This document shows, one piece after another, positions 1-64,000 of a stretch of 64,000 nucleotides of DNA. Position 1 is the stretch's first letter. The number at the start of each line of letters is the position of its first letter. The notes beneath the pieces are model-generated. The model was not told where the DNA came from. It did no database searches and saw only the letters and a list, made by a program, of their open reading frames with translations. The DNA lies in contig JAJEAU010000001.1 in NCBI GenBank assembly GCA_022824185.1, forward strand, positions 1-64,000, read 5' to 3'. The position numbers were made by a program, and so were the translations under genes. Source of the DNA: Dehalococcoidia bacterium. GTDB taxonomy: Bacteria; Chloroflexota; Dehalococcoidia; Lucifugimonadales; Lucifugimonadaceae.

Positions 1-7
1 GACCGGT

Positions 8-37
8 CATTTGGCGTATCCGCGGCGGATGTTTTGA
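8..37. repeat. direct repeat, left copy (30 bp)
   Basis: This 30-bp stretch recurs at 1049-1078 in the same orientation with only two differences. The two copies bracket an isolated, atypical gene, which is the arrangement left by integration or duplication. Whether it is a true attachment site cannot be told from one window, because the sequence further left is missing. Confidence 0.7.
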
Positions 38-50
38 ACTATGGTGGGCT

Positions 51-884
51 GTGATGGGAGCCTCACCTTGGGTTCATAGGGATAATTTGAACATCGGCTC
101 AAATATCAAGGAGGTGCTGCGTGGTCTGGAACAAAACGAAAAAGTCACGCTAGTTGCGGTTGTACTGCTTGCGCTCACAATTGCTGCAGTTCTAAATTGC
201 TCGCTTGGACGGGGCGAAGACGCGCACCGGTCAGAAGTGGATGTACCAATGACTCCTTCGGAAGCGCAAGTAACTGTTACAGCGGCAGCTGTAGCAGCAG
301 CTACGTCAAATGCGCAAGCAACATCTGTAGCTGAAAACGCTGAATCAAAGCTTCTTGAAGATTGCAATCTCTTAGCAGAAAAAATGTTGAGGGTAACGGC
401 AACTATAACTGGGTTTGACAAGCTACATGCTGTAACTGTGCCCATTAGGGAATCTTCTTCCAGCAGCAGTGACAGTACACAAACAATGCTTACAACAAAA
501 CAGAGCCTATGGTTTGTCAAGAACTGCGTGAGGAGCAACCCGGCTCGCTATCCTGCGCACGCTACCGCAGTTGCGCTTTCAGTTGAATACCTCGATGCTA
601 CAGTTGCGCCGCTGCGCACTGCAACTGCAGAAGCAGCTGCTCCAATGCTTACTGCTACAGCACAAGCGTATGCAGCTGAGCGCAGAAAGAATGCGACTGT
701 CCGCTCCAGAAACGTAACATTCAGATGTGAGCGGCTGCGACTTGCGTACCGCGAAGTGTCGGCGCTGGGGCAGAATGTAGCGTTCAGGCACGTTGCTAAC
801 ACAATGATGCTTGCGCCGCAAGGTGAGAATACGTACTTTGACAGCTACGACGCTAAGCAAGCATTGCAGGAATGCGGGCAATGA
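51..884 (+). CDS. unrecognised Ala/Thr-rich membrane-anchored protein
   Basis: I do not recognise this 277-residue protein. It has a short charged N-terminus, one hydrophobic segment at about residues 33-51 that could be a membrane anchor, then a long Ala/Thr/Ser-rich region. Cysteines occur at about residues 50, 106, 160, 225 and 275, so an extracytoplasmic disulfide-bonded domain is possible. It starts at GTG 51 with an ATG immediately after. Codon choice (GCT, GCA, ACA, TGT) and lower GC differ from the genes to its right. It stands alone between two copies of a 30-bp direct repeat, which suggests an acquired unit. No function is proposed. Confidence 0.6.
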   Translation: MMGASPWVHRDNLNIGSNIKEVLRGLEQNEKVTLVAVVLLALTIAAVLNCSLGRGEDAHRSEVDVPMTPSEAQVTVTAAAVAAATSNAQATSVAENAESKLLEDCNLLAEKMLRVTATITGFDKLHAVTVPIRESSSSSSDSTQTMLTTKQSLWFVKNCVRSNPARYPAHATAVALSVEYLDATVAPLRTATAEAAAPMLTATAQAYAAERRKNATVRSRNVTFRCERLRLAYREVSALGQNVAFRHVANTMMLAPQGENTYFDSYDAKQALQECGQ

Positions 885-1048
885 GCGTGATAGACCCGGA
901 AGCAACGAGTGTGACTTCGGACAGTTCAGTTTGGACGTTCCCTCGTAACTGACCGCCTCCCTACAATGCTATTTCGGTATAGCTCTTTTCATCGTTCTCA
1001 ATTCAAACGAGGCGTGTGTATCAGGTGAGGAACACGGGTATGACGAGG
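885..1048. other. gene-free stretch inside the repeat-bounded unit
   Basis: There is no credible open frame on either strand between the end of the Ala/Thr-rich gene and the right repeat copy. No tRNA-like or integrase-like sequence is visible. Confidence 0.5.
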
Positions 1049-1078
1049 CATTTGGCGTTTCCGCGTCGGATGTTTTGA
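1049..1078. repeat. direct repeat, right copy (30 bp)
   Basis: This matches 8-37 with two substitutions in 30 bp. It lies just beyond the 3' side of the thiamine-precursor transporter terminator, so an insertion here would not disturb that operon. Confidence 0.7.
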
Positions 1079-1091
1079 GTTCGAAATGCGA

Positions 1092-1122
1092 AGGCGATCG
1101 GATGAGCTCCATCCGATCGCCT
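1092..1122 (-). terminator. hairpin terminator after the ABC importer operon
   Basis: A perfect 13-bp stem (1092-1104 with 1110-1122) closes a 5-nt loop, 38 bases past the stop of the binding-protein gene on the minus strand. It is followed on that strand by a mixed, moderately T-containing sequence rather than a clean T run. It is therefore a strong hairpin but not a textbook intrinsic terminator. Confidence 0.65.
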
Positions 1123-1160
1123 GTCATTTCGATTAGCGTCCGCTGTCTACGGACCACTAA

Positions 1161-2153
1161 CTACTCGTAAAACTCGTCCGTCCAAGCAGTACTGACGTCA
1201 AAGTCTTGCGGAATTAGCTCGCGCTGCTTCATGTAGTCGCCAACTGATTCCCATTGATCTTCTGACAATGTCCCGAACTTGCCATCGGGACTATCCAACC
1301 AAGCAGGAACCAAAATCTCGATACCACGACGGTCGAGAGATTCGCTCGATTCGTCAATGGAATCCTCGTTCAGGCTGACCAAGATGTCGATACCGCGTTG
1401 ACCATCTTCGGCGACGTACTCGAAGCCTTTGGTAAATGCCCGCACGAAACGGCGGACCACGTCAGGCTTCTCCTCGATCATCTGATCCGAGGTGATCAGC
1501 ATCATCTCGTAGTAACGAGGGACACCAAAGTCCTCTGGGTAGATGATCTCGACAGGCATCCCCATGTCTTCCAATACGAAAGACTCGTACGACCAGTACG
1601 CCCCAATTACCGCATCCATCGTGCCCGCGGCGAGAACCTGCGACAACGCGTAACCGACATCGTGAAGTTCGACGTCATCCAAGGTCAAACCGTCATGTTC
1701 CAACATCGCAGCAAGCATCAACTCGTCCCACTCGATGCCGGGGTATCCGACTTTCTTACCTTTGAGATCGGCAGGCCGCGTGATTCCCGAAGACTTCAAG
1801 GCCATCAGCGAGTTGACTGGGCTCTGAACGATCGCCCGAACGGCGACAACCGGCACGCCGGCGGCTCGCGCCAAGGTGGTGTCCGTCTGATAGAAAATTC
1901 CGAAATCACGCTGTCCTGCTCCGACGAGTTGGGCGATGGCTGCGGCATCCGCAGGTACGCTGACCTCCACCTCGAGGTTCTCCTCCTCGAAATATCCCTG
2001 GTCAATAGCGGCGTAGATTCCTGAATGATTGGCGTTAGGAGGAGACCAGTCCAATTCAACTGAAACACTCTCAACATCTGGTTCTGACGTGCAAGCGGCC
2101 ACGAACGCGAGCAGGGCAATCGCCGGCAACACCAAACCAATGATCTTTCTCAC
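1161..2153 (-). CDS. thiY: thiamine-precursor ABC importer, substrate-binding lipoprotein (ThiY/NMT1-like)
   Basis: This is the extracellular binding protein of an ABC importer, 330 residues. The N-terminal signal ends in a lipobox (FVAAC, Cys21), so the mature protein is a lipoprotein. The rest has the NMT1/THI5-like fold, with SVELDWSPPNANHSGIYAA near residues 32-50, where this family begins its ligand site, and a typical GQRDFGIFY segment near 80. ThiY proteins bind pyrimidine precursors of thiamine such as formylaminopyrimidine. The TPP riboswitch at the head of this operon supports that ligand over sulfonates or riboflavin precursors. It overlaps the permease stop by 4 bp and is the last gene of the operon. 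Confidence 0.8.
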   Translation of the reverse strand: MRKIIGLVLPAIALLAFVAACTSEPDVESVSVELDWSPPNANHSGIYAAIDQGYFEEENLEVEVSVPADAAAIAQLVGAGQRDFGIFYQTDTTLARAAGVPVVAVRAIVQSPVNSLMALKSSGITRPADLKGKKVGYPGIEWDELMLAAMLEHDGLTLDDVELHDVGYALSQVLAAGTMDAVIGAYWSYESFVLEDMGMPVEIIYPEDFGVPRYYEMMLITSDQMIEEKPDVVRRFVRAFTKGFEYVAEDGQRGIDILVSLNEDSIDESSESLDRRGIEILVPAWLDSPDGKFGTLSEDQWESVGDYMKQRELIPQDFDVSTAWTDEFYE

Positions 2154-2932
2154 GACGTTCCTCCTTGGGGATTCGATCCCGGATAGTTTCGTAAAACACG
2201 CGATTGTAACAGCGCGATCGATATGAACATCAACGCCGCCATCACCGACAAAGTAAATATAGCGGCAAACACGAGCTCAGTTTGAAACTTCGGCGTTGAC
2301 GTCTTGATTAACCAACCCAAGCCGGATGCCGCGCTGACCCACTCACCAATGACCGCCCCGATCACGGAGACCACCGCCGCCACCTTCAACCCAGCAAAGA
2401 AATACGGCAATGCAGAACGAACATATAACTTCGTGAACATCTGTCGTCGAGACGCCCCCAACGTGCGGAACATATCGACCATGTCCGAGTCAACCGACTT
2501 TAACCCGGTCATCAGGTTGATCGTGACTGGGAAGAACGTGAACAATACGACAACTACGATCTTCGGCCCAATCCCGGTGCCGATCCAAATCAGAAGCATC
2601 GGCGCCAAAGTGAATACGGGAATAGTCTGCGACGCTATCAGAAACGGATAGACCGATCTCTCCAAAAGTCTCGACCAAAACATCGCGGTAGCCATCACGC
2701 ACGAAAAAGTGACGGACACCGCGAACCCGATCAGTATCTCCTGCACCGTCACATAGGCATGGCGCAAGAATAGGTCGGGTTTGTCGAACAACTCGGCAAA
2801 TATCAACGAAACTGGCGGCAAGATCCAAGTCTGGACATTCAGCACCCGGACCAGAATCTCCCACAGTAGCAATCCCAATCCCGCCAAGATCATCGCCGAT
2901 CCCCACGCCCTGCCAAACGACCGCAACCGCAT
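2150..2932 (-). CDS. thiX: ABC importer permease (ThiX-like, BPD_transp_1)
   Basis: Inner-membrane permease of about 260 residues with the usual six hydrophobic segments of the SsuC/TauC/ThiX type. The EAA-like cytoplasmic loop near residues 160-180 reads DMFRTLGASRRQMFTKLYV, the contact site for the ATPase. I chose the ATG at 2932 (MRLRSFGRAWGS) because it gives the normal family length. The open frame continues upstream into the ATPase gene and a TTG at 3013, two bases past the ATPase stop codon (3015-3017), is an alternative start. It sits between the ATPase and the binding protein, so the three form one transporter for a thiamine precursor. Confidence 0.85.
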   Translation of the reverse strand: MRLRSFGRAWGSAMILAGLGLLLWEILVRVLNVQTWILPPVSLIFAELFDKPDLFLRHAYVTVQEILIGFAVSVTFSCVMATAMFWSRLLERSVYPFLIASQTIPVFTLAPMLLIWIGTGIGPKIVVVVLFTFFPVTINLMTGLKSVDSDMVDMFRTLGASRRQMFTKLYVRSALPYFFAGLKVAAVVSVIGAVIGEWVSAASGLGWLIKTSTPKFQTELVFAAIFTLSVMAALMFISIALLQSRVLRNYPGSNPQGGTS

Positions 2933-3014
2933 CCCCAATGGGCGTTCAATCGCGGATGCACGGTCAATCTCGACCGGTTGCGATAGATCTCCCGCCTTTC
3001 GTTGCGTCGTCAAT

Positions 3015-3863
3015 TCAATTGCTTTCTCGTGCCGTAGCGACTCCGTCGAGTGCGGAAAGCAGTTGCCATTTGGCCTCGACAAACTGAGGATCCCGTACCA
3101 CATCACTTGGACGAGGCCGTGGCAAGTCCACATCCAGTTCGAGCAGGATTCGCCCAGGGCGCGACGACATGACCAGCACTCGATCCCCAAGCATCAACGC
3201 TTCTTCCACATCGTGCGTAACCATAATCGTGGCGCGATTGCTTCGATCCAACACGTCCGACAGCCATCGTTGCAATTCCGCACGCGTGATGGCGTCAAGA
3301 GCCTTGAACGGTTCATCCAGCAACAACACTGAGCGATCTGGCAACACTGCTCGTAATAGCGCGACACGTTGTCTCATCCCACCTGACAACGTGGCAGGGT
3401 ACGCGTTCAAGAAATCCGCTACGCCAAACTTGGTCGCCAATTCGGTCGCTCGCGATTCTGCTTCCGTCCGCGGAACGCCAGCGATTTCCAACCCCAATAA
3501 CGCGTTGTCAAGCACATTCCGCCACGGCAACAGCAGGTCTATTTGGTGCATGTAGGCAACACGTCCGATGCGCTCGGCTTCGATGTCACCCTCGAGGCTT
3601 ACATATCCTGAGTCTGGCTCTATCAAACCGGCGATGACGTTCAACAAAGTGCTTTTGCCGCAGCCACTCGGACCGACAATCACCAGGAACTCACCCAACG
3701 AAACGTCCAGCGTGATGTCTTGCATCGCCTGAACCGGCGGCATGTCAACGCTTACGAACGACTTGGATGCATTGGAAACGGAGACCGTTGGGGCACGCCG
3801 AACAGTCTTCGATTGACCCTGACGCGACCGTTCAGGGAGAGAATCATCCGATGGTGCCGACAT
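3015..3863 (-). CDS. thiZ: ABC importer ATPase (ThiZ-like)
   Basis: Cytoplasmic ATPase of 282 residues that powers the importer. It shows Walker A GPSGCGKST, the Q-loop in YMHQIDLLLPWRNV, signature LSGGMRQRV, Walker B VLLLDEP and the switch His in MVTHDVEEAL. The longer open frame begins at 3947, but that start lies inside the TPP riboswitch. The ATG at 3863 follows GGAGGA with good spacing and is the real start. That ribosome site lies at the 3' edge of the riboswitch, so translation of this first gene is probably blocked when TPP is bound. Confidence 0.88.
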   Translation of the reverse strand: MSAPSDDSLPERSRQGQSKTVRRAPTVSVSNASKSFVSVDMPPVQAMQDITLDVSLGEFLVIVGPSGCGKSTLLNVIAGLIEPDSGYVSLEGDIEAERIGRVAYMHQIDLLLPWRNVLDNALLGLEIAGVPRTEAESRATELATKFGVADFLNAYPATLSGGMRQRVALLRAVLPDRSVLLLDEPFKALDAITRAELQRWLSDVLDRSNRATIMVTHDVEEALMLGDRVLVMSSRPGRILLELDVDLPRPRPSDVVRDPQFVEAKWQLLSALDGVATARESN

Positions 3864-3871
3864 CGGTTTGT

Positions 3872-3977
3872 AGAGTTCCTCCGCTGGCATTACCCAGATC
3901 AGGTTGTGTGGGTCGGTGGACAACATCCACCCTCTCAGCCCGGCCATCCGAGCTCCCCAGTTTGCTATTGGAAACGG
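3872..3977 (-). ncRNA. TPP riboswitch (THI element)
   Basis: Read on the minus strand, this leader has the THI-box landmarks in order: GGGCTGAGAGGG, a variable stem, ACCTGATCTGGGTAATGCC and AGCGGAGGA. The 3' strand of the closing stem includes the GGAGG ribosome site of the ATPase gene. A plausible pairing partner GTTTCC lies near 3970-3977. This fits translational OFF control by thiamine pyrophosphate. The exact ends are approximate because I placed the closing stem by eye. Confidence 0.93.
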
Positions 3978-4018
3978 CTTCGCGAAAACCCGCAGTCGAT
4001 CCCATCTTCGGTCGCTTG

Positions 4019-4027
4019 ATTATACCA
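4019..4027 (-). promoter_or_regulatory. extended -10 promoter for the riboswitch operon
   Basis: The minus strand reads TGGTATAAT (4027-4019), an extended -10 element about 45 bases upstream of the riboswitch. No good -35 is visible, which is usual for extended -10 promoters. Confidence 0.55.
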
Positions 4028-4092
4028 ACCTAACGCCGTCCATCGTCTAACGCGGTTGCGACAACATCGGATCGTCATTAAAATGCTTGCCC

Positions 4093-4998
4093 ATGGGAAC
4101 ACCAGACATCGGGCCGCGGCAGAACTTCATTCGCTCGGTGTCGCGCCCGAACTCTCAGATCAACCTTTCTCTGTCCTGTCTCCACATCGCCGCAGAGAGC
4201 GACCCGCGTCTTGACGTCCCCCGTTACATGGGGAAGATCAGCGAGATTTCGGAGCGCATCAGACACGAATCGAAATCCAGTCGGTCTCTCTACGACACCC
4301 TCTACGTTTTGAACGACCTTCTCTTTGATGATTTGGGATTTCGTGGGAATGCCGGAAACTATTACGACATTCGAAACAGCCTAATCAACGAGGTGATCGA
4401 CCGTAAACTGGGCATCCCTATCACGCTTTCGGTCCTCTACATGGACATCGGACGACGCATCGGGATCAACCTAAACGGCGTAAACATGTCGGGGCACTTT
4501 CTGCTCGCTGCCGGGACCGATGAAACGCTTGTATTCGTCGATCCGTTCCGCAAAGGCCGACTTTATTCGAGGTGGGAGTGTTTGAGGTTGTTGGGTGCTC
4601 CTAGCAACCCTCCTCACGACTCGTCCAAACTTGACCGCCTCGAGCGAACGTATCTGCCTAGAGCCGATAGCAAGATGATCCTCGCCCGCGTGTTGAACAA
4701 CATGAAGATGATCCACACCAATTCCCGAGACTTCGAGGGTGCCATAGCCGACGCAGAACGGATCCAGCACCTTATGCCATGGAACTGGCGCAACGTCGGA
4801 GACATAGCTCATCTCATGGGGCGTTCTGGCCGGGCTCGCGACGCTTACGACATGCTTTCGCGCATGGTCCAGATGATGCCTCCGCACGAAGACGTAAAAC
4901 TACAGCTCGATTCATTGGAGATGTTGAAGCCTCTCGCAGAAATCGATGCAATTGTCGATCCTGAAAAGATCCACGAGATACCGTTCTTCCGTATCTAA
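4093..4998 (+). CDS. SirB1/transglutaminase-like protein with TPR-like C-terminus
   Basis: A protein of 301 residues. Residues about 85-165 match the SirB1 transglutaminase-like core, with NSLINEVIDRKLGIPITLSV, then GVNMSGHFLLA and FVDPFRKGRLY. The C-terminal third contains helical repeats of TPR type (DFEGAIADAERIQHLMPWN, then GRSGRARDAYDMLSRM). The family is widespread but its substrate is not established. The usual catalytic Cys of transglutaminases is not obvious here. The ATG at 4093 is preferred over a TTG two codons earlier. It is divergent from the thiamine transporter and leads into the sigma-factor pair. Confidence 0.8.
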   Translation: MGTPDIGPRQNFIRSVSRPNSQINLSLSCLHIAAESDPRLDVPRYMGKISEISERIRHESKSSRSLYDTLYVLNDLLFDDLGFRGNAGNYYDIRNSLINEVIDRKLGIPITLSVLYMDIGRRIGINLNGVNMSGHFLLAAGTDETLVFVDPFRKGRLYSRWECLRLLGAPSNPPHDSSKLDRLERTYLPRADSKMILARVLNNMKMIHTNSRDFEGAIADAERIQHLMPWNWRNVGDIAHLMGRSGRARDAYDMLSRMVQMMPPHEDVKLQLDSLEMLKPLAEIDAIVDPEKIHEIPFFRI

Positions 4999-5068
4999 CT
5001 CAAAAGCGGCATTCAATGGTCGCACAAGATTCAGGAGAATTGCAGCCATATCTCACGGAATTGGGCGA

Positions 5069-5647
5069 ATGATCAACTACCAAGAGCTGACCGACCAGGA
5101 GTTGTTGGCCGAGATTTCGCAAAAGAATACCGATGCGTTCGCGGCACTATATGACCGTTACGGCAAACGAGTTTTCGGTTTAGCCGCTCGCATCCTCAAT
5201 GACGGCGTCAAATCCGAAGAAGTGACCCAAGACGTGTTCATGCGTGTGTGGCGACGTGGCCACACGTACATGCCTGACAAAGGCAAGTTCACGACCTGGC
5301 TATTTCGCATTGCACACAACCGCACCATCGATGAACTTCGTAAACTGCGCCGTGACAAGTCCCGATACAGCGACGACATCACCGAGCGTTATGATCTCGA
5401 ATCTGACGACATCACTCCGCCGGAAGCGGCCGTGGCCAACTCGGAATACGAGCAAGTTCGCGCCGCGCTTAAGGTCCTGCCGGACCCGCAACGGCAAGTT
5501 GTCTACCTTTCATACTTTGAAGGCATGACACAGACGCAGATCGCAGATGCGACAGGTCAACCGCTGGGTACAGTAAAAACTCGTATGAGACTAGCCCTCA
5601 AGAAGTTACGCGCTGCCCTGGAAGACCAAATCTACGGCGACGAATAG
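5069..5647 (+). CDS. ECF RNA polymerase sigma factor (SigK-like)
   Basis: Sigma factor of 192 residues with only regions 2 and 4, the ECF layout. Region 2 includes DAFAALYDRYGKRVFGLAAR, EEVTQDVFMRVWRR and FTTWLFRIAHNRTID, the DNA-melting and -10 recognition helices. Region 4 has LPDPQRQVVYLSYFEGMTQ followed by the helix-turn-helix around GQPLGTVKTRMRLALKKL. I start it at ATG 5069 (MINYQELTDQ), as the upstream extension is not conserved in character. The gene downstream encodes an RskA-type anti-sigma factor, which should hold it at the membrane until a signal releases it. Confidence 0.92.
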   Translation: MINYQELTDQELLAEISQKNTDAFAALYDRYGKRVFGLAARILNDGVKSEEVTQDVFMRVWRRGHTYMPDKGKFTTWLFRIAHNRTIDELRKLRRDKSRYSDDITERYDLESDDITPPEAAVANSEYEQVRAALKVLPDPQRQVVYLSYFEGMTQTQIADATGQPLGTVKTRMRLALKKLRAALEDQIYGDE

Positions 5648-5672
5648 ACCTCGACAATCCAACACTGAAATC

Positions 5673-6677
5673 ATGACTCGAGACGAAGAAATCACCGCGG
5701 ATTTTCCTGCGTACGCATTAGGTGTGCTGGAGGGCGAGGATCGACGCGCCGTTGAAGAGCTGGTAGAACGCGACTCGGAAGCAGCCGAGGAACTTGCCGA
5801 GATGCTTGAAACGGTTGCCGAGTTTTCGGCTCGCGTTGGAACCGCCGCACCACCCATTTCCGTCCGTCGTCAACTCATTTCGGCCGCCAACGCCGAAGGC
5901 GGCGAAGCGTACGAACAGTCGGCTTTCTCGTCCCTAGTTTCGCATCTCGAAAACCGAATCACAGTCGAAGAAACAGAATACGAGCACGATCTGAAGACAA
6001 TCTGGCAACGACTTGGAAACGTCTTCACTGCAGGACGATTGGCTTTCGCGACCTCGATCGCATCGTTCGCCATCGTGGGGATCATGGCAATCCAACTCGG
6101 ATCCGACAACGTGCAACTCAACCGCAAAGTTACGGACATGGAGCGCGAGGTCGCGAATACCTACGCCCACGCACAGAATCTCCTCAACGACATGTCGTCG
6201 ACTGAACAGATGCTGACGCACGCTCACGAGAGGATCTCGAAACAGGACCAAGAAATCGTCCGCATGTCTGAACTCAACGACGCGCTTCGAACGTCGATGA
6301 ATGATCAGATCAGCCTCACTTACGCCACCCTCCGGAACGAGTACAACACCCCCGAGTGGCAACCGGATGCGGCGCTTGCCGGCAATGGCTACGCCTACTT
6401 GCTCGAACATCACCGCCGACCGCTCGGTGCCCTAGTAGTTGGTGGTGTCGAAAGTGCACCTCCCGGCGAGGAGTACCGCCTTTACCTCGTCAGAGAAGGC
6501 GACGATCCCGTTTACACTGCGTCGTTCAACTTGAACCAGGCCGGTTACGGTACGGTCCTGTTTGAACTTACGCTCCCACTCAGTCTCTACGACGGCGCCC
6601 ACATCACACTTGAACGGATCGATGATCCCCCCGATCCGTCGTTGGCGTTACCCGAAAACCGTTTCAAACCTCAATAA
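5673..6677 (+). CDS. RskA-type membrane anti-sigma factor
   Basis: A protein of 334 residues and the presumed inhibitor of the sigma factor encoded 25 bases upstream. The N-terminal domain (ADFPAYALGVLEGEDRRAVEE) is the zinc-free anti-sigma domain of RskA type. One membrane segment lies at about residues 122-142. After it comes a predicted coiled coil (about 143-220), then an extracytoplasmic RskA C-terminal domain (about 235-330) with PLGALVVGGVES and EEYRLYLVREG. The extended coiled coil between membrane and sensor domain is longer than in mycobacterial RskA. Release normally needs regulated proteolysis, and no protease is encoded nearby. Confidence 0.85.
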   Translation: MTRDEEITADFPAYALGVLEGEDRRAVEELVERDSEAAEELAEMLETVAEFSARVGTAAPPISVRRQLISAANAEGGEAYEQSAFSSLVSHLENRITVEETEYEHDLKTIWQRLGNVFTAGRLAFATSIASFAIVGIMAIQLGSDNVQLNRKVTDMEREVANTYAHAQNLLNDMSSTEQMLTHAHERISKQDQEIVRMSELNDALRTSMNDQISLTYATLRNEYNTPEWQPDAALAGNGYAYLLEHHRRPLGALVVGGVESAPPGEEYRLYLVREGDDPVYTASFNLNQAGYGTVLFELTLPLSLYDGAHITLERIDDPPDPSLALPENRFKPQ

Positions 6678-6767
6678 CGACCGGTTTTCTCACGATTCTG
6701 GCTGCCCATAACCAACGCGGGTAATGTCAAACTAGCCTAGAATCTGCTCTAAGTACGGTTAATGGCG

Positions 6768-6791
6768 ATCGGCTCAACGTTTCGAGCCGAT
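6768..6791 (+). promoter_or_regulatory. 5' hairpin ahead of the LppX-like lipoprotein gene
   Basis: An 8-bp stem (6768-6775 with 6784-6791) with an 8-nt loop lies 20 bases before the start codon, followed by the ribosome site AGGGGA. It could end the sigma/anti-sigma transcript or shape the leader of the next gene. No T run follows. Confidence 0.35.
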
Positions 6792-6811
6792 ATGCCTAGG
6801 GGAATCGCTTA

Positions 6812-7579
6812 ATGCGTCGTCATCGGTTCGCGGCATCATTTGCAACTTTGGTTTTCGCGTTGGGCGCGTTCGGCCTGATCGGTTGTGCGAGCGCACCTGA
6901 TCCAACGCCTACCCAGGTCCCAACCGCAACTCCGATACCTAGCCCGACTCCGATCCCTAGCCCGACTCCTATCCCCATCACAGCCGACGAAGTAGTCGCC
7001 AACGCGGTCAAGGCGCTGACCGACGCGGGAAGCGTGTGGTTCTTACTCGAACACGAAAACGGTTTCACGGAAGCACTCGGCGGCCTTCAACTCCAACGCG
7101 TCGAAGGAGAGATTAACGAGATCGGCATGAACGTCACCGCGGAAGCAAATCTCGGCAGAATCTACATCGAAGTCGATGCCGTGCTAATCGGACGAGACAC
7201 ATGGTTGACCAACCCGCTCACCGGGGAATGGGAACCCTTGCCCAGTGAAGAAAACCCGATCGGGTTTATCCAACCGATTGCCGCAGTCAAAGACGTTTTA
7301 CAAGGGTTGTCCGATCCCCAGTTCATCGACAATCCGGCACCAGGCCTAGACTTCCTGGTCACTTCTCCAGTTCGGGGCGAGGTTTTGAAGAGCCTACTCG
7401 GTGACATCCTACCCGAAGCAGTTGGCATCGGCGAGGTAACTATCGATCTCGAGACTTTTCAGATGAAATCAGCGAGGATCACGGGTGCTCTTCAAGTATT
7501 GGACAACGATAATACGGTGCGAATCATCGAAATGAGCAGGTACGGCGAAGAATTCGTCATCGAACCGCCTATCGAATAA
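6812..7579 (+). CDS. LppX/LprAFG-like lipoprotein
   Basis: Lipoprotein of 255 residues. The signal peptide ends in the lipobox LIGC (Cys25), followed by a Pro/Thr linker with three copies of a PIPSPTP-like unit (about residues 29-50). The rest resembles the LppX/LprAFG family, with ADEVVANAVKALTDAGSVWF at the start, a central YIEVDAVLIGRDTWL and a C-terminal IDLETFQMKSARITG. Mycobacterial relatives carry lipids across the envelope in a hydrophobic pocket, while relatives in other phyla are uncharacterised. It follows the RskA gene and may be a target of that sigma factor (inference). Confidence 0.75.
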   Translation: MRRHRFAASFATLVFALGAFGLIGCASAPDPTPTQVPTATPIPSPTPIPSPTPIPITADEVVANAVKALTDAGSVWFLLEHENGFTEALGGLQLQRVEGEINEIGMNVTAEANLGRIYIEVDAVLIGRDTWLTNPLTGEWEPLPSEENPIGFIQPIAAVKDVLQGLSDPQFIDNPAPGLDFLVTSPVRGEVLKSLLGDILPEAVGIGEVTIDLETFQMKSARITGALQVLDNDNTVRIIEMSRYGEEFVIEPPIE

Positions 7580-7613
7580 CGTCAGAACACCGGCTTCGGA
7601 CACTTCGCTTCCC

Positions 7614-9095
7614 ATGCAGTGGATCAAAAAAGAGGTATCGCCGTACCTTCTGTTCCTCCCGCTCTGTTACGGCGTATTCATCGCCGCGGACGACATGACG
7701 CTCGTCGTCACGATCCTGCCCGACATGATGCAGAGCCTCAAGATTCCGGTCAACGATATTGACCGCGCGAGTTGGCTCATCATCGCGTTTCTGATCGGCT
7801 ATTCGGCCACAATGCCGATCATGGGACGCCTATCCGATCGTTGGGGGTATCGACCGGCGTTCCTACTTGCATTGGGCGTATTCATGGTGGGGTCAGCGGG
7901 GGTGGCTCTGATACCGGTTATGGGAGACTCGCTAGAAGCCCTGCCCTACTTAGACCAATATCGGTGGGCGATCATCGCCCGTATCGTCCAATCCATAGGC
8001 GCAGGAGCTGTCATCCCGATTTCGCTGGCGGCCGCCGAATTCCTCGTCGGAACCAGACGACGCATCGTCGCTTTCGGGATGGTCGGAGCAGCAGCAGAAG
8101 CAGGATCAGTATTTGGGCCAGTCTGGGCCGGCGCAATCGCCGATTGGATCGGTTGGGAGTTCACCTTTTGGTCGAACATCCCCCTCACGCTGATTGCAGT
8201 CGGGGCACTCGCACTACTTCCCAAGGGCAACAGACACGACACAAGCGTCGACTGGATCGGGGCAATCGCATTTACTGCCGCCCTCACTACCCTCACAATC
8301 GGGCTATTCCGAATTTCCGATCCCGATCTGCCGATGATCATCCTATTCGTCGCCACCGCAGTGTTGGTCGGCGTGATCGCAATCTCCAACCGTTTCGCCA
8401 GTAGCAAGGCAATTCCAAGATCATTGGGCAAACTTTGGGACTTCATCTGGTCAAACGTCGCCCATTTCCTTGTCGGAGCCGCGTTGATGATCGGACTAGT
8501 ATCCGTGCCGCTTTTGGCAGGCACGATCTACGGCCTCTCCGCTCTAGATTCCGGTCTCCTGCTCCTGCGAATGACGGTAGCCCTCGGCGTCGCCGCGTTC
8601 GCCGGCGGATTCATAGCAACAAAGTTCGGCGTTCGAATCCCAACTATCGCCGGATTGATTGTCGCAGCCATTGGCTTCAACTTCATGTCCACGTGGACCA
8701 TCGTGCTCGAAGAACCCCGGGCATCAATCGACCTAGTATTGGTCGGAATCGGTTTAGGCCTGCTGATAGCCCCAATCGCCGAAAGCGCATTGCGTCGAGT
8801 GCCTGAAGAGGACAAAGGCATCGCATCGGGATTGCTCACTTTGTCTCGCAACATCGGCATGACCGTCGGTCTAGCCGTCGTCGCGTCGCTTGGTACCGAA
8901 CAATTCCTCCTCTCCGCTCCTGGCATCGAGGAAATGATCGAACGTCCCGAAGCCGCTAACGAGTCGGGGATGGCGGTCTTCTCCAACTTCTTCACATACG
9001 CGTCAACCGCTTGCATCATCGCGATCCTTCCCGCCTGGCTGATGTCGCGAAGCTACGACGCCGACGGAGTCAACAACCACGGACTAACCGAGTAA
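7614..9095 (+). CDS. MFS drug/metabolite exporter, DHA2 (EmrB/QacA) type
   Basis: Inner-membrane transporter of 493 residues with about 14 hydrophobic segments, the DHA2 layout. Motif A appears after segment 2 as GRLSDRWGYRPAF, and a motif-C-like GAAAEAGSVFGPVWAG follows segment 5. DHA2 proteins expel drugs or metabolites in exchange for protons; the substrate cannot be read from the sequence. It follows the LppX-like gene by 34 bases. In actinobacteria LprG-type lipoproteins are paired with an MFS exporter (Rv1410/P55), so the adjacency here may be functional. Confidence 0.88.
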   Translation: MQWIKKEVSPYLLFLPLCYGVFIAADDMTLVVTILPDMMQSLKIPVNDIDRASWLIIAFLIGYSATMPIMGRLSDRWGYRPAFLLALGVFMVGSAGVALIPVMGDSLEALPYLDQYRWAIIARIVQSIGAGAVIPISLAAAEFLVGTRRRIVAFGMVGAAAEAGSVFGPVWAGAIADWIGWEFTFWSNIPLTLIAVGALALLPKGNRHDTSVDWIGAIAFTAALTTLTIGLFRISDPDLPMIILFVATAVLVGVIAISNRFASSKAIPRSLGKLWDFIWSNVAHFLVGAALMIGLVSVPLLAGTIYGLSALDSGLLLLRMTVALGVAAFAGGFIATKFGVRIPTIAGLIVAAIGFNFMSTWTIVLEEPRASIDLVLVGIGLGLLIAPIAESALRRVPEEDKGIASGLLTLSRNIGMTVGLAVVASLGTEQFLLSAPGIEEMIERPEAANESGMAVFSNFFTYASTACIIAILPAWLMSRSYDADGVNNHGLTE

Positions 9096-9157
9096 CTCCA
9101 TCCATTACCCATGGTGTTACATTGTTACCGAATCGAAATCCTTACGAGGTACAAAAG

Positions 9158-10099
9158 ATGACAAGCCGCGACCCTTCAGAATTCGTCTCGTCAGTGCGAA
9201 AACCTGACGATTTCGACGAGTACTGGCAAGCCACCGAAGCCGAAACCCTAGCCGTTCCGCTTAACCCCCGCTTGCAACCTGTCCCACTTCGGTCCACGCC
9301 CGATGTCGAAGTCTTTGAGGCCCGTTACGACAGTTACGGCGGACTCGAAATCGCAGGATGGTATTGCAGGCCCCGCAACTTCGAAGGTCAGCTACCCGGC
9401 TACCTATTCGTCCCCGGCTACGTCAGCGAACCGAAACTGCCCACCGACCTCGCGATGCGAGGCTACGCGGCATTCTCCGCCGCTCCGCGCAACAAGTTGC
9501 GCAGCAATGGGGTCTTCAATCCCGGATACCCCGGCCTACTGACGCACAACATCGACAAGCGAACCGAATACGGATACCGTGGCTTCTACATGGACGCCAT
9601 TCGCGCTTTCGACTTCCTCAGTGGCCTCGACGAAGTCGATTCCTCCCGCATCTGCGTCCAAGGCGGCAGTCAGGGCGGGGCCCTCACCTTGCTGGTCGCA
9701 TCACTCAGAGCCGACCAAGTCGCATGCGCCTCCGCTGGCGCTCCGTACCTCTGTTCGATGATGGATTCCGCGTCTCTGACGCGCTCTTACCCCTACGAAG
9801 AAATCAACGATTTCCTCCGCCTCCATCCTGACCGCGAAGACGCTGTCCGCGACGCGCTTGATTTGCACGACATCCATAACTTCGTCGATAGGATCGAATG
9901 TCCGATCATCGTCAACATTGGCCTGATGGATGACGTCTGCCCTCCCGAAACCGGCTTCGCCGTATTCTCCCAGATCGGCAGCCAAGACAAAAAACTCTAC
10001 ACGTATGAGGACTGCGCTCACGACTCAGGGTCCGGTGTCGGACACGACAAAGTCATGCAATCCTTCCTCGACGGCCATCTCAACCCGGTAGCGCTCTAG
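9158..10099 (+). CDS. acetyl xylan esterase-like alpha/beta hydrolase
   Basis: A cytoplasmic alpha/beta hydrolase of 313 residues in the AXE1/cephalosporin-C deacetylase family. The family N-terminus DDFDEYWQATEAET is present, as are the nucleophile elbow GGSQGG (Ser171), an acid candidate Asp258/259 in GLMDDVCPP, and His288 in CAHDSG. The family removes acetyl or other short acyl groups from sugars and drugs. ATG 9158 was chosen over the open-frame start at 9011, which runs back into the transporter gene. GAGG lies about 9 bases before it. It is followed closely by a degenerate paralogue. Confidence 0.85.
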   Translation: MTSRDPSEFVSSVRKPDDFDEYWQATEAETLAVPLNPRLQPVPLRSTPDVEVFEARYDSYGGLEIAGWYCRPRNFEGQLPGYLFVPGYVSEPKLPTDLAMRGYAAFSAAPRNKLRSNGVFNPGYPGLLTHNIDKRTEYGYRGFYMDAIRAFDFLSGLDEVDSSRICVQGGSQGGALTLLVASLRADQVACASAGAPYLCSMMDSASLTRSYPYEEINDFLRLHPDREDAVRDALDLHDIHNFVDRIECPIIVNIGLMDDVCPPETGFAVFSQIGSQDKKLYTYEDCAHDSGSGVGHDKVMQSFLDGHLNPVAL

Positions 10100-10120
10100 T
10101 CGCCAACGGAGTACCAAACA

Positions 10121-10987
10121 ATGAACGAATACTGGACCCCGCGCGTCGATGCTGCACGAAACGCAGCAATGGGTGACGTCTCGATTGAAGACTTGCCGAT
10201 CCGCAGCAATGAAACCTCCAACGCATACTCCGTCCGATTCAACGGCGTCGGAGACTACCCGCTCTACGCGTACCTGCACGTCCCGAAAACTGACGGGCCG
10301 CATGTCCCGATCTTCCAAGCGCCCGGATACGGGAGCGTTGTCGCGGTCCCGCCGTTCGAACGACGCTCGACCTACGTCGTTTTGGCCCTGTGCCACCGCG
10401 GTCAACGATTGTCCAACTCTCGTTACTCTGCCGCCTATCCCGGCCTCCTAACTGACGGTCTTCCAGGTGAAGATTCATACGTTTGGGGAGACATCGTCTC
10501 AGACTGCATCACCGCAGTCCAGATCCTACTCCAACAGCCAAACATCGACACATCGCGTTTAGCTATCACTGGTGGCGATCTGGCCTACATTACCGCCTCC
10601 CTAACCGACGGCGTCCACGCCCTCCAAACTGGCGCATTGATGTTCGCCGACATCGACCACCGAACCAAAGGCGACCCCGATTACCCCTTAGCCGAATTCA
10701 ACGACTTCAAACGCTCCCACGCAGAATCTTGGGACGAGGCTAGAGCAACCCTCGCCAACTTCGATCCTGCGGAACTCGCAGATGGCGTCGACGCCAACAA
10801 AGTTCTCTTCTCAACGGGCGCGGGCGAAAAAGCCTACTACGACCAACTGGCCAACCGACTCCCCGGCGAAACCACCGTAAACGTCAACCTCGGCAAAGGC
10901 CACCTCGACCACATCACCCAAGAAGACTGGCTCGCCGACGCCTGTGGTGTTAACAAAGGCCCTGCACACTACCCTTGGAGTTCGTAA
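10121..10987 (+). CDS. AXE1-like paralogue without nucleophile Ser (probable pseudoenzyme)
   Basis: A 288-residue relative of the preceding esterase. It keeps the fold signposts (YPLYAYLHVPK, QAPGYGSVVAVP, NSRYSAAYPGLLTDG, YVWGDIVSDCITAVQ). The nucleophile elbow reads TGGDLAY, with Asp153 where Ser is required, and the acid loop reads FSTGAGEKAYY instead of GLMDD. A His remains in GKGHLDH. The frame is intact, so it may be a non-catalytic partner or carry out a different reaction. It sits 21 bases after the esterase and 6 bases before the next gene, so the three are likely co-transcribed. Confidence 0.75.
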   Translation: MNEYWTPRVDAARNAAMGDVSIEDLPIRSNETSNAYSVRFNGVGDYPLYAYLHVPKTDGPHVPIFQAPGYGSVVAVPPFERRSTYVVLALCHRGQRLSNSRYSAAYPGLLTDGLPGEDSYVWGDIVSDCITAVQILLQQPNIDTSRLAITGGDLAYITASLTDGVHALQTGALMFADIDHRTKGDPDYPLAEFNDFKRSHAESWDEARATLANFDPAELADGVDANKVLFSTGAGEKAYYDQLANRLPGETTVNVNLGKGHLDHITQEDWLADACGVNKGPAHYPWSS

Positions 10988-10993
10988 ACTCTC

Positions 10994-11317
10994 ATGTCCG
11001 ACTTCAAAGCGGGGGAACCACTGATCCTATTCGAAATCGGTAAAGCACTGGCTGAGGGGCGAGACTTCAAAGACGCGGTGGAGAGATGGTGGAACGTCGA
11101 TCCAGAAAGAGCAGTCAATTACGGGTTAGTCCTCGGAAAGCAATCAGGCAAGATTAAATGTGCGTTTCGCCCCGTCCCGGGTTCCTGGACAACTCGCGAC
11201 GATGGCCGTTGGGGTTTCAATTCGAATTACGCAACCGACGTTTGGACTGACTACGTCGGAAAAGAAGTCCCTACCGAATACCGCACTCGCTCTCCCTTCC
11301 AGTACATCGATCCTTAG
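10994..11317 (+). CDS. hypothetical protein, 107 residues
   Basis: I do not recognise this small soluble protein. It has a helical N-terminal half (EIGKALAEGRDFKDAVERWW), then an aromatic and basic region (FRPVPGSWTTRDDGRWGF) and no signal peptide or cysteine pattern. It starts 6 bases after the AXE1-like paralogue and ends 7 bases before the convergent ThyX-like gene. The coding frame is tight between two genes, which supports it being real. Confidence 0.6.
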   Translation: MSDFKAGEPLILFEIGKALAEGRDFKDAVERWWNVDPERAVNYGLVLGKQSGKIKCAFRPVPGSWTTRDDGRWGFNSNYATDVWTDYVGKEVPTEYRTRSPFQYIDP

Positions 11318-11324
11318 CGGTACT

Positions 11325-12986
11325 TCAAACCTCAAACAACCTAGGCTGTTGCCTTTCCCTCTGCCTTAGCTCAGAGGTAAGCCTGCCCAACCCATAGTCC
11401 TTCGGGTCGACGTATTTCATCGCGTCCGCAATGACACGATGTCCCGCCTGATCCCTGATCAATCGGTGCATCTTGAGGCAAACGCGCCGATAGTCTGAAT
11501 GGCCCGACTCTCCCGTCCTTAACTCCAGCATGTGAAACGCTTGACGGGCGTTCATCTGAATGTTGTACCGGATCCGATATCCGAACGGCACGACATACTG
11601 GGCGACATCAGCACCGTGTTCCTTCAAAACATCCGAATAGAGATCCGACATTTCCCCCATCGCTTCGTGCCACGTGGCGGCAACATCCTTCCCGACCTCC
11701 TCAATCTCCGGCGGCGTTGCATACCCATGACGCACCGACAATCGCTGCCAATCGATCGTCATCATCCGATGCCGCTGCAAATCCCTGAAACTACCAAAAT
11801 CCGACAAAACATCAAATCGATAATAAACACGCTCCATCCCTCTGCCAGGCTTATGCCGACGATTGCTTCTGTCGCCAATATAGGCCAAGATCACACGGCG
11901 GCGTTCTTCCTCGCCCATTTCAAGGGCACGTCGCAACAATTCTTCCTCAGATCGATCCGAATACGGATACAGCGCGGCAGCCACAATCCGCACTTCGGCG
12001 TCCGGGTCCGAGTCCAGCAATCTGACCTCATCGCTCTCTAAATCGAACTCTCCGCCATCGAACGTCCCGGCATCCTCGCCTGCTAGCGCTCCCATCTCGT
12101 CTGCAACCCTCCGGAAATATCCGCTCCATGCCACCCCGCGATCCTCAATGTCCACGCGCGAAAGAAATCCCGATATCACCTCCCGCAACTCCGTCAGCAT
12201 CATCTTCGAGTAGTCTCGAGCTTCAGCCAATGGACTCGCATTCATGCGCATCAGCAACGCCTCATACGCCTGCCCGGTAGCGAAAATCCCCAAATTCGAG
12301 GTCGTCGATGCTGGCAATAACCCTCGCGCCGTATCGCATGCCCTTGCGCGGGTGGCTCGGCGATACGCACCACGAGTTTCCTGATTACCCTTTGGGAAAC
12401 GCGTCTGAAAGTAATCCGACATGGCGCGAACGACATGCGAATATCTTTCAAAGAGTCGATCCATCGTCTCCGAATAACGAACCGCAAGGGGCCCGTTGCC
12501 AATCTCCGGGGGTACCTGGTACCTGAACCGCTCAGATCCATCCTCGCTCTTCAGCTTCTCGTCGTAGTAGATGTACCTCGTGCTCTGCTCCAAATACGCA
12601 GCCAGCCGCCCCCGTTCGAGCACCTTCGTCAAAATCGCTGATGCTTGCTCGCAAGCCAGATGCGCTCCCCCCAACTGCGCGACTGAATCGTCGCCATACT
12701 CCAAAAACACCGTCTCGTAGAGCTTCTCAGCACGTCCAATTCCCGATTCGCCGTCGCCACTCCCTGCATGATCGGCAATCGACTTGATCCCGATCTCGGG
12801 ATGCTCGTAAAACTCTTCCAAAAACAACCGACGCAACGACATATGCGTCCGGCTGTAACGTGCGAACATCGCACCTTTGACGATCTCCGGCAGATTTACC
12901 ACCGCAAAGACCGGAAGGTCGGTGTTAGTAAAGAATCGGCTCAGTACCGAGCGCTCTTCGTCTGTGAATGACTCTCGGGCGTACAC
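11325..12986 (-). CDS. two-domain ThyX-superfamily protein (FAD-dependent thymidylate synthase-like)
   Basis: 553 residues, about twice the length of a ThyX subunit, and apparently a tandem duplication. The first half has RGRLAAYLEQSTRY (125-138), matching the ThyX RHRX7S signature with His changed to Gly. The second half has RHRMMTIDWQR (405-415), with the RHR intact but Arg where Ser is expected. A conserved NxRxxxHxLxLR-like segment follows as NARQAFHMLELR. ThyX makes dTMP from dUMP with FAD and methylenetetrahydrofolate, and folD lies about 3.7 kb away on the same strand. It may be the cell's thymidylate synthase or a derived relative. Start GTG 12986. Confidence 0.75.
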   Translation of the reverse strand: MYARESFTDEERSVLSRFFTNTDLPVFAVVNLPEIVKGAMFARYSRTHMSLRRLFLEEFYEHPEIGIKSIADHAGSGDGESGIGRAEKLYETVFLEYGDDSVAQLGGAHLACEQASAILTKVLERGRLAAYLEQSTRYIYYDEKLKSEDGSERFRYQVPPEIGNGPLAVRYSETMDRLFERYSHVVRAMSDYFQTRFPKGNQETRGAYRRATRARACDTARGLLPASTTSNLGIFATGQAYEALLMRMNASPLAEARDYSKMMLTELREVISGFLSRVDIEDRGVAWSGYFRRVADEMGALAGEDAGTFDGGEFDLESDEVRLLDSDPDAEVRIVAAALYPYSDRSEEELLRRALEMGEEERRRVILAYIGDRSNRRHKPGRGMERVYYRFDVLSDFGSFRDLQRHRMMTIDWQRLSVRHGYATPPEIEEVGKDVAATWHEAMGEMSDLYSDVLKEHGADVAQYVVPFGYRIRYNIQMNARQAFHMLELRTGESGHSDYRRVCLKMHRLIRDQAGHRVIADAMKYVDPKDYGLGRLTSELRQRERQQPRLFEV

Positions 12987-13042
12987 AGTCCGTCAATCTT
13001 CGCACACGGACTGAACCCCGATGTCGACTCCGAGGATTCTGA

Positions 13043-14335
13043 TCAGAGAATCAACCGCAATGGCCGCTCGAGGTTGTCCTTGACCTCGTTCATCAGAACC
13101 GCGGCTTCCGCACCATCACCAACCCGATGATCCGCAGAAATCGTCGCGTTCATCATCTGACGCACCACGATGTCGCTACCTTGCACAACCGGAGTCGGCT
13201 TCACAGCGCCGACCGCCAAGATCCCTGCTTGGGGCGGGACTATGATCGCAGCGAACGTATCTATTCCGAACATCCCGAGGTTTGACGTAGAGAACGTCCC
13301 CGCCGTCAACTCTTCCTGGGTCAACGTACCGCCATCGCCTCGAGCACGGCTACCCAAGCTCTTCGATGCATTGGCCACATCCACCAACGACATGTTGTGA
13401 ACACCTATCAGAGCAGGGACGATCAACCCCGCCTCAAGGGCGATCGCAACACCGATGTTGACGCTATCGTTCCCAGCCAATCGATCCGACTCAAACGTCG
13501 TGTTCCATTTCGGATGCTTCACAATCGCCATTGCGAGTGCTTTGATGATCATGTCATTGACGGACACGCGCACCCCAGATTCCGCAAGCTCCGCATTCAA
13601 TTGCGCACGGAACGACATCGCATCAGTCATGTCAATGCCCGTCGTTACGTAGTAGTGCGGCGCCTCATCCATGCTCCGACGCGTAACCCGCGCAATCGCC
13701 TGCCGCATCGTCGTCAACTCGACATCGGACCCATCCATCATCACCGAAGGCGCTGCCATGCCAACACCAGATGGAACGAAAGCAGGGGCCGGCTTAAAGC
13801 CGAGAACGTCATCTCGTGTAATCCGGCCGCCAGGACCGGTGCCGGGAATCGCCGCCAAATCGAAACCCTGCTCCCGAGCCAATCTACGCGCTAGAGGAGA
13901 TGCCTTAATCCTCCCACCCTCGACAGTCGGTGCAACTGGTGCCGCTACGACTGGTGCTGCCACAGGAGCGGCCTCCACGACCACAGACTCCGGCGCAACA
14001 ACATCGGTCTGCACAGGGGTCTGCACAGGTTCCGGTTCCGACACTACCGCGACTTCTTCAACCACCGCAGTTTCTTCGACGGTCGGCAACTCATCATCCG
14101 CATCCCCGATGTACGCTAACAGCGATCCAACCGGCGCTTTCGTCCCGTCGCCCAATACGATTCGACGCAAAATTCCAGCGTTGTATGCTTCCATCTCAAC
14201 GACCGTCTTATCGGTCTCGATCTCGGCAAGTTTGTCACCACGGGACACCTCATCGCCTTCGCTCTTCAACCACTTCACGACGGTGCCTTCTGTCATGTCG
14301 GCACCCATCGCAGGCATCGTGACTTCGTGGATCAA
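13043..14335 (-). CDS. pdhC: 2-oxoacid dehydrogenase E2, dihydrolipoamide acyltransferase
   Basis: Core enzyme of the pyruvate (or related 2-oxoacid) dehydrogenase complex, 430 residues. It has one lipoyl domain with the modified Lys in EIETDKTVVEME (about residue 48). A Pro/Ala/Val-rich linker follows, then an E1/E3-binding domain KASPLARRLAREQGF with GTGPGGRITRDDV. The catalytic domain ends in ISADHRVGDGAE (HRxxDG motif). TTG 14335 is the likely start, because AGGAG lies just upstream and the protein then begins at the lipoyl strand (MIHEVTMPAMG). E1 genes precede it in the operon; no E3 is nearby. Confidence 0.9.
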   Translation of the reverse strand: MIHEVTMPAMGADMTEGTVVKWLKSEGDEVSRGDKLAEIETDKTVVEMEAYNAGILRRIVLGDGTKAPVGSLLAYIGDADDELPTVEETAVVEEVAVVSEPEPVQTPVQTDVVAPESVVVEAAPVAAPVVAAPVAPTVEGGRIKASPLARRLAREQGFDLAAIPGTGPGGRITRDDVLGFKPAPAFVPSGVGMAAPSVMMDGSDVELTTMRQAIARVTRRSMDEAPHYYVTTGIDMTDAMSFRAQLNAELAESGVRVSVNDMIIKALAMAIVKHPKWNTTFESDRLAGNDSVNIGVAIALEAGLIVPALIGVHNMSLVDVANASKSLGSRARGDGGTLTQEELTAGTFSTSNLGMFGIDTFAAIIVPPQAGILAVGAVKPTPVVQGSDIVVRQMMNATISADHRVGDGAEAAVLMNEVKDNLERPLRLIL

Positions 14336-14401
14336 TTCTTATCTCCTCAATCGTTTCATCGACGGCTTCGGGCAACACCCGAAACCTACGGTTCTAGCAC
14401 G

Positions 14402-15379
14402 TCAGAATGCAATCACCCGTCGTGCCGCATCAACCACCTCTTTCGCATCCGGCAATATATCGCGTTCCATATTTCGGTTGTAAGGCCAAGGAACATCCTT
14501 CGACCCGACCCTAATGATCGGTCCATCCAACCAGTCCATCGCCCGTTCCTGAACCTCCGAAACGATCTCGGCCATCGCACCCCCGTTCCTCCTCGCCGTA
14601 TCTAACATCGCCGCCCTACCCGTCTTTTGCACTGATGCCACCACCGTCGGATAGTCGACCGGGCTCAACGAACGCAGATCGATGATCTCCGCATCGATCC
14701 CATCCTCCGCCATCGCATCCGCCGCTTCCCTCAGGATGTGCACCCCGTACCCGTACGACACTAATGTCAAGTCATCTCCCTCGCGATCCAGCCTGGCCTC
14801 CCCGAGCGGAATCTCGAAATATTCCTCAGGCACTTCACCCCTGGAGCCGTACAGATGCGAATGTTCGGCGAATATCACTGGATTGTCGGATTTAATCGCG
14901 CTACGCAACAACCCCAAGGCATCGCGAGGATTTGACGGGCAGGCACAATACATCCCCGGCACTTCCGCCAACCACGTCTCGAAACTCTGCGAGTGTGTAG
15001 CGCCCAGCTGCACCCCGGCTCCTGTCGGTGCTCGGATAACCATCGGCACCTTGATCTGACCACCCGACATGTATCGAAGATTGGCAGCCATATTCACGAT
15101 CTGATCGAAAGCCACCAATGAAAAACTGATCGACATCAGCTCCACTATCGGCCGCAGACCCGCACTCGCCGCACCGACCCCTGCACCGACAAACGCCGCC
15201 TCAGAAATCGGCGTGTCCTTAATCCGCTTCTCGCCGTACTTCTCGATGAACCCCTTGGTAACTGAATACGCTCCGCCATACTCTCCGATATCCTCACCCA
15301 TGATGAAGACATTCTCATCGGTCTCGATCGCCTCCTCCAAACCTCGGGTGATCGCTTCTCGGAACGTAATGTTAGCCAT
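14402..15379 (-). CDS. pdhB: 2-oxoacid dehydrogenase E1 beta subunit
   Basis: A 325-residue E1-beta subunit that pairs with E1-alpha to decarboxylate pyruvate or another 2-oxoacid with thiamine diphosphate. Family landmarks are FREAITRGLEEAIETDENVF, MGEDIGEYGGAYSVTKG, the cofactor-activating region with DTPISEAAFVGAGVGAA, and the C-terminal PYNRNMERDILPD. ATG 15379 is used; a TTG three codons upstream is also possible. It lies between E1-alpha and E2 in a single minus-strand run. The link to the thiamine transporter encoded earlier is metabolic, not physical. Confidence 0.92.
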   Translation of the reverse strand: MANITFREAITRGLEEAIETDENVFIMGEDIGEYGGAYSVTKGFIEKYGEKRIKDTPISEAAFVGAGVGAASAGLRPIVELMSISFSLVAFDQIVNMAANLRYMSGGQIKVPMVIRAPTGAGVQLGATHSQSFETWLAEVPGMYCACPSNPRDALGLLRSAIKSDNPVIFAEHSHLYGSRGEVPEEYFEIPLGEARLDREGDDLTLVSYGYGVHILREAADAMAEDGIDAEIIDLRSLSPVDYPTVVASVQKTGRAAMLDTARRNGGAMAEIVSEVQERAMDWLDGPIIRVGSKDVPWPYNRNMERDILPDAKEVVDAARRVIAF

Positions 15380-15417
15380 GGCGGTCAAACGACTCTGTTC
15401 ATCAAACGTCGCATCGA

Positions 15418-16506
15418 CTACGCGTACACGTCGTCGAATGCTTCCGAAAGTTCCGGTTCGGGGCTGTTGATCGCAAACTCAACCGCCGCTTCAATCTCAG
15501 CATCCACACTCGCCGATAGATCATCCAATTCCATCTGCGTCGTTACACCGTATTCGAGCAGTTGCTTCGGATAGGCAACCAACGGATCACGTCGCCGCCA
15601 AAGATCGACCTCAGATCGCTCCCGATACTGATCACCCGGATCGGCGAACGAGTGGCCGACGAATCTGAAGGTCTTCGCCTCAATAAAAATCGGGCTCCCC
15701 TGAGCCCGAACCGAATCGATTGCAGCCTGCGTAGCCTCGCGTACCGCAAGAACGTCCATGCCATCCACCGATACAACGTCTACGTCGTACGCACCCAACG
15801 CGTCGCTGAAGTCCGACCCGCGGTGGCGAACACGACCGACTGCCGATCCCATCCCGTAAAGGTTGTTCTCCATGAAAAAGATGACTGGCAACTGCCAGAC
15901 GGACGCCAAATTCAACGTCTCGTGGAACGTCCCTTGGTTCGTCGCCCCGTCGCCAAAGAACACCATCGTCACAACGTCGGTATCCATATATTGCTGTGCC
16001 AAAGCGATCCCGGCCGCCAGTGGCAGCTGTGCACCGACGATTGCATGGCCACCCATAAACCGCTGCGCGGCATCGAAGATGTGCATCGATCCGCCTTTAC
16101 CCTTGCTCAGTCCCGTCCGCTTCCCGAACATCTCCGCCATGATGCGATTCGTATCTAATCCCCGCGCTAGGGCGTGACCATGATCGCGATAGTGAGTGAC
16201 GATGTAGTCTCTGTCCTCAAGGGGCGCGATCGCGCCGATTCCGGTCGCTTCCTGACCGATGTAAAGATGCAGGAAGCCGCGAATGTGTCCTAACGAGTAG
16301 TGTTGACCGCAGGTTTCTTCGAACCGCCGAATCAGCAGCATCAATCGATACATGCGCAACAGTTCGGCGTTGTCAACACGCTCGGACAGGACCGGATTGC
16401 GGGATACATCGTACCCGTTGGTGCTCGGCGACTCTTTATCGGGACCGTTGGATGTAGGTCTCACTAATCCGGTCGCTGCTACCTTGGATTTTTCGGCTTG
16501 TTCCAT
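15418..16506 (-). CDS. pdhA: 2-oxoacid dehydrogenase E1 alpha subunit
   Basis: E1-alpha of 362 residues. The thiamine-diphosphate motif is GDGATNQGTFHETLNLASVW through MENN, and the phosphorylation-loop equivalent FVGHSFADPGDQYRERSEV is present near residue 290. MLLIRRFEETCGQHYSLGHIRGFLHLYIGQEA is the family's N-terminal signature region (only key parts quoted by role). ATG 16506 gives a normal length plus a 35-residue leader rich in Pro/Ser. The open frame extends to a TTG at 16542 with GAGGAG between the two. It is the first gene of the operon E1-alpha, E1-beta, E2. Confidence 0.9.
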   Translation of the reverse strand: MEQAEKSKVAATGLVRPTSNGPDKESPSTNGYDVSRNPVLSERVDNAELLRMYRLMLLIRRFEETCGQHYSLGHIRGFLHLYIGQEATGIGAIAPLEDRDYIVTHYRDHGHALARGLDTNRIMAEMFGKRTGLSKGKGGSMHIFDAAQRFMGGHAIVGAQLPLAAGIALAQQYMDTDVVTMVFFGDGATNQGTFHETLNLASVWQLPVIFFMENNLYGMGSAVGRVRHRGSDFSDALGAYDVDVVSVDGMDVLAVREATQAAIDSVRAQGSPIFIEAKTFRFVGHSFADPGDQYRERSEVDLWRRRDPLVAYPKQLLEYGVTTQMELDDLSASVDAEIEAAVEFAINSPEPELSEAFDDVYA

Positions 16507-16595
16507 TAATCCGAAAGGTTTCGGCTCCTCCGCACGAACCAATTCCGTGCAAACAAGGGAAGCTATCCTTCGCCTACTTTGAGCCGACTTCCGAT

Positions 16596-16604
16596 TCTAT
16601 ACCA
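16596..16604 (-). promoter_or_regulatory. extended -10 element upstream of the E1-alpha gene
   Basis: The minus strand reads TGGTATAGA at 16604-16596, about 90 bases before the E1-alpha start. It resembles the extended -10 of the riboswitch operon (TGGTATAAT). The matching -35 is weak. Confidence 0.45.
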
Positions 16605-16650
16605 AACAGAACGGCCCACGAATCAGCAGATCCCGCCACGTTCATCTCCG

Positions 16651-17535
16651 TCACGCGCTCTGCAGCTTAGCCGCCATCACCACGTTTTCCAGCAGCATCG
16701 CCACCGTCATCGGACCGACCCCGCCTGGCACCGGTGTGATCGCCGAAGCCTTCTCCTTGACGGCCTCGAAATCTACGTCGCCGGTCAATCGATAGCCGCT
16801 CCGACGGGTCGAATCTTCGACTCGAGACACCCCCACGTCGATCACCGCGGCCCCTTCCTTCACCATGTCAGCGGTGATCGTGTTCGGGACACCAGCAGCC
16901 GCCACGACGATGTCTGCCCGTCGAGTATGCGCACCCACGTCCTTCGTACCTGTATGACAAATCGTCACAGTCGCGTTAGCACCCAGACCCCGCTGCGTCA
17001 AAAGCAGTGCCAATGGCCGACTAACCAATGAACTCCTACCGACTATCACCACCTCCGCACCATTCACCTCAATCTCCTCCTCGATCAGCATCCGTTGGAC
17101 CCCTAATGGCGTCGCCGGCACAAATCTCGGCCGATTGAGCGAGAGCAGACCGGCGTTTTGGGAATGAAGCCCGTCTACATCCTTCAAAGGATCCAATCCG
17201 TTGATGATGTCGTCCGCGTCGATGTGATCCGGCAAAGGCAGTTGCACCAAGACGCCGTGATAACGATCATCCTGATTCAGTTCATCCACGACACCGGCAA
17301 GCTTGTCGGCACTCACGTCAGCCGAAATATTGATGGTTTCGGTGACAATCCCTACCTCTGCGCAGGCCCGTTCCTTACGCCTCACGTAAGAGTGCGACGC
17401 CGGATCATCACCCACAAGGACCACAGCCAGTCCCGGCGAGTACCCGTGTGAATCGGCGAACTTTCGGACCTTCGTTGCTACTTCCCCATGCACCTTCTTG
17501 GCGATTTCATTGCCACTGATGATCCGAGTTGCCAT
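16651..17535 (-). CDS. folD: methylenetetrahydrofolate dehydrogenase/cyclohydrolase
   Basis: Bifunctional folate enzyme of 294 residues. It interconverts methylene-, methenyl- and formyl-tetrahydrofolate using NADP. The catalytic Tyr/Lys pair lies in SYVRRKERACAEVGI, followed by GVLVQLPLPDHID, the substrate region DGLHSQNAG, PATPLGVQRML (usually PCTP), and the nucleotide loop VIVGRSSLVSRPLALLL. It ends with the family PVPGGVGPMTVAMLL. ATG 17535 (MATRIISGNEIAKK) was chosen; an ATG at 17559 is also in frame. It is divergent from acpS. Confidence 0.95.
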   Translation of the reverse strand: MATRIISGNEIAKKVHGEVATKVRKFADSHGYSPGLAVVLVGDDPASHSYVRRKERACAEVGIVTETINISADVSADKLAGVVDELNQDDRYHGVLVQLPLPDHIDADDIINGLDPLKDVDGLHSQNAGLLSLNRPRFVPATPLGVQRMLIEEEIEVNGAEVVIVGRSSLVSRPLALLLTQRGLGANATVTICHTGTKDVGAHTRRADIVVAAAGVPNTITADMVKEGAAVIDVGVSRVEDSTRRSGYRLTGDVDFEAVKEKASAITPVPGGVGPMTVAMLLENVVMAAKLQSA

Positions 17536-17636
17536 GGCGATAGTTGACCCACTTCCCATCGATGCTCTACGGTTTAAGTGCACACGCCAACCGACGTCAA
17601 CCGAACAGACGACGGCTCGAAGCGCGTACCCGAATC

Positions 17637-18020
17637 ATGATATACACCGGCGTTGACCTCATAGAGATCCCCCGCATCGCCACTGTCCGCGATCGCTACC
17701 CAATCCGATTCCTCAACAAAATCTTCACCGAGGGCGAGCAACGATACGCCCGCAACCGCGCACCGCAACTTGCGAGCCGCTTCGCCGCCAAAGAAGCCGT
17801 CATGAAAGCTCTGGGCACCGGCGTCCGAGGCGTACCTTGGAAGTCGATCGAGGTCACGCGCAAACGCGGCGGCCCTCCAGAGATCACGCTTCATGGACCG
17901 GCACGTCAACGAGCCGAAAAGATGGGCGTGACACGCATCGCCTTAAGCCTCACCCACTCCAAAGAGTTCGCCGCCGCATCAGTCGTCATGGAAGCGCGTG
18001 ATGACGCGTGGCGACCCTGA
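17637..18020 (+). CDS. acpS: holo-[acyl-carrier-protein] synthase
   Basis: A 127-residue phosphopantetheinyl transferase that loads CoA-derived phosphopantetheine onto acyl carrier protein. The magnesium-binding Asp is in YTGVDLIEIPRI and the Glu in RFAAKEAVMKALGTG, both at family positions. The C-terminus has IALSLTHSKEFAAASVV. ATG 17637 is the natural start; the longer frame upstream crosses the divergent folD promoter. It overlaps the downstream nnr fusion by 13 bases if that gene uses its GTG. Confidence 0.93.
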   Translation: MIYTGVDLIEIPRIATVRDRYPIRFLNKIFTEGEQRYARNRAPQLASRFAAKEAVMKALGTGVRGVPWKSIEVTRKRGGPPEITLHGPARQRAEKMGVTRIALSLTHSKEFAAASVVMEARDDAWRP

Positions 18021-19594
18021 AACCGCAGAACGGCATGACCAAGATCCAAAAAGTGGTCACCGCTGCCGAGATGTTGGCCACTGAAAACCAGTGGTTCGCC
18101 TCCGGCGAAATGACGCTCGAACAGTTGATGGACCGCGTCGGACGTCGGATCGCCGACTGGGTCATCGACGACCTCGCCGCTCAGGGAGGCGATCCCAACG
18201 TCCTCGCCTTGGTCGGAAAAGGCAATAATGGCGGAGACGCTATCGTCGCGGCAAAAATGCTGCGCAATGCCGGGTTTCCAATAAAACTTGCCATCATTTT
18301 GCCGCGCGAGCGGCAAGATCCGCTACTCGAAGAATTCATCGCGGCAGGTGGCGAGGCTATCGCAATCGAAGGCCCAGATGCAGAGCGCACTTTAGCAAAC
18401 TTATGCAACAAATCAAACTTAATTCTCGATGGAGTCTTCGGATTCAGTATCTCCAGACCAATCGATAAACCGATCTCGACATACTTTCAAATCGTCAAAA
18501 ACTCCGGCAAACGCATCGCTGCAATTGACATTCCTAGCGGCGCAAATCCCGACACTGGCGAATTCGATCCAAATGGCCTGCCTGCCGATGTCTGCTTACC
18601 AGTTGGCCTCCACAAAATCGGCCCTGCCGTCCGAATTGGCGCACCAGAATACGGCACCGAAACTGCACTACTGGACGTCGACATCCCAGACGAACTGACG
18701 CGAACCATCAAACGAGAGGTAAACAGTTTCGACCTCGCCAAATCGCTCTTGCCAGACCGAGACGCAACCTCTCACAAGGGCGACTTCGGTCGGACGCTTC
18801 TGATCTGCGGTTCCAACACCTACGTCGGTGCCGCAGCACTCGCGACGCGATCGTGCCTTCGTTCCGGAGTCGGATTAGTCACGCTCGCGACGCCCATCAG
18901 CGCTTACCGCAACATCGCGGGCAACATCCCAGAAGCGACCTACATTCCCCTCGAAGAGGACGAAAACGGGGTGATCCCCGACTCGGCATTCCGTCAAATC
19001 ACAGAACGAAACTTCGACGCTGATTCCGTAGTTTTCGGTGTCGGTGCCTCGTTGTCCTCGGGTGCCCGCGATCTGATCGCCAGACTCATATCCGATCACC
19101 AATTCTGGGCAGGACGCACAGGCGTGATCGACGCTGACGGATTGACAATCGTTTCCGAAATCAATGAGTGGTGGAAAGTCTTTGAGGGCAATCTCGTAAT
19201 CACTCCCCATCCGGGCGAAATGTCGCGCCTCTTGGGAGTGCCGATCGACCAAGTGGAAGCCGACCGAAGATCCGCCGCTGAGACAGCATCGGATAAGTTC
19301 AACTGCGTGACGGTCTTGAAAGGCGCGACAACCCTGATCGCCGCTCCCGGGGGGCGTCTCAGAGTCAACATGATGCCCAATCACGGGTTAGCGCGCGGGG
19401 GCAGCGGCGATGTCCTCGCAGGACTTATAGGCGGATTGTGCGCCAAATCGGATCCCTTCGACGCCGCTTCTCTTGGCGTATATCTCCATTCCTTAGCCGC
19501 CAAATCAGCACGAGAAGAGCTAACAGCATACGCCATGACCGCGGGTGATCTGATCACACATCTGCCCGACGCCTTCCGTGCGTTAGCATCGTAG
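18008..19594 (+). CDS. nnr: bifunctional NAD(P)H-hydrate epimerase / dehydratase
   Basis: A 528-residue repair enzyme that restores damaged NADH and NADPH hydrates. The N-terminal YjeF_N epimerase half has GKGNNGGDAIVAAKML and LILDGVFGFSISRPI, then AIDIPSG. The C-terminal ADP-dependent dehydratase half has HKGDFGRTLLICGS, IDADGLTI, TPHPGEMSRLLG and GLARGGSGDVLAGLIGGL. GTG 18008 overlaps acpS; ATG 18035 is an alternative that still leaves a complete epimerase domain. The acpS-nnr order is common in bacteria. Confidence 0.93.
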   Translation: MATLKPQNGMTKIQKVVTAAEMLATENQWFASGEMTLEQLMDRVGRRIADWVIDDLAAQGGDPNVLALVGKGNNGGDAIVAAKMLRNAGFPIKLAIILPRERQDPLLEEFIAAGGEAIAIEGPDAERTLANLCNKSNLILDGVFGFSISRPIDKPISTYFQIVKNSGKRIAAIDIPSGANPDTGEFDPNGLPADVCLPVGLHKIGPAVRIGAPEYGTETALLDVDIPDELTRTIKREVNSFDLAKSLLPDRDATSHKGDFGRTLLICGSNTYVGAAALATRSCLRSGVGLVTLATPISAYRNIAGNIPEATYIPLEEDENGVIPDSAFRQITERNFDADSVVFGVGASLSSGARDLIARLISDHQFWAGRTGVIDADGLTIVSEINEWWKVFEGNLVITPHPGEMSRLLGVPIDQVEADRRSAAETASDKFNCVTVLKGATTLIAAPGGRLRVNMMPNHGLARGGSGDVLAGLIGGLCAKSDPFDAASLGVYLHSLAAKSAREELTAYAMTAGDLITHLPDAFRALAS

Positions 19595-19639
19595 CCATCG
19601 GCAAGTAACACGTTCGCGAGCAGCCCAAAAATACGGACT

Positions 19640-20353
19640 ATGGCGGCAAAACCTAAACCCACTCTCGAAGAGATCGTCGACGAGTACGTACAGAGGGCGC
19701 GGTCCAAGCTTCGGCCAACTGAGTACGATCGCCAGCAAAAGAACGGTCTCACGCTGCACCACGTTATTGAGAATGATGAGTTCCGAATCCTCGACCACAT
19801 CATCGCTGTCAAAGACCGTCGCGTCGAATGGGTTTGGCGATCCCAGGACTTCTGGCCAACCGATCAACTGACAGACATAACCATTGCCGGCGTAGATCTC
19901 AGGAACTACGGCGTCATCCACGGACACAACCGAATCTCAGGCGTCAAATTCACTATCGGCCCACGACACTACGCCGGCCCCGACCCGGATGCATGCCTGC
20001 CCTACGTAAACGACTACCTACACCTCGAAGCCCACTATCGGTGGGACGACGACGAAATGAAACTACAACGAGCGAGAATCGGCGTCGACTTCATTACCAA
20101 GGACGGGCTGACGCTACGCGCCCGATCAGTAGAGGTTGAGTTGGCAAGGTTTTGGAACCTTGAATTCCGCTACCGGTCTTCGCTCGGCTCGCGCCTTCTT
20201 GTAGATGTCGACGGAGACGACCAGATCCGCATCGACGTCCCTACCGCGCTGAACCGAGATGAAGTGCGGGAAATCTACCAAAACGTGATGGCATATCGCG
20301 AAGGCAATCCCGACGCGGCTCTGCCGTCACAATTCGCCGTCGAAAGAGAATGA
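19640..20353 (+). CDS. hypothetical protein, 237 residues
   Basis: I do not recognise this soluble protein. It has a helical N-terminus (TLEEIVDEYVQRARSKLR), then a strand-rich middle with many aromatic residues (RVEWVWRSQDFWP, RHYAGPDP, HLEAHYRWDDDEM) and a basic helical region (VELARFWNLEFRYRS). There is no signal peptide or membrane segment. It lies 45 bases after the nnr fusion and its stop codon ends one base before a possible TTG start of coaBC, so it is very likely part of the same operon. Confidence 0.7.
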   Translation: MAAKPKPTLEEIVDEYVQRARSKLRPTEYDRQQKNGLTLHHVIENDEFRILDHIIAVKDRRVEWVWRSQDFWPTDQLTDITIAGVDLRNYGVIHGHNRISGVKFTIGPRHYAGPDPDACLPYVNDYLHLEAHYRWDDDEMKLQRARIGVDFITKDGLTLRARSVEVELARFWNLEFRYRSSLGSRLLVDVDGDDQIRIDVPTALNRDEVREIYQNVMAYREGNPDAALPSQFAVERE

Positions 20354-20399
20354 ATTGACGGTGGCACTCAACCCTATCGCCGCTCGGAACTTACTTGCA

Positions 20400-21623
20400 A
20401 TGACCGCCAGCACACCAACACCACTCGCCGACCGTCGCGTAGTACTCGGTGTCGCTGGATCTATCGCGGCATATAAGTCTGCGTACGTGGCGTCTGAACT
20501 CGTCAAACTCGGCGCACGCGTCGATGTTGTCATGACCGAATCGGCTCAGAGATTCATCGGCAGCGCGACATTCTCAGCCTTGAGCCACAACCCAGTGACC
20601 ACGTCACTGTGGGATGCGAACACCGAAATCAGCATCGATCACGTCGCCCTAGCGACGAAGGCAGACTGCATCGCGATTGCGCCGATCACAGCTAACTTGC
20701 TCGCCAAAATAGCTTGGGGGATCACCGACGAAGCCCTCACGGCCACCGTCCTAGCTTCCAGCGCGCCACTCGTTTTGGCCCCTGCGATGGACGCTGACAT
20801 GTTCGCCGCGCCGTCGACTCGAACCAACGTCGCAACCCTTCGCGAACGAGGAGCAACTATCGTCGGACCCGAATCAGGGCGCCTCGCGTCAGGCCTCATT
20901 GGCGAAGGCCGTATGAGCGAACCCTACGACATCGTCGACGCTATCCGCCTCACCATCGGCAAACGACTCGGCGACCTGAAAAACCGACGCATCGTCGTAA
21001 CCGCCGGTGGCACCCGAGAACCCATCGATCCCGTCCGCGTGATCACCAACCATTCAACGGGCAAGATGGGCTACGCAATTGCCGAAGCCGCACGAGACCG
21101 CGGTGCCGAAACCACTCTGATAACCGCCGCAAACGGCATCCGTGCACCCTGGGGTGTCGACACAATTGATGTCAGCACCGTCGACGAAATGCGCGACGCT
21201 ACCCTGCCCGCATCCGCCGAAGCCGACGTCTTGATCATGGCCGCCGCAATCTCCGACTTCAGACCCAAGAATTTCGCCGGCGAGAAGATCAAAAAGCGCA
21301 CCGGCCAGGGATTGTCGATGGACCTCGAAGAGATCGAAGACTGGATGCCCAAGGCCACCGGCCCACGCCTAGTCAAAGTAGCCTTCGCCGCAGAAACCGG
21401 CGACGCAGCAACCAAAGGAGCCGCGAAAATGGCGGCTAAGGGTGCTACGATCACCGTCGCCAACGACGTCTCTGAAGCAGGAAGCGGTTTCGGAACCGAT
21501 ACCAACCGCGTCGACATCGTTCGCACTGACGGATCAATCGAGCCATTGCCCCTGATGAGCAAGTACGATGTCGGCAATGCGATACTAGACAGAGTCAAAC
21601 CTCACCTATTCGAACCCAACTAG
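20400..21623 (+). CDS. coaBC: phosphopantothenoylcysteine decarboxylase/synthetase
   Basis: A fused CoA-biosynthesis enzyme of 407 residues. The flavoprotein decarboxylase half has GVAGSIAAYKSAYVASEL, His81 in DHVALATKAD and IAPITANLLAKIAWG. The synthetase half begins with VVTAGGTREPIDPVRVI and NHSTGKMGYAIA, with KIKKRTGQ and a late TNRVDIVR. In the decarboxylase half, the PxMNxxMW motif reads PAMDADMF and the ACGD-type cysteine loop reads LASGLIGEGRM, so the usual Asn and Cys are Asp131 and Ser164. ATG 20400 gives the family-typical short N-terminus; TTG 20355 is possible. Confidence 0.88.
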   Translation: MTASTPTPLADRRVVLGVAGSIAAYKSAYVASELVKLGARVDVVMTESAQRFIGSATFSALSHNPVTTSLWDANTEISIDHVALATKADCIAIAPITANLLAKIAWGITDEALTATVLASSAPLVLAPAMDADMFAAPSTRTNVATLRERGATIVGPESGRLASGLIGEGRMSEPYDIVDAIRLTIGKRLGDLKNRRIVVTAGGTREPIDPVRVITNHSTGKMGYAIAEAARDRGAETTLITAANGIRAPWGVDTIDVSTVDEMRDATLPASAEADVLIMAAAISDFRPKNFAGEKIKKRTGQGLSMDLEEIEDWMPKATGPRLVKVAFAAETGDAATKGAAKMAAKGATITVANDVSEAGSGFGTDTNRVDIVRTDGSIEPLPLMSKYDVGNAILDRVKPHLFEPN

Positions 21624-21640
21624 CCCAAAGCAGTCTGCCC

Positions 21641-21922
21641 ATGCGTCTCTACTGGCGACAACGAAAACGCGGCTACGATCTCATCGTCGAAGACGACGAC
21701 GGCGATATGTTCAACGTCGGAGGCGTCCGTCAAACCCGCCGCGGCGGTATCGAAGCCATGGCGAAAACCATGGGATACGACCCCGGCAGAGCGATGAAAC
21801 ACCTGCCCTCCATGGAACATGGCATACAGTTCGTCGAGCAGTTCCAGCCGTGGCGAGACTTCTTCCCCGGCCATCCCTTGGAACTCGAAAACGATATCGT
21901 AGTCCCTGAAGAGCTGGCCTGA
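21641..21922 (+). CDS. small hypothetical protein, 93 residues
   Basis: I do not recognise this protein. It is basic at the N-terminus (MRLYWRQRKRGYDLIVEDDDG), has no membrane segment or cysteine and ends in an acidic tail (ELENDIVVPEELA). It starts 18 bases after coaBC and ends 17 bases before the flavoprotein, and its codon use matches its neighbours. It is therefore likely a real operon member. Confidence 0.55.
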   Translation: MRLYWRQRKRGYDLIVEDDDGDMFNVGGVRQTRRGGIEAMAKTMGYDPGRAMKHLPSMEHGIQFVEQFQPWRDFFPGHPLELENDIVVPEELA

Positions 21923-21938
21923 TCAAGCCGCGTTTCGT

Positions 21939-23081
21939 TTGCCCGAGTTCGAAAGACTCATCGACCAAGCCCACGATCTCGCATCGACGGTCACCCCTGC
22001 TGTCACTCGCATCGACTCCGAGCGGCGCATCCCAGAGGACATCATTCGGCCCATCATCGATGCCGGCTTTTTTCGTCTCCTCATTCCCGAATCTCTAGGC
22101 GGTTCTGAACTAGCACACCCAGATTTCCTCAAAATCGTGCGCGTCTTCGCAGAGGCCGACGCCAGTGTCGGATGGTGCATCAACCAAAACAACGTCTTCG
22201 CAACCAACTCCGTTCGCGTCAGCAGAAATGTCGCTGAAGAAATCTGGGGTGATCCCCAAAACGTCGTCACCAACGGACCGCCTCGATCCGGCACTAAAGC
22301 TGTCAAAACCGAAGGCGGATACCTGATGACCGGGACATGGGATTTCAGCAGCGGAATCTCTCATGCCACGTGGGTTGCCGCACTCGCACCCGTACACGAA
22401 ACCGATGGCACCGCCACCAAGGAGATGCGGACGTTCCTTATCCCGAAGTCGCAAGTCGAAGTCATCGACCAATGGTTCGTCGGTGGCCTGCGCGGCACCG
22501 CCAGCCTGAGTTTCAAGACCGAAAACCTGTTCGTGCCCGCGGAACGCTCCTACGGCCTCCAAGAACCATCTTCAGAATCCGGTCCCCTCTACGTCATCCA
22601 CACTACCCCGATGTTCGCATCAGGATTTGCAATGGTCGCTTTAGGCGTCGCGCGAACCGCATTGGACTTCGCCATCGACCTCACAAAACGCAAAACCATC
22701 CAAGGCGCGACGAGCATCCTCAGCGCTGACACCACTACTCACCGCATGATTGGCGAGGCCGAAGCCTGTTGGAACGCCGCAAGGACCTTTCTTGACGAAG
22801 CCACAGCCAAAATGTGGCAAGCCGTCACCGAAACACGCAAACTCCCAACTGCAGAACGCATCCAAGTCCGCCTCGCTGGCACTCACGCCATCAGGACATC
22901 CGCCGATGTCGTCAACTCTGCATACACAATCTGCGGTTCAACCGCGATATTCAATACCAACACGATCCAACGCTGCTTCCAAGACGCCCACGCCATCAGA
23001 CAGCAGATCCAAGGCCGCCCCAACAACTATGACACAGCCGGACAGTTCTACCTCGGCCTAGAGCCCAAAGGCATATTCTGA
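21939..23081 (+). CDS. acyl-CoA dehydrogenase-like flavoprotein (HsaA-type monooxygenase)
   Basis: 380 residues with the acyl-CoA-dehydrogenase fold, closest in character to flavin-dependent hydroxylases such as HsaA and related group D monooxygenases. Visible landmarks are PEDIIRPIIDAGFFRLLIPESLGG at the N-terminus (role: family opening), DASVGWCINQNN, GGYLMTGTWDFSSGI, WFVGGLRGTASLSF and the C-terminal CGSTAIFNTNTIQRCFQDAHAI. Members hydroxylate aromatic or terpenoid substrates with reduced flavin from a partner reductase, which is not encoded next to it. The start is TTG 21939. Its 3' end lies 17 bases from a convergent sulfatase. Confidence 0.8.
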   Translation: MPEFERLIDQAHDLASTVTPAVTRIDSERRIPEDIIRPIIDAGFFRLLIPESLGGSELAHPDFLKIVRVFAEADASVGWCINQNNVFATNSVRVSRNVAEEIWGDPQNVVTNGPPRSGTKAVKTEGGYLMTGTWDFSSGISHATWVAALAPVHETDGTATKEMRTFLIPKSQVEVIDQWFVGGLRGTASLSFKTENLFVPAERSYGLQEPSSESGPLYVIHTTPMFASGFAMVALGVARTALDFAIDLTKRKTIQGATSILSADTTTHRMIGEAEACWNAARTFLDEATAKMWQAVTETRKLPTAERIQVRLAGTHAIRTSADVVNSAYTICGSTAIFNTNTIQRCFQDAHAIRQQIQGRPNNYDTAGQFYLGLEPKGIF

Positions 23082-23098
23082 CGAGTTGCGGTTGATTC

Positions 23099-24832
23099 TC
23101 ACGACCGCCCAATCGTTTGCGGCAACCCGACTGGTTCGGAATCCTCAGTCTCGATCATCCACTCCGCTAATAACCGCCGCATCTCCGATACGACGACTGA
23201 GTTCCCCGGATCATGGGCAACGTTGTACAGCTCCCAAGGATCATTGACCAAGTCGTACAACTCATCCTCGGGATCTGCAACATCCCCTGTCCCTGCACCC
23301 TGCGCCATCGGATCAGTCACGTATTTCCACTCAACTGTCCGAACCATCTTACGCCGCCCTTGTGCTTCCCTTCCCCACAGAGTCTCAATCAACGTTCGAT
23401 AACCCCATGGCTTCTCGCATGCTTCGACATGCTCCATCGTCACAGGAGGACCGCCTGCACCGTACTCTGAGAATGCCGCCTTCCTGGGCGCCGCATTAGT
23501 AGCGGTCGGCAACGGTTTCCCTTGCACACGACGCAACAACCCGCTCTTCACCTTCCCGGACACATCAATCGTCGATTCGCGGTCGCTTTTGCCATCACCA
23601 AGTGAACTCGACGTACCGCCGGCCCATCCATCGTGTATGCCCTCAAAGCTCGCTAACCTCTGCAACTCCAAGAGCGTCGGCAGAATATCGACAGTATTGA
23701 CCATGGACTCGTCGATCGCCCCTCGCGGTACACCACCATCTGGGAACGACACGATCAACGGCACCCGAGTTAAACAGTCGTAGAACACACCTCCCTTGAC
23801 CGCCATGTTGTGCTCCGCCATGAAGTCCCCGTGATCCGCCGTGAACACGATGATCGTGACCTCCAACTGTCCCAACTCCTCTAACTTGTCGAGAATCCGA
23901 CCAATTCCATCATCCATCAGCCGGGTCATCGCGTGATAGACCGACACCAATCCACGGATACCCTCCTCGCGATCCTCATCCATCCCCAACATTGAATAAA
24001 GGACCCTATTCACCTCTGGCGCCGGGCTCACCATCCCGTTTGGCTTGTACGGCACATCCCCCGACTCGGTGTCATGTTCACCCTCAGCGAACTCGTCCCG
24101 TCGGATCGGCGGTAACGGGACCTCGTCTGGCGGGTTCAGATCCACATACTGCCGAGGCGCCTCGTAAGGCTCATGCGGATCCGGGTACGAGACCATCAAC
24201 GCGAACGGACGCGAATCACCGTCACGTCCAAAGGTATCTCCATCCGCAACTCTTTCGAGAAATGCTTCCGTCTGTGCGGTAATCACACTCGATCCATAAT
24301 CCTCAATCGGATGATCCGTCACCGCATACGCGATTGTTGGACTCTGACGGTTTTCATTCAGGTGCACTCGATCCTCGTGCGCCGCGTTGATTGCCTCAAT
24401 CGGTCTCACCCATTCCATCCCTTTAGTCCCCGGAACTCCACCTGCATAATCCCCTTGGGGTAAACCGCCATGTCCCATCTCGCACCGCACATCAAACAAC
24501 GCCAAATCCTCATCCGTGACGAAGCAGTGGTTCTTACCGATCAATCCCGTCGTGTATCCCGCATCCCGCCAGATCCGGATCGCGTGCGTCTCGCTCTCAG
24601 GCATCAACGTCTCGTTACGCCGACATCCGGTCGTATGCGGATACCTTCCAGTCATGACCGATGTTCGGGCAGGAACACACAGCGGATGGGGCGTGATCGC
24701 ATTGCGATACATGACGCCACGTTCCGCCAATCTCTCCAAAGACGGAGTCTCAACCCCGATCTCCGAGTACATCTTCAAACCCGACCACTTCAATTGGTCC
24801 GCCATTATGAACAGAACATTCGGTCGCTTCAT
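23099..24832 (-). CDS. sulfatase
   Basis: A 577-residue member of the alkaline-phosphatase-superfamily sulfatases. The formylglycine site is Cys52 in LCVPARTSVMTGRYPH (CxPxR type). Metal-site elements are MADQL at the N-terminus and FTADHGDFMAEH near residue 335. There is no signal peptide, so it acts inside the cell and resembles choline-sulfatase or phosphonate-monoester-hydrolase relatives. It would need a formylglycine-generating enzyme, which is not seen here. It overlaps the upstream alkD by 4 bases (ATGA), so the two are translationally coupled. Confidence 0.88.
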   Translation of the reverse strand: MKRPNVLFIMADQLKWSGLKMYSEIGVETPSLERLAERGVMYRNAITPHPLCVPARTSVMTGRYPHTTGCRRNETLMPESETHAIRIWRDAGYTTGLIGKNHCFVTDEDLALFDVRCEMGHGGLPQGDYAGGVPGTKGMEWVRPIEAINAAHEDRVHLNENRQSPTIAYAVTDHPIEDYGSSVITAQTEAFLERVADGDTFGRDGDSRPFALMVSYPDPHEPYEAPRQYVDLNPPDEVPLPPIRRDEFAEGEHDTESGDVPYKPNGMVSPAPEVNRVLYSMLGMDEDREEGIRGLVSVYHAMTRLMDDGIGRILDKLEELGQLEVTIIVFTADHGDFMAEHNMAVKGGVFYDCLTRVPLIVSFPDGGVPRGAIDESMVNTVDILPTLLELQRLASFEGIHDGWAGGTSSSLGDGKSDRESTIDVSGKVKSGLLRRVQGKPLPTATNAAPRKAAFSEYGAGGPPVTMEHVEACEKPWGYRTLIETLWGREAQGRRKMVRTVEWKYVTDPMAQGAGTGDVADPEDELYDLVNDPWELYNVAHDPGNSVVVSEMRRLLAEWMIETEDSEPVGLPQTIGRS

Positions 24833-25587
24833 CTGCTTACTCTCCTTTGACCCGATCGCCTGATCTCGATCAGTTTCGAACGTTGTTCTTCGGGTAGATA
24901 CTTAACCGCTTCCCGCATCGTAACCGCAGATGCATTCGCCGCCCGAGGCTTCATCCACTCAAAGACCACCTCAGGCGAGTGTTTCGACACCTCGCGAAGA
25001 ATCCATCCGATCGCTTTCTGGATGAAAAACTCATCATCTTCAAGCATTGTGTCCGCATACCTGGCAAACTCTTCCCAACCGTCCCGCTCACGCCGCAAAG
25101 CAGGCAACAACGCCAACATCGAAGTCCGTCTCACCCAGAAATCCTCGTCGCTCGACCATCTTCCCCGAACCTGTGCCGAAACATCTGCACCGTCCAGGAT
25201 CGGCGCAACCACATTGATCGACAGATCGTCAATCAATGCCCATGTGAACGACCGTCTCAAAAGCCCTTCGATGGACGATATATCGCCGAGATCGAAATCC
25301 TCGCTTCGAGCTGCGAGGATATTCACCCCCAACTTGCGCAGCTCGTAAACTCCCCTGCTCCACAACTCCAAGATCAACGCCTCGAGATCGGACTTGTCTA
25401 GATCTATCCTTTCCCGAGCAAAACGACGCGCCAGTTTACGGATTTCCGGCACGCTGACTCCATAGTGATCAATCTCCGACTTCAGATATCGCTTCTCATT
25501 GACCGCCCGATCCTCCGTGCCCAGCGCCTCTAGCTGAGTCGCAAGATCATCTGCCACCGCAACCAAATCAACAACGGTCAGACTCAC
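24829..25587 (-). CDS. AlkD-like DNA alkylation repair protein
   Basis: A HEAT-repeat DNA glycosylase of 252 residues. AlkD proteins remove alkylated purines without flipping the base. Family segments are NEKRYLKSEIDHYGVSVPEIRKLA, ELWSRGVYELRKLGVNIL, TWALIDDLSINVVAPIL with the conserved Asp, DFWVRRTSMLALLPALR, and DDEFFIQKAIGWILREVS. I start it at GTG 25587, whose last two bases plus A form the stop of the peptidase gene (GTGA overlap). The longer frame upstream is inside the peptidase gene. It sits between the peptidase and sulfatase in one coupled run. Confidence 0.85.
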   Translation of the reverse strand: MSLTVVDLVAVADDLATQLEALGTEDRAVNEKRYLKSEIDHYGVSVPEIRKLARRFARERIDLDKSDLEALILELWSRGVYELRKLGVNILAARSEDFDLGDISSIEGLLRRSFTWALIDDLSINVVAPILDGADVSAQVRGRWSSDEDFWVRRTSMLALLPALRRERDGWEEFARYADTMLEDDEFFIQKAIGWILREVSKHSPEVVFEWMKPRAANASAVTMREAVKYLPEEQRSKLIEIRRSGQRRVSR

Positions 25588-26945
25588 TGTGCTTCGCAAA
25601 GCTCCCAAGCCAACGCGATCATGCACTTGGTCCCGCTGATCAGCGATTCAATTCCGACCGACTCATCAGTCCCATGCGCTCGCGACAGCATCGGGTCATC
25701 GTCAGGATGCGCGCCTGTGAAACCATACGTGATAATCCCCAGGTTCCGTGTGAACCGTGAATCTGTAAACCCGTTGCTCACAGCCGGGATCCACTGGATG
25801 TCGTCTCTAGAAACCGCCAACGCCTGCGCTCTCTTGATCGCTTCTGCGAGGTCAGTCTCAAAAGGTGACGAGTTCGGCACGGACATGTAGTCGATTTCGA
25901 ACGACACACCCTCGACATCTCCGATCGTTTTCTCGATCTCGCTCCGCACGTACTCCTCGGTCTGGAACGGCAATGTCCTCACGTCGCACGTCACCGTGAT
26001 CTGTTCTGGCACGCTGTTCGATTTGATCCCGCCGCTCACCATCGTAGGCGTCCAAACCATCCTTGACAACGCCCGCAACATCGAACCCAACCTCGGCGTC
26101 CTTTCCCAGATCTCCTCAATGATGCGATCGATGTTCTCTGGTGTGGGTTTCTCCTCCACGCCAAACACGTTCAGATGCTCGAAGATTGGTAACGAGGTGT
26201 CGATCTCAGGCTCATAGCTCTCGATCCGCTGCAACACACGCCACAACCTCGCCGACGCATTCACCCCCTGCCACGGCACAGAAGCATGAGCACTCTCACC
26301 CTTCAAATTGATCTTGATCTCCAGTCGACCCTTTTCGCCAGTTCCCAACAGATACGACAACGCACCGCCTTGTTCGACAGGCGTCCCGCCACCCTCATTC
26401 ACGGCCAACTCCGACTCCAACGCCTCTGGATGGTTGTCCGCCAACCAGCCAAATCCCCATCTTCCACCATGCTCCTCGTCCGCACCACTCACCAGCCTTA
26501 ACCCATGCTTCAAACCCACACCGTTTCTCTTCAATATCGCCATCGCCATCATCTGAGCCGTCAACAACGCTTTGCAATCAGAAGCGCCTCTGCCGTAAAT
26601 CCTTCCACCCGATACCTCCGCTCCGAACGGCTCCCAAGACCATTTCGACTCATCCTCAACCGGCACCACATCGGTGTGCGACATGAACATCAACCGACAT
26701 TTCGGTTCGCTCCCGGGGTAAACCGCAACGATGTTGCCACGCTCGGGATCTCTGGCCAAGATCTGTGTCTCAGTAATCCCTTCCGCATTGAACCAGTCCT
26801 GAATGAACTCCGCCAACGGAGTCTCATTACCGGTCGGCATCTGACCAGTATTGACCGTAGGAATCCGGATCATCTGCCTCTCAAGCTCTACGATCTCAGC
26901 CGCTGAAGCATCGACCTCGTCAAGGAGTTTCTCTAAGGTGGGCAT
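25584..26945 (-). CDS. M20 family metallopeptidase/deacylase (ArgE/DapE/ACY1-like)
   Basis: A 453-residue zinc hydrolase. Metal ligands lie in FMSHTDVVPV (about residue 89), GRGASDCKALL (about 120) and the catalytic DEEHGGRWG (about 155). The dimerisation or lid domain includes KGESAHASVPWQGVNA with its conserved His. The C-terminal metal His is in GAHPDDDPMLSRAHGTDE. Members cleave acylated amino acids or dipeptides; the exact substrate is not evident. It heads a three-gene run with alkD and the sulfatase. Confidence 0.85.
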   Translation of the reverse strand: MPTLEKLLDEVDASAAEIVELERQMIRIPTVNTGQMPTGNETPLAEFIQDWFNAEGITETQILARDPERGNIVAVYPGSEPKCRLMFMSHTDVVPVEDESKWSWEPFGAEVSGGRIYGRGASDCKALLTAQMMAMAILKRNGVGLKHGLRLVSGADEEHGGRWGFGWLADNHPEALESELAVNEGGGTPVEQGGALSYLLGTGEKGRLEIKINLKGESAHASVPWQGVNASARLWRVLQRIESYEPEIDTSLPIFEHLNVFGVEEKPTPENIDRIIEEIWERTPRLGSMLRALSRMVWTPTMVSGGIKSNSVPEQITVTCDVRTLPFQTEEYVRSEIEKTIGDVEGVSFEIDYMSVPNSSPFETDLAEAIKRAQALAVSRDDIQWIPAVSNGFTDSRFTRNLGIITYGFTGAHPDDDPMLSRAHGTDESVGIESLISGTKCMIALAWELCEAQ

Positions 26946-27125
26946 GGTTTCATTCCGATCGCTTCTTTAACATTCCGTCGTTAACAATTTACGCTGTGAA
27001 GTGGAACCTGCACACACCATCGTTGCCGAAATGCACGACTGACGCCGCCGAGTTTAGTGGCCATTACCCCAATCAACCTGCACGATTACCTTACTCAGAT
27101 TATGGTAGCCGTAAGGAGCATTCCA

Positions 27126-27368
27126 ATGTATGTCAAGGTAACCTCGAAACGCCAAGTCACGTTTCCCAAAAGAGTCCTTGACGCACTCGGCGTTGGCCCA
27201 GGTGATCAGATTGAACTCAGCGAGACGCCGGATGGATTCACGTTGAAACCTAGGCGTTTTCAACCAGAAAAGTTCGGAACACTTGCGGATCTGATTCCAG
27301 AGAATCACCCACCGTTCGACATTCGGAAGTTCAGGGATGGGACCCATGACTCGTCGCTACGGGATTGA
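27126..27368 (+). CDS. AbrB/MazE/VapB-type antitoxin
   Basis: An 80-residue protein whose N-terminal half is a swapped-hairpin AbrB domain (KVTSKRQVTFPKRVLDALG, GDQIELSETPDGFTLKPRR). The C-terminal tail, FGTLADLIPENHPPFDIRKF, is the kind that docks into a PIN toxin. ATG 27126 is the true start. The antitoxin frame is intact and overlaps the start of the following toxin remnant by 23 bases, the normal vapBC layout. Confidence 0.82.
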   Translation: MYVKVTSKRQVTFPKRVLDALGVGPGDQIELSETPDGFTLKPRRFQPEKFGTLADLIPENHPPFDIRKFRDGTHDSSLRD

Positions 27369-27744
27369 CACTTCGATTCTCGTTCGATAGGTCACTGGGC
27401 AACCTAACGACCAATATCAGTACTGCCTCATTGCGTTGCGTCATCTCGCCGACGTTGAAGGAGACGAAATCTACGTGTCTAATCAAGTGATCGGCGAAAC
27501 CTACGTCGCAGTGCAACACCATTACGGAGTACCCAAGTCTCGCGCAAGCGCGTCAATAGTCTCTGCATTGCAGGGCGGATTGATCCTGCCGCTGAATGGC
27601 CCGGATGTCCTCTCGATACTCCAAGAAACAAGCGGAGCAGGATTGTTTGACCGCTTGATCGCTGACGGATACGAAAAGTCGGGGTTAGAGACTTTGACTC
27701 TTGATCGCAGGATGGCTAGCCTGCCGGACACCCGAATTCTCTGA
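27346..27744 (+). pseudogene. VapC-like PIN toxin interrupted by an in-frame TAG
   Basis: Reading from ATG 27346, the frame gives MTRRYGIDTSILVR, then TAG at 27388-27390, then VTGQPNDQYQ and on without a break to 27744. DTSILVR-x-VTG is the standard start of a PIN toxin, carrying the first catalytic Asp (residue 8). The Glu in VIGETYVA and Asp residues in FDRLIADGY lie after the stop. A Leu codon TTG or a Tyr codon needs only one change to become TAG. The antitoxin upstream is intact, so the toxin has probably been inactivated. Translation restarting at 27436 would lack the first catalytic Asp. Confidence 0.85.
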
Positions 27745-27787
27745 AGCTAATCGGAGCCATCGACCACCAACAGACCCATCGCACCCG

Positions 27788-28957
27788 TCAAACCTTCACA
27801 AACAAGTTACTCCTCCCATCCTCCGACCCTCCATCATTCCGCGCGAACATATTCGGAATCCGGCCCGCTGCGCGGTCCGACTTGGTCCTCTCCCATTCCC
27901 TTTCCAGATCTGCGACGTGGCCTCGGAATCTCGGCATCACGTAACGGGCGAACAGTTCCTGTGAATACTTGATTTGACGCATCGGCATCCATTCGTGCGT
28001 CGTCATCATTAATCCGCCGATACCATTCGTCTCTTCCACCAACGCCTCGATCTGCTCGATCGCATCGTCAGGCGTCCCGATTATCCACCTTTTGCTCTCG
28101 ACGATCTCTTCAAACGTCAAATCCTCGGGCGGCTGATCGGGTCGAACCACCCATCCACGCGGAGTGTTGATCGTGTAAAAGTAGTTGTGAACATCGCGGA
28201 TCGCCCCTTGCCGCGCCTGCTCGAACGCTTCTTCTCGTGTGTCGGCAAGGTGCACATAGGTCACCACCCGCCAATCTTCCTTATTCGGCGACGTCCCGTA
28301 CTTGGCTGACGCATCAACCACCTCGTCCCAATGCCGTTCCAACGGCACAGCGTCTGGTGGTCCTCCTCCTGCTATCGAAAAGCACATCATCTCATACTGA
28401 GCGACGAAGTCCAACGAACGTTTACTGCCAACCGAGGGTGTGGCTAGCTTCAACCGCGGTTGCTGATACGAACGCAACTGCAACGCCATCTCCTTGATCG
28501 ACCAATACTCGCCTTCATACGTGATCGGATCAGGCGACTCGAGCAGCTTGACGATGATGTCCGTCGACTCCCGCATCATCGGGTTCAAGTCCTTGGCCGG
28601 GATATTAAACCTCTGCGGGTCAGTAGGCAAACCGCTCGGTCCAACACCCAAAACCGTCCTGCCGCGCGTCAGATGATCCAAAAACGCGAACCGTTCGGCC
28701 ACGTGAAACGGGTGATGGAACGGCAACGAAACCACCCCGGTCCCCAACGTGATTCGGGTAGCCGTGGCAGAAGCTTTCGCCAGCACCAATTCCGGCGTGG
28801 GCATCGTCTCCCAAGCCGCTGAGTGGTGCTCGCCGATGAACATCTCGTCGAAACCGAGTTTCTCGGCATAGTTGATCATGTCGATATCACGTTCGAACGC
28901 CAACGAGGGATTCTCATTGGGCGTGTGCAACGGCATCATGAAGAACGCGAATTTCAT
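27788..28957 (-). CDS. LLM-class flavin-dependent oxidoreductase
   Basis: A 389-residue luciferase-like monooxygenase. The TIM-barrel signatures are KFAFFMMPLH at the N-terminus, EKLGFDEMFIGEHH, TRITLGTGVVSLPFHHPFHVAER and LTRGRTVLGVGPSG. The family uses FMNH2 or F420 to oxidise alkanes, sulfonates or other small organics; which one applies here is not clear. The C-terminus is about 40 residues longer than usual and basic. It is divergent from the propeller lipoprotein gene, with 158 bases between. Confidence 0.85.
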   Translation of the reverse strand: MKFAFFMMPLHTPNENPSLAFERDIDMINYAEKLGFDEMFIGEHHSAAWETMPTPELVLAKASATATRITLGTGVVSLPFHHPFHVAERFAFLDHLTRGRTVLGVGPSGLPTDPQRFNIPAKDLNPMMRESTDIIVKLLESPDPITYEGEYWSIKEMALQLRSYQQPRLKLATPSVGSKRSLDFVAQYEMMCFSIAGGGPPDAVPLERHWDEVVDASAKYGTSPNKEDWRVVTYVHLADTREEAFEQARQGAIRDVHNYFYTINTPRGWVVRPDQPPEDLTFEEIVESKRWIIGTPDDAIEQIEALVEETNGIGGLMMTTHEWMPMRQIKYSQELFARYVMPRFRGHVADLEREWERTKSDRAAGRIPNMFARNDGGSEDGRSNLFVKV

Positions 28958-29115
28958 CGTTTCAACTCCGATCGGTTTTATCGCCTTCGCTAAGCGATTT
29001 TAGTTGCATCAGTCGGCATTGAATTACAACGGGTGATTTTTCCAAAATCGCGGGTAGTTCTCGTCCAACGATTCTCGGGCGGCGGTACCTTCGCGTTCGC
29101 CCTGGCGGAGACCTC

Positions 29116-30132
29116 TTGAAAATGCGCACCAAATACGCACCTGCACTCCTCCTCCCTCTGGCGTTGATCCTCTTCGCAATTGCGGCTTGTGGCAACGATC
29201 AGGTGCCCCACGACGTCGCGTACGTCATAGACAACGAAAATCAAAACCTTTACCTGTTCGACAGAGCTGGTGAAGAATCGAAGATTATCAACGACTCCGT
29301 TACCGACCCAGCATGGTCGCCCAATCAGACGATGGTTGCATATCTATCAGATGCCGTTGACGGAAAAGGTCAGCTGAAAGTCTGGCACCGCGAAACCGAA
29401 GATGCTGCCAAGGTCCCAGATGCGCCCACAAACGTCGAAGAGTTCTTCTGGTCGCCCGATTCTCGGTTGATCGCCTATATGGCCGATTCGGCAGACGGCA
29501 TTCGGTCCGAAATCCATGTCTACGATTTCGAAGCCGATGAGACTTCCACTCTGGTCTCTGAAACTGCCGGTAACGTGGAGCTGGGCAACTTCTCAGGTGA
29601 CAACCAATGGATCGTCATTTGCCTAAACGTCGATGAATCCCCGGGCATCTACAAGCGTTCCGTCCAGGGCGTCGACGAGGTGCAACTGACTGACTACGAC
29701 GACAGCCGGCCTCGTTTCTCCGCCGACGGCAAACGTGTGGCTTTCGCCCGGAAGAATTCCGACGGATCAACCGACATCTACACCCTCGAAGTCGAAACCG
29801 GAAACGGTCCCAGTGCAGCCAAGGCGCTAACCGACGAAGATGGTGATGAGATCGATTTCGAGTGGGCACCTAACGGACGGAACATCATCTACGTGTCCGA
29901 ACGCGAAGGCAATCCCGAAATCTACGCCGTCGACACCGCCGACAAAACGACACGTCGTCTGACGCAAAACCGGGTTGACGATGCGGATCCGAAATGGTCC
30001 TTGAGCGGCGAACAGGTGCTTTTCCGCTCAGACAACGACGGCAAGTACCACCTCTTCGCGATGGACTTCGGTTCAGGCACTCAAGAACGCATCCACGAAG
30101 CACACGGAAGCATCCTCACCGCTGACTGGTAA
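29116..30132 (+). CDS. TolB-like beta-propeller lipoprotein
   Basis: A 338-residue exported lipoprotein. The signal ends in the lipobox IAAC (Cys25). The rest is built of PD40/WD40-like repeats of TolB type, recognisable as DPAWSPNQTMVAYLSD, EEFFWSPDSRLIAYMAD, RPRFSADGKRVAFARK, DFEWAPNGRNIIYVSE and DPKWSLSGEQVLFRSD, about one every 45 residues. Such propellers bind partner proteins or ligands at the outer face; the role here is unknown. Start TTG 29116 or ATG 29122. Its 3' end is 13 bases from a convergent gene. Confidence 0.85.
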   Translation: MKMRTKYAPALLLPLALILFAIAACGNDQVPHDVAYVIDNENQNLYLFDRAGEESKIINDSVTDPAWSPNQTMVAYLSDAVDGKGQLKVWHRETEDAAKVPDAPTNVEEFFWSPDSRLIAYMADSADGIRSEIHVYDFEADETSTLVSETAGNVELGNFSGDNQWIVICLNVDESPGIYKRSVQGVDEVQLTDYDDSRPRFSADGKRVAFARKNSDGSTDIYTLEVETGNGPSAAKALTDEDGDEIDFEWAPNGRNIIYVSEREGNPEIYAVDTADKTTRRLTQNRVDDADPKWSLSGEQVLFRSDNDGKYHLFAMDFGSGTQERIHEAHGSILTADW

Positions 30133-30145
30133 ACGCGGCCGCCGG

Positions 30146-31180
30146 TTACTTCCGAGCCCCGAACATTCGAGAAACCCAGGAATCTCGCCGCGAACTGCCT
30201 CGACTTCTGCCGTTGGAATTGGCGCCGCCAGTTTGCTGCTTCGATCCAGCGCTAGCTGCTACCGGCCTTTTCGTTGTTCTCTGATCCGGCGGCGCAACTC
30301 GAGGTTTGGTCGCTAATCCCCGCCGCGAAGTACGTTCAGACGACGTCTCATTACCCTCAAGCACGGAAGTTAAGCTCCGTCGCGTCTCCGTCCGACGCAC
30401 CCTTTTCACGGGCGAACCTTTTACGGGCGAACCTTCATCCTTACCTCGCGAGCCGTTCCTCGATGCCGCAGTTTGGTAAGCATTTCTGCGATCCGCATAC
30501 CGCGCTGTGAACGGTCGACGTGAGTGCGTCCCATTTTTCCCGACACCTTTGTCCTCGCCATTCGGAGACGCCGCCTCATCAGTCACCGACTGACGTCGCG
30601 CGGCGGCTCTCATATTGTTGCTCTTCTGGCTTGACGACATCCAAAGGCCGTCGAAATATCCGCGGTCGAACTTGACCAACACATCCGACAATCGAGCCGC
30701 TTCCGAAGAGAGATTCGAATCGAACGCCGCAACCTCCACCTGCTTGCCAGTGTCTTTGACTACCTGCAACGCCGGATAAAAGTCCGCATCGCCACTCACC
30801 AAGATCGCAGTATCGTAGTGGTCCTCGTACGCATGGGAGATTAGATCCGCAGCGATCATCACGTCCACGCCCTTCTCCACCATCGTGTTGCCCCGAGGTT
30901 TCCAGATCCCCAGCTTCACCTCCAAATAGTCGGTCTCGTAAAGGGCGTTCAAGAACCGATCTTGAGACTCCGCCAAACTCGGATTGTCCGCCGACTCCTG
31001 CCTAATGTTGTAGTAATAGGTTCGAATCAGCTCGCGATCACCGCAGAGCTTTTCCGAAAATTTCTTGTAATCTAGGTCTCGCTTGTCGGTATTCTGTTTC
31101 AGAACGTGGTAAAGGTTGCTACCGTCGATGAATATCATCACCCGACGGCCTGCGCCGTTACCGTATCCGTTGTTCCTCAT
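30146..31180 (-). CDS. NYN-domain (LabA-like) putative RNase with basic tail
   Basis: A 344-residue protein. Residues about 12-175 form an NYN/PIN-like nuclease domain with acidic residues in RRVMIFIDGSNLYHVL, EKGVDVMIAADLISHA and TAILVSGDADFYPAL, the LabA/DUF88 pattern. The remaining 165 residues are low-complexity, rich in Arg, Ser, Lys, Gly and Thr with no predicted fold, and could bind RNA. The acidic site suggests metal-dependent RNA cleavage, but substrates of the family are mostly unknown. It is convergent with the propeller gene and not in an obvious operon. Confidence 0.82.
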   Translation of the reverse strand: MRNNGYGNGAGRRVMIFIDGSNLYHVLKQNTDKRDLDYKKFSEKLCGDRELIRTYYYNIRQESADNPSLAESQDRFLNALYETDYLEVKLGIWKPRGNTMVEKGVDVMIAADLISHAYEDHYDTAILVSGDADFYPALQVVKDTGKQVEVAAFDSNLSSEAARLSDVLVKFDRGYFDGLWMSSSQKSNNMRAAARRQSVTDEAASPNGEDKGVGKNGTHSRRPFTARYADRRNAYQTAASRNGSRGKDEGSPVKGSPVKRVRRTETRRSLTSVLEGNETSSERTSRRGLATKPRVAPPDQRTTKRPVAASAGSKQQTGGANSNGRSRGSSRRDSWVSRMFGARK

Positions 31181-31551
31181 GCCTGCATTTCCTTCTCATC
31201 TCAACCGCCCTCTCCTGCTTTAGATGCAATGTCTCAGGTAGTATGGTCGCCGTCTCAACTAGACAGCTGCACATCATCCGAACGACTTCTCCGTAGGCGA
31301 CTCTAGGAGTTGATGCGATTGATTAAATCGTGGGTTTAGGTATATTGCCCGTCTGATCGGGCTGTTACACTCGCCTACTCTCACAATCCCAAAGTCTACC
31401 ACACACGCGTTCACTCTTTCCTAGGCAGTTCCTGACGCGTACCGCTATTTCGAGTCAACTACTCCGAAACTAAACCGCTAAACACGGATTTCAAGTTAAA
31501 CTACTCCCAAAAGCATCTTGCGATACAAAACCGCAATCGGAGATCCCAAAT
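31181..31551. other. gene-free intergenic stretch, divergent promoters presumed
   Basis: 371 bases separate the divergent NYN gene and the second propeller gene. I see no open frame with coding character, no tRNA shape and no strong hairpin. The composition is more AT-rich than the flanking genes, as expected for two promoters. Confidence 0.4.
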
Positions 31552-32274
31552 ATGACAATGACAGCGACCAAATCTGCGGTCGGAACCACCATCCCCACTC
31601 CCTGCGAAATGCCCAACGGCTTGCAGTGGCACAACGACGAACTCTTCGTCATGGACCAACTCACCGACAACGTCTATGTCATCGACGAAGCCGGCAACGT
31701 CCTGCGAACCCTCTACACCACAACCGAGAACGGCTCAGGAATCACCGTCGGGGACGGTCATATCTGGACAGGATCCAACGGCTCCACAGGTTCAAGACCA
31801 TACCGCAGCACCGACACGCATCTTGGATACGTGATCAAATGCGATATTGACACCGGCGAAACCGTAGACCGTTGGCGAACTCCCGACGGCGGGGGCATCC
31901 ACGGCATCGAGTGGGACCACGACGCCAATCTCCTCTGGGTAACTGCCTTTAGTCCAAAGGCGATCATCCTCGTCGACCCCTCCGACGACTTCAAAGTCGT
32001 CCACAAATTCGAGGTCGAACTCGAGCGTCTCCACGGCCTAGCCCTCGAAGGCGACGACGCGATCTGGTGCGCTCACACCACCGACAACGTTGTCGTCCTG
32101 TACGATAAGGAATCCGGAAAAGAACTCGACCGCGTCACCATGGGCCCCGAGGACCCATTCGTCCACGGACTATCCAAGAAAGACGGCGTCCTCTGGTTCG
32201 GCGACGCAAACTTTGCCGGAAGCCACGGCACCGCCGTCAGAGGCGAACCAGCAATCGGAACCATCGTACGCTGA
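31552..32274 (+). CDS. cytoplasmic beta-propeller protein (NHL/SGL-like)
   Basis: A 240-residue protein with propeller-like repeats: GLQWHNDELFVMDQLTDNVY, GSGITVGDGHIWTGSNG, GIEWDHDANLLWVTAF, GLALEGDDAIWCAHTTDN, GLSKKDGVLWFGDANFAG. There is no signal peptide. Related proteins include SMP-30/gluconolactonase-type and Vgb-type propellers, but no catalytic site can be named. ATG 31552 has a second ATG two codons later. A repeat-derived spacer separates it from the amidohydrolase downstream. Confidence 0.65.
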   Translation: MTMTATKSAVGTTIPTPCEMPNGLQWHNDELFVMDQLTDNVYVIDEAGNVLRTLYTTTENGSGITVGDGHIWTGSNGSTGSRPYRSTDTHLGYVIKCDIDTGETVDRWRTPDGGGIHGIEWDHDANLLWVTAFSPKAIILVDPSDDFKVVHKFEVELERLHGLALEGDDAIWCAHTTDNVVVLYDKESGKELDRVTMGPEDPFVHGLSKKDGVLWFGDANFAGSHGTAVRGEPAIGTIVR

Positions 32275-32339
32275 ACTGACCTCCCAAAACGATCACCCTA
32301 GCGGACCGACAGCCCCCTCACTCAAAGGGACACGACGGT

Positions 32340-32390
32340 AGCTGGCCGTTTCCTTCTTCCGCTCAGCGGGAGAAGGTTAGGGTGACGGCA
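32340..32390. repeat. degenerate GC-rich palindromic repeat
   Basis: The segment contains CCGCTCAGCGG beside GGGAGAAGGTTAGGGTGA. This is the form of dispersed palindromic repeats related to those around the DUF559 gene at 39.3-40.2 kb. Only one copy occurs here. Confidence 0.4.
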
Positions 32391-32426
32391 ACTAACCACG
32401 CCTGACAATTAAACCTCTGACAAAAC

Positions 32427-33260
32427 ATGCCCGTAGTCGACAGCCATCATCACTTCTGGGACCTAGACCTGCGCCCTTACGACTGGATGCCCGAAGGCAG
32501 CCCGTTGAGGGTCAATTACGGTCCTGAACACCTCCGCCCTCTCCTAGCCGAAGCAGGCGTAGACAAAACGGTCATCGTCCAAGCTCACGCCTCCGTCGAA
32601 GAGACTAAGTGGTGCCTCGAGATCGCCGAAAACAACGATTTCGTGGCGGGGGTCGTCGGCTGGGTTGACCTCAGCGATCCCAACGTCGGCGAAATCCTCG
32701 ACGAACTCCAGCAAAACCCATACTTCAAAGGTGTCCGACATCTATGGGAGATGGACGAAGACCACGGGTGGCTCGCGGGCGACGCCCCCATCCAAGGTCT
32801 TAAAGAAGTCGAACGCCGAGGCCTCTGCTACGACTTCTTGGTCCGACCTTGGAACCTCCCGTTCGTCCCGCGCATCATGGAGCACGTGCCTAACCTCCGC
32901 GCAGTAATTGATCACATCGCCAAGCCCAACATCAAAGAGGGCGAAGTCGAACCTTGGCTCACCCGGCTACGCGAAGTCGCATCCATCGACGGCATGAGGT
33001 GCAAAATCTCCGGCATGACCACAGAAGCCGACATGGAGAACTGGACGGTCGACGATCTGAACCCATACGTCCACCACGTCATCGGCATGTTCGGCGTCGA
33101 CCGCCTAATGTTCGGCTCCGACTGGCCCGTCTCAACACAAGGCACGACCTACCCCAACTGGGCCGCAACCGTCCGAGAAATGACTAGTAATCTCCCGCAA
33201 GAACAATCCGACTACATATTCGGCAACACCGCAATCGATTTTTACCGCCTCGACGTATGA
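32427..33260 (+). CDS. amidohydrolase 2 family hydrolase (lactonase-like)
   Basis: A 277-residue TIM-barrel metal hydrolase. The HxH metal site and Trp signature are in VVDSHHHFWDLDLRPYDW, and further metal or acid residues lie in VIVQAHAS, AVIDHIAKPN, CKISGMTTEA and LMFGSDWPVS. The closest characterised relatives hydrolyse sugar lactones such as L-fucono- and L-rhamnono-lactone or pyrone dicarboxylate. It may act in a catabolic route with the propeller gene upstream, since gluconolactonase-like propellers have similar substrates (inference). Confidence 0.82.
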   Translation: MPVVDSHHHFWDLDLRPYDWMPEGSPLRVNYGPEHLRPLLAEAGVDKTVIVQAHASVEETKWCLEIAENNDFVAGVVGWVDLSDPNVGEILDELQQNPYFKGVRHLWEMDEDHGWLAGDAPIQGLKEVERRGLCYDFLVRPWNLPFVPRIMEHVPNLRAVIDHIAKPNIKEGEVEPWLTRLREVASIDGMRCKISGMTTEADMENWTVDDLNPYVHHVIGMFGVDRLMFGSDWPVSTQGTTYPNWAATVREMTSNLPQEQSDYIFGNTAIDFYRLDV

Positions 33261-33291
33261 GAATCCAGATGTCCTTTATTTCAGACTTTTC

Positions 33292-34200
33292 ATGACCGCT
33301 TTTGCCCAACCTTCGCCTCTCCTCGAAGCCCGCGACCTCACAAAGCTCTACGGCAACGTCCAAGCCCTTGACTCGGCCTCCTTCACTGTCGGCGAAGGCA
33401 TAACAGGCCTCCTCGGACCAAACGGAGCCGGAAAAAGCACTGCCATCCGTATCTTCCTCGGCCTGACCGACGCAACATCCGGATCCGCCCTCGTTATGGG
33501 CGCCGACGCCCGCAACCCCGAAGCACGCGTCCGCCTCGGCTACATGCCCGAACACGACTGCCTCCCTCCGAACCAGTCAGCCGCAAACTTCCTCACCCAC
33601 ATGGCAGAAGTCAGCGGCATCCCGCCATCCCGATCACGAGCCCTTGCCGCCGACACCCTCCGACACGTCGGCCTCTTCGAAGAACGCTACCGCCCGATCG
33701 GAGGCTACTCCACAGGGATGAAACAGCGAGTCAAACTCGCCCAAGCACTTGTCCACGACCCGGTCCTTATCCTCCTCGACGAACCGACTGCCGGCCTAGA
33801 TCCAACGGGCCGCACCGATATGCTCAACCTGATCCGCCGGATCGCCCGAGAATTCGGCATCAGCGTCGTCTTATCAACCCACCTCATGCAGGACGTCGAG
33901 CGAACCTGCGACAACATCGTCCTCCTCGACCTTGGGCGCGTCAAAGAATCTGCCGACGTCAAAACCCTAACCCAAGAGACCGAGTTCATTTTCGTCGAAG
34001 TCGCCAACAACCGCGACCAGTTCATGGCCGAACTTGCTACGCGCAACATCCAACACGATCTTGAATCAAGCGCAATCTCCATCCCTGATGTCGACGGCCC
34101 GAAATTCGACGCCATCCGCGACTCCCTAGTCGCCTCCGAGGCCCGACTCGTTCGAATGGGCCCCCGTCAACGCGCACTGATCGACCTCTTTCGCACCTAA
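33292..34200 (+). CDS. ABC exporter ATPase (first pair)
   Basis: A 302-residue ATPase of the ABC-2 exporter class (CcmA/NatA type). It has Walker A GPNGAGKST (near residue 43), signature YSTGMKQRV, Walker B LILLDEPTAGLDP and the switch His in LSTHLMQDVE. A C-terminal domain of about 70 residues follows, typical for this class. It is the first of four tightly packed genes (ATPase, permease, ATPase, permease). Substrate unknown. Confidence 0.9.
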   Translation: MTAFAQPSPLLEARDLTKLYGNVQALDSASFTVGEGITGLLGPNGAGKSTAIRIFLGLTDATSGSALVMGADARNPEARVRLGYMPEHDCLPPNQSAANFLTHMAEVSGIPPSRSRALAADTLRHVGLFEERYRPIGGYSTGMKQRVKLAQALVHDPVLILLDEPTAGLDPTGRTDMLNLIRRIAREFGISVVLSTHLMQDVERTCDNIVLLDLGRVKESADVKTLTQETEFIFVEVANNRDQFMAELATRNIQHDLESSAISIPDVDGPKFDAIRDSLVASEARLVRMGPRQRALIDLFRT

Positions 34201-34209
34201 CCCGAACCC

Positions 34210-35121
34210 ATGACGACCGATCAACAACGCACCGGCACCGTATTTGACATCGGTTACCAGTCATACGAAGGCACCCGCGAAGGACGCGGGCTAGCTTGGA
34301 AAACCCTGGTCATCGACGGAGTCAAAAACGGCATGGGCATCGGAAGAGGCGGATGGGCCAAGTTCCTCCCTTGGTTAGTCCTCTCCCCAACGATCCTCAC
34401 CGGGCTGGTCTTCGCCGCGATCGCCGCGTTTTTCGAACAACTCGGCTTCGATGTCGAAGACACCGAAGGCGGGTTACCACTCGATCTGCCGGGCCATCTC
34501 GAACTGACAGCCGTAATCTCGTTCATGATCCTCATCTTCGCCGCATTCATCGGGCCAGAACTCGTATGTCCTGACCGCCGAAACCGCGTTATCCACCTCT
34601 ACCTCGTTCGACCAATCACCTTGTTTGACTACCTCGGTGCACGTTGGTGTGCGCTGTTCCTCCTCCTCTTCGCCGCTTCCACGCTCCCACACATTACCTA
34701 CTGGGTTGGACTGTTATTTGGCGTCGGTGATGCATTGGGCCATGCCCAAGATAACTGGCTCGACATCCCTAGGTTCATCGGATACAGTCTGGTATTTGCC
34801 ACTTTCACAACGGCAGTTTCGATCGCCATAAGCTCCATTACCGACCGACGAATGATCGCAACTCTGATCATCATTGGCATCATGATGATCGCCTCTATCG
34901 CACCGGGGATAATCTCAATCTTCAACCCGTCAGACTCCGTCATGGAACTGCTAAACCTGATCGGCCTGATCGATCTCTCTTCCACCATCGTCCCTTCGAT
35001 CTTCTTCGACACGTACTCGGAAAACTACGACCTCAACATCGCCATACCAATCGCATGGATGGTCTTCCTCACCGTTGGTTCTATCGCCGCAACTTGGCGT
35101 TTCTACCAGGGACAAAGATAA
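34210..35121 (+). CDS. ABC-2 exporter permease (first pair)
   Basis: A 303-residue membrane protein with about six hydrophobic segments and an N-terminal cytoplasmic stretch (TVFDIGYQSYEGTREGRG) common in ABC-2 permeases. The cytoplasmic loop PDRRNRVIHLYLVRPIT follows segment 2. It begins 9 bases after the first ATPase and ends 4 bases before the second. It has no relation to the importers elsewhere in the window. Confidence 0.85.
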   Translation: MTTDQQRTGTVFDIGYQSYEGTREGRGLAWKTLVIDGVKNGMGIGRGGWAKFLPWLVLSPTILTGLVFAAIAAFFEQLGFDVEDTEGGLPLDLPGHLELTAVISFMILIFAAFIGPELVCPDRRNRVIHLYLVRPITLFDYLGARWCALFLLLFAASTLPHITYWVGLLFGVGDALGHAQDNWLDIPRFIGYSLVFATFTTAVSIAISSITDRRMIATLIIIGIMMIASIAPGIISIFNPSDSVMELLNLIGLIDLSSTIVPSIFFDTYSENYDLNIAIPIAWMVFLTVGSIAATWRFYQGQR

Positions 35122-35125
35122 CCGT

Positions 35126-36076
35126 ATGCAGACGGCCACACCGACAATTCAGTCTGGAGACAACCCCATCGTCTCCCTCGGTTCCGTCTCGAAATGGTTC
35201 GGAAACGTCGTCGCCGTCTCTGATGTCACCCTGAACATCGGACCTGGCATCACAGGTCTCCTCGGTCCCAACGGCGCCGGCAAAACAACGCTCCTCCGCA
35301 TGATCTGCGGGCTCCACTCCCCTTCCGAAGGCGAAGTCCGCCTCCTCGGCACCAACCCTCGCACCGACCACAACGTCTACAAACGCATCGGCATCATGAC
35401 CGAAAACGAATCCGCCTACGAATTCATGACCGGTCTCGAATTCGTCCGCCTCTCCGCACGCCTCAAAGACCTCCGCCGCGAAGAATCCCATCTCCGAGAA
35501 GCCATCGAGCGCGTTGACATGTCATTCGCCCTCGACCGAAAAATCTCAACCTACTCCCGCGGTATGAGGCAACGCATCCGCCTCGCCGCGGCAATAGTTG
35601 GCGATCCCGACCTCCTCATCCTTGACGAACCCCTCAACGGTGCCGACCCCACTCAACGCATCCGCTTCCAAAACATCCTTCGTGAAACCGCCGACGAAGG
35701 CCGTTCCGTAATAATCTCCTCGCACATCCTGGAAGAAGTCGAAGAGGTCAGCGACAGCGTGGTTCTTGTAGTAAACGGAAAACTCGCCGCTCAAGGCGAT
35801 TTCCATGCCATCCGTGCCGCCCTCGACGACCGTCCTTATCACGTCAAGATCGAGTGCTCCGACTCCAAGCTGCTAGGCGGGGAGCTCGCTAAACTGCCCG
35901 CGGTCCAATCAGTCCAATTCGATCCCGATGGCTCAATCGTCGTCCTCACATCCAACGTCGCGACCCTCCAACTAGACCTTCCCGCCTTAGCCCAAACGCT
36001 CAACGTACGACTCACAATGTTCAGACCAATCGACGACTCCTTGGAAAGCGTCTTCTCGTATCTGGTTGAAGGCTGA
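35126..36076 (+). CDS. ABC exporter ATPase (second pair)
   Basis: A 316-residue ATPase with Walker A GPNGAGKTT, signature YSRGMRQRI and Walker B LLILDEPLNGADP (the usual GLDP reads GADP). The switch His is in SSHILEEVE, and a C-terminal regulatory domain follows. ATG 35126 was chosen over the earlier in-frame start at 35075, which lies inside the preceding permease gene. It differs enough from the first ATPase that the two may form a heterodimer or two separate pumps. Confidence 0.9.
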   Translation: MQTATPTIQSGDNPIVSLGSVSKWFGNVVAVSDVTLNIGPGITGLLGPNGAGKTTLLRMICGLHSPSEGEVRLLGTNPRTDHNVYKRIGIMTENESAYEFMTGLEFVRLSARLKDLRREESHLREAIERVDMSFALDRKISTYSRGMRQRIRLAAAIVGDPDLLILDEPLNGADPTQRIRFQNILRETADEGRSVIISSHILEEVEEVSDSVVLVVNGKLAAQGDFHAIRAALDDRPYHVKIECSDSKLLGGELAKLPAVQSVQFDPDGSIVVLTSNVATLQLDLPALAQTLNVRLTMFRPIDDSLESVFSYLVEG

Positions 36077-36084
36077 GGAGCACC

Positions 36085-36816
36085 ATGTCCGACACAATCT
36101 TCATCCTCACCCTCCGACAATCCCTGTCGTTAAAACGCGCCGCAATCCTACTCCTACTCGCCGCCATCCCCCTCACAATCGCCATCGTCAGCGAGATCCT
36201 CAACACCGATTGGGGTGGTGACGAGATGCAAGGCTTCATACAAGCCCTGATCATCAACACCGCATTGCCGTTAGTTGCGCTGATCGTCGCCGCACCCGTC
36301 TTCGCCGACGAAATCGAAGACCGAACGCTGACCAACCTTATGCTCGCCCCCATCGCAAGATGGCAGATCGCAATCCCAAAAACCCTCGCGGCTCTGTCCG
36401 TCGTCGTGGTCCCTATGGCAATCTCGACCTTCGCTTCAGTCATCATCATCTGGCAGGCAGACATCTACACCTCAGCCATCGTCGGAGCGTTCGGCATTCT
36501 CGTCGGTGCTTTGGCTTTCACCTCTCTTTTCGCATTCGTCGGCACCCTCACGACCCGCGCCGTAGTCTTCGGTATCGTCTACGTCTTCGGATTCGAGGCC
36601 CTAATCTCATCCGCCATCCCAGGCCTCAAATACATCAGCATCAGCGGTATGACCATATCCATCATGCAGGAACTCGGCCCCACACTAGTAGACGCCCCGA
36701 AATCTGGTAGCAACGCACCACCACCTATCGAGTTCGCCATTCCAGCAATCATCGCCATCATCGTGCTCACGAACCTCGGCACCATCTGGCGGTTAAAACG
36801 CATGGACGTCCACTGA
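36085..36816 (+). CDS. ABC-2 exporter permease (second pair)
   Basis: A 243-residue membrane protein with about six hydrophobic segments, of the NosY/ABC-2 type. It has the periplasmic-loop-to-core pattern ADEIEDRTLTNLMLAPIARW, the conserved amphipathic element of exporters that are regulated by ATPase binding. It is the last gene of the four-gene export unit; the next 180 bases contain a palindromic repeat. Confidence 0.85.
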   Translation: MSDTIFILTLRQSLSLKRAAILLLLAAIPLTIAIVSEILNTDWGGDEMQGFIQALIINTALPLVALIVAAPVFADEIEDRTLTNLMLAPIARWQIAIPKTLAALSVVVVPMAISTFASVIIIWQADIYTSAIVGAFGILVGALAFTSLFAFVGTLTTRAVVFGIVYVFGFEALISSAIPGLKYISISGMTISIMQELGPTLVDAPKSGSNAPPPIEFAIPAIIAIIVLTNLGTIWRLKRMDVH

Positions 36817-36870
36817 CCCCAACCGCCTTTCCGGCCTTCCCTCCCTTCATTGCGAACGCACCCATCCGCC

Positions 36871-36934
36871 ATTCCGGCGAAGGCCGGCGCCCAAACCAGG
36901 GGCGTTTCATCATTCCAGCGGCGGCCGGAATCCA
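36871..36934. repeat. palindromic repeat pair after the ABC exporter
   Basis: ATTCCGGCGAAGGCCGG (36871-36887) and CATTCCAGCGGCGGCCGGAA (36910-36929) are two imperfect copies of a common short palindromic motif, separated by 22 bases. This resembles repetitive extragenic palindromes. It may also end transcription of the exporter. Confidence 0.5.
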
Positions 36935-36999
36935 CAGTGAGAACCTTCGCTATACTCTTATGTCACTCGTTTGCCGACGCACTCGCGTCGCACTAGCCT

Positions 37000-38502
37000 A
37001 TGGCTGACACTCAATCCATCCAACCACCCGCGGCCGCAACCCCAGCATGGGACCCAGCAGCACCCGAAAACGCCTGGTACAAGTGGCGAGCATTCTGGGC
37101 GGTAGGGCTCTCGCTCGTCACCATGGTGATGAGCTTCAGCATCGTCTTCCTCGCCCTTCCCGCAATCGCTGAAGACTTCGGCATCACGTTCAAAGAAGCA
37201 TCCCTCCTCGTCATCGCCCAATCCCTTACTGTCTCCGCATTCATGGTCCCTTTGGGCAAGGTGGCCGACATGATCGGACGCAAAAAGTTCCACCTAATCG
37301 GCCTCATCCTTTTCGGCGGCGGAGCCATCGCATGCGCGTTCGCCACCAACCTCACATTCTTGATCGTCACCCGCGTCATCATGTCCCTCGGTAGCTCCAT
37401 GGGACAAGCAGTCTCGACCGCCATAACCACCTCCGTGTTCCCCGGAAACGAACGCGGAAAGGCCCTCGGATCCCAGACTACCGCCGTCGCCATCGGCGGC
37501 GCGTCCGGCACGATCGTCTCCGGCGTCACCCTCCAGTTCCTTCCTTGGCAGGCTTTGTTCATATTCATGGCCATCCCCACTGCCGTCGCATTCTTCTGGG
37601 GCTTGTACATCCTCAAAGACGAGCGCATCGGATCATTCTCGGGCGAAGAAAGACCGCCCTACGACTGGCTAGGCGCAATCCTCTCCGCCGTCGCAACCGC
37701 CATCGTCATCCTCACCATCACCAACCCGTTCGCGCTCGATTGGGGATCGCCGATCATCATCTCGGGAGCTTTCGCCGGCATCGCGACCATCGCCGTATTC
37801 ATCTGGTGGCAACTCAAGACCAAGCACCCGATGGTAAACCTCCGACTCTTCAAAATAAGCGTCTTCAAGTTCGCCATCCTCACCCGATACTTCGCCTTCA
37901 TGCGCTCCTCCGCGACCATGTTCCTCATGCCAATCTTCCTAGTCGCATTCCGAGGTTGGCCCGAGATCTACGCCTCTGGCGTCATGCTCCTCATGGCAAT
38001 CGGAATGGGGGTCGGCGCCCAAGTCTTCGGCAGACTCTCCGATCGCTACGGCACTCGGCCCTTCATGGTCGGCGGCTTCGTCGTCCTGATCTTTACCGGC
38101 GTCGCACTGGCAACCCTCAGCGCTACGTCGCCTCTGTACTACATCGCCATCGTTACGTTGGTCAACGGCCTCGCACAAGGAGCATGGTCCGCCCCCAACG
38201 CGGCCGCAACCATGGGTTCAGTACCCCGATCCTTCTACGGTCTAGTAAGCGCAATCATCAACCTCACCCGCAACCTCGGAAACGTCAGCGGACAGGCCAT
38301 AGTAACCGCAATCATCGCCGGCGTCATGATCGCACGCGGCTTCGACATCCCCCTCTCCGAACTTGACGACACACCCGGAGCCGGTAAGGCATTCCTCGAC
38401 GGCTGGAGTTACGCATACTTCGTCGCCACCGGGATAGTAGCCTTAGCTCTCGTAACATCATTCCTGACCAAACCAAGCAGACACGAAACCACACCCACAT
38501 AG
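37000..38502 (+). CDS. MFS exporter, DHA2 type
   Basis: A 500-residue transporter with about 14 hydrophobic segments. Motif A reads GKVADMIGRKKFHLIG, and a motif-C-like GGASGTIVSGVTLQ follows segment 5. A second motif-A-like GRLSDRYGTRPFM lies in the C-terminal half. It is the second DHA2 exporter in the window and is not closely similar to the one at 7614. It lies 20 bases before an SDR gene, so the two may be transcribed together. Confidence 0.88.
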   Translation: MADTQSIQPPAAATPAWDPAAPENAWYKWRAFWAVGLSLVTMVMSFSIVFLALPAIAEDFGITFKEASLLVIAQSLTVSAFMVPLGKVADMIGRKKFHLIGLILFGGGAIACAFATNLTFLIVTRVIMSLGSSMGQAVSTAITTSVFPGNERGKALGSQTTAVAIGGASGTIVSGVTLQFLPWQALFIFMAIPTAVAFFWGLYILKDERIGSFSGEERPPYDWLGAILSAVATAIVILTITNPFALDWGSPIIISGAFAGIATIAVFIWWQLKTKHPMVNLRLFKISVFKFAILTRYFAFMRSSATMFLMPIFLVAFRGWPEIYASGVMLLMAIGMGVGAQVFGRLSDRYGTRPFMVGGFVVLIFTGVALATLSATSPLYYIAIVTLVNGLAQGAWSAPNAAATMGSVPRSFYGLVSAIINLTRNLGNVSGQAIVTAIIAGVMIARGFDIPLSELDDTPGAGKAFLDGWSYAYFVATGIVALALVTSFLTKPSRHETTPT

Positions 38503-38522
38503 CAGCACCGGAGGAACTCCCC

Positions 38523-39284
38523 TTGAGCAAAACAGGCACCGAATCCCTCGAAGGCAAAATCGCACTCGTAACCGGCGGTGGAACCGGCATCGGCAAAGGC
38601 ATCGCCCGAATCTTCGCCAACAACGGCGCAGACGTAACCATCGCTGCACGAAACCAAGAACGCCTACAAGCCACCGCCGACGAACTCTCAGCCGAATCGG
38701 GCAACACCGTCACCCCCGTATCCATGGACGTAACCGACGAAGACAGCGTCACCTCAGTCTTCGAATCAATCATGGACACCCACGGACGACTCGACATCCT
38801 CGTCAACAACTCCGGCTCCATCGAAGGCGACCCCATCGAAACCCTCTCCTCTGAGAAATGGCTCCGAGTGATGAACACCAACGTCACCGGCATGTTCTAC
38901 TGCACTAAACAGGCCTTCAAGATCATGCGACCCCAAGGTGGCGGACGCATCATCAACATCGGCTCCATCGCCGCACAACGATCCCGCCACTCCGCCGCGG
39001 CTTACACCACCTCCAAACACGCCGTATGGGGCCTAACCCAATCCGCCGCCATCGAAGGACGAGACATCAACATCGCCGTCTCCGCACTGCACCCCGGCAA
39101 CACCATGGTCGAACGCCGCGCAGACGCCCGATCCGGTTCAGGACGAGACGAAGGCCCCGAACCCATGATGGACGTCGAAAACATCGCCCGAACCGCCCTC
39201 CTGATGGCAACCCTCCCACCGGACGTCAACATGCTAGAAGCCATTGTGATCCCGAACGAACAGCTCTACCTCGGGCGTGGGTAG
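38523..39284 (+). CDS. short-chain dehydrogenase/reductase
   Basis: A 253-residue SDR with the NAD(P) site VTGGGTGIGKGIA, the NNSG structural motif and a catalytic Ser in NIGSIAAQRS. The Tyr/Lys pair is in YTTSKHAVWG. Classical SDRs of this type reduce or oxidise hydroxyl/keto groups; the substrate is not evident. The start is TTG 38523, supported by GGAGG about 10 bases upstream. Repeat elements begin right after its stop. Confidence 0.9.
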   Translation: MSKTGTESLEGKIALVTGGGTGIGKGIARIFANNGADVTIAARNQERLQATADELSAESGNTVTPVSMDVTDEDSVTSVFESIMDTHGRLDILVNNSGSIEGDPIETLSSEKWLRVMNTNVTGMFYCTKQAFKIMRPQGGGRIINIGSIAAQRSRHSAAAYTTSKHAVWGLTQSAAIEGRDINIAVSALHPGNTMVERRADARSGSGRDEGPEPMMDVENIARTALLMATLPPDVNMLEAIVIPNEQLYLGRG

Positions 39285-39290
39285 GAAAGG

Positions 39291-39530
39291 TCCCCCTCCT
39301 TCACGAAAGGGCTAGGACGAGGTCACAGCTGCTTCCCGTTCTTTCGCTCATATCCCCCGCCTTCAGGAATAATTCCCCCCCTCCTTCAGGAGGGGGCTAG
39401 GGGGAGGCCGCAGCCGTTTCCTGCCCCGAAACTCATATCCCCCGCCTTCAGGAGGGAATCAGGGGGAGGCCACGCCAATTCCTGCTCGACCAAATCCCCC
39501 CTCCTTCAGGAGGGGGCTAGGGGGAGGTCA
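39291..39530. repeat. cluster of GC-rich palindromic repeats, left side
   Basis: At least four copies of a unit with the core CTTCAGGAGGG and a following AGGGGGAGG occur at about 39291-39325, 39381-39408, 39438-39470 and 39501-39530. A fifth, truncated copy lies near 39352-39368. They point in the same direction and vary by a few bases. They resemble the REP/BIME class of dispersed palindromes and fill the gap before the DUF559 gene. Confidence 0.75.
39501..39530 (+). repeat. 30-bp inverted repeat, left arm beside DUF559 gene
   Basis: This copy is the closest of the left cluster to the DUF559 gene. Its reverse complement occurs at 40004-40033 with a single mismatch, so the pair forms an inverted repeat around the gene. 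Each arm also contains its own short palindrome (CTCCTTCAGGAG). Confidence 0.75.
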
Positions 39531-39630
39531 CCGTAGGCCATGTTGACGATGTTCCTCACCTAAATCGGCCCGCACAAAAGTTCGCCATTTCAGGACGAAG
39601 GATCCCAACCGTTGCCTGTAACATGCGTCC

Positions 39631-39981
39631 ATGTACTTCAAATCTAGCCGACAATATCGCCGCGCCAAGAATATGCGCGCGGATCCGACGGATGCAGAGA
39701 AACTGCTTTGGGAGAAACTCCGGGCAAAGCGATTGAACGGTCACAAGTTTCGTCGCCAAATGCCAATCGACAGTTTCATCGTTGACTTCGCATGCTTCAA
39801 ATCCAAACTCGTCATCGAGCTTGATGGTGGTCAGCACGACGAACAATCTTCGTACGACGAATTCAGAACCGCAGTGATCAATCAAGAAGGATACCGAGTC
39901 ATTAGATTTTGGAACGATGTGGTTTTCGAAAACACCGACGGAGTGCTTTCGACGATTCTCTCAAACTTGGATGGGCAATAA
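39631..39981 (+). CDS. DUF559 (Vsr-like endonuclease fold) protein
   Basis: A 116-residue protein of the DUF559 family, which has the PD-(D/E)XK/very-short-patch-repair nuclease fold. It shows ARNLR-like basic N-terminus YRRAKNMRADPTDAEKLLWE, then RRQMPIDSFIVDFACFKSKLV and ELDGGQHD, where the acidic residues and Gln of the active site lie. RFWNDVVFEN follows. The family is often found next to dispersed repeats, but a role has not been shown. Its last 27 codons lie in a segment that is duplicated in tandem downstream, and the gene sits inside an inverted repeat. Confidence 0.88.
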   Translation: MYFKSSRQYRRAKNMRADPTDAEKLLWEKLRAKRLNGHKFRRQMPIDSFIVDFACFKSKLVIELDGGQHDEQSSYDEFRTAVINQEGYRVIRFWNDVVFENTDGVLSTILSNLDGQ

Positions 39982-40188
39982 GGTTTGTGTTGAGCAAGCC
40001 CATTGACCTCCCCCTAACCCCCTCCTGAAGGAGGGGGAAAACAGCTAGATTTTGGAACGATGAGGTTTTCGAAAACACCGACGGAGTGCTTTCGACGATT
40101 CTCTCAAACTTGGATGGGCAATGAGGTTTGTGTTGAGCAAGCCCATTGACCTCCCCCTAACCCCCTCCTGAAGGAGGGGGAAAACAGC
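39903..40188. repeat. 143-bp tandem duplication of the DUF559 3' end
   Basis: Units 39903-40045 and 40046-40188 are identical except for two substitutions, at 39920/40063 and 39980/40123. The second turns the TAA stop into TGA, so the copied tail still has a stop in frame. The unit contains the last 26 codons of the DUF559 gene and one palindromic repeat arm, and the second copy has no start of its own. It is a recent duplication. Confidence 0.93.
40004..40033 (-). repeat. 30-bp inverted repeat, right arm beside DUF559 gene
   Basis: The reverse complement of 39501-39530 with one mismatch. A second copy occurs at 40147-40176 through the tandem duplication, and a degenerate one follows at about 40188-40217. 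Confidence 0.75.
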
Positions 40189-40282
40189 TCCCCCTAACCC
40201 CCGCCGGAAGGAGGGCGACGTAGCATCTCGCGATATACTCACTTACGGCAATCAAAGCCCACCCATCAACTAGGAGAATCCC

Positions 40283-41002
40283 ATGTACATCCTCATGGTC
40301 CGTCTAAAGGTCAAAGACGACCGCATCGACGACTTTATCGAAGCCTCCATCGGCGACGGCGTCGGCTCCGTCCTCGGCGAACCGAACTGCTACCGCTTCG
40401 ACATCATCCAAGACGACGAAGACCCCACAAAATTCGCCTTCTGCGAAGTCTACGAAGACGAGGCCGCATTCCAGTACCACACCATGGCGTACCACTTCCA
40501 TCAGTGGCGCGACGCATCAGCCGACATGTTCGCAGAAGACCCCGAAGTCTCCTTCTGCCGCTCTGTATATCCCGCCGGCCCCGCCGAATGGGATGCATAC
40601 CGACCCGGTGCTGTCGACGACCCCGCTTTCCAAAACGGAACCCTTCACGTCATCCACGCCCCCCAATACGTCCAAGCCGACAAGGTAGACGACTTCATCG
40701 CCGCCGTCACCCTCGACGGCATCGGCTCGACCCACGAAGAGCCCGGCTGCCTACGCTTCGACGTCTACCAAAACGTCGACGACCCAACCGAACTCTACCT
40801 CTACGAGGTCTATGCGAACAGAGACGCTTTCGACTATCACGTCGGCACCCCGCACATCAAACAATGGCGCGACACCGTAGCCGACTGGTACGACGAAGAA
40901 CGACGAGACGCCTCAATGGCTGGCAACATGGGTGCCCGCCGAGGCCGAAACGTCTGGCCGCCGGACAACTGGAACTGGTCCTCCGGCAAACCTGCTTTCT
41001 AG
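40283..41002 (+). CDS. two-domain ABM (antibiotic biosynthesis monooxygenase-like) protein
   Basis: A 239-residue protein with two ABM ferredoxin-like domains (about residues 1-75 and 112-195). Each has the pattern of a DDFIEA-type helix, a G-EPxCYRFDI strand and YxDEAAFQYHTMAYHFHQW. Single-domain relatives act as dimers in quinone, heme or signal-molecule oxidation, so a fused dimer is plausible. The conserved His of each half (HFHQWRD, HIKQWRD) is visible. Good ribosome site AGGAG. A hairpin follows the gene. Confidence 0.8.
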   Translation: MYILMVRLKVKDDRIDDFIEASIGDGVGSVLGEPNCYRFDIIQDDEDPTKFAFCEVYEDEAAFQYHTMAYHFHQWRDASADMFAEDPEVSFCRSVYPAGPAEWDAYRPGAVDDPAFQNGTLHVIHAPQYVQADKVDDFIAAVTLDGIGSTHEEPGCLRFDVYQNVDDPTELYLYEVYANRDAFDYHVGTPHIKQWRDTVADWYDEERRDASMAGNMGARRGRNVWPPDNWNWSSGKPAF

Positions 41003-41025
41003 CCTGCCGATCGAAACTGGCACGT

Positions 41026-41056
41026 CGTAAGGGCGACCCTTGTGGTCGCCCTTACG
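41026..41056 (+). terminator. terminator-like perfect hairpin
   Basis: A 13-bp perfect stem (41026-41038 with 41044-41056) has a 5-nt loop and is followed by TTTG. It lies 24 bases past the ABM gene. The palindrome also resembles dispersed repeat elements known from other genomes, so both roles are possible. Confidence 0.65.
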
Positions 41057-41140
41057 TTTGCATTGATTAGTTCTCCCTACATATTGCTTCCATCCATTAC
41101 GCTGTATCAATCAAACCGCCTCAATCTGATCGCCAGCCTG

Positions 41141-42136
41141 ATGTCCCAAAAACTCCGCGTCTTAGTAAACGCCAACCGAAACCAAGACCCCACTTCTGAC
41201 CCCTTCCCCGTAACTGAACCCGTCGAGTGGATCCGCACTGAATTCACCGACAACAAACCGGCCCCCGAATCCCTCAGCGGCATCGACGTCTACATCGGCA
41301 CCGACTTCACCAAGGAGATGGGCGCAGCAGCCGACTCCCTCAAAGCGATCCTCATTCCAGCGGCAGGTTACGATCGTGTCGACCCCGAAGCCGTACCCGA
41401 ACGCTGCACAGTCGCCAACGCCTACCACCACGAAGCGCCGATCGCCGAATGGGTCATGGCTGTCGCCGTAGCCCTCGACCACGAACTCCTCAAATCCGAA
41501 CGCACATTCCGCGCCGGATCATGGGAGATGTGGCCCGGAAGACACGGCTCATACCGTGAACTCATGGGACGCACCTTCGGCATCATCGGCTTCGGTGCGA
41601 TCGGACGCCGAGTCGCAAAGCTCGCCAACGCCTATGACATGCCTGTCATCGCAGCCGGACGAACCGAAACCGCGGCCGGCGACCTCCACGGCGCAAACTA
41701 CATCGGCGGTGGAAAATCCGCACGCGAACACGTCCTTGCAAATTCCGACTTCGTCCTAATTTCCACTCCCCTAGCCCCAGCCACGGAAGGCCTCATCGGC
41801 TCCCACGAACTCTCGCTGATGAAACCCACCGCATACATCATCAACCCGGCGCGAGGCCACATCATCGACGAAACTGCCCTGTACCACGCCCTCAAAAACC
41901 GAACCATCGCCGGAGCCGCAATCGACACTTGGTATCGGTATCCTGAAACCGCTTCCGACTCCCCGCGTCCGGCCGAACATCCCTTCTGGGAACTCGACAA
42001 CATCATCATGGTTCCGCACCATTCAGGTGCGACGACCGGGACCGCATCCCGACGAGCCGCGACTACGGCCAAGAACCTTGACAACCTTTCTCGCAATCAG
42101 CCGTTATTCAATATCGTCCGAGAACTTTCACGTTAG
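41141..42136 (+). CDS. D-isomer-specific 2-hydroxyacid dehydrogenase
   Basis: A 331-residue NAD-dependent dehydrogenase. The Rossmann loop is GIIGFGAIGRRVAKLAN, and the catalytic Arg/Glu/His region reads NPARGHIIDETALYHALKN and VPHHSGATTG. The N-terminal substrate domain has IPAAGYDRVDPEAVPERC and HHEAPIAEWVM. ATG 41141 (MSQKLRVLVN) was chosen; the earlier start lies in the hairpin region. Substrate is likely a 2-keto or 2-hydroxy acid. Confidence 0.9.
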   Translation: MSQKLRVLVNANRNQDPTSDPFPVTEPVEWIRTEFTDNKPAPESLSGIDVYIGTDFTKEMGAAADSLKAILIPAAGYDRVDPEAVPERCTVANAYHHEAPIAEWVMAVAVALDHELLKSERTFRAGSWEMWPGRHGSYRELMGRTFGIIGFGAIGRRVAKLANAYDMPVIAAGRTETAAGDLHGANYIGGGKSAREHVLANSDFVLISTPLAPATEGLIGSHELSLMKPTAYIINPARGHIIDETALYHALKNRTIAGAAIDTWYRYPETASDSPRPAEHPFWELDNIIMVPHHSGATTGTASRRAATTAKNLDNLSRNQPLFNIVRELSR

Positions 42137-42222
42137 TTCGGAGTCGTTGCCAACCAAAGCCAACAAGCGTAGCTTCGCGATAGACAATGAATACATGTAT
42201 CGCCAATTACCCGGAACGCGAA

Positions 42223-42450
42223 ATGCCCACCTCCATCCGCTTGTCGCCCGAAACTGAACGCCGACTGGATTCACTTGCTTCCAGGACCCGACGCCCCAAA
42301 GCGTTCTACATTCGCGAAATGATCGAACGCAGCATTGATGACATCGAGGACTATTACCTCGCTGTCGAAATCTCGGAACGCGTCCGCAGTGGCGAGGAAG
42401 AGATATTCACCGAAGAGGAAATGAGGCAAGATCTAGGCTTGGACGGTTGA
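42223..42450 (+). CDS. RelB-like ribbon-helix-helix antitoxin
   Basis: A 75-residue protein. The N-terminus (MPTSIRLSPETERRLDSLAS) is the DNA-binding strand and first helix of a ribbon-helix-helix fold. It continues with RPKAFYIREMIERSIDDIED and a toxin-binding tail ending in EEEMRQDLGLDG. ATG 42223 is used; the frame is open further upstream. The antitoxin is intact, but the toxin that should follow is broken. Confidence 0.8.
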   Translation: MPTSIRLSPETERRLDSLASRTRRPKAFYIREMIERSIDDIEDYYLAVEISERVRSGEEEIFTEEEMRQDLGLDG

Positions 42451-42700
42451 GTACACCAGAGCCGCAAGGTCCGAACTCCGCAAACTCGACAGGTCATCGG
42501 CGCAACGAATCGTTGACTACATGCGTCAGCGAGTCGCCGATTCGGAAAACCCTCGATAGTTAGGTGCGCCTCTGTCCGGATCACTTCGCGGTTGGTGGCG
42601 TTATCGGGTAGGCGGCTATCGCCTAATCTGCGAAATCCAAGATGATGTTTTGCGCGTCTTGTTAGTAAGGGTCGCCAGGCGCGACCAAGCATACCGTTGA
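42437..42700 (+). pseudogene. RelE-like toxin with lost start and an internal TAG
   Basis: In the frame of codon 42437, the sequence reads AWTVEYTRAARSELRKLDRS and continues to ENPR, then TAG at 42557-42559, then LGAPLSGSLRGWWRYRVGGY and VRVARRDQAYR to TGA 42700. This is a complete RelE-family toxin sequence apart from the stop. The codon before AWTVEY is TAG instead of a start and no other in-frame start precedes it. A RelE active-site RYR and DYR-like region (RYRVGGY) is still present after the internal TAG. The gene must be inactive as a full protein unless decoded unusually. Confidence 0.85.
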
Positions 42701-42909
42701 CGGTTTAGAAACGCGCGCTTAAATCTGGGCGTCCCCCTCGCAAGCCGCTAAGTGGGTGGAACCAAGCCTAACGGTGCGAGGGTGATGCCAGAATCCCGGA
42801 GCAGGTCTGGCCGCATCACGATGGACGATTCATTCTTTCGCAACCGCCAACATCACCGCCGTATCTTCGACCCAGTTGTCTCTTAACGTGACACTTCTAT
42901 ATATTTGAC
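42701..42909. other. gene-free stretch before the hsp20 promoter
   Basis: No open frame with coding character is visible. The distance from the toxin remnant to the hsp20 gene is 322 bases, of which the last 113 hold the promoter and leader. Confidence 0.4.
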
Positions 42910-42939
42910 TTGACACGCATCATGTCATGTTTTTAAAAT
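42910..42939 (+). promoter_or_regulatory. sigma-70-type promoter with operator-like inverted repeat for hsp20
   Basis: TTGACA (42910-42915) is followed after 18 bases by TAAAAT (42934-42939). Within the spacer, TGACA (42911-42915) and TGTCA (42923-42927) form an inverted repeat separated by 7 bases, which overlaps the -35. This is the place for a heat-shock repressor. It is not the CIRCE sequence, and no repressor gene is nearby. Confidence 0.65.
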
Positions 42940-43022
42940 CAAGCCATGTCCACTCCCCGACGGACACGCAGCGTGCCTGACCGCCGGGGAGACACAGCAA
43001 CAAACGGCAAAAGGAGATCACA

Positions 43023-43496
43023 ATGACAATGCTCCAACGATGGGACCCATTCCGAGACCTGCACCGCATGCAAAATTCTTTGGACCGTATCTGGAGAAAC
43101 TACGGATCAAACGATTCCGCAAACTCCGCCACCGGAGAGTTCGAGGCATGGGCTATCCCGCTTGACGTGACGCAAAACGGAGACGAAACTGTCATCCGCG
43201 CTTCCCTACCCGGTGTTGCGCCCGACGAAATCAATGTCTCCATCGAGGACAACGTCTTGACGATCAAGGGGAAGACCTCCTCGGAGCATCAGGAGCAAGG
43301 CGATCAATACCTCATGCGAGAACGACGCACCGGGGCGTTCCATAGGGCGCTCAGGTTGCCAGACACGGTCGATCCGGAACACGCCTCTCCTCGGTACGAC
43401 CACGGAGTTCTCACCATCACCGTCCCCAAGGCCGAATCGAAAAAGGCCAAGCAACTCACGGTGAAGGTCGGCGACCAACAAGCTATCGAATCCTAG
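43023..43496 (+). CDS. hsp20: Hsp20/alpha-crystallin small heat-shock protein
   Basis: A 157-residue chaperone that holds unfolded proteins. The alpha-crystallin domain covers about residues 40-140 with DVTQNGDETVIRASLPGVAP, EINVSIEDNVLTIKGK and RALRLPDTVDPEHASPRYDHGVLTITVPK (only part quoted). N-terminal MLQRWDPFRDLHRMQNSLDR is the classic opening. A strong ribosome site (AAAGGAGA) lies 8 bases upstream. It is a single-gene unit with its own promoter and terminator. Confidence 0.95.
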   Translation: MTMLQRWDPFRDLHRMQNSLDRIWRNYGSNDSANSATGEFEAWAIPLDVTQNGDETVIRASLPGVAPDEINVSIEDNVLTIKGKTSSEHQEQGDQYLMRERRTGAFHRALRLPDTVDPEHASPRYDHGVLTITVPKAESKKAKQLTVKVGDQQAIES

Positions 43497-43531
43497 ATCG
43501 ATCGGCGAACCCGCCAACCCAAACTGGAAAG

Positions 43532-43570
43532 CAGAAGCGGCATCCAACTGTGATGCCGCTTCTGTGTTTT
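43532..43570 (+). terminator. intrinsic terminator after hsp20
   Basis: A perfect 13-bp stem (43532-43544 with 43552-43564) has a 7-nt loop and is followed by TGTTTT. It is 36 bases after the hsp20 stop and also lies just before the convergent NMT1-like gene. Confidence 0.85.
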
Positions 43571-43613
43571 ACGCGACGAGAGCGTTAAGGAGGTCGTGTG
43601 CTGCCTCACCGGA

Positions 43614-44507
43614 TCAGGTGGCATCTCCGGGAGGAGCAACCACCACGTCATCGTAAGAGTGGCGGGCGCTCACTATACCCGAATGTTCAAACACGTCTAG
43701 AGCCGACTCGTATAGATCTCGCGGCACAGTGATGTCTCCGTCCCAAGTGCCCAGTTTCTGGTAGTACCCAACTGCGGCCGCCGTAGCTTCAACTGCAATT
43801 CCAGGGAAGAACGGCTCCTCTGCCTTTGCGACGTCCATCGGATCGGCTGTGTTCACCCAGTTTCGCGACGCGCGATACGCTGCCGTCACCCGCTTCGCCT
43901 GATCGGTGCCCAACCAGTCCCACCGTCCAATCAAACTGCTGAACGCCGTCGGACCAACAATTTCCCCGATCGATCCCACGATGTGCCCAATCCCCTCATG
44001 CTCCAACTGCTGAGGAAACGCGCCCTGCTCATGGAAATAGTAACCCTGACCATCCCGCCACTGCCCGACCATTTCGTCACCGCCGGGAGATTCAATACCC
44101 GGAACATCCGAAAGGTCGATTCCCACTCGATGGAGCCCGTACCGCAACATCGCCTCTGGCTGACCGCCATGGACGTATAGGAACTTAGCATCGAGCAACT
44201 TTTCCCAATTGAAATCTGCATCTGATTCTCGTGCAGCAACGATGAATCCGTCTCGAGCGTTGATCTGAGCAAAGTGTGCGACCGATGGTTTTTCTCCAGC
44301 GTCCAATGCGCTCCAGCTGCCTGAAACTGCCGATTGGCCTACATCGGCTCGACCTTCAGCCACTTCGACGACTGCATTCTGTCCCGGACCGGCAGGAGCG
44401 TAGGTGGCGCTAAGGCCCTCTTTCTCCAAGAACCCACCCGCGATCATCGATATCAACGGGCTGTAAAACGCTGAGTGTCGGGATGCGATCAACCGAATGT
44501 CTGCCAT
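43614..44507 (-). CDS. NMT1/ABC-binding-protein-like protein without signal peptide
   Basis: A 297-residue protein with the NMT1/SsuA-like two-lobe fold, starting ADIRLIASRHSAFYSPLISM and with EKEGLSATYAPAGPGQNAVVEVAEGRADVGQS. Homologous binding proteins of importers have a signal peptide, but here the first residues are the first strand of the fold, so the protein is likely cytoplasmic. No permease or ATPase is adjacent. THI5-type pyrimidine synthases and some soluble enzymes share this fold, so a cytoplasmic role is possible. It lies between two convergent or divergent units and stands alone. Confidence 0.7.
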   Translation of the reverse strand: MADIRLIASRHSAFYSPLISMIAGGFLEKEGLSATYAPAGPGQNAVVEVAEGRADVGQSAVSGSWSALDAGEKPSVAHFAQINARDGFIVAARESDADFNWEKLLDAKFLYVHGGQPEAMLRYGLHRVGIDLSDVPGIESPGGDEMVGQWRDGQGYYFHEQGAFPQQLEHEGIGHIVGSIGEIVGPTAFSSLIGRWDWLGTDQAKRVTAAYRASRNWVNTADPMDVAKAEEPFFPGIAVEATAAAVGYYQKLGTWDGDITVPRDLYESALDVFEHSGIVSARHSYDDVVVAPPGDAT

Positions 44508-44681
44508 CTATCCAATCTCCGAGGTCATGCTTCAATCAACGCCTGCCAATTCTATCCCCAAACCGATTAACCGCATCAACAACCCCAAGACCAACTTTCG
44601 CGCTAACGCATAATTGAACTTCAACGCGCGGAAACCGAACAACTAACCTTTTCGTCTAACTACCCAGCCCCCCTGACTCCC

Positions 44682-45647
44682 ATGACCGAGTTCGACCGAC
44701 AACAATCCGCAAACGGCACCGTCCTCGTGACGGGTGGCGCCGGGTTCATAGGCACGCACTTAATCGACGCCCTCATCGACAAAGGCGAAAACGTCGCCGT
44801 CATCGACGACCTCTCGACCTCAGCCCTCAAACACCTCCATCCAGACGCCGAATTCATCAACCAAGACATCTGCGATCCGGACGTTACCAACCTTGTCAAA
44901 GACCTCAACCCTAAAGCCATCTATCACCTCGCCGCGCAAGCTTCAGTTGCCGTTTCAGCACGCGAGCCCCTAACCGACGTCAACATAAATGTAATCGGCA
45001 CCCTCAACATCCTTGAAGGCATCCGAGAACTCTCCCATCGCCCCCGCTTCATCTTCTTCTCAACCGGCGGTGCAGTATACGGCGACCTCGAGGAATCAGC
45101 ACTGCCCGCCAATGAAAATGTCAACGCTAAACCCCTCTCACCCTACGCCGTCTCCAAACTCGCCATAGAGAACTACCTCCGCGCGTACGGCAGTCTCTAT
45201 AACCTCAACTACGCCATCGTCCGCCCTGCCAACGTCTACGGCCCACGTCAAAACCCTGACGGCGAAGCGGGCGTCATCGCAATCTTCACACAAGCAATGC
45301 TCGATGGGCGCCAAGTAACGATATTCGGCGACGGCAACGACGAACGCGACTACATCTACATCTCAGATTTCGTAGATGGCGTCCTGGCATTAGCCGCATC
45401 CGACCTTCCCGGTCCCTACAACATCGGATCCGGTTACGGCGTCTCCGTCAACGAGATTCACCATGTCCTCGCCGAATTCATCGGCGAAGTCAGTCCGCCG
45501 CAACACGGGCCACCAAGACCTGGCGATATCGCCAAAATCTGGCTAGACGTCACCTCCGCTCAACGCGATCTCGGCTGGCAAGCCAACACATCGTTCCAAG
45601 ACGGCATAAGTAAAACCGTCGAATGGTTCAGGCAACCAACACGTTGA
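44682..45647 (+). CDS. NAD-dependent epimerase/dehydratase (GalE-like)
   Basis: A 321-residue extended SDR. The NAD site is VTGGAGFIGTHLIDAL, the catalytic Tyr/Lys is in SPYAVSKLAIENY, the Ser/Thr is in FFSTGGAVYGD and the substrate region reads RPANVYGPRQNPDGEAGVIA (UDP-sugar type). Likely a UDP-glucose 4-epimerase or related sugar-nucleotide enzyme. Its last 25 bases overlap the start of the downstream lipoprotein gene, so the two are coupled, an unusual pairing. Confidence 0.85.
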   Translation: MTEFDRQQSANGTVLVTGGAGFIGTHLIDALIDKGENVAVIDDLSTSALKHLHPDAEFINQDICDPDVTNLVKDLNPKAIYHLAAQASVAVSAREPLTDVNINVIGTLNILEGIRELSHRPRFIFFSTGGAVYGDLEESALPANENVNAKPLSPYAVSKLAIENYLRAYGSLYNLNYAIVRPANVYGPRQNPDGEAGVIAIFTQAMLDGRQVTIFGDGNDERDYIYISDFVDGVLALAASDLPGPYNIGSGYGVSVNEIHHVLAEFIGEVSPPQHGPPRPGDIAKIWLDVTSAQRDLGWQANTSFQDGISKTVEWFRQPTR

Positions 45648-47665
45648 GCGCCAACCGTAACCCGGCAACCGGCGTTCTGCTTGCCCTAATCGTCTTGACC
45701 GCGAGCGCGTTCGCCTGCTCGTCAGAACCACCGACACCCTCGCCAACTCAAAGTCCCACAGAACAACCCACCAACACCCCTGTCCCCACGACAACTCCAA
45801 CTCAACCGCCAATCCCAACCGAATCACCATCTCCGCCTTCAGCAACCGCTACCAATACTCCTCAACCTGTCACCAGATCCCTACCGACTCCTACTCAACC
45901 GGCGCCAACCGCAACCGAAACACCCCTTTCACCAACGCCGACCATCGAAACCACAGAATCGACCCAACCTCCAGAACCGACTGCGACGCCGATCCCTGCA
46001 ACCGCGACGCCAACCGTACCTGTCCCGTCCCCTACACCAACCGTCGTACCTCGAGTCACAGCTACTCCTGAAACCGTAGGTCCACCTCACGTCGAACCTT
46101 TGTCGGTCACTGGAACAAAGGGCGGAGAAATCAAGATCGCAGTCCCAGAGGCACCACCCCATCAGGACATTCACAAGTCGGTCTCACCAATCCTCGCTGC
46201 GTGGGGACCGGGCATCGCTTACTCTAGAATCTTCCGCTACCGGTGGATCGCCCCCGACGCGCCACATCAGGGCCTCAACACCCTGGGCGAGCGTTATGAT
46301 CCACAATCGTCGACTTCCGCCCACGAAATCATCTGCGACCTATGCGAGTCATGGGAACTCGACGACTCTGTCCTCACCATCAATCTCCGTCCCAATGTCG
46401 CCTGGCAAGCAACCAATCCCGGACTCGGTCGTGACCTCGACGCAAGCGACGTGGTGTTCAGCATCAACCGTCTCCAAGATCCAACCTTGCCTAATTCTCC
46501 GCTGGTCAACACCGTCTCCCAAGCCAGCGCCATCGACGACGAGACTGTCGAAATACACATCACCCTCCATGATGCCGAGATTTTCGACAAACTCGCCGAC
46601 GCGCGTACCGCCATCGTCGCACCGGAAGCCGTCAATCTAAACGGCGACCTGACACAAGGACCCACCATCGGCACCGGCCCGTGGATCCAAACCCTCTTCG
46701 AACGCTCCGCACTGCGCTTTGAGGCAAACCGAAATTACTTCATCCCCGAACTGCCCCTTCTCGACGGTATAACCGTTGTCACCATCCCAGATGCTCAAAC
46801 TCGCATCACCTCCCTGCGCACAGGTCAAATCGACCTCGCCCAGCCAGACCTTCCAGACCTGACCTCCGCCATCGAACGTTTCGATGAACTCCGGTGGACA
46901 CGCAGCCACGATCCGGCTGCCGGCATCGAAGTCGCTTTCAACACACGACGGGGCGAACTTGGATCACACAACTTCCGAACTGCCATCTTCTATTCGTGGG
47001 ACCCTCTCTCCTTAATCGACACTCTCCACGATGGTCAATCCTTCTTGAGTGCTGGCCTACCGCTCAACAACCCAGATTGGCTCGTGCCTCGAGATGAGAT
47101 CGGTTCCTACTTCAACGACCGAAGCAAAGTCCTGGAGGTACTCGAAGGGGTCAACTTGCCCCGAGGGATCGTTCTCGAAATCCGCGTCGGTCAATTCGGA
47201 GACGAGTACATTGAAACGGCTTTGTCACTCGCCTCCGCGATCAAATCGTTAGGCGTGATTGTCACCGTGGAGGCAATCTCAACCCGTTCCTTCGCAGAAG
47301 ACGTCTGGCTTGACCACGACTACGACATTTACGTCGGCGCACCTCCGCCCCAATCTTCCGCGACATCGACCCTGTTCTCAGTGTTCCATTCTGTAGGAAC
47401 CAGGAATGTTACCGGATACGCAACCGAAAACCTCGACGATCTGATCCAACGCCAAACTGTCGAGCTCAATCCCGCGAATAGACGCCGACTGCTCTTAGAT
47501 ATCCAGCGAGAGATCCTTCTCGGTGCCCATCTATTCCGCCCTGCCGCCAACGTATCGCACTGGTTATGGTGGTCACACCTGAACGGCATCGCACCGAGTA
47601 CATACCGAGCCGACTCATTTTGGCTCACCCGGCTTTGGTTGGGAGACCGCGTCCGAGGCGGATAG
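45623..47665 (+). CDS. family-5 extracellular solute-binding lipoprotein
   Basis: A 680-residue lipoprotein. The signal ends in SAFACSS (Cys32), followed by about 120 residues of Pro/Thr/Ser-rich linker (residues 35-155). Then comes a SBP_bac_5 domain (about 165-670) with EIICDLCESWELDDSVLTIN, LDASDVVFSINRLQD and GTGPWIQT. Such domains bind peptides, nickel or sugars for ABC importers of the Opp/Dpp type. No permease or ATPase is adjacent. It ends 2 bases before the convergent sufU gene. Confidence 0.85.
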   Translation: MVQATNTLSANRNPATGVLLALIVLTASAFACSSEPPTPSPTQSPTEQPTNTPVPTTTPTQPPIPTESPSPPSATATNTPQPVTRSLPTPTQPAPTATETPLSPTPTIETTESTQPPEPTATPIPATATPTVPVPSPTPTVVPRVTATPETVGPPHVEPLSVTGTKGGEIKIAVPEAPPHQDIHKSVSPILAAWGPGIAYSRIFRYRWIAPDAPHQGLNTLGERYDPQSSTSAHEIICDLCESWELDDSVLTINLRPNVAWQATNPGLGRDLDASDVVFSINRLQDPTLPNSPLVNTVSQASAIDDETVEIHITLHDAEIFDKLADARTAIVAPEAVNLNGDLTQGPTIGTGPWIQTLFERSALRFEANRNYFIPELPLLDGITVVTIPDAQTRITSLRTGQIDLAQPDLPDLTSAIERFDELRWTRSHDPAAGIEVAFNTRRGELGSHNFRTAIFYSWDPLSLIDTLHDGQSFLSAGLPLNNPDWLVPRDEIGSYFNDRSKVLEVLEGVNLPRGIVLEIRVGQFGDEYIETALSLASAIKSLGVIVTVEAISTRSFAEDVWLDHDYDIYVGAPPPQSSATSTLFSVFHSVGTRNVTGYATENLDDLIQRQTVELNPANRRRLLLDIQREILLGAHLFRPAANVSHWLWWSHLNGIAPSTYRADSFWLTRLWLGDRVRGG

Positions 47666-47666
47666 C

Positions 47667-48107
47667 CTACGATGTCAATTGGTTAAGTGCGTCCTCGAGC
47701 GTCACCCACGGCAACAGCGCACACTTAACCCGGATTGGAAACTTAGATACACCCTCCAAGGCTACCGCATCCCCTAAAACATCCTCATCGAAATCACCGT
47801 TCGCCAACATGCTCCGAAAAGACTCCGTAATCGCAATGATCTCTGAGCGCTCCTTCCCCTCAACGACCTCTCCCATGATCGACGCCGATGCCTGAGTGAT
47901 CGCACATCCCGATCCGACCACGCTCAACGACTGAACGCGATCACATTCAACTTTCAACTGGACGGATGCCTCGTCACCACAAAACGGGTTATCGATCGTC
48001 GCCTCGGCATCAGGTTCCGGGATCGGATCGCAGTTCCGTGGATTGCGACAATGATCCTCAACGATATAGCGATTTACTTCGTCGAGATGTCCGAGTCCGC
48101 TCCGCAT
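47667..48107 (-). CDS. sufU: SufU iron-sulfur cluster assembly protein
   Basis: A 146-residue zinc protein that takes sulfur from SufS. The ligands lie in NPFCGDEASVQLKVE (Cys, Asp), GSGCAITQASAS (Cys) and a C-terminal region near IRVKCALLPW (Cys). The start in the GTP-like HRNPRNCDP region is close to Bacillus SufU. It is the last gene of the suf operon and sits 77 bases after sufD. Confidence 0.9.
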   Translation of the reverse strand: MRSGLGHLDEVNRYIVEDHCRNPRNCDPIPEPDAEATIDNPFCGDEASVQLKVECDRVQSLSVVGSGCAITQASASIMGEVVEGKERSEIIAITESFRSMLANGDFDEDVLGDAVALEGVSKFPIRVKCALLPWVTLEDALNQLTS

Positions 48108-48184
48108 CGCTCTCTACGTTTTGCAACCCACCACGTTCACCGTGAACGCAGTCAGATCATTCTAGCCGCGGGAAGCGGTTTCCG

Positions 48185-49552
48185 CTATGCCGTGCCTATG
48201 GTGTCCGACGCTTGCTGCAACGCCGGCATCAACTCGTCGAGTTTGTCTTCCAAGAAAGTCCTCAGAAGCTCATCCTCAATTTCGTCTAAGATCTCTGCGG
48301 CAAACCCACGGATCAGCATCGCCTGAGCGGTGTCGTAATCGACGCCTCTCGACTGCAGATAGAAAAGCGTGTCCTCGTCGACGTGCCCAGCCGTGGCCCC
48401 ATGCGCACACTTCACATCGTCGGCGTAAATCTCGAGTGAAGGCTTGGTATCGACCTCCGCGCCGTGCGACAACAGCAGGTTGAGATCCTTCTGGTTAGCG
48501 TCCGTCTTCTGAGCTCCGCGCTCAACGGTTATTTTGCCACTGAACACCGCCCGAGACCGACCTGAGAGGATCCCCTTGTAGTACTGATCGCTCGTGCCGT
48601 GTGGCACCGAATGTGTCGTGCTGATCTCGAAGTCTTGATGTTGCCGATTGGTCGTCATATAGACGCCGTGAAGCGTCGATTCTGCGTGTTCGCCGTCAAG
48701 CATCGTCAAAACATCGTGCCTGCCAATCGACGAACCCATTGAAAAAGAGGTTGAACGATATCGCGAATCTTCACCTTGTTTGACGCGTGTCGTCGCGAAG
48801 TGGTACGAATCTTCGCCATCCAGTTGCACCCGATAGTGCCGCAATGTCGACTGCTGACCCATCGAGATCTCGACCACTGGGACTGAGAGATGCGACCCGT
48901 CGGCCATCGATACGTGCGTCTCTATCAAAGTCGCGTGCGAACCGCGTCCAACAGAAACTGCGATCCTGGGGTAAACCGCTCGCTGCCCCAAGTCAGACCC
49001 GGTCGAGACAAACACGACGTGCAGGGGTTTGATGCTCTCAACATCGTGGTCGATGTCAACCATCAAGCCATCATCCAGAAACGCCGAGTTCAAGGACACG
49101 AAAGCATTCGATTCACAACCCGCCAAGGCTCCCAACTGTTCGTACGCCGTCACATCTCTCAGCGTCAGTCCGTCAGATTGCGATCCGCTGTCTGCTATCG
49201 AAGGGTCTCGTACGCCGTCAACAAATACGACGTTCTGCCATTCCCTCGGCAACGGCACCATCTTGGCAATAGCTTCAAGGGAGATACCAGACGAAGGCGC
49301 GCCAAACCTAAAGGGCATCCTGTCGATTTGACGCAGGTCGGTGTACTTCCACAACTCGTTCCCGCGCCTGTTGATTGGGAACCCAATGCGGTTGAACTCT
49401 TCCCAACCTACTCGTCTAAGTTCGTGGGCCCGATCCGATGCCGATCCGTTTCGCGACTGATTAGCCACGAAACTGTCCCAATCGTTTCGGTAAACATCGG
49501 CGTGCCGGATTGGATTGGGCTCGATCTTGGAGGCGTTCAGGGTCATCATCAA
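48185..49552 (-). CDS. sufD: Fe-S assembly protein SufD
   Basis: A 455-residue scaffold partner of SufB and SufC. It has the beta-helix core of the family with SLNSAFLDDGLMVDIDHDVES, HYRVQLDGEDSYHFATT and the conserved C-terminal DDVKCAHGATAGHVDEDTLFYLQSRG, which carries the cluster/His site. It is separated from sufC by 15 bases and from sufU by 77 bases. Confidence 0.92.
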   Translation of the reverse strand: MMMTLNASKIEPNPIRHADVYRNDWDSFVANQSRNGSASDRAHELRRVGWEEFNRIGFPINRRGNELWKYTDLRQIDRMPFRFGAPSSGISLEAIAKMVPLPREWQNVVFVDGVRDPSIADSGSQSDGLTLRDVTAYEQLGALAGCESNAFVSLNSAFLDDGLMVDIDHDVESIKPLHVVFVSTGSDLGQRAVYPRIAVSVGRGSHATLIETHVSMADGSHLSVPVVEISMGQQSTLRHYRVQLDGEDSYHFATTRVKQGEDSRYRSTSFSMGSSIGRHDVLTMLDGEHAESTLHGVYMTTNRQHQDFEISTTHSVPHGTSDQYYKGILSGRSRAVFSGKITVERGAQKTDANQKDLNLLLSHGAEVDTKPSLEIYADDVKCAHGATAGHVDEDTLFYLQSRGVDYDTAQAMLIRGFAAEILDEIEDELLRTFLEDKLDELMPALQQASDTIGTA

Positions 49553-49567
49553 GCTAATTCCCGATCC

Positions 49568-50320
49568 TCAATTGACCGCGACGTAATCTCGGTAACCGGT
49601 CGCTTCGACCTTTTCAGCCAGTTTGGCATTCCCGGTCTCGACAATCCTCCCGTTGACCAACACGTGAACGACGTCTGGTCTGACATAATGCAGCAGTCGC
49701 TGGTAGTGGGTGACGATGACAAAGCTGCGACTAGGTGATCGCATCTGATTCACCCCATCTGCTACCGCTTGCAAGGCGTCGATGTCAAGCCCGGAGTCGG
49801 TTTCATCCATGATTGCGATACGGGGTTCCAGAACCGCCATTTGAAGCATCTCGTTCCGTTTCTTTTCGCCTCCGGAGAATCCTTCGTTCAACGATCGCCT
49901 CATCAAATCAGGATTGATGCCGACCTCTTCGACTTTCTCGTCGAACAGCTTCGAGAATGCGCGCACAGACATCTTTTTCTCACCATTGGCACCATCTCTC
50001 GCATCCCTGGCGGCTTTGAGGAACTGCCATGGTCGAACGCCTGGGACTTCCGACGGGTACTGCATCGCCAAGAACATTCCTAGGTGAGCGCGCTCATCGG
50101 GCATCATTTCCACAATGCTGTCACCGTCGACCGTGATGTCACCTTCTGTGACGGTGTACGTTGGTTTACCCATCAACACGCTGGCAAGAGTGCTCTTGCC
50201 GCTACCGTTGGGTCCCATGATTGCATGCACTTCGCCGGCATTGACTTCCAAGTCAATGCCCTTCAAAATCTCTTCGTCGCTGTCGGTCACAGCGGCGTGT
50301 AGGTTTTCAATTTTCAGCAT
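49568..50320 (-). CDS. sufC: Fe-S assembly ATPase SufC
   Basis: A 250-residue ABC-type ATPase that drives SufBC2D. It has Walker A GPNGSGKST, signature FSGGEKKRNEML, Walker B IAIMDETDSGLD (Glu to Asp in the usual DE position reads DETD as in SufC) and the switch His in THYQRLLHYV. ATG 50320 (MLKIENLHAAV) is the normal start; a TTG at 50338 also opens the frame. It lies 82 bases after sufB. Confidence 0.94.
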   Translation of the reverse strand: MLKIENLHAAVTDSDEEILKGIDLEVNAGEVHAIMGPNGSGKSTLASVLMGKPTYTVTEGDITVDGDSIVEMMPDERAHLGMFLAMQYPSEVPGVRPWQFLKAARDARDGANGEKKMSVRAFSKLFDEKVEEVGINPDLMRRSLNEGFSGGEKKRNEMLQMAVLEPRIAIMDETDSGLDIDALQAVADGVNQMRSPSRSFVIVTHYQRLLHYVRPDVVHVLVNGRIVETGNAKLAEKVEATGYRDYVAVN

Positions 50321-50402
50321 TGGATTTCCCGTGGACAACCTTCAAAACGGTTGTGATCTGTTGCTTGTCGTTTCGCATCACGTGAGCGGTGAGCGAGCTA
50401 AC

Positions 50403-51872
50403 CTATCCGACCGCGCCTTCGAGGCTCACCTTGAGGAGTTGGCCAGCTTCCAGCGCGAATTCAAAAGGCAACTCTTTGATCACATCGCGACTCCAGCCTG
50501 TGATGATCATGTGGTGAGCATCCTCTTCCGATATGCCACGTGACATCAGGTAGAAGAGCTGCTCATCACTCACCTTGGAAGTGCTCGCTTCGTGCTCTAA
50601 TCTCGCCGTCGGATTTCGAACTTCGATGTACGGAACGGTGTGCGCTCCACACTGGTCCCCGACCAACAAAGAGTCGCACTGAGTGTGGTTGGTTGCGTTT
50701 TCGGCGCCGGGAAGGATCTTTACGCCACCTCGGTACGTGTTTTCGCCATGGCCTGCCGAAATCCCCTTCGACACGATTGTGGATTTCGTGTTCTTCCCGA
50801 TGTGGATCATCTTGGTACCGGTGTCGGCCTGTTGGTAGTTGTTTGCCAAAGCTACCGAGTAAAATTCGCCAACCGAATTGTCACCTCTCAAGATCACCGA
50901 CGGATATTTCCAAGTGATGGCAGAGCCTGTTTCCACCTGGGTCCACGAGATTTTGGCGTCGTCTCCTGTCATCCCGCGTTTCGTGACAAAGTTGTAAACG
51001 CCGCCCTCGCCGTCCTTCGTCCCCGGATACCAGTTCTGGATTGTTGAGTACTTGATCTCGCCACGGTCAAGAGCCACAAGCTCCACCACGGCTGCATGTA
51101 ACTGGCTGGTACGCCGGATTGGTGCGGTGCACCCTTCCAGGTAACTCACATAGGCGCCTTCATCCGCGACGATAAGCGTCCTTTCGAACTGACCAGAACC
51201 TTCCGTGTTGATACGGAAATAGGTCATCAACTCGACTGGGCACCTGACTCCCGGCGGAATATAAGCGAACGAACCGTCCGAAAACACAGCCGAGTTCAGT
51301 GCCGCAAAGAAATTATCGGTATATGGAACCACTGAACCCAGATACTTCTTGATTAGTTCAGGATGGTTCTGGACAGCCTCCGAAAACGAACAGAAGATAA
51401 TCCCTCGTTCTTCGAGCTGTTCCCCATAGGTCGTGGCTACCGAGACGGAGTCGAAAACCGCATCGACGGCGACGCCAGCAAGTCTTTCGCGTTCATGTAG
51501 CGGGATGCCGAGTTTGTCGAAGGTCTCGAGCATCTCGGGATCGACTTCGTCCAAGCTCTTCGGGGCGTCATCAAACGACTTCGGCGCGGCGTAGTAGTAG
51601 ATGTCTTGGTAGTCGATTTCAGGGTAACGAAGCTTGGCCCACCGCGGCTCAGAATCTTCACGGTGCAGTTTCCGCCAATAGTCAAACGCCTTGAGGCGCC
51701 AATCGAGCAGCCATTCCGGTTCATTCTTCTTAGAAGAGATCAGCTGGACGATTTGTTCATTCAACCCCTTCGGAGCCAACTCCATCTCGACGTCGGTGGA
51801 GAATCCCCATTTGTATCCAGCGTCGTCGAGCTTGGATTCGCGCGAGATAGTTAGTCTGTCTTGTGTGGTCAA
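50403..51872 (-). CDS. sufB: Fe-S assembly scaffold SufB
   Basis: A 489-residue scaffold on which Fe-S clusters form. Family landmarks are [20 protein letters not shown] at the N-terminus, [40 protein letters not shown], and the C-terminal [20 protein letters not shown] and EHEASTSKV regions with the Cys and His/Glu cluster ligands. The start is TTG 51872, supported by GGGAGG 4 bases upstream. It is the first gene of the operon sufB-sufC-sufD-sufU. Confidence 0.94.
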
Positions 51873-52213
51873 CTGGCCTCCCAGTTTCCTCGTTGGATAG
51901 ACGGGTTCACGAACCAGCCTCGATCACCGAGTTTCGCCGTCTTGCTTAAAATCACTTCAGCCGACACAATTCTGTTTCGGTTGACACCCTCTTACCAAAT
52001 GATTTTAACAACCCGCTAGTTGCCGACAGTTTGTCATAACTCCCTTCGCAACGGGTTGAACCTCCTAAAACTGCAAGATTGAGCCTCGAAAACGCAAATC
52101 CTGACTATCAAACGCAGTTTTTCGCAACGCGGAAATCCATGCCTTGGTCATTGCGCTTCTTCGGGGTGTCGATTGCGCACGCGATCCGAACAGGATGACT
52201 TACGATTTCAGGC
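51873..52213. other. divergent suf/pcm intergenic region
   Basis: 341 bases separate the divergent sufB and pcm genes. An AT-rich stretch near 51987-52010 is the probable promoter zone of the suf operon. No clear repressor site or RNA gene was identified, and no SufR-type regulator gene is nearby. Confidence 0.4.
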
Positions 52214-52975
52214 GTGGTGCTCCAAAAGATCAAGGCAGCAATTTCCCCCGCGTTTGAACCGTTTGGCGGATCTAGAGAAGGAGCTTTACGTTCCGAACTC
52301 GAATCCGCGCTGGCGTCGCGCTCGGGACTTGATCCCAAAGTAGTCGATGCGGTCCTCAAGGTTCCCAGAGAGGAATTCGTCTTAACCAAAGACAAACCAC
52401 GATCTCACGAGGATCGTGCACTATCGATTGGCAATGGCCAAACAATCTCGCAACCAAGCCTTGTGGCGCACATGATCTCGAGTTTGCGTTTGCCCATAGG
52501 CAATGAACGTGTCTTGGATGTAGGCTGCGGTTCGGGATACCAAGCTGCGATCCTATCGTTGCTTGCAAAGGAAGTGGTTGCTGTGGAACGGGTTCCGGAA
52601 CTATTGACGCAAGCGCGCTCCCGGTTGGCCAAATTGGGTTACTCGAACGTTTCGGTAGTGGCTGCGCCAGAAGACTGTTTGGGATTTCCCAGCGGTAGCC
52701 CGTATGACGCAATCATCGTTGGTGCCAGCGTTCCGGCGATTCCGCAGTCGCTGCTAGAACAACTCAAAGATGGCGGACGAATGGTGATCCCGGTAGGCGA
52801 GAAAAAACGACAACGCGTCGCGACGGTCGTAAAACGTGGCACCGAATTTGAGATCGAATTCGGACTGGATTGCGTGTTCGTGCCGCTCATCGGTCCGGAG
52901 GCATGGCAACCCGAGACACATCGAGGCACTTCAGAGGTATTACAGAATAGTAACGATCGGAGATTAGCACGATGA
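52214..52975 (+). CDS. pcm: protein-L-isoaspartate O-methyltransferase
   Basis: A 253-residue SAM-dependent enzyme that starts repair of isoaspartyl residues. The SAM site is VLDVGCGSGYQAAIL, preceded by the family motif IGNGQTISQPSLVAHM; later VVAVERVPELLTQAR and DAIIVGASVPAIPQSLLEQLKDGG. The start is GTG 52214 with a second GTG next. Its stop overlaps the gatB start by 4 bases (ATGA). A 40-residue N-terminal stretch is longer than in E. coli Pcm. Confidence 0.92.
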   Translation: MVLQKIKAAISPAFEPFGGSREGALRSELESALASRSGLDPKVVDAVLKVPREEFVLTKDKPRSHEDRALSIGNGQTISQPSLVAHMISSLRLPIGNERVLDVGCGSGYQAAILSLLAKEVVAVERVPELLTQARSRLAKLGYSNVSVVAAPEDCLGFPSGSPYDAIIVGASVPAIPQSLLEQLKDGGRMVIPVGEKKRQRVATVVKRGTEFEIEFGLDCVFVPLIGPEAWQPETHRGTSEVLQNSNDRRLAR

Positions 52976-54465
52976 GCACCGCCACAACCACCAAATTCGA
53001 AGCTGTAATCGGTCTAGAAACCCACGTCCAATTGAACACGACCAGCAAGATGTTCTCTTGGTCCGGGGCTACCTACCAAAAGGCGTCGCCCAACTCGCTA
53101 GTAGACCCAGTTTCAATGGCTTTGCCGGGCACACTGCCTGTAGTCAACAAACGCGCAATCGAATCTGCGATCGCAATCGGTTTGGCTTTGAACTGCGATA
53201 TCGCCGAAGTCACGAAGTTCGATCGCAAACAATACACGTATCCCGATTTGATGAAGGGGTACCAGATTTCGCAATACGACGAACCGATTTGCTTGGACGG
53301 TTGGATCGACCTCCCCACCGATGAACCCTGCCGAGTCGGCATCAACCGGGTTCACATGGAAGAGGACGTCGCTAGGCTTATCCACATCGATTCCCCGACT
53401 GGCGGTGTCATGCATTCGCTGCTCGACATCAATCGTTCAGGCGTTCCGTTGATGGAGATCGTTACCGAACCAGACCTGCGATCAACCGAACAGGTCGAGG
53501 CCTACATCACCTCCTTGCAGGCGATTGTCCGTTACCTCGGTGTCGGGACTGCAAACATGGAGGAGGGTTCGTTTCGATGCGACGCCAACATAAGCGTTCG
53601 ACCTGCCGGATCTTCGATCCTCGGTGAAAAAGTCGAAGTCAAGAACATGAACCGCATACGAGCGGTTTGCGAAGCCGTTGAATACGAAATCAGACGACAA
53701 ATAGACGCCATAGGTCGCGGCGAACGGGTTGAGCAAGAAACCCGCGGGTGGATGGATGGCGAAAAAGTAACCGTCACCCAACGATCGAAAGAAGACGCTC
53801 ACGATTATCGTTATTTCCCGGAACCAGACATACCGCCACTGCGGATCAGCAGAGACTGGGTGAGAACCATCCACTCAGGCATGCCCGAGTTGCCCTTGGC
53901 AAAAAAGAACCGCTTCATGACTGACTGGGATATGTCTGACTACGACGCATCATTGCTCGTCGACCAATTGACGTCAGCCGAGTATTTCGAGGAAGTCATG
54001 GCTACAGCGGCAGACGAATCGGCCAAGGATCAAGCGGAATTCGCCAAAGCAACCGCGAACTGGTTGAACGGAGAAATGGCCAGGTCGATGCACGAAGCTG
54101 ACTTGCAGGATATGAATCAAACGCGCGTTGATCCCGCGTCACTTGCCGTGTTGGTCAGAAAGTTCCAAAAACGCGAGATCAATAACAATGCGGCGAAGCG
54201 CGTCTTCGGTGAGATGTTCCAGAACGGTGCTGATCCCGAGGAAGTGATCCAAAGATTGGGATTGGCTGCAGTAGCAAATGTTGACGAGCTGACCCCCATC
54301 ATCGAAGAAGTCCTTGCCGCCAACGAATCTGCAGTCGCCGACTACAAATCTGGCAAGACGACGGCAATCCGGTTCTTGATGGGGCAGGTGATGAAAGCGA
54401 CACGAGGAAGAGCGGATGCGCAAGTAGTGATGGGAATGCTGGAAGAGGCGATGCGCCTAGAATGA
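52972..54465 (+). CDS. gatB: aspartyl/glutamyl-tRNA amidotransferase subunit B
   Basis: A 497-residue subunit of GatCAB, which amidates misacylated Glu-tRNA(Gln) or Asp-tRNA(Asn). Family landmarks: EAVIGLETHVQLNTTSKMFS, DPVSMALPGTLPVVNKRA, KQYTYPDLMKGYQISQYDEP, EDVARLIHID, GVPLMEIVTEPD, and DYRYFPEPDIPPL. A C-terminal YqeY-like helical tail follows. Nearby genes do not include gatA or gatC. Confidence 0.95.
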   Translation: MSTATTTKFEAVIGLETHVQLNTTSKMFSWSGATYQKASPNSLVDPVSMALPGTLPVVNKRAIESAIAIGLALNCDIAEVTKFDRKQYTYPDLMKGYQISQYDEPICLDGWIDLPTDEPCRVGINRVHMEEDVARLIHIDSPTGGVMHSLLDINRSGVPLMEIVTEPDLRSTEQVEAYITSLQAIVRYLGVGTANMEEGSFRCDANISVRPAGSSILGEKVEVKNMNRIRAVCEAVEYEIRRQIDAIGRGERVEQETRGWMDGEKVTVTQRSKEDAHDYRYFPEPDIPPLRISRDWVRTIHSGMPELPLAKKNRFMTDWDMSDYDASLLVDQLTSAEYFEEVMATAADESAKDQAEFAKATANWLNGEMARSMHEADLQDMNQTRVDPASLAVLVRKFQKREINNNAAKRVFGEMFQNGADPEEVIQRLGLAAVANVDELTPIIEEVLAANESAVADYKSGKTTAIRFLMGQVMKATRGRADAQVVMGMLEEAMRLE

Positions 54466-54513
54466 TCGATCGGTATTGGTCTACGCCCTTTGCCCTGAAT
54501 TAACCTAATAGTT

Positions 54514-54723
54514 ATGTGGTTTCAGATTACGCTCCTAGTGCTTGCCGTCGTGCTCATCGTCGTGTTGCTTCTCCAAGCACGAGGCAACAACCCGTCGGTA
54601 TTCGGTCAGGCCGAGAGCACCTTTCACGTCCGCCGAGGCGTCGAAAAACTGCTTTTCAGGGCAACGATCGTCTTGACGCTGGTTTTCGTAGCAGTCGCGA
54701 TCGCAAACGTCCGGTTCAGTTAA
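54514..54723 (+). CDS. secG: preprotein translocase subunit SecG
   Basis: A 69-residue membrane protein with two hydrophobic segments (about 2-21 and 47-66) around a short charged loop with GNNPSVFGQAESTFHVRRG. This layout and the FG(Q)-like loop are typical of SecG, which aids SecYEG export. Convergent to cysS, whose stop lies 20 bases away. Confidence 0.85.
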   Translation: MWFQITLLVLAVVLIVVLLLQARGNNPSVFGQAESTFHVRRGVEKLLFRATIVLTLVFVAVAIANVRFS

Positions 54724-54742
54724 CCCACGGGGTAGATTGCGA

Positions 54743-56110
54743 TTACACCCGGCGCCAAGTCGTGCCTTGGGGTGTGTCGGATATTTCGATACCCATCGAA
54801 ATCAGTTGGTCGCGGATCTCGTCAGCGGTCGCGAAATCACGTTCCTGACGCGCAGATTCCCGTTTCGCCAACATCGCCTCAACTTCGGCTACATCGGCAT
54901 CACCGCCCAGCTGAGGTTCCTCGAGCGTCAATCCCAAAACACCCGTCAGTTCCCGCAGCATTCCTTGTCCGTCAGCGATATCCACTCCGTTGGATTGAGC
55001 CGTGAATATCTCCCTTGTCAAGTCGAATATCGCCGCTAAAGCGCGAGGGGTGTTCAGATCGTCGTCCATGGCTTCAACGAAGCGTTGTCTCACATGGTTC
55101 GCATCGTAGCGATCACCGGCTCCGGCTCCGACATTGGTCACATTGGCCGCCTGCCGCAATCGTCGAACAGCCCGTTCTGCTGCAGCTAAATTTTCGTCGT
55201 CATAGGTAGCCGGGCTGCGGTAGTGACTCTGGAAAATCCACAATCGGATCGCATCGGCCGAATATGACTTGAGCGCATCCCGGACGGTCACGACGTTTCC
55301 AAGGGACTTCGACATCTTTTCGTCACCGGCCATGCGAAGCAGGCCGTTGTGGACCCAATAACGAGCAAACGGCACGACACTGGTCGCGGATTCTGACTGC
55401 GCCACCTCGTTCTCGTGGTGGGGGAAGACCAAATCCAAGCCTCCGCCGTGAATATCGACCTGATCTCCCAAGTAACGCCTCGCCATCGCGCTACATTCAA
55501 TATGCCAGCCAGGTCGCCCTGGACCCCAAGGACTGTCCCAATAGGGTTCCCCCGGTTTCTGAGCTTTCCAAAGCGCGAAATCTTCAGGGTTCTCTTTGAG
55601 CAGGTCTGGTTCTAGCCTCGCCAACTCGTCCATGTGGTCAATGGTCCTGCCACTCAGCTTGCCGTAGTCTTCATCCCGTCGCACCCGGTAATACACCGAA
55701 CCACCAGCTTCGTACGCGGCGCCGGATTCGACCAACTTCCCGATCAGTTCGATGATCGGTTCCATCTCCTCGGTAACGCGGGGGTGAACGTCTGCCCTTC
55801 GGACGTTGAGGCCGTCCATCGCTTCAAGAAATGTCCCGACATGCTCCTGCGTCAGGTCGTACCAACCGACGCCAGTCTCTGCAGCACGATCGATGATCTT
55901 GTCGTCAACATCCGTGAAGTTCTGCACGCGCCTGACGTTGATGCCCCGGTACTCCAGGTACGACTGCAACAGCTCAAATATCACCGTCGCCAACGCGTGA
56001 CCTAGATGCGGTTCATCGTAGGTTGTAACTCCGCAGACGTACATCCGCACCGGATCCGAAATCCGTTTGAATTCTTCTTTTTTTCTTGTGAGTGTGTTGT
56101 AGAGCTTCAT
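54743..56110 (-). CDS. cysS: cysteinyl-tRNA synthetase
   Basis: A 455-residue class I synthetase that charges tRNA(Cys). The N-terminal HIGH-like motif lies in YVCGVTTYDEPHLGHALA with the zinc Cys, ADDKIIDRAAE is the substrate loop, and further zinc ligands include WHIECSAMA and HHENE. The KMSKS loop is EKMSKSLGNVV. It is convergent with secG and sits downstream of ispDF on the same strand (79 bases apart), an order common in bacteria. Confidence 0.95.
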   Translation of the reverse strand: MKLYNTLTRKKEEFKRISDPVRMYVCGVTTYDEPHLGHALATVIFELLQSYLEYRGINVRRVQNFTDVDDKIIDRAAETGVGWYDLTQEHVGTFLEAMDGLNVRRADVHPRVTEEMEPIIELIGKLVESGAAYEAGGSVYYRVRRDEDYGKLSGRTIDHMDELARLEPDLLKENPEDFALWKAQKPGEPYWDSPWGPGRPGWHIECSAMARRYLGDQVDIHGGGLDLVFPHHENEVAQSESATSVVPFARYWVHNGLLRMAGDEKMSKSLGNVVTVRDALKSYSADAIRLWIFQSHYRSPATYDDENLAAAERAVRRLRQAANVTNVGAGAGDRYDANHVRQRFVEAMDDDLNTPRALAAIFDLTREIFTAQSNGVDIADGQGMLRELTGVLGLTLEEPQLGGDADVAEVEAMLAKRESARQERDFATADEIRDQLISMGIEISDTPQGTTWRRV

Positions 56111-56188
56111 TTCCGTTGGTGTCAGAGTAAGTCAGTCGTCAAAGACGAATCGGGTAACAAATTTCGAGAATACTACGTTTAACAGAAC

Positions 56189-57361
56189 TTACTTCGCCAA
56201 CGTCGCGATTGCTTGGGCGGCGATCCCTTCCCCACGCCCGATAGCTCCGACCTCGTCTGTCGATGTGACCTTCACATTCACTGTTGCGGCCCCAGCGCCC
56301 AGAGCATCAGCGATCCCAGCCTTGAACGCTGGAACATATCCCGCCAATCTGGGTTTTTGAGCGATAACGGTGGCATCAACGTGGACTACGCGCCAACCGC
56401 GTTCGTCTGCCTTGGCCACTGCGGATTCGACGAACATCCTACTGTCAACGCCCGAGTACGCCGGATCTTTTGACGGAAAGTTACTCCCCAAATCACCCAA
56501 TCCGACCGCCCCAAGAATGGCGCTCGACACAGCGTGCAAAAGAACATCGCCGTCAGAATGCCCTTGGAGACGTGAACCGAACTCTATGTCTGTCCCCCCA
56601 AGCCTCAAGGGGCCACCATCGACCAATCTGTGCCCGTCGAACCCGATCCCGTATCTAAATTCCGATGTTGATTCGCGATTTCCTGCAATTGCGTTCGCAA
56701 CTGAGATGTCTGATGGTGTTGTGATCTTGATGTTGTCGTTCGACCCTTCGAACACCCCTACAAGCCCTCCTGCCAACTCCACCATCGACGCATCGTCGGT
56801 AACGTCATCCGAAACGGTTTCATGCGCAGCCCTGAGCACATCGGCACGGAAGATCTGCGGTGTTTGCACCGAATGAAACACCGTTCGATCAAGAGTTTCC
56901 ATGACCAACCCGTGCTCAATTCGTTTGACCGTGTCCTTGAGTGACACAACGGGGACGGCGGCCCCTATCTTTCGAGCAACGTCCAAACCTCGCTTCAACA
57001 TCTCTCCATCGACGAATGGCCTTGCACCATCATGGATCGCCAGAAACTCCGTCTCACCGGATCCACTAGTGATTTCGTCAATCCCTGCCCTAACCGAATC
57101 TTGTCGCCTTTCGCCACCTGCAACAACTTGGATGGGTTTGGAGAAACCGCCAGTCGCGATGCGTTCCTTGAATTCGTCGATCCTCGATGATTGGGTCACG
57201 ACGACAACGCTTTGCACAAGGTTGCTTGAATCGAAAGCTCTCAGTGAGTGACTGATTACTGGCAGGCCGTTGATCGACAATTCCAATTTGTCGACACCCA
57301 TCATGCGGCTCGACGAACCTGCGGCGACAACTACAACCGACATAATCCCAACATCGCCCAT
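56189..57361 (-). CDS. ispDF: fused IspD-IspF isoprenoid (MEP pathway) enzyme
   Basis: A 390-residue fusion. The IspD half (cytidylyltransferase) begins SVVVVAAGSSSRMMGVDKL, with AIHDGARPFVDGEML and SLKDTVKR. The IspF half (cyclodiphosphate synthase) begins RYGIGFDGHRLVDGGPLRLGG, with LQGHSDGDVLLHAVSSAILGAVGLGDLGSNFP, whose His and Asp bind zinc. ATG 57361 follows AGAGGG with good spacing. Together these make early MEP pathway steps. Products feed the polyprenyl synthase and hpn genes to the right. Confidence 0.95.
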   Translation of the reverse strand: MGDVGIMSVVVVAAGSSSRMMGVDKLELSINGLPVISHSLRAFDSSNLVQSVVVVTQSSRIDEFKERIATGGFSKPIQVVAGGERRQDSVRAGIDEITSGSGETEFLAIHDGARPFVDGEMLKRGLDVARKIGAAVPVVSLKDTVKRIEHGLVMETLDRTVFHSVQTPQIFRADVLRAAHETVSDDVTDDASMVELAGGLVGVFEGSNDNIKITTPSDISVANAIAGNRESTSEFRYGIGFDGHRLVDGGPLRLGGTDIEFGSRLQGHSDGDVLLHAVSSAILGAVGLGDLGSNFPSKDPAYSGVDSRMFVESAVAKADERGWRVVHVDATVIAQKPRLAGYVPAFKAGIADALGAGAATVNVKVTSTDEVGAIGRGEGIAAQAIATLAK

Positions 57362-57455
57362 TGCGACGCCCTCTGATATGTCCGTCGTTTTCACGGCAAC
57401 CTCTCGAAACTGCAACCGTCACAATCCAGCAGTGACGACCAACACAAAATCCCGT

Positions 57456-58226
57456 TCAACCAAACGGCAGATTCAACTCGTAGATGTCTACCACCCATTC
57501 AATGCCCCAACGACAGGTATACGCCATGATCGTCAATCTGATCAGTTTCCCCGCGAACACGTACAACCAGAACTTCTTGAACGGGTACTTTAAGGCTCCC
57601 GCCGCGATGCCAGCCAAGTCAAAAAACGGGGTTGGGATCGCCGACACCACAAAAAGCGTTGCAGCGCCATTCCTCTCCATCAATTTGTGGATTCGAGGAT
57701 ACCAACGCAGCTTCGTGACCACGTTGTGTCCCGCGAAACCTGCCAAATACGCGGTAGTTTCTCCGATCGTGGCGCCGGCTGATCCAACCACTCCTATCAA
57801 TACCGGGCTGAGACCCAACGATTGCTCAGCGGCGACGCACGCTGCTAACACCCCGGGCAACGGAAGAATAATCGTGGCAGCGCCGACCAAGTTCAAATAA
57901 AACGTGGCAAGGTATCCGACATCTGTAATGTGAAGGAATCCGCCCAACCACAGCCAGATGCCGACGGCCGTGGAACCAAGAACCACGCTCCAAATTGCAG
58001 ATTGGACGCACCTAGGATGAGTAGCCAGCGTCCGGAGGGTAGAAGTACCCAATCTATTGACACCAGAACGAGCACCGCCTCCGCCCGGCGCGTCTCCGTC
58101 GTCAATGTTGGGTTCGTCTTCTGTCGATATCACGCCGTGGATACTGAAACCGAGGTTGGTAGGGGTTAATTCGGTTCCGGCACCCCTCGATTTTAACGTT
58201 GTGCGATCATCAATTAGCCACCACAT
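57456..58226 (-). CDS. VTT/DedA-family membrane protein
   Basis: A 256-residue membrane protein. The hydrophilic first 80 residues are unlike other members, and then a membrane segment (about 95-115) leads into a VTT domain with GVVGSAGATIGETTAYLAGFAG and FVVSAIPTPFFDLAGIAAGAL. DedA relatives take part in lipid flipping and envelope homeostasis. I start it at ATG 58226, which overlaps the clpC stop by 17 bases and suggests coupling. A GTG near 58130 would also give a complete membrane domain. Confidence 0.7.
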   Translation of the reverse strand: MWWLIDDRTTLKSRGAGTELTPTNLGFSIHGVISTEDEPNIDDGDAPGGGGARSGVNRLGTSTLRTLATHPRCVQSAIWSVVLGSTAVGIWLWLGGFLHITDVGYLATFYLNLVGAATIILPLPGVLAACVAAEQSLGLSPVLIGVVGSAGATIGETTAYLAGFAGHNVVTKLRWYPRIHKLMERNGAATLFVVSAIPTPFFDLAGIAAGALKYPFKKFWLYVFAGKLIRLTIMAYTCRWGIEWVVDIYELNLPFG

Positions 58227-60579
58227 AAGGCGATGAAACGGGCGATTGTTGGCATTTCGGCTCAGTGACGAACACGATCTTGCCGTCCTCAACATCCACT
58301 ACTACACCGGATCCTGCGGTCACTTCTCCTTTCAGAAGCGCCAAAGCCAGCGGAGATTCGATATGCCGTTGGATAGCTCTAGCCATCGGTCTAGCACCCA
58401 TCCACGTGTCGTAGCCTCGTTCAGCGATCCAATTTCGCGCTGCATCGGTTAGCTCGATCGTTATCTCTCGGCCCGCCAACCGATGTTCGACCTGATCGAT
58501 GAACTTCTCGACGATCTGATCGATCTCTTGCCGACCAAGCGCATCGAAAACGATTATGTCGTCGATCCTATTGAGGAATTCCGGGGAGAACCTTGATCGC
58601 AGAACCTGTTGGTGTCGTTCGGACAACTCAGACGTCTCGAACCCGTTTGGACGATCATCGTCGGTTCCCGTAACGAAACCCATACCCCGAGGGTTGCGAT
58701 CGCCCGTGCCTAAATTGCTGGTCATGATGATGATCGTGTTGGTGAAGTCAATGGTCCGACCATGGCTGTCGGTCAACCGGCCATCGTCAAAGATCTGGAG
58801 CATGCTGTCATAGATGTTGGTATGCGCCTTCTCGATTTCATCAAACAAAACCACCGAGTAAGGACGGCGACGAACAGCTTCGGTCAGTTGACCTGCGTCA
58901 TCGTAGCCGACGTAACCAGGAGGAGCGCCGATCATCCGAGATATCGAGTGGTGTTCTTCATATTCGGACATATCCAATCGGATCATGTGACTCGCATCAT
59001 CGAACAAAAACTCGGCTAATGCCTTGGCGAGTTCAGTTTTGCCGACGCCTGTTGGCCCCATGAAAAGAAACACACCGGTAGGGCGAGTCACATCCTTCAA
59101 TCCCATCCTCCCGCGACGGACGGCATCAGCCAAGGATTCAACAGCGCGATCTTGGCCTATCACTCGCTCGTGGAGCCGGTCTTCTAGCTTGAGCAGTTTC
59201 TCAACTTCGGCCTCAACCAGCTGTTCCAGAGGGACTCCGATGCGTTCGGATATCAACGCAGCAATATCCTGTTCGTCGACAATTAAGGGCAGCGCGTCGC
59301 TCGCATTGTTTTCATCATCCAAGGTCATTACGCGCGCTCGTTCGATCCGAGCTTTCGCTGCCGCTTCATCAATCAAATCCACAGCTTTGTCAGGCAGCTG
59401 TCGGTCTGTGATGTAGCGATCGCTCAGACGAGCAGCCGCGTCCAAGGCCGCAAGCGTCAGTTCCACGTTGTGGTGAGCTTCGTAGTTCTTCCGAAGAGCC
59501 TTGAGCATCTCGATAGTGGATTCTTGATCGGGCTCCTCGACCCAGATGGGTGTAAACCGTCGTTCAAGTGCCGCGTCTTTCTCAACGAAACGCCGGTATT
59601 CCTCTGGAGTCGTAGCCCCTACAACTTGAAGCTCGCCACGCGCAAGAGCCGGTTTCAGCATGTTTGCCGCATCTAGCGATCCTTCACCCCCGGTTCCTGC
59701 CCCGACGACCGAGTGGAGCTCATCGACGAACAAGATGGTCCGCCCTGCCGATGCTTGAACCTCATCGATCACCGATTTCAAACGCTCTTCGAACTCCCCG
59801 CGGAACTTCGCGCCGGCCAGAAGTACCCCGATGCTCAAGGCCAACACACGTTTCCCGCTCAACATGGGTGGAACATCATCGTCGATCAACACTTGGGCCA
59901 ACCCTTCCACGATTGCGGTCTTCCCGACTCCCGCATCGCCTATCAAAACAGGATTGTTTTTGGTGCGACGCGCGAGCGTCTGCATTACTCGACGAATTTC
60001 GTAGTCGCGGCCGACGATCGGATCGAGCTTCCCTTCGCGTGCCAACTGCGTCAGATCGGTGGTGAACTTCTGCAAAACACCGTAGGACTGTTCCGCATCG
60101 GGACTCGTCACCCTCGCGGCGCCTCTGAGCCTGTGAACTGCCACGTACACACGGTCAGCAGTGATCCCATGTGCAGTCAACACCTTCGCCAATTCACCGT
60201 CGGCTTCCTCGACGATGGCGATCAAAAGGTGGTCCATGCTCACCAAGTCGTCGCGGAAGGTTTTCCTTTGAATGGTCTGAGCTTTGCTTAACGCGTTTTG
60301 GGCCCGCGGCGTGATGTAAACCTGCCGTTGTCGGCCTATCGGTTGGCCAACGGCCATCGGCTTGGCGTCTATCAGGCGCAGAAGTTCAGCTTTAAATCCT
60401 TCTATGTCGACTTCCATGCTTTCAAGGATTCGCCTAACCGGACTATCCGAGACATCTGCCATGGCCAAAAGAACGTGCTCGACATCGAGTTGCACGTTTT
60501 TCCGCCGAACCATGTCTCGTACGGCAGCGTCGATAGCTGTTCTGGCTCCATCTGTGAAATTTTCCGGTGAGATTGTCAT
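58210..60579 (-). CDS. clpC: ClpC/ClpA-like AAA+ unfoldase
   Basis: A 789-residue protein with a Clp N-domain (about 1-140, two repeats) and two AAA+ modules. Walker A motifs read [15 protein letters not shown] and [15 protein letters not shown]; Walker B motifs are [12 protein letters not shown] and [11 protein letters not shown]. The middle helical segment is short (about residues 400-440), as in ClpC/ClpA rather than ClpB. ATG 60579 follows GAGGG by 4 bases and was chosen over the open-frame start at 60648. It works with ClpP, not encoded here. Overlaps the VTT gene. Confidence 0.92.
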
Positions 60580-60660
60580 CCGACCCTCGGCGTAATCCAA
60601 AGTCCAATCGCTTGAAGAAAACGAGCGTGTTGATGTTGCTGTTGTCACTCAGTGTAACAC

Positions 60661-60679
60661 ATCAATCATGTTTCTTGAT
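60661..60679. promoter_or_regulatory. inverted repeat in the clpC upstream region
   Basis: ATCAA and TTGAT form a 5-bp inverted repeat separated by 9 bases (60661-60665 and 60675-60679), 82 bases upstream of clpC. It lies in the region where the clpC promoter should be. The spacing and sequence differ from the hsp20 repeat, so a common repressor is not supported. Confidence 0.4.
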
Positions 60680-60816
60680 ACGAGGCGTATCCATATTGCC
60701 GGTCTTTCTTATGCGTTTGCACACACATCACAAGCCCCACGTGACCACCCGAGTTCGCTCTCCTTAAACTCTCTAGACGGCGACAATTGATATTCTGTAA
60801 CATCGGTAAAGACGAT

Positions 60817-61869
60817 ATGCCCTCCTTAAAGGAACGCGCAGAAATACCTGCATTTTTCGCTCGCTACCAACCGTTGATCGACGATGCATTGCGCGGCGCG
60901 TTAGTCGGCAACTCGCCTTCCATCGAGGTCACACACCGTTACCACATGGGTTGGGTCGATCGCGATGGCAATGAGATTTCGGCAACCGAAGGCAAGCGCC
61001 TGCGCCCCACCATCGCGATGTTGGGCGCCGATGCGATCGGCGGCGAAATACGCCGCGCTCTGCCCGTAGCGATCGCCCTCGAATTCATACACAATTTCTC
61101 GCTGATACACGACGACATCGAAGACGGGGATAGTTTCAGGCACCATCGACCTACGATGTGGGTGGTTTGGGGCGAACCCTCAGCGATTGTCTCCGGGAAT
61201 TCGATGCTGAAAATCGCAGATCAGGTCTTGAGGGATCTTCTCGACCTCGGTGTGGAAGTTTCGACGGCGGTCATTGCGCAACGGTCGATTACCGCAGCAT
61301 ATCTGCAAATGATCGAAGGTCAGCACCTCGATATATCGTTCGAAAATCGTGACGACGTAACGATCGACGATTACCTGGCTATGATTGAACGCAAAACCGG
61401 CGCATTGATCGAGACGAGTCTGCACGTCGGAGGTTTGGTGGGGACAAATGGAGAATCCGGCACGGAGCTTACCCAAGGGTTGCGAAGACTAGGACATGAG
61501 TTCGGTCGACTGTTTCAGATCCGCGACGACATTCTGGGTGTGTGGGGTACTGACGAAACTGGTAAGCCTGTGGGCGGAGACATTCTCAACAAGAAAAAAT
61601 CGCTCCCGTCAATCCACATCTTGAGCAACGCAACCGGTGCCGCATCCGTCAAAGTAACCGAAATCTATCGCAAACCTGAACTGGACGATCGCGACCTGCA
61701 ATCCGTTCTCCAGATCATGGACGAGTTTGGTACGCACGAGTTCTGCCACGCAGTATCGGCGCAACATTGGTCTATGGCGGAGAGCATCATCGAAGAAACT
61801 GAGTTCAATCCCCTCGCCAAAGCAGATTTCCGCGAATTTGGTGAGTTTCTGGTTGAACGAAATTCTTAG
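60817..61869 (+). CDS. polyprenyl diphosphate synthase (farnesyl/geranylgeranyl type)
   Basis: A 350-residue trans-prenyl transferase. The first Asp-rich motif is HDDIEDGDSFRHHRPT and the second is RDDILGVWGTD. EGKRLRPTIAMLGADA lies near the start. It extends isoprenoid chains from IPP and DMAPP; chain length cannot be read, but its position just upstream of hpnC and hpnD suggests farnesyl diphosphate. ATG 60817 (MPSLKERAE) is the better start over the earlier one. It is 20 bases ahead of hpnC. Confidence 0.88.
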   Translation: MPSLKERAEIPAFFARYQPLIDDALRGALVGNSPSIEVTHRYHMGWVDRDGNEISATEGKRLRPTIAMLGADAIGGEIRRALPVAIALEFIHNFSLIHDDIEDGDSFRHHRPTMWVVWGEPSAIVSGNSMLKIADQVLRDLLDLGVEVSTAVIAQRSITAAYLQMIEGQHLDISFENRDDVTIDDYLAMIERKTGALIETSLHVGGLVGTNGESGTELTQGLRRLGHEFGRLFQIRDDILGVWGTDETGKPVGGDILNKKKSLPSIHILSNATGAASVKVTEIYRKPELDDRDLQSVLQIMDEFGTHEFCHAVSAQHWSMAESIIEETEFNPLAKADFREFGEFLVERNS

Positions 61870-61889
61870 GTCCCCATCCGAACCCAGAT

Positions 61890-62846
61890 ATGGATTCAGC
61901 GTTTCATTTCTCCCCAAGGAAACCCGACACCGTTGCAGCGTATGAATCCTGCCGGGAACTTGCTGCGTCCAGCTATGAGAACTTCAATGTAGGCAGTCGG
62001 TTTATCAGACGAGGATTGCGGCCACATTTCTATGCCATCTACGCGTTCTGCAGACTCGTCGACGATCTAGGCGACGAAGTCGACGAGAATCGTCTGGAGT
62101 TGCTGGATCGATGGGAGGAGGAGTTGAAGCTTTGTTACCGAGGTTCATCGCAAATCGTTTGGTTTCAGGCTTTGGAGCAAACAATCGACGAGTTCAATAT
62201 CCCCCCAGAACCATTCTTGCGATTGATCGAGGCAAACCGCCGGGATCAACACACGACGCGGCACGAAACCTTCGATTCATTGGTCGAGTATTGCACGTAC
62301 TCGGCCACCCCCGTCGGCCATCTGGTCCTCTATCTTTTTGGTCGGTTTTCCGAACAAGCGGCTGATAAGTCGGATCACACCTGCATCGCGTTGCAGCTGG
62401 CGAACTTCTGGCAAGACATCCGCCGAGATTTTCACAAAGGTCGGATCTACATTCCGCTGTCGGACATGACCGAATTTGGTGTGGAGCCTTCGACCATCGA
62501 AAACGGAGAAGCGACGCGAGAGTTCCGTGACTTGATGAGATTCGAGGTGGAACGCACTCGGGAATTGTTCCGCAAGGGCTACGGGTTGTTGGATCACCTC
62601 GAACGCGATTTTCGGTTAGAGTTCGCCGCGATCACCTCTGGGGGACTTGCGGTCTTGGACGCCATTGAGAGATTGAACTACGATACATTGAAAGCGCGGC
62701 CAACCGTGTCATCCGCTAGAAAGTTGGGCATCATGGCGAGGATCATCGCACGTAATGCCGTTGGACTTTCGCCGATCTCTGACAGCGCCTTCGAAAGCGC
62801 CGCAGGCCAGTCATCCCCAGTCTCGTCTCGGAGGAAATCCGTTTAA
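61890..62846 (+). CDS. hpnC: squalene/phytoene synthase family, HpnC-like
   Basis: A 318-residue prenyltransferase of the squalene/phytoene synthase family. The first acidic motif reads YAFCRLVDDLGDEVDEN (DxxxD) and the second is FWQDIRRDFHKGRIYIP. In the three-gene HpnCDE route, HpnD makes presqualene diphosphate, HpnC converts it to hydroxysqualene, and HpnE reduces that to squalene. The C-terminus is rich in Ser/Arg. It starts 20 bases after the polyprenyl synthase and ends 2 bases before the next gene. Confidence 0.85.
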   Translation: MDSAFHFSPRKPDTVAAYESCRELAASSYENFNVGSRFIRRGLRPHFYAIYAFCRLVDDLGDEVDENRLELLDRWEEELKLCYRGSSQIVWFQALEQTIDEFNIPPEPFLRLIEANRRDQHTTRHETFDSLVEYCTYSATPVGHLVLYLFGRFSEQAADKSDHTCIALQLANFWQDIRRDFHKGRIYIPLSDMTEFGVEPSTIENGEATREFRDLMRFEVERTRELFRKGYGLLDHLERDFRLEFAAITSGGLAVLDAIERLNYDTLKARPTVSSARKLGIMARIIARNAVGLSPISDSAFESAAGQSSPVSSRRKSV

Positions 62847-62848
62847 TC

Positions 62849-63718
62849 GTGGAAGACCAGATTGAAAACGCCTATGACGAGTGCGCCACGTTAACTCGGA
62901 AAGCGAGTTCGACCTTTTATCTCGCTTTTCTTGCATTGCCCAAAGACTTGAGACGGGCCATCTATGCAACTTATGCGTTTTGCCGGCTATGTGACGACAT
63001 CGTTGACGAACCAAACGACGGTTCGGATCCCGAAGTCGGATTAGATTCGGTTCAGAAAGCACTGGAAGGTCGCAACGACTCGGATCCCGGCGGTAGCCCG
63101 ATTTTCGTCGCTGTCGAAGACGCCATTCGCCGATTCGATATCGATCGGCGGTATTTTGTAGACGTCATCGACGGTTGCCGCATGGACACCAAACTCGACC
63201 GCTACGAGACGTTTGATGATTTGCGGGAATATTGCCGAAGAGTGGCGAGCGCGGTTGGGGTCATCTGCATCAGCATCTTTGGATATTCATCCCCAACCGC
63301 GTTGAAATACGCGAACGACCTTGGCATCGCGTTTCAACTCACGAACATATTGCGCGATATACGCGAGGATTACAGCAACGGTCGTGTTTATTTGCCGCAG
63401 GCCGATTTGAGGGAATTTGGGGTGTCGGAGGACGAGTTCAAGTCGGACATTCAGAGCCTAAACTTCACGAGACTCATGGATTTCCAAGTCCAACGGGCTA
63501 GGGAATACTACTCGAGTGGTAGCCGCGTAATGCCGATGGCCATTCGCGGTCGTCAGTGCTTGGAACTGATGAACGGGTTCTATTCGAAGATCCTCGACAA
63601 GATAGAAACACGGGAATACGCGGTTTTGGAGCAACGCATCGGCTTATCGCCTTTGGAGAAGTTGTCAGTGACTTTAGGTGTGGCATGGGGAAGCGCGTTG
63701 CGCGCAGCCAGCCGTTAA
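62849..63718 (+). CDS. hpnD: squalene/phytoene synthase family, HpnD-like
   Basis: A 289-residue paralogue of the previous gene with ASSTFYLAFLALPKDLRRAIY, the first motif CRLCDDIVDEPND and the second DIREDYSNGRVYLPQADL. The VXXXXCDDIVDE layout and length fit HpnD, the presqualene diphosphate synthase that fuses two farnesyl diphosphates. Start GTG 62849. The neighbours on both sides complete the HpnCDE set. Confidence 0.85.
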   Translation: MEDQIENAYDECATLTRKASSTFYLAFLALPKDLRRAIYATYAFCRLCDDIVDEPNDGSDPEVGLDSVQKALEGRNDSDPGGSPIFVAVEDAIRRFDIDRRYFVDVIDGCRMDTKLDRYETFDDLREYCRRVASAVGVICISIFGYSSPTALKYANDLGIAFQLTNILRDIREDYSNGRVYLPQADLREFGVSEDEFKSDIQSLNFTRLMDFQVQRAREYYSSGSRVMPMAIRGRQCLELMNGFYSKILDKIETREYAVLEQRIGLSPLEKLSVTLGVAWGSALRAASR

Positions 63719-63728
63719 TCCCGCCGAA

Positions 63729-64000
63729 TTGGCTTTGGCTGAGAAAGATGTCATCATCCTCGGTGGAGGGCTTGCCGGAATTTCGGCCGCAGTTCGTTTT
63801 GTTCAACTGGGTGTCAAACCGACCCTCATAGAACAACGACCATTCCTCGGCGGTCGTGCCTTTTCGTTCCTGGACCGTGCGAGCAACGAGGAGATTGACA
63901 ACGGGCAACACGTCATCTTGGGAGTCTGCAACGAATTCTTGCAACTCTTGACCGACCTCGGGACCCGGGACGAGATCGACATCGGCGCCTCGATCGACGT
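63729..64000 (+). CDS. hpnE: HpnE-like FAD-dependent amine-oxidase-type enzyme (partial)
   Basis: Only the first 90 residues are in the window. They read LALAEKDVIILGGGLAGISA, the GxGxxG FAD-binding strand, then an Arg/Glu loop LIEQRPFLGGRAFSF, and GQHVILGVCNEFL, all typical of the HpnE/CrtI-like amine oxidase family. TTG 63729 or TTG 63735 is the likely start, 11 bases or more after hpnD. HpnE reduces hydroxysqualene to squalene, so the gene completes the route. Confidence 0.85.
   Translation, partial: MALAEKDVIILGGGLAGISAAVRFVQLGVKPTLIEQRPFLGGRAFSFLDRASNEEIDNGQHVILGVCNEFLQLLTDLGTRDEIDIGASID

Follow-up and report, generated by a model that had tools for sequence, protein, structure and literature searches.

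Introduction

Intrastrand triplex motifs, described as BoxC, PIT or TM, consist of a purine-arm hairpin, a second loop of 3 nt and a third block, rich in G and suited to reverse-Hoogsteen pairing, and they occur in many copies per genome and in close inverted pairs (PMC4666352). For the E. coli motif, BoxC, whose second loop is TTA or CCG, triplex formation has been demonstrated in vitro; the sites are unstable, and the survey of the copies found neither a mobility gene nearby nor a functional class among the neighbours (PMC4666352). Such motifs are found in hundreds of genomes without a known means of spread. In RAYT-REP, REPIN and REPtron systems (PMC2817692, PMC3116915, PMC3733652), a small DNA-processing gene lies between palindromes, each enzyme lineage has its cognate repeat, inverted doublets are formed and orphan copies persist where the gene is absent. 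The enzyme, RAYT, is an HUH tyrosine transposase of the IS200/IS605 family and the REP palindrome carries a GTAG tag. Rickettsia RPE and CGTC REPs are in-frame palindromes in protein-coding genes with no dedicated transposase known (PMC3733652).

DUF559 proteins (PF04480) are widespread. A preceding sequence-only reading of the DNA studied here held them to be without assigned function; no function has indeed been established, but nuclease-fold predictions go back at least to 2005, one of which makes YcjD a Vsr-related PD-(D/E)XK nuclease (PMC1189080). A cyanobacterial study puts a DUF559 gene in the EDxHD homing family (PMC9403480), and one mutant phenotype is known from Caulobacter, where loss of a solitary methyltransferase leads VsrA, a protein with a DUF559 domain, to trigger an SOS response (PMC12907096). 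Here we show that DUF559 genes are linked to triplex motifs across phyla, which offers each a candidate partner and suggests that DUF559 proteins, including YcjD, may supply the enzyme so far lacking for the spread of triplex-forming repeats. We found no earlier report of this link in the open-access literature, most subscription journals and preprints lying outside the search.

The window DUF559 gene lies between inverted triplex motifs

The window is a stretch of 64,000 nt within contig C7 of a 2.54-Mb Dehalococcoidia (Chloroflexota) metagenome-assembled genome (G000). The features of the locus are as follows.

39291-39322, plus strand: left-hand palindrome of the triplex motif, degenerate, 81% to the reference copy
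39377-39407, plus strand: triplex motif with arm AGGAGGGGG, linker CTA and mirror tail GGGGGAGG, tail toward the gene
39438-39469, plus strand: degenerate triplex-motif copy, 81% to the reference copy
39497-39530, plus strand: left inner arm, triplex motif, 97% inverted repeat of 40004-40037 (39497-39528 in the strict finder)
39631-39981, plus strand: DUF559 (PF04480) single-domain nuclease of predicted Vsr/EDxHD fold, 116 aa, Pfam E = 3.6e-42
39903-40045, plus strand: tandem duplication unit 1, gene 3' end and motif, 143 bp
40004-40037, minus strand: right inner arm, triplex motif, tail toward the gene
40046-40188, plus strand: tandem duplication unit 2, truncated gene end and motif, 99% identical to unit 1
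40147-40180, minus strand: second right triplex-motif copy
40188-40218, minus strand: degenerate outer right copy, 90% to the reference copy of family D3

The 116-residue DUF559 ORF stands between two inverted copies of a 34-nt palindrome that are 97% complementary, so the near-perfect arms described from sequence are confirmed at slightly greater length. The extra copies also lie as described, with those on the left (39377, 39497) on the plus strand and those on the right (40006, 40149) on the minus strand, and degenerate copies stand at 39291-39322, 39438-39469 and 40188-40218. A palindrome search of the window allowing up to 3 mismatches gave 11 matches, all within 39292-40217 (chance expectation 0), and the strict motif finder retains four copies. 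The exact window variant has one further copy in its own genome outside this locus; a related GGGAGAGGG variant has 32 exact copies there and dozens in genomes of the same genus. The 143-bp tandem duplication repeats the 3' end of the DUF559 gene together with one palindrome. The neighbouring genes encode a short-chain dehydrogenase and an ABM-domain protein.

Each palindrome carries on one side a 3-nt linker followed by a G-rich mirror of the purine arm of the stem, AGGAGGGGG-CTA-GGGGGAGG. A purine-motif reverse-Hoogsteen third strand is encoded by mirror symmetry in which G faces G and A faces either A or T, and the window copies have both the hairpin stem and a third strand mirroring its purine arm in this way. 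Judged by their sequence, the window arms are members of a known repeat class, the intrastrand triplex motifs BoxC and PIT (PMC4666352), and as a repeat they are already described. Arms vary by locus (GGGAGAGGG, GGGGGAAGG, GGGAGGGAG, GGGGAGGGG, GGGAAGGGG), each with its own mirrored tail. When hairpins at DUF559 flanks were picked without the mirror rule and arm/tail pairs were compared over 8 nt, 18 pairs were perfect mirrors, while shuffled tails gave a mean of 1.9 and a maximum of 8. The sequences favour a triplex over a G-quadruplex as the reason for the tail because asymmetric arms are mirror-matched, for example GGGGGAAGG by GGATGGGGG. A plain DNA fold of the window copies gives the hairpin alone, from a program that models no triplexes. 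Unlike REP, with its GTAG tag, the repeat here has a mirror tail, and GTAG is absent from the palindrome foot of every window copy. An Rfam search of 38400-41100 returned no intron match, leaving the ORF free-standing; the only matches were two below threshold (37 bits) to whalefall-1, at 40148-40182 on the minus strand (23.6 bits) and 39375-39409 on the plus strand (20 bits). The whalefall-1 RNA family may be a triplex motif too.

The window protein is a predicted Vsr/EDxHD-fold nuclease

The window protein matches the DUF559 profile with 143.1 bits against a curated cut-off of 20.6 (E = 3.6e-42). Residues E23, D52, E63, D65, D76 and R79 are invariant in the DUF559 alignment and H69 is near-invariant; the nuclease residues E23, D52, E63, D65 and H69 are all present in the window protein and are invariant or nearly so across 52-54 aligned sequences. 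Its AlphaFold2 model (pLDDT 91.9) gives Z 16.0 with 3hrl (Neisseria DUF559), Z 12.3 with the I-Bth0305I homing endonuclease domain (PDB 3r3p; rmsd 2.4, 92 aligned), Z 10.0 with Vsr and, more weakly, Z 6.6 with TnsA. The single Vsr-like fold gene that had been placed between the arms is thereby recovered. We regard the protein as a predicted hydrolytic nuclease of Vsr/EDxHD fold. By itself, a nuclease of this hydrolytic kind cannot transfer strands.

The protein shares with the EDxHD homing endonuclease I-Bth0305I the catalytic fold and detectable sequence homology (E = 1.2e-5). Unlike that enzyme, it is a single domain with no DNA-binding extension, and its gene lies outside an intron and between repeats. 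Vsr mismatch endonuclease and Caulobacter VsrA (PMC12907096) are alike in fold, but no methyltransferase gene neighbours DUF559 in the window, and a repeat association is not described for Vsr. Identification of the window protein as a RAYT was rejected, since it has no HUH/tyrosine domain and matches only DUF559 and related nuclease profiles; the enzyme here has the PD-(D/E)XK/Vsr fold in place of the HUH tyrosine transposase. A role as a defence system was likewise rejected, the PADLOC matches being weak partial ones to large proteins.

DUF559 genes and triplex motifs are linked across phyla

DUF559 genes flanked by motifs of this triplex class occur in Chloroflexota, Pseudomonadota, Bacteroidota, Cyanobacteriota, Deinococcota and Omnitrophota. 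Within 400 nt of the gene, a strict motif was found at 56 of 84 DUF559 loci and 13 of 331 control positions, and motifs stand on both sides at 36 of the 84 loci and at none of the 331 controls; with a control subset of 200 positions, p is about 1e-28 for one motif and 1e-22 for both sides. Nearest motif pairs are inverted in 33 of 39 cases and the tail points toward the DUF559 gene in 75 of 101 (minus-strand loci were reoriented for the counts of strict motifs, inversion and tails). An independent test for repeats shared between the upstream and downstream flanks (E<1e-4) found them at 37 of 55 DUF559 loci, 35 with a hairpin, and at 7 of 578 control centres, 3 with a hairpin. Controls were drawn from Dehalococcoidia genomes and from the flanks of the cross-phylum loci. 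The proposed check of co-occurrence between repeat and DUF559 has thus returned a linkage in both tests, and the motif, unlike in the published account (PMC4666352), brackets DUF559 genes and comes after ycjD. Since loci were collected by similarity to the window DUF559 subfamily, these fractions cannot be extended to PF04480 as a whole, which also includes parts of large proteins.

Strict motifs occur in, among other hosts, Rhodopseudomonas, Afipia, Enterobacter, Rhodocyclales, Bacteroidales, Prevotella and Omnitrophota; Neisseria, Synechocystis, Deinococcus and Azospirillum loci were added from plasmid-collection records. About one third of DUF559 loci are without a strict motif, some having long-loop or hairpin-linker versions and others unrelated palindromes. 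A large Chloroflexota DUF559 clade is of this kind and shows, by eye, a long-loop form in one member (L172, GGGGAGGG-CTA-GGGAGGGG) and hairpin linkers in another (L192). Relaxed motif finders, with a longer loop or linker and no third-strand mismatch, did not raise the total. At the Neisseria locus (L254, 1990-2584), the DUF559 gene is followed by GGGAGAGAG-CTA-GAGAGAGGG motif copies 281 bp apart.

Empty, paired and gene-bearing sites

Three states were seen at one position of a methyltransferase gene on cyanobacterial plasmids: an empty site in Planktothrix (L275), an inverted motif pair through which the reading frame stays open in Pseudanabaena galeata (L274), and motif-DUF559-motif, which splits the methyltransferase gene, in Synechocystis sp. 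B12 (L255). At the window locus, DUF559 is in the opposite orientation in one relative (G005), while two others (G002, G006) have another gene in its place, which answers in the affirmative whether the locus exists both with and without the gene. As comparisons of sequence, these occupied and empty sites, together with the internal gene sites of the window genus described below, are the nearest approach to evidence of mobility; they showed no target duplication. Clean empty sites with a target duplication were sought in Dehalococcoidia by joining flanks and none was found, alternative palindromes and deletions blurring the boundaries; at phnD-phnE and yhjE-yhjG of E. coli the motif is present or absent with boundaries likewise blurred and no target duplication. 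Overall we found no cleavage site, target duplication or clean insertion boundary; the Dehalococcoidia and E. coli sites are hypervariable. Of the traits of insertion sequences and MITEs, inverted repeats are present; no duplication was seen at the hypervariable sites.

Motif classes track the protein tree of DUF559

In a poorly resolved tree of 85 DUF559 proteins (45 of the 81 inner branches are open), the 53 labelled loci require 10 changes of motif class, whereas shuffled labels require 26 on average. With near duplicates removed the values are 10 and 20, and with Chloroflexota triplex classes alone they are 7 and 13.3; in each set, all 1000 shuffles gave more changes than observed. Some motif classes are confined to one genus and shared descent therefore contributes to class matching, from which the tree test does not fully separate it, while the match between class and protein clade extends across some host families. 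Paralogues of one genome that differ in class are more telling: L045 and L196 of G034 have GGGAGGGAG and GGGAGAGGG, L210 and L211 of G470 have GGGAAGGGG and GGGAGAGGG plus GGGGAGAAGG, and L072 and L043 of G005 have AGGAGGGGG and GGGAGAGGG. Dispersed copies of a class are abundant in the genomes of the genus in which that class brackets DUF559.

Across 400 Chloroflexota genomes the pattern GGGAGAGGGNNNGGGWGAGGG occurs 3343 times and its reversed control 207 times. Of 131 genomes with the pattern, 79 have DUF559 (E<=1e-12), as do 50 of the 269 that lack it (odds ratio 6.7, p=2e-16, uncorrected for phylogeny); 22 of 65 genomes with at least 10 motifs are without a clear DUF559 gene, and DUF559 matches per genome range from 0 to 11.

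The second full DUF559 gene of the window genome (C10:343276) has direct copies of an unrelated palindrome, CGTCCCCTTTCG...CGAAAGGGGACG, on both sides. At this locus (L010, C10:341776-344053) the palindromic CGTCCCCTTTCG... repeat of about 90 bp lies at 1305-1392 and 1851-1925, and about a dozen more copies are dispersed in the genome. Assignment of this family to CGTC REPs was dropped: its CGTC is inside the stem, whereas a true CGTC tag is unpaired.

A proposed element without a transposase

The RAYT-REP-like arrangement suggested by the sequence-only reading holds in that inverted palindromes bracket the gene, solo copies and inverted doublets occur elsewhere in relatives, and each clade has its class; orphan copies stand elsewhere as in RAYT/REP. 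The association, the inversion, the mirror grammar, the match of class to protein tree and the three states of one site are shown; movement driven by the nuclease is the part that we infer. With moderate confidence, we propose that triplex motif, DUF559 gene and inverted triplex motif form a small selfish element with a RAYT/REPIN-like way of working. The Vsr/EDxHD-type nuclease would recognise the motif of its own lineage, probably as a hairpin or triplex in single-stranded or extruded DNA, and would nick or cut at or beside it; host repair would then copy the motif, or motif-gene-motif, to motif-bearing or new sites. Inverted pairs without a gene would be the non-autonomous form and solo motifs such as E. 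coli BoxC relics of such elements. Counting against the proposal are the comparisons of sites, which gave no clean boundary, target duplication or cleavage site, the 22 of 65 motif-rich Chloroflexota genomes with no clear DUF559 gene, the third of loci that lack a strict motif, and the inability of a hydrolytic nuclease to transfer strands by itself. If this is true, the RAYT/REPIN way of life would have been reached a second time with an unrelated enzyme. We advance only tentatively, at a little under even chances, the broader idea that DUF559 is a dedicated mobiliser of BoxC/triplex motifs across bacteria that acts by hydrolytic nicking of a triplex-capable hairpin and host repair, YcjD being the live or fossil BoxC enzyme; this would make a class of REP-type mobile element without any transposase.

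The serious rival is pure homing, in which motifs spread by other means and serve as homing sites, not cargo, the DUF559 nuclease cutting motif-bearing sites so that nothing but its own gene is copied between motifs already in place. Among characterised enzymes the nearest is a homing endonuclease domain, that of I-Bth0305I; an inverted pair without gene stands at one site in a relative of the gene-bearing form; and many genomes have motifs yet no gene. We nevertheless think this reading unlikely, as motif class tracks protein clade, even across some host families, dispersed copies of a class abound in the genus where that class brackets the gene, and the spread of the motifs would be left unexplained.

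ycjD and BoxC in E. coli

In E. coli K-12 MG1655, ycjD is annotated as DUF559. A BoxC copy, CCCCTCTGGGGAGAGGGTTAGGGTGAGGGG, lies about 165 nt past its stop codon and a damaged copy at the gene end, where strains 118UI and MFDS1022581 have an intact motif. The ycjD 3' end is partly duplicated along with the motif, as in the window. Such 3' duplications of the DUF559 gene were found at 7 of 88 loci (the window, G005, L193 and the E. coli/Enterobacter lineage) and 5' duplications at none of the 88; the control test for nearby duplication gave 6 of 370. The recurrent duplications of 3' end and motif are at 39903-40188 of the window and in L043, L193, L162-L164 and L102.

About 2000 E. coli genomes have no match over ycjD, and the three inspected have an efflux operon there. 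At this sapF-fabI locus (L162, L260-L262), ycjD with BoxC alternates with the RND efflux operon eefRABCD (see also PMC12817139). At phnD-phnE (L264, L267-L269) and yhjE-yhjG (L265, L270-L273), strains differ in having motif pairs, products of deletion between the paired motifs, or other palindromic sequence.

Two further readings draw on these data. DUF559 could be a housekeeping, Vsr-like repair nuclease for the hairpins or triplexes of the motifs, with gene proximity a mere by-product; the SOS response linked to Caulobacter VsrA (PMC12907096) and the instability of triplex-motif sites in E. coli (PMC4666352) agree with this. A repair enzyme acting in trans needs no place between inverted motifs of its own class, however, and would give no reason for 0 to 11 matches per genome, which makes this reading improbable. 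Equally improbable is that triplex-motif sites are passive hot spots of breakage or recombination that gather foreign genes, DUF559 being one kind of cargo: the exchange of ycjD and eefRABCD (PMC12817139), of BoxC and other palindromes at the same intergenic sites, and of DUF559 and another gene in G002 and G006 would fit, but no random position in the same genomes is bracketed (0 of 331) and passive cargo would not be expected to match motif class by clade. For the proposed motif-DUF559 element, the link places both DUF559 and BoxC within reach of testing in E. coli K-12.

Palindromes at internal sites of conserved genes

In the window genus, species differ in the palindrome family carried at one internal position of an acVLRF1-like release factor gene. 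This is a permissive site, at which palindromes are in frame (L002 1376-2146; orthologues L157-L161). The in-frame location is shared with Rickettsia RPE and CGTC REPs (PMC3733652); unlike the motifs studied here, CGTC REPs bear an unpaired CGTC tag at one end, and sequence and architecture differ. A second conserved gene of the genus (L228, L236, L243-L245, L250) also has different palindrome families at one internal position. Genomes of this genus (G000-G006) contain further abundant short repeats in many copies, of a CGTCATTCC type and of a BoxC-adjacent type.
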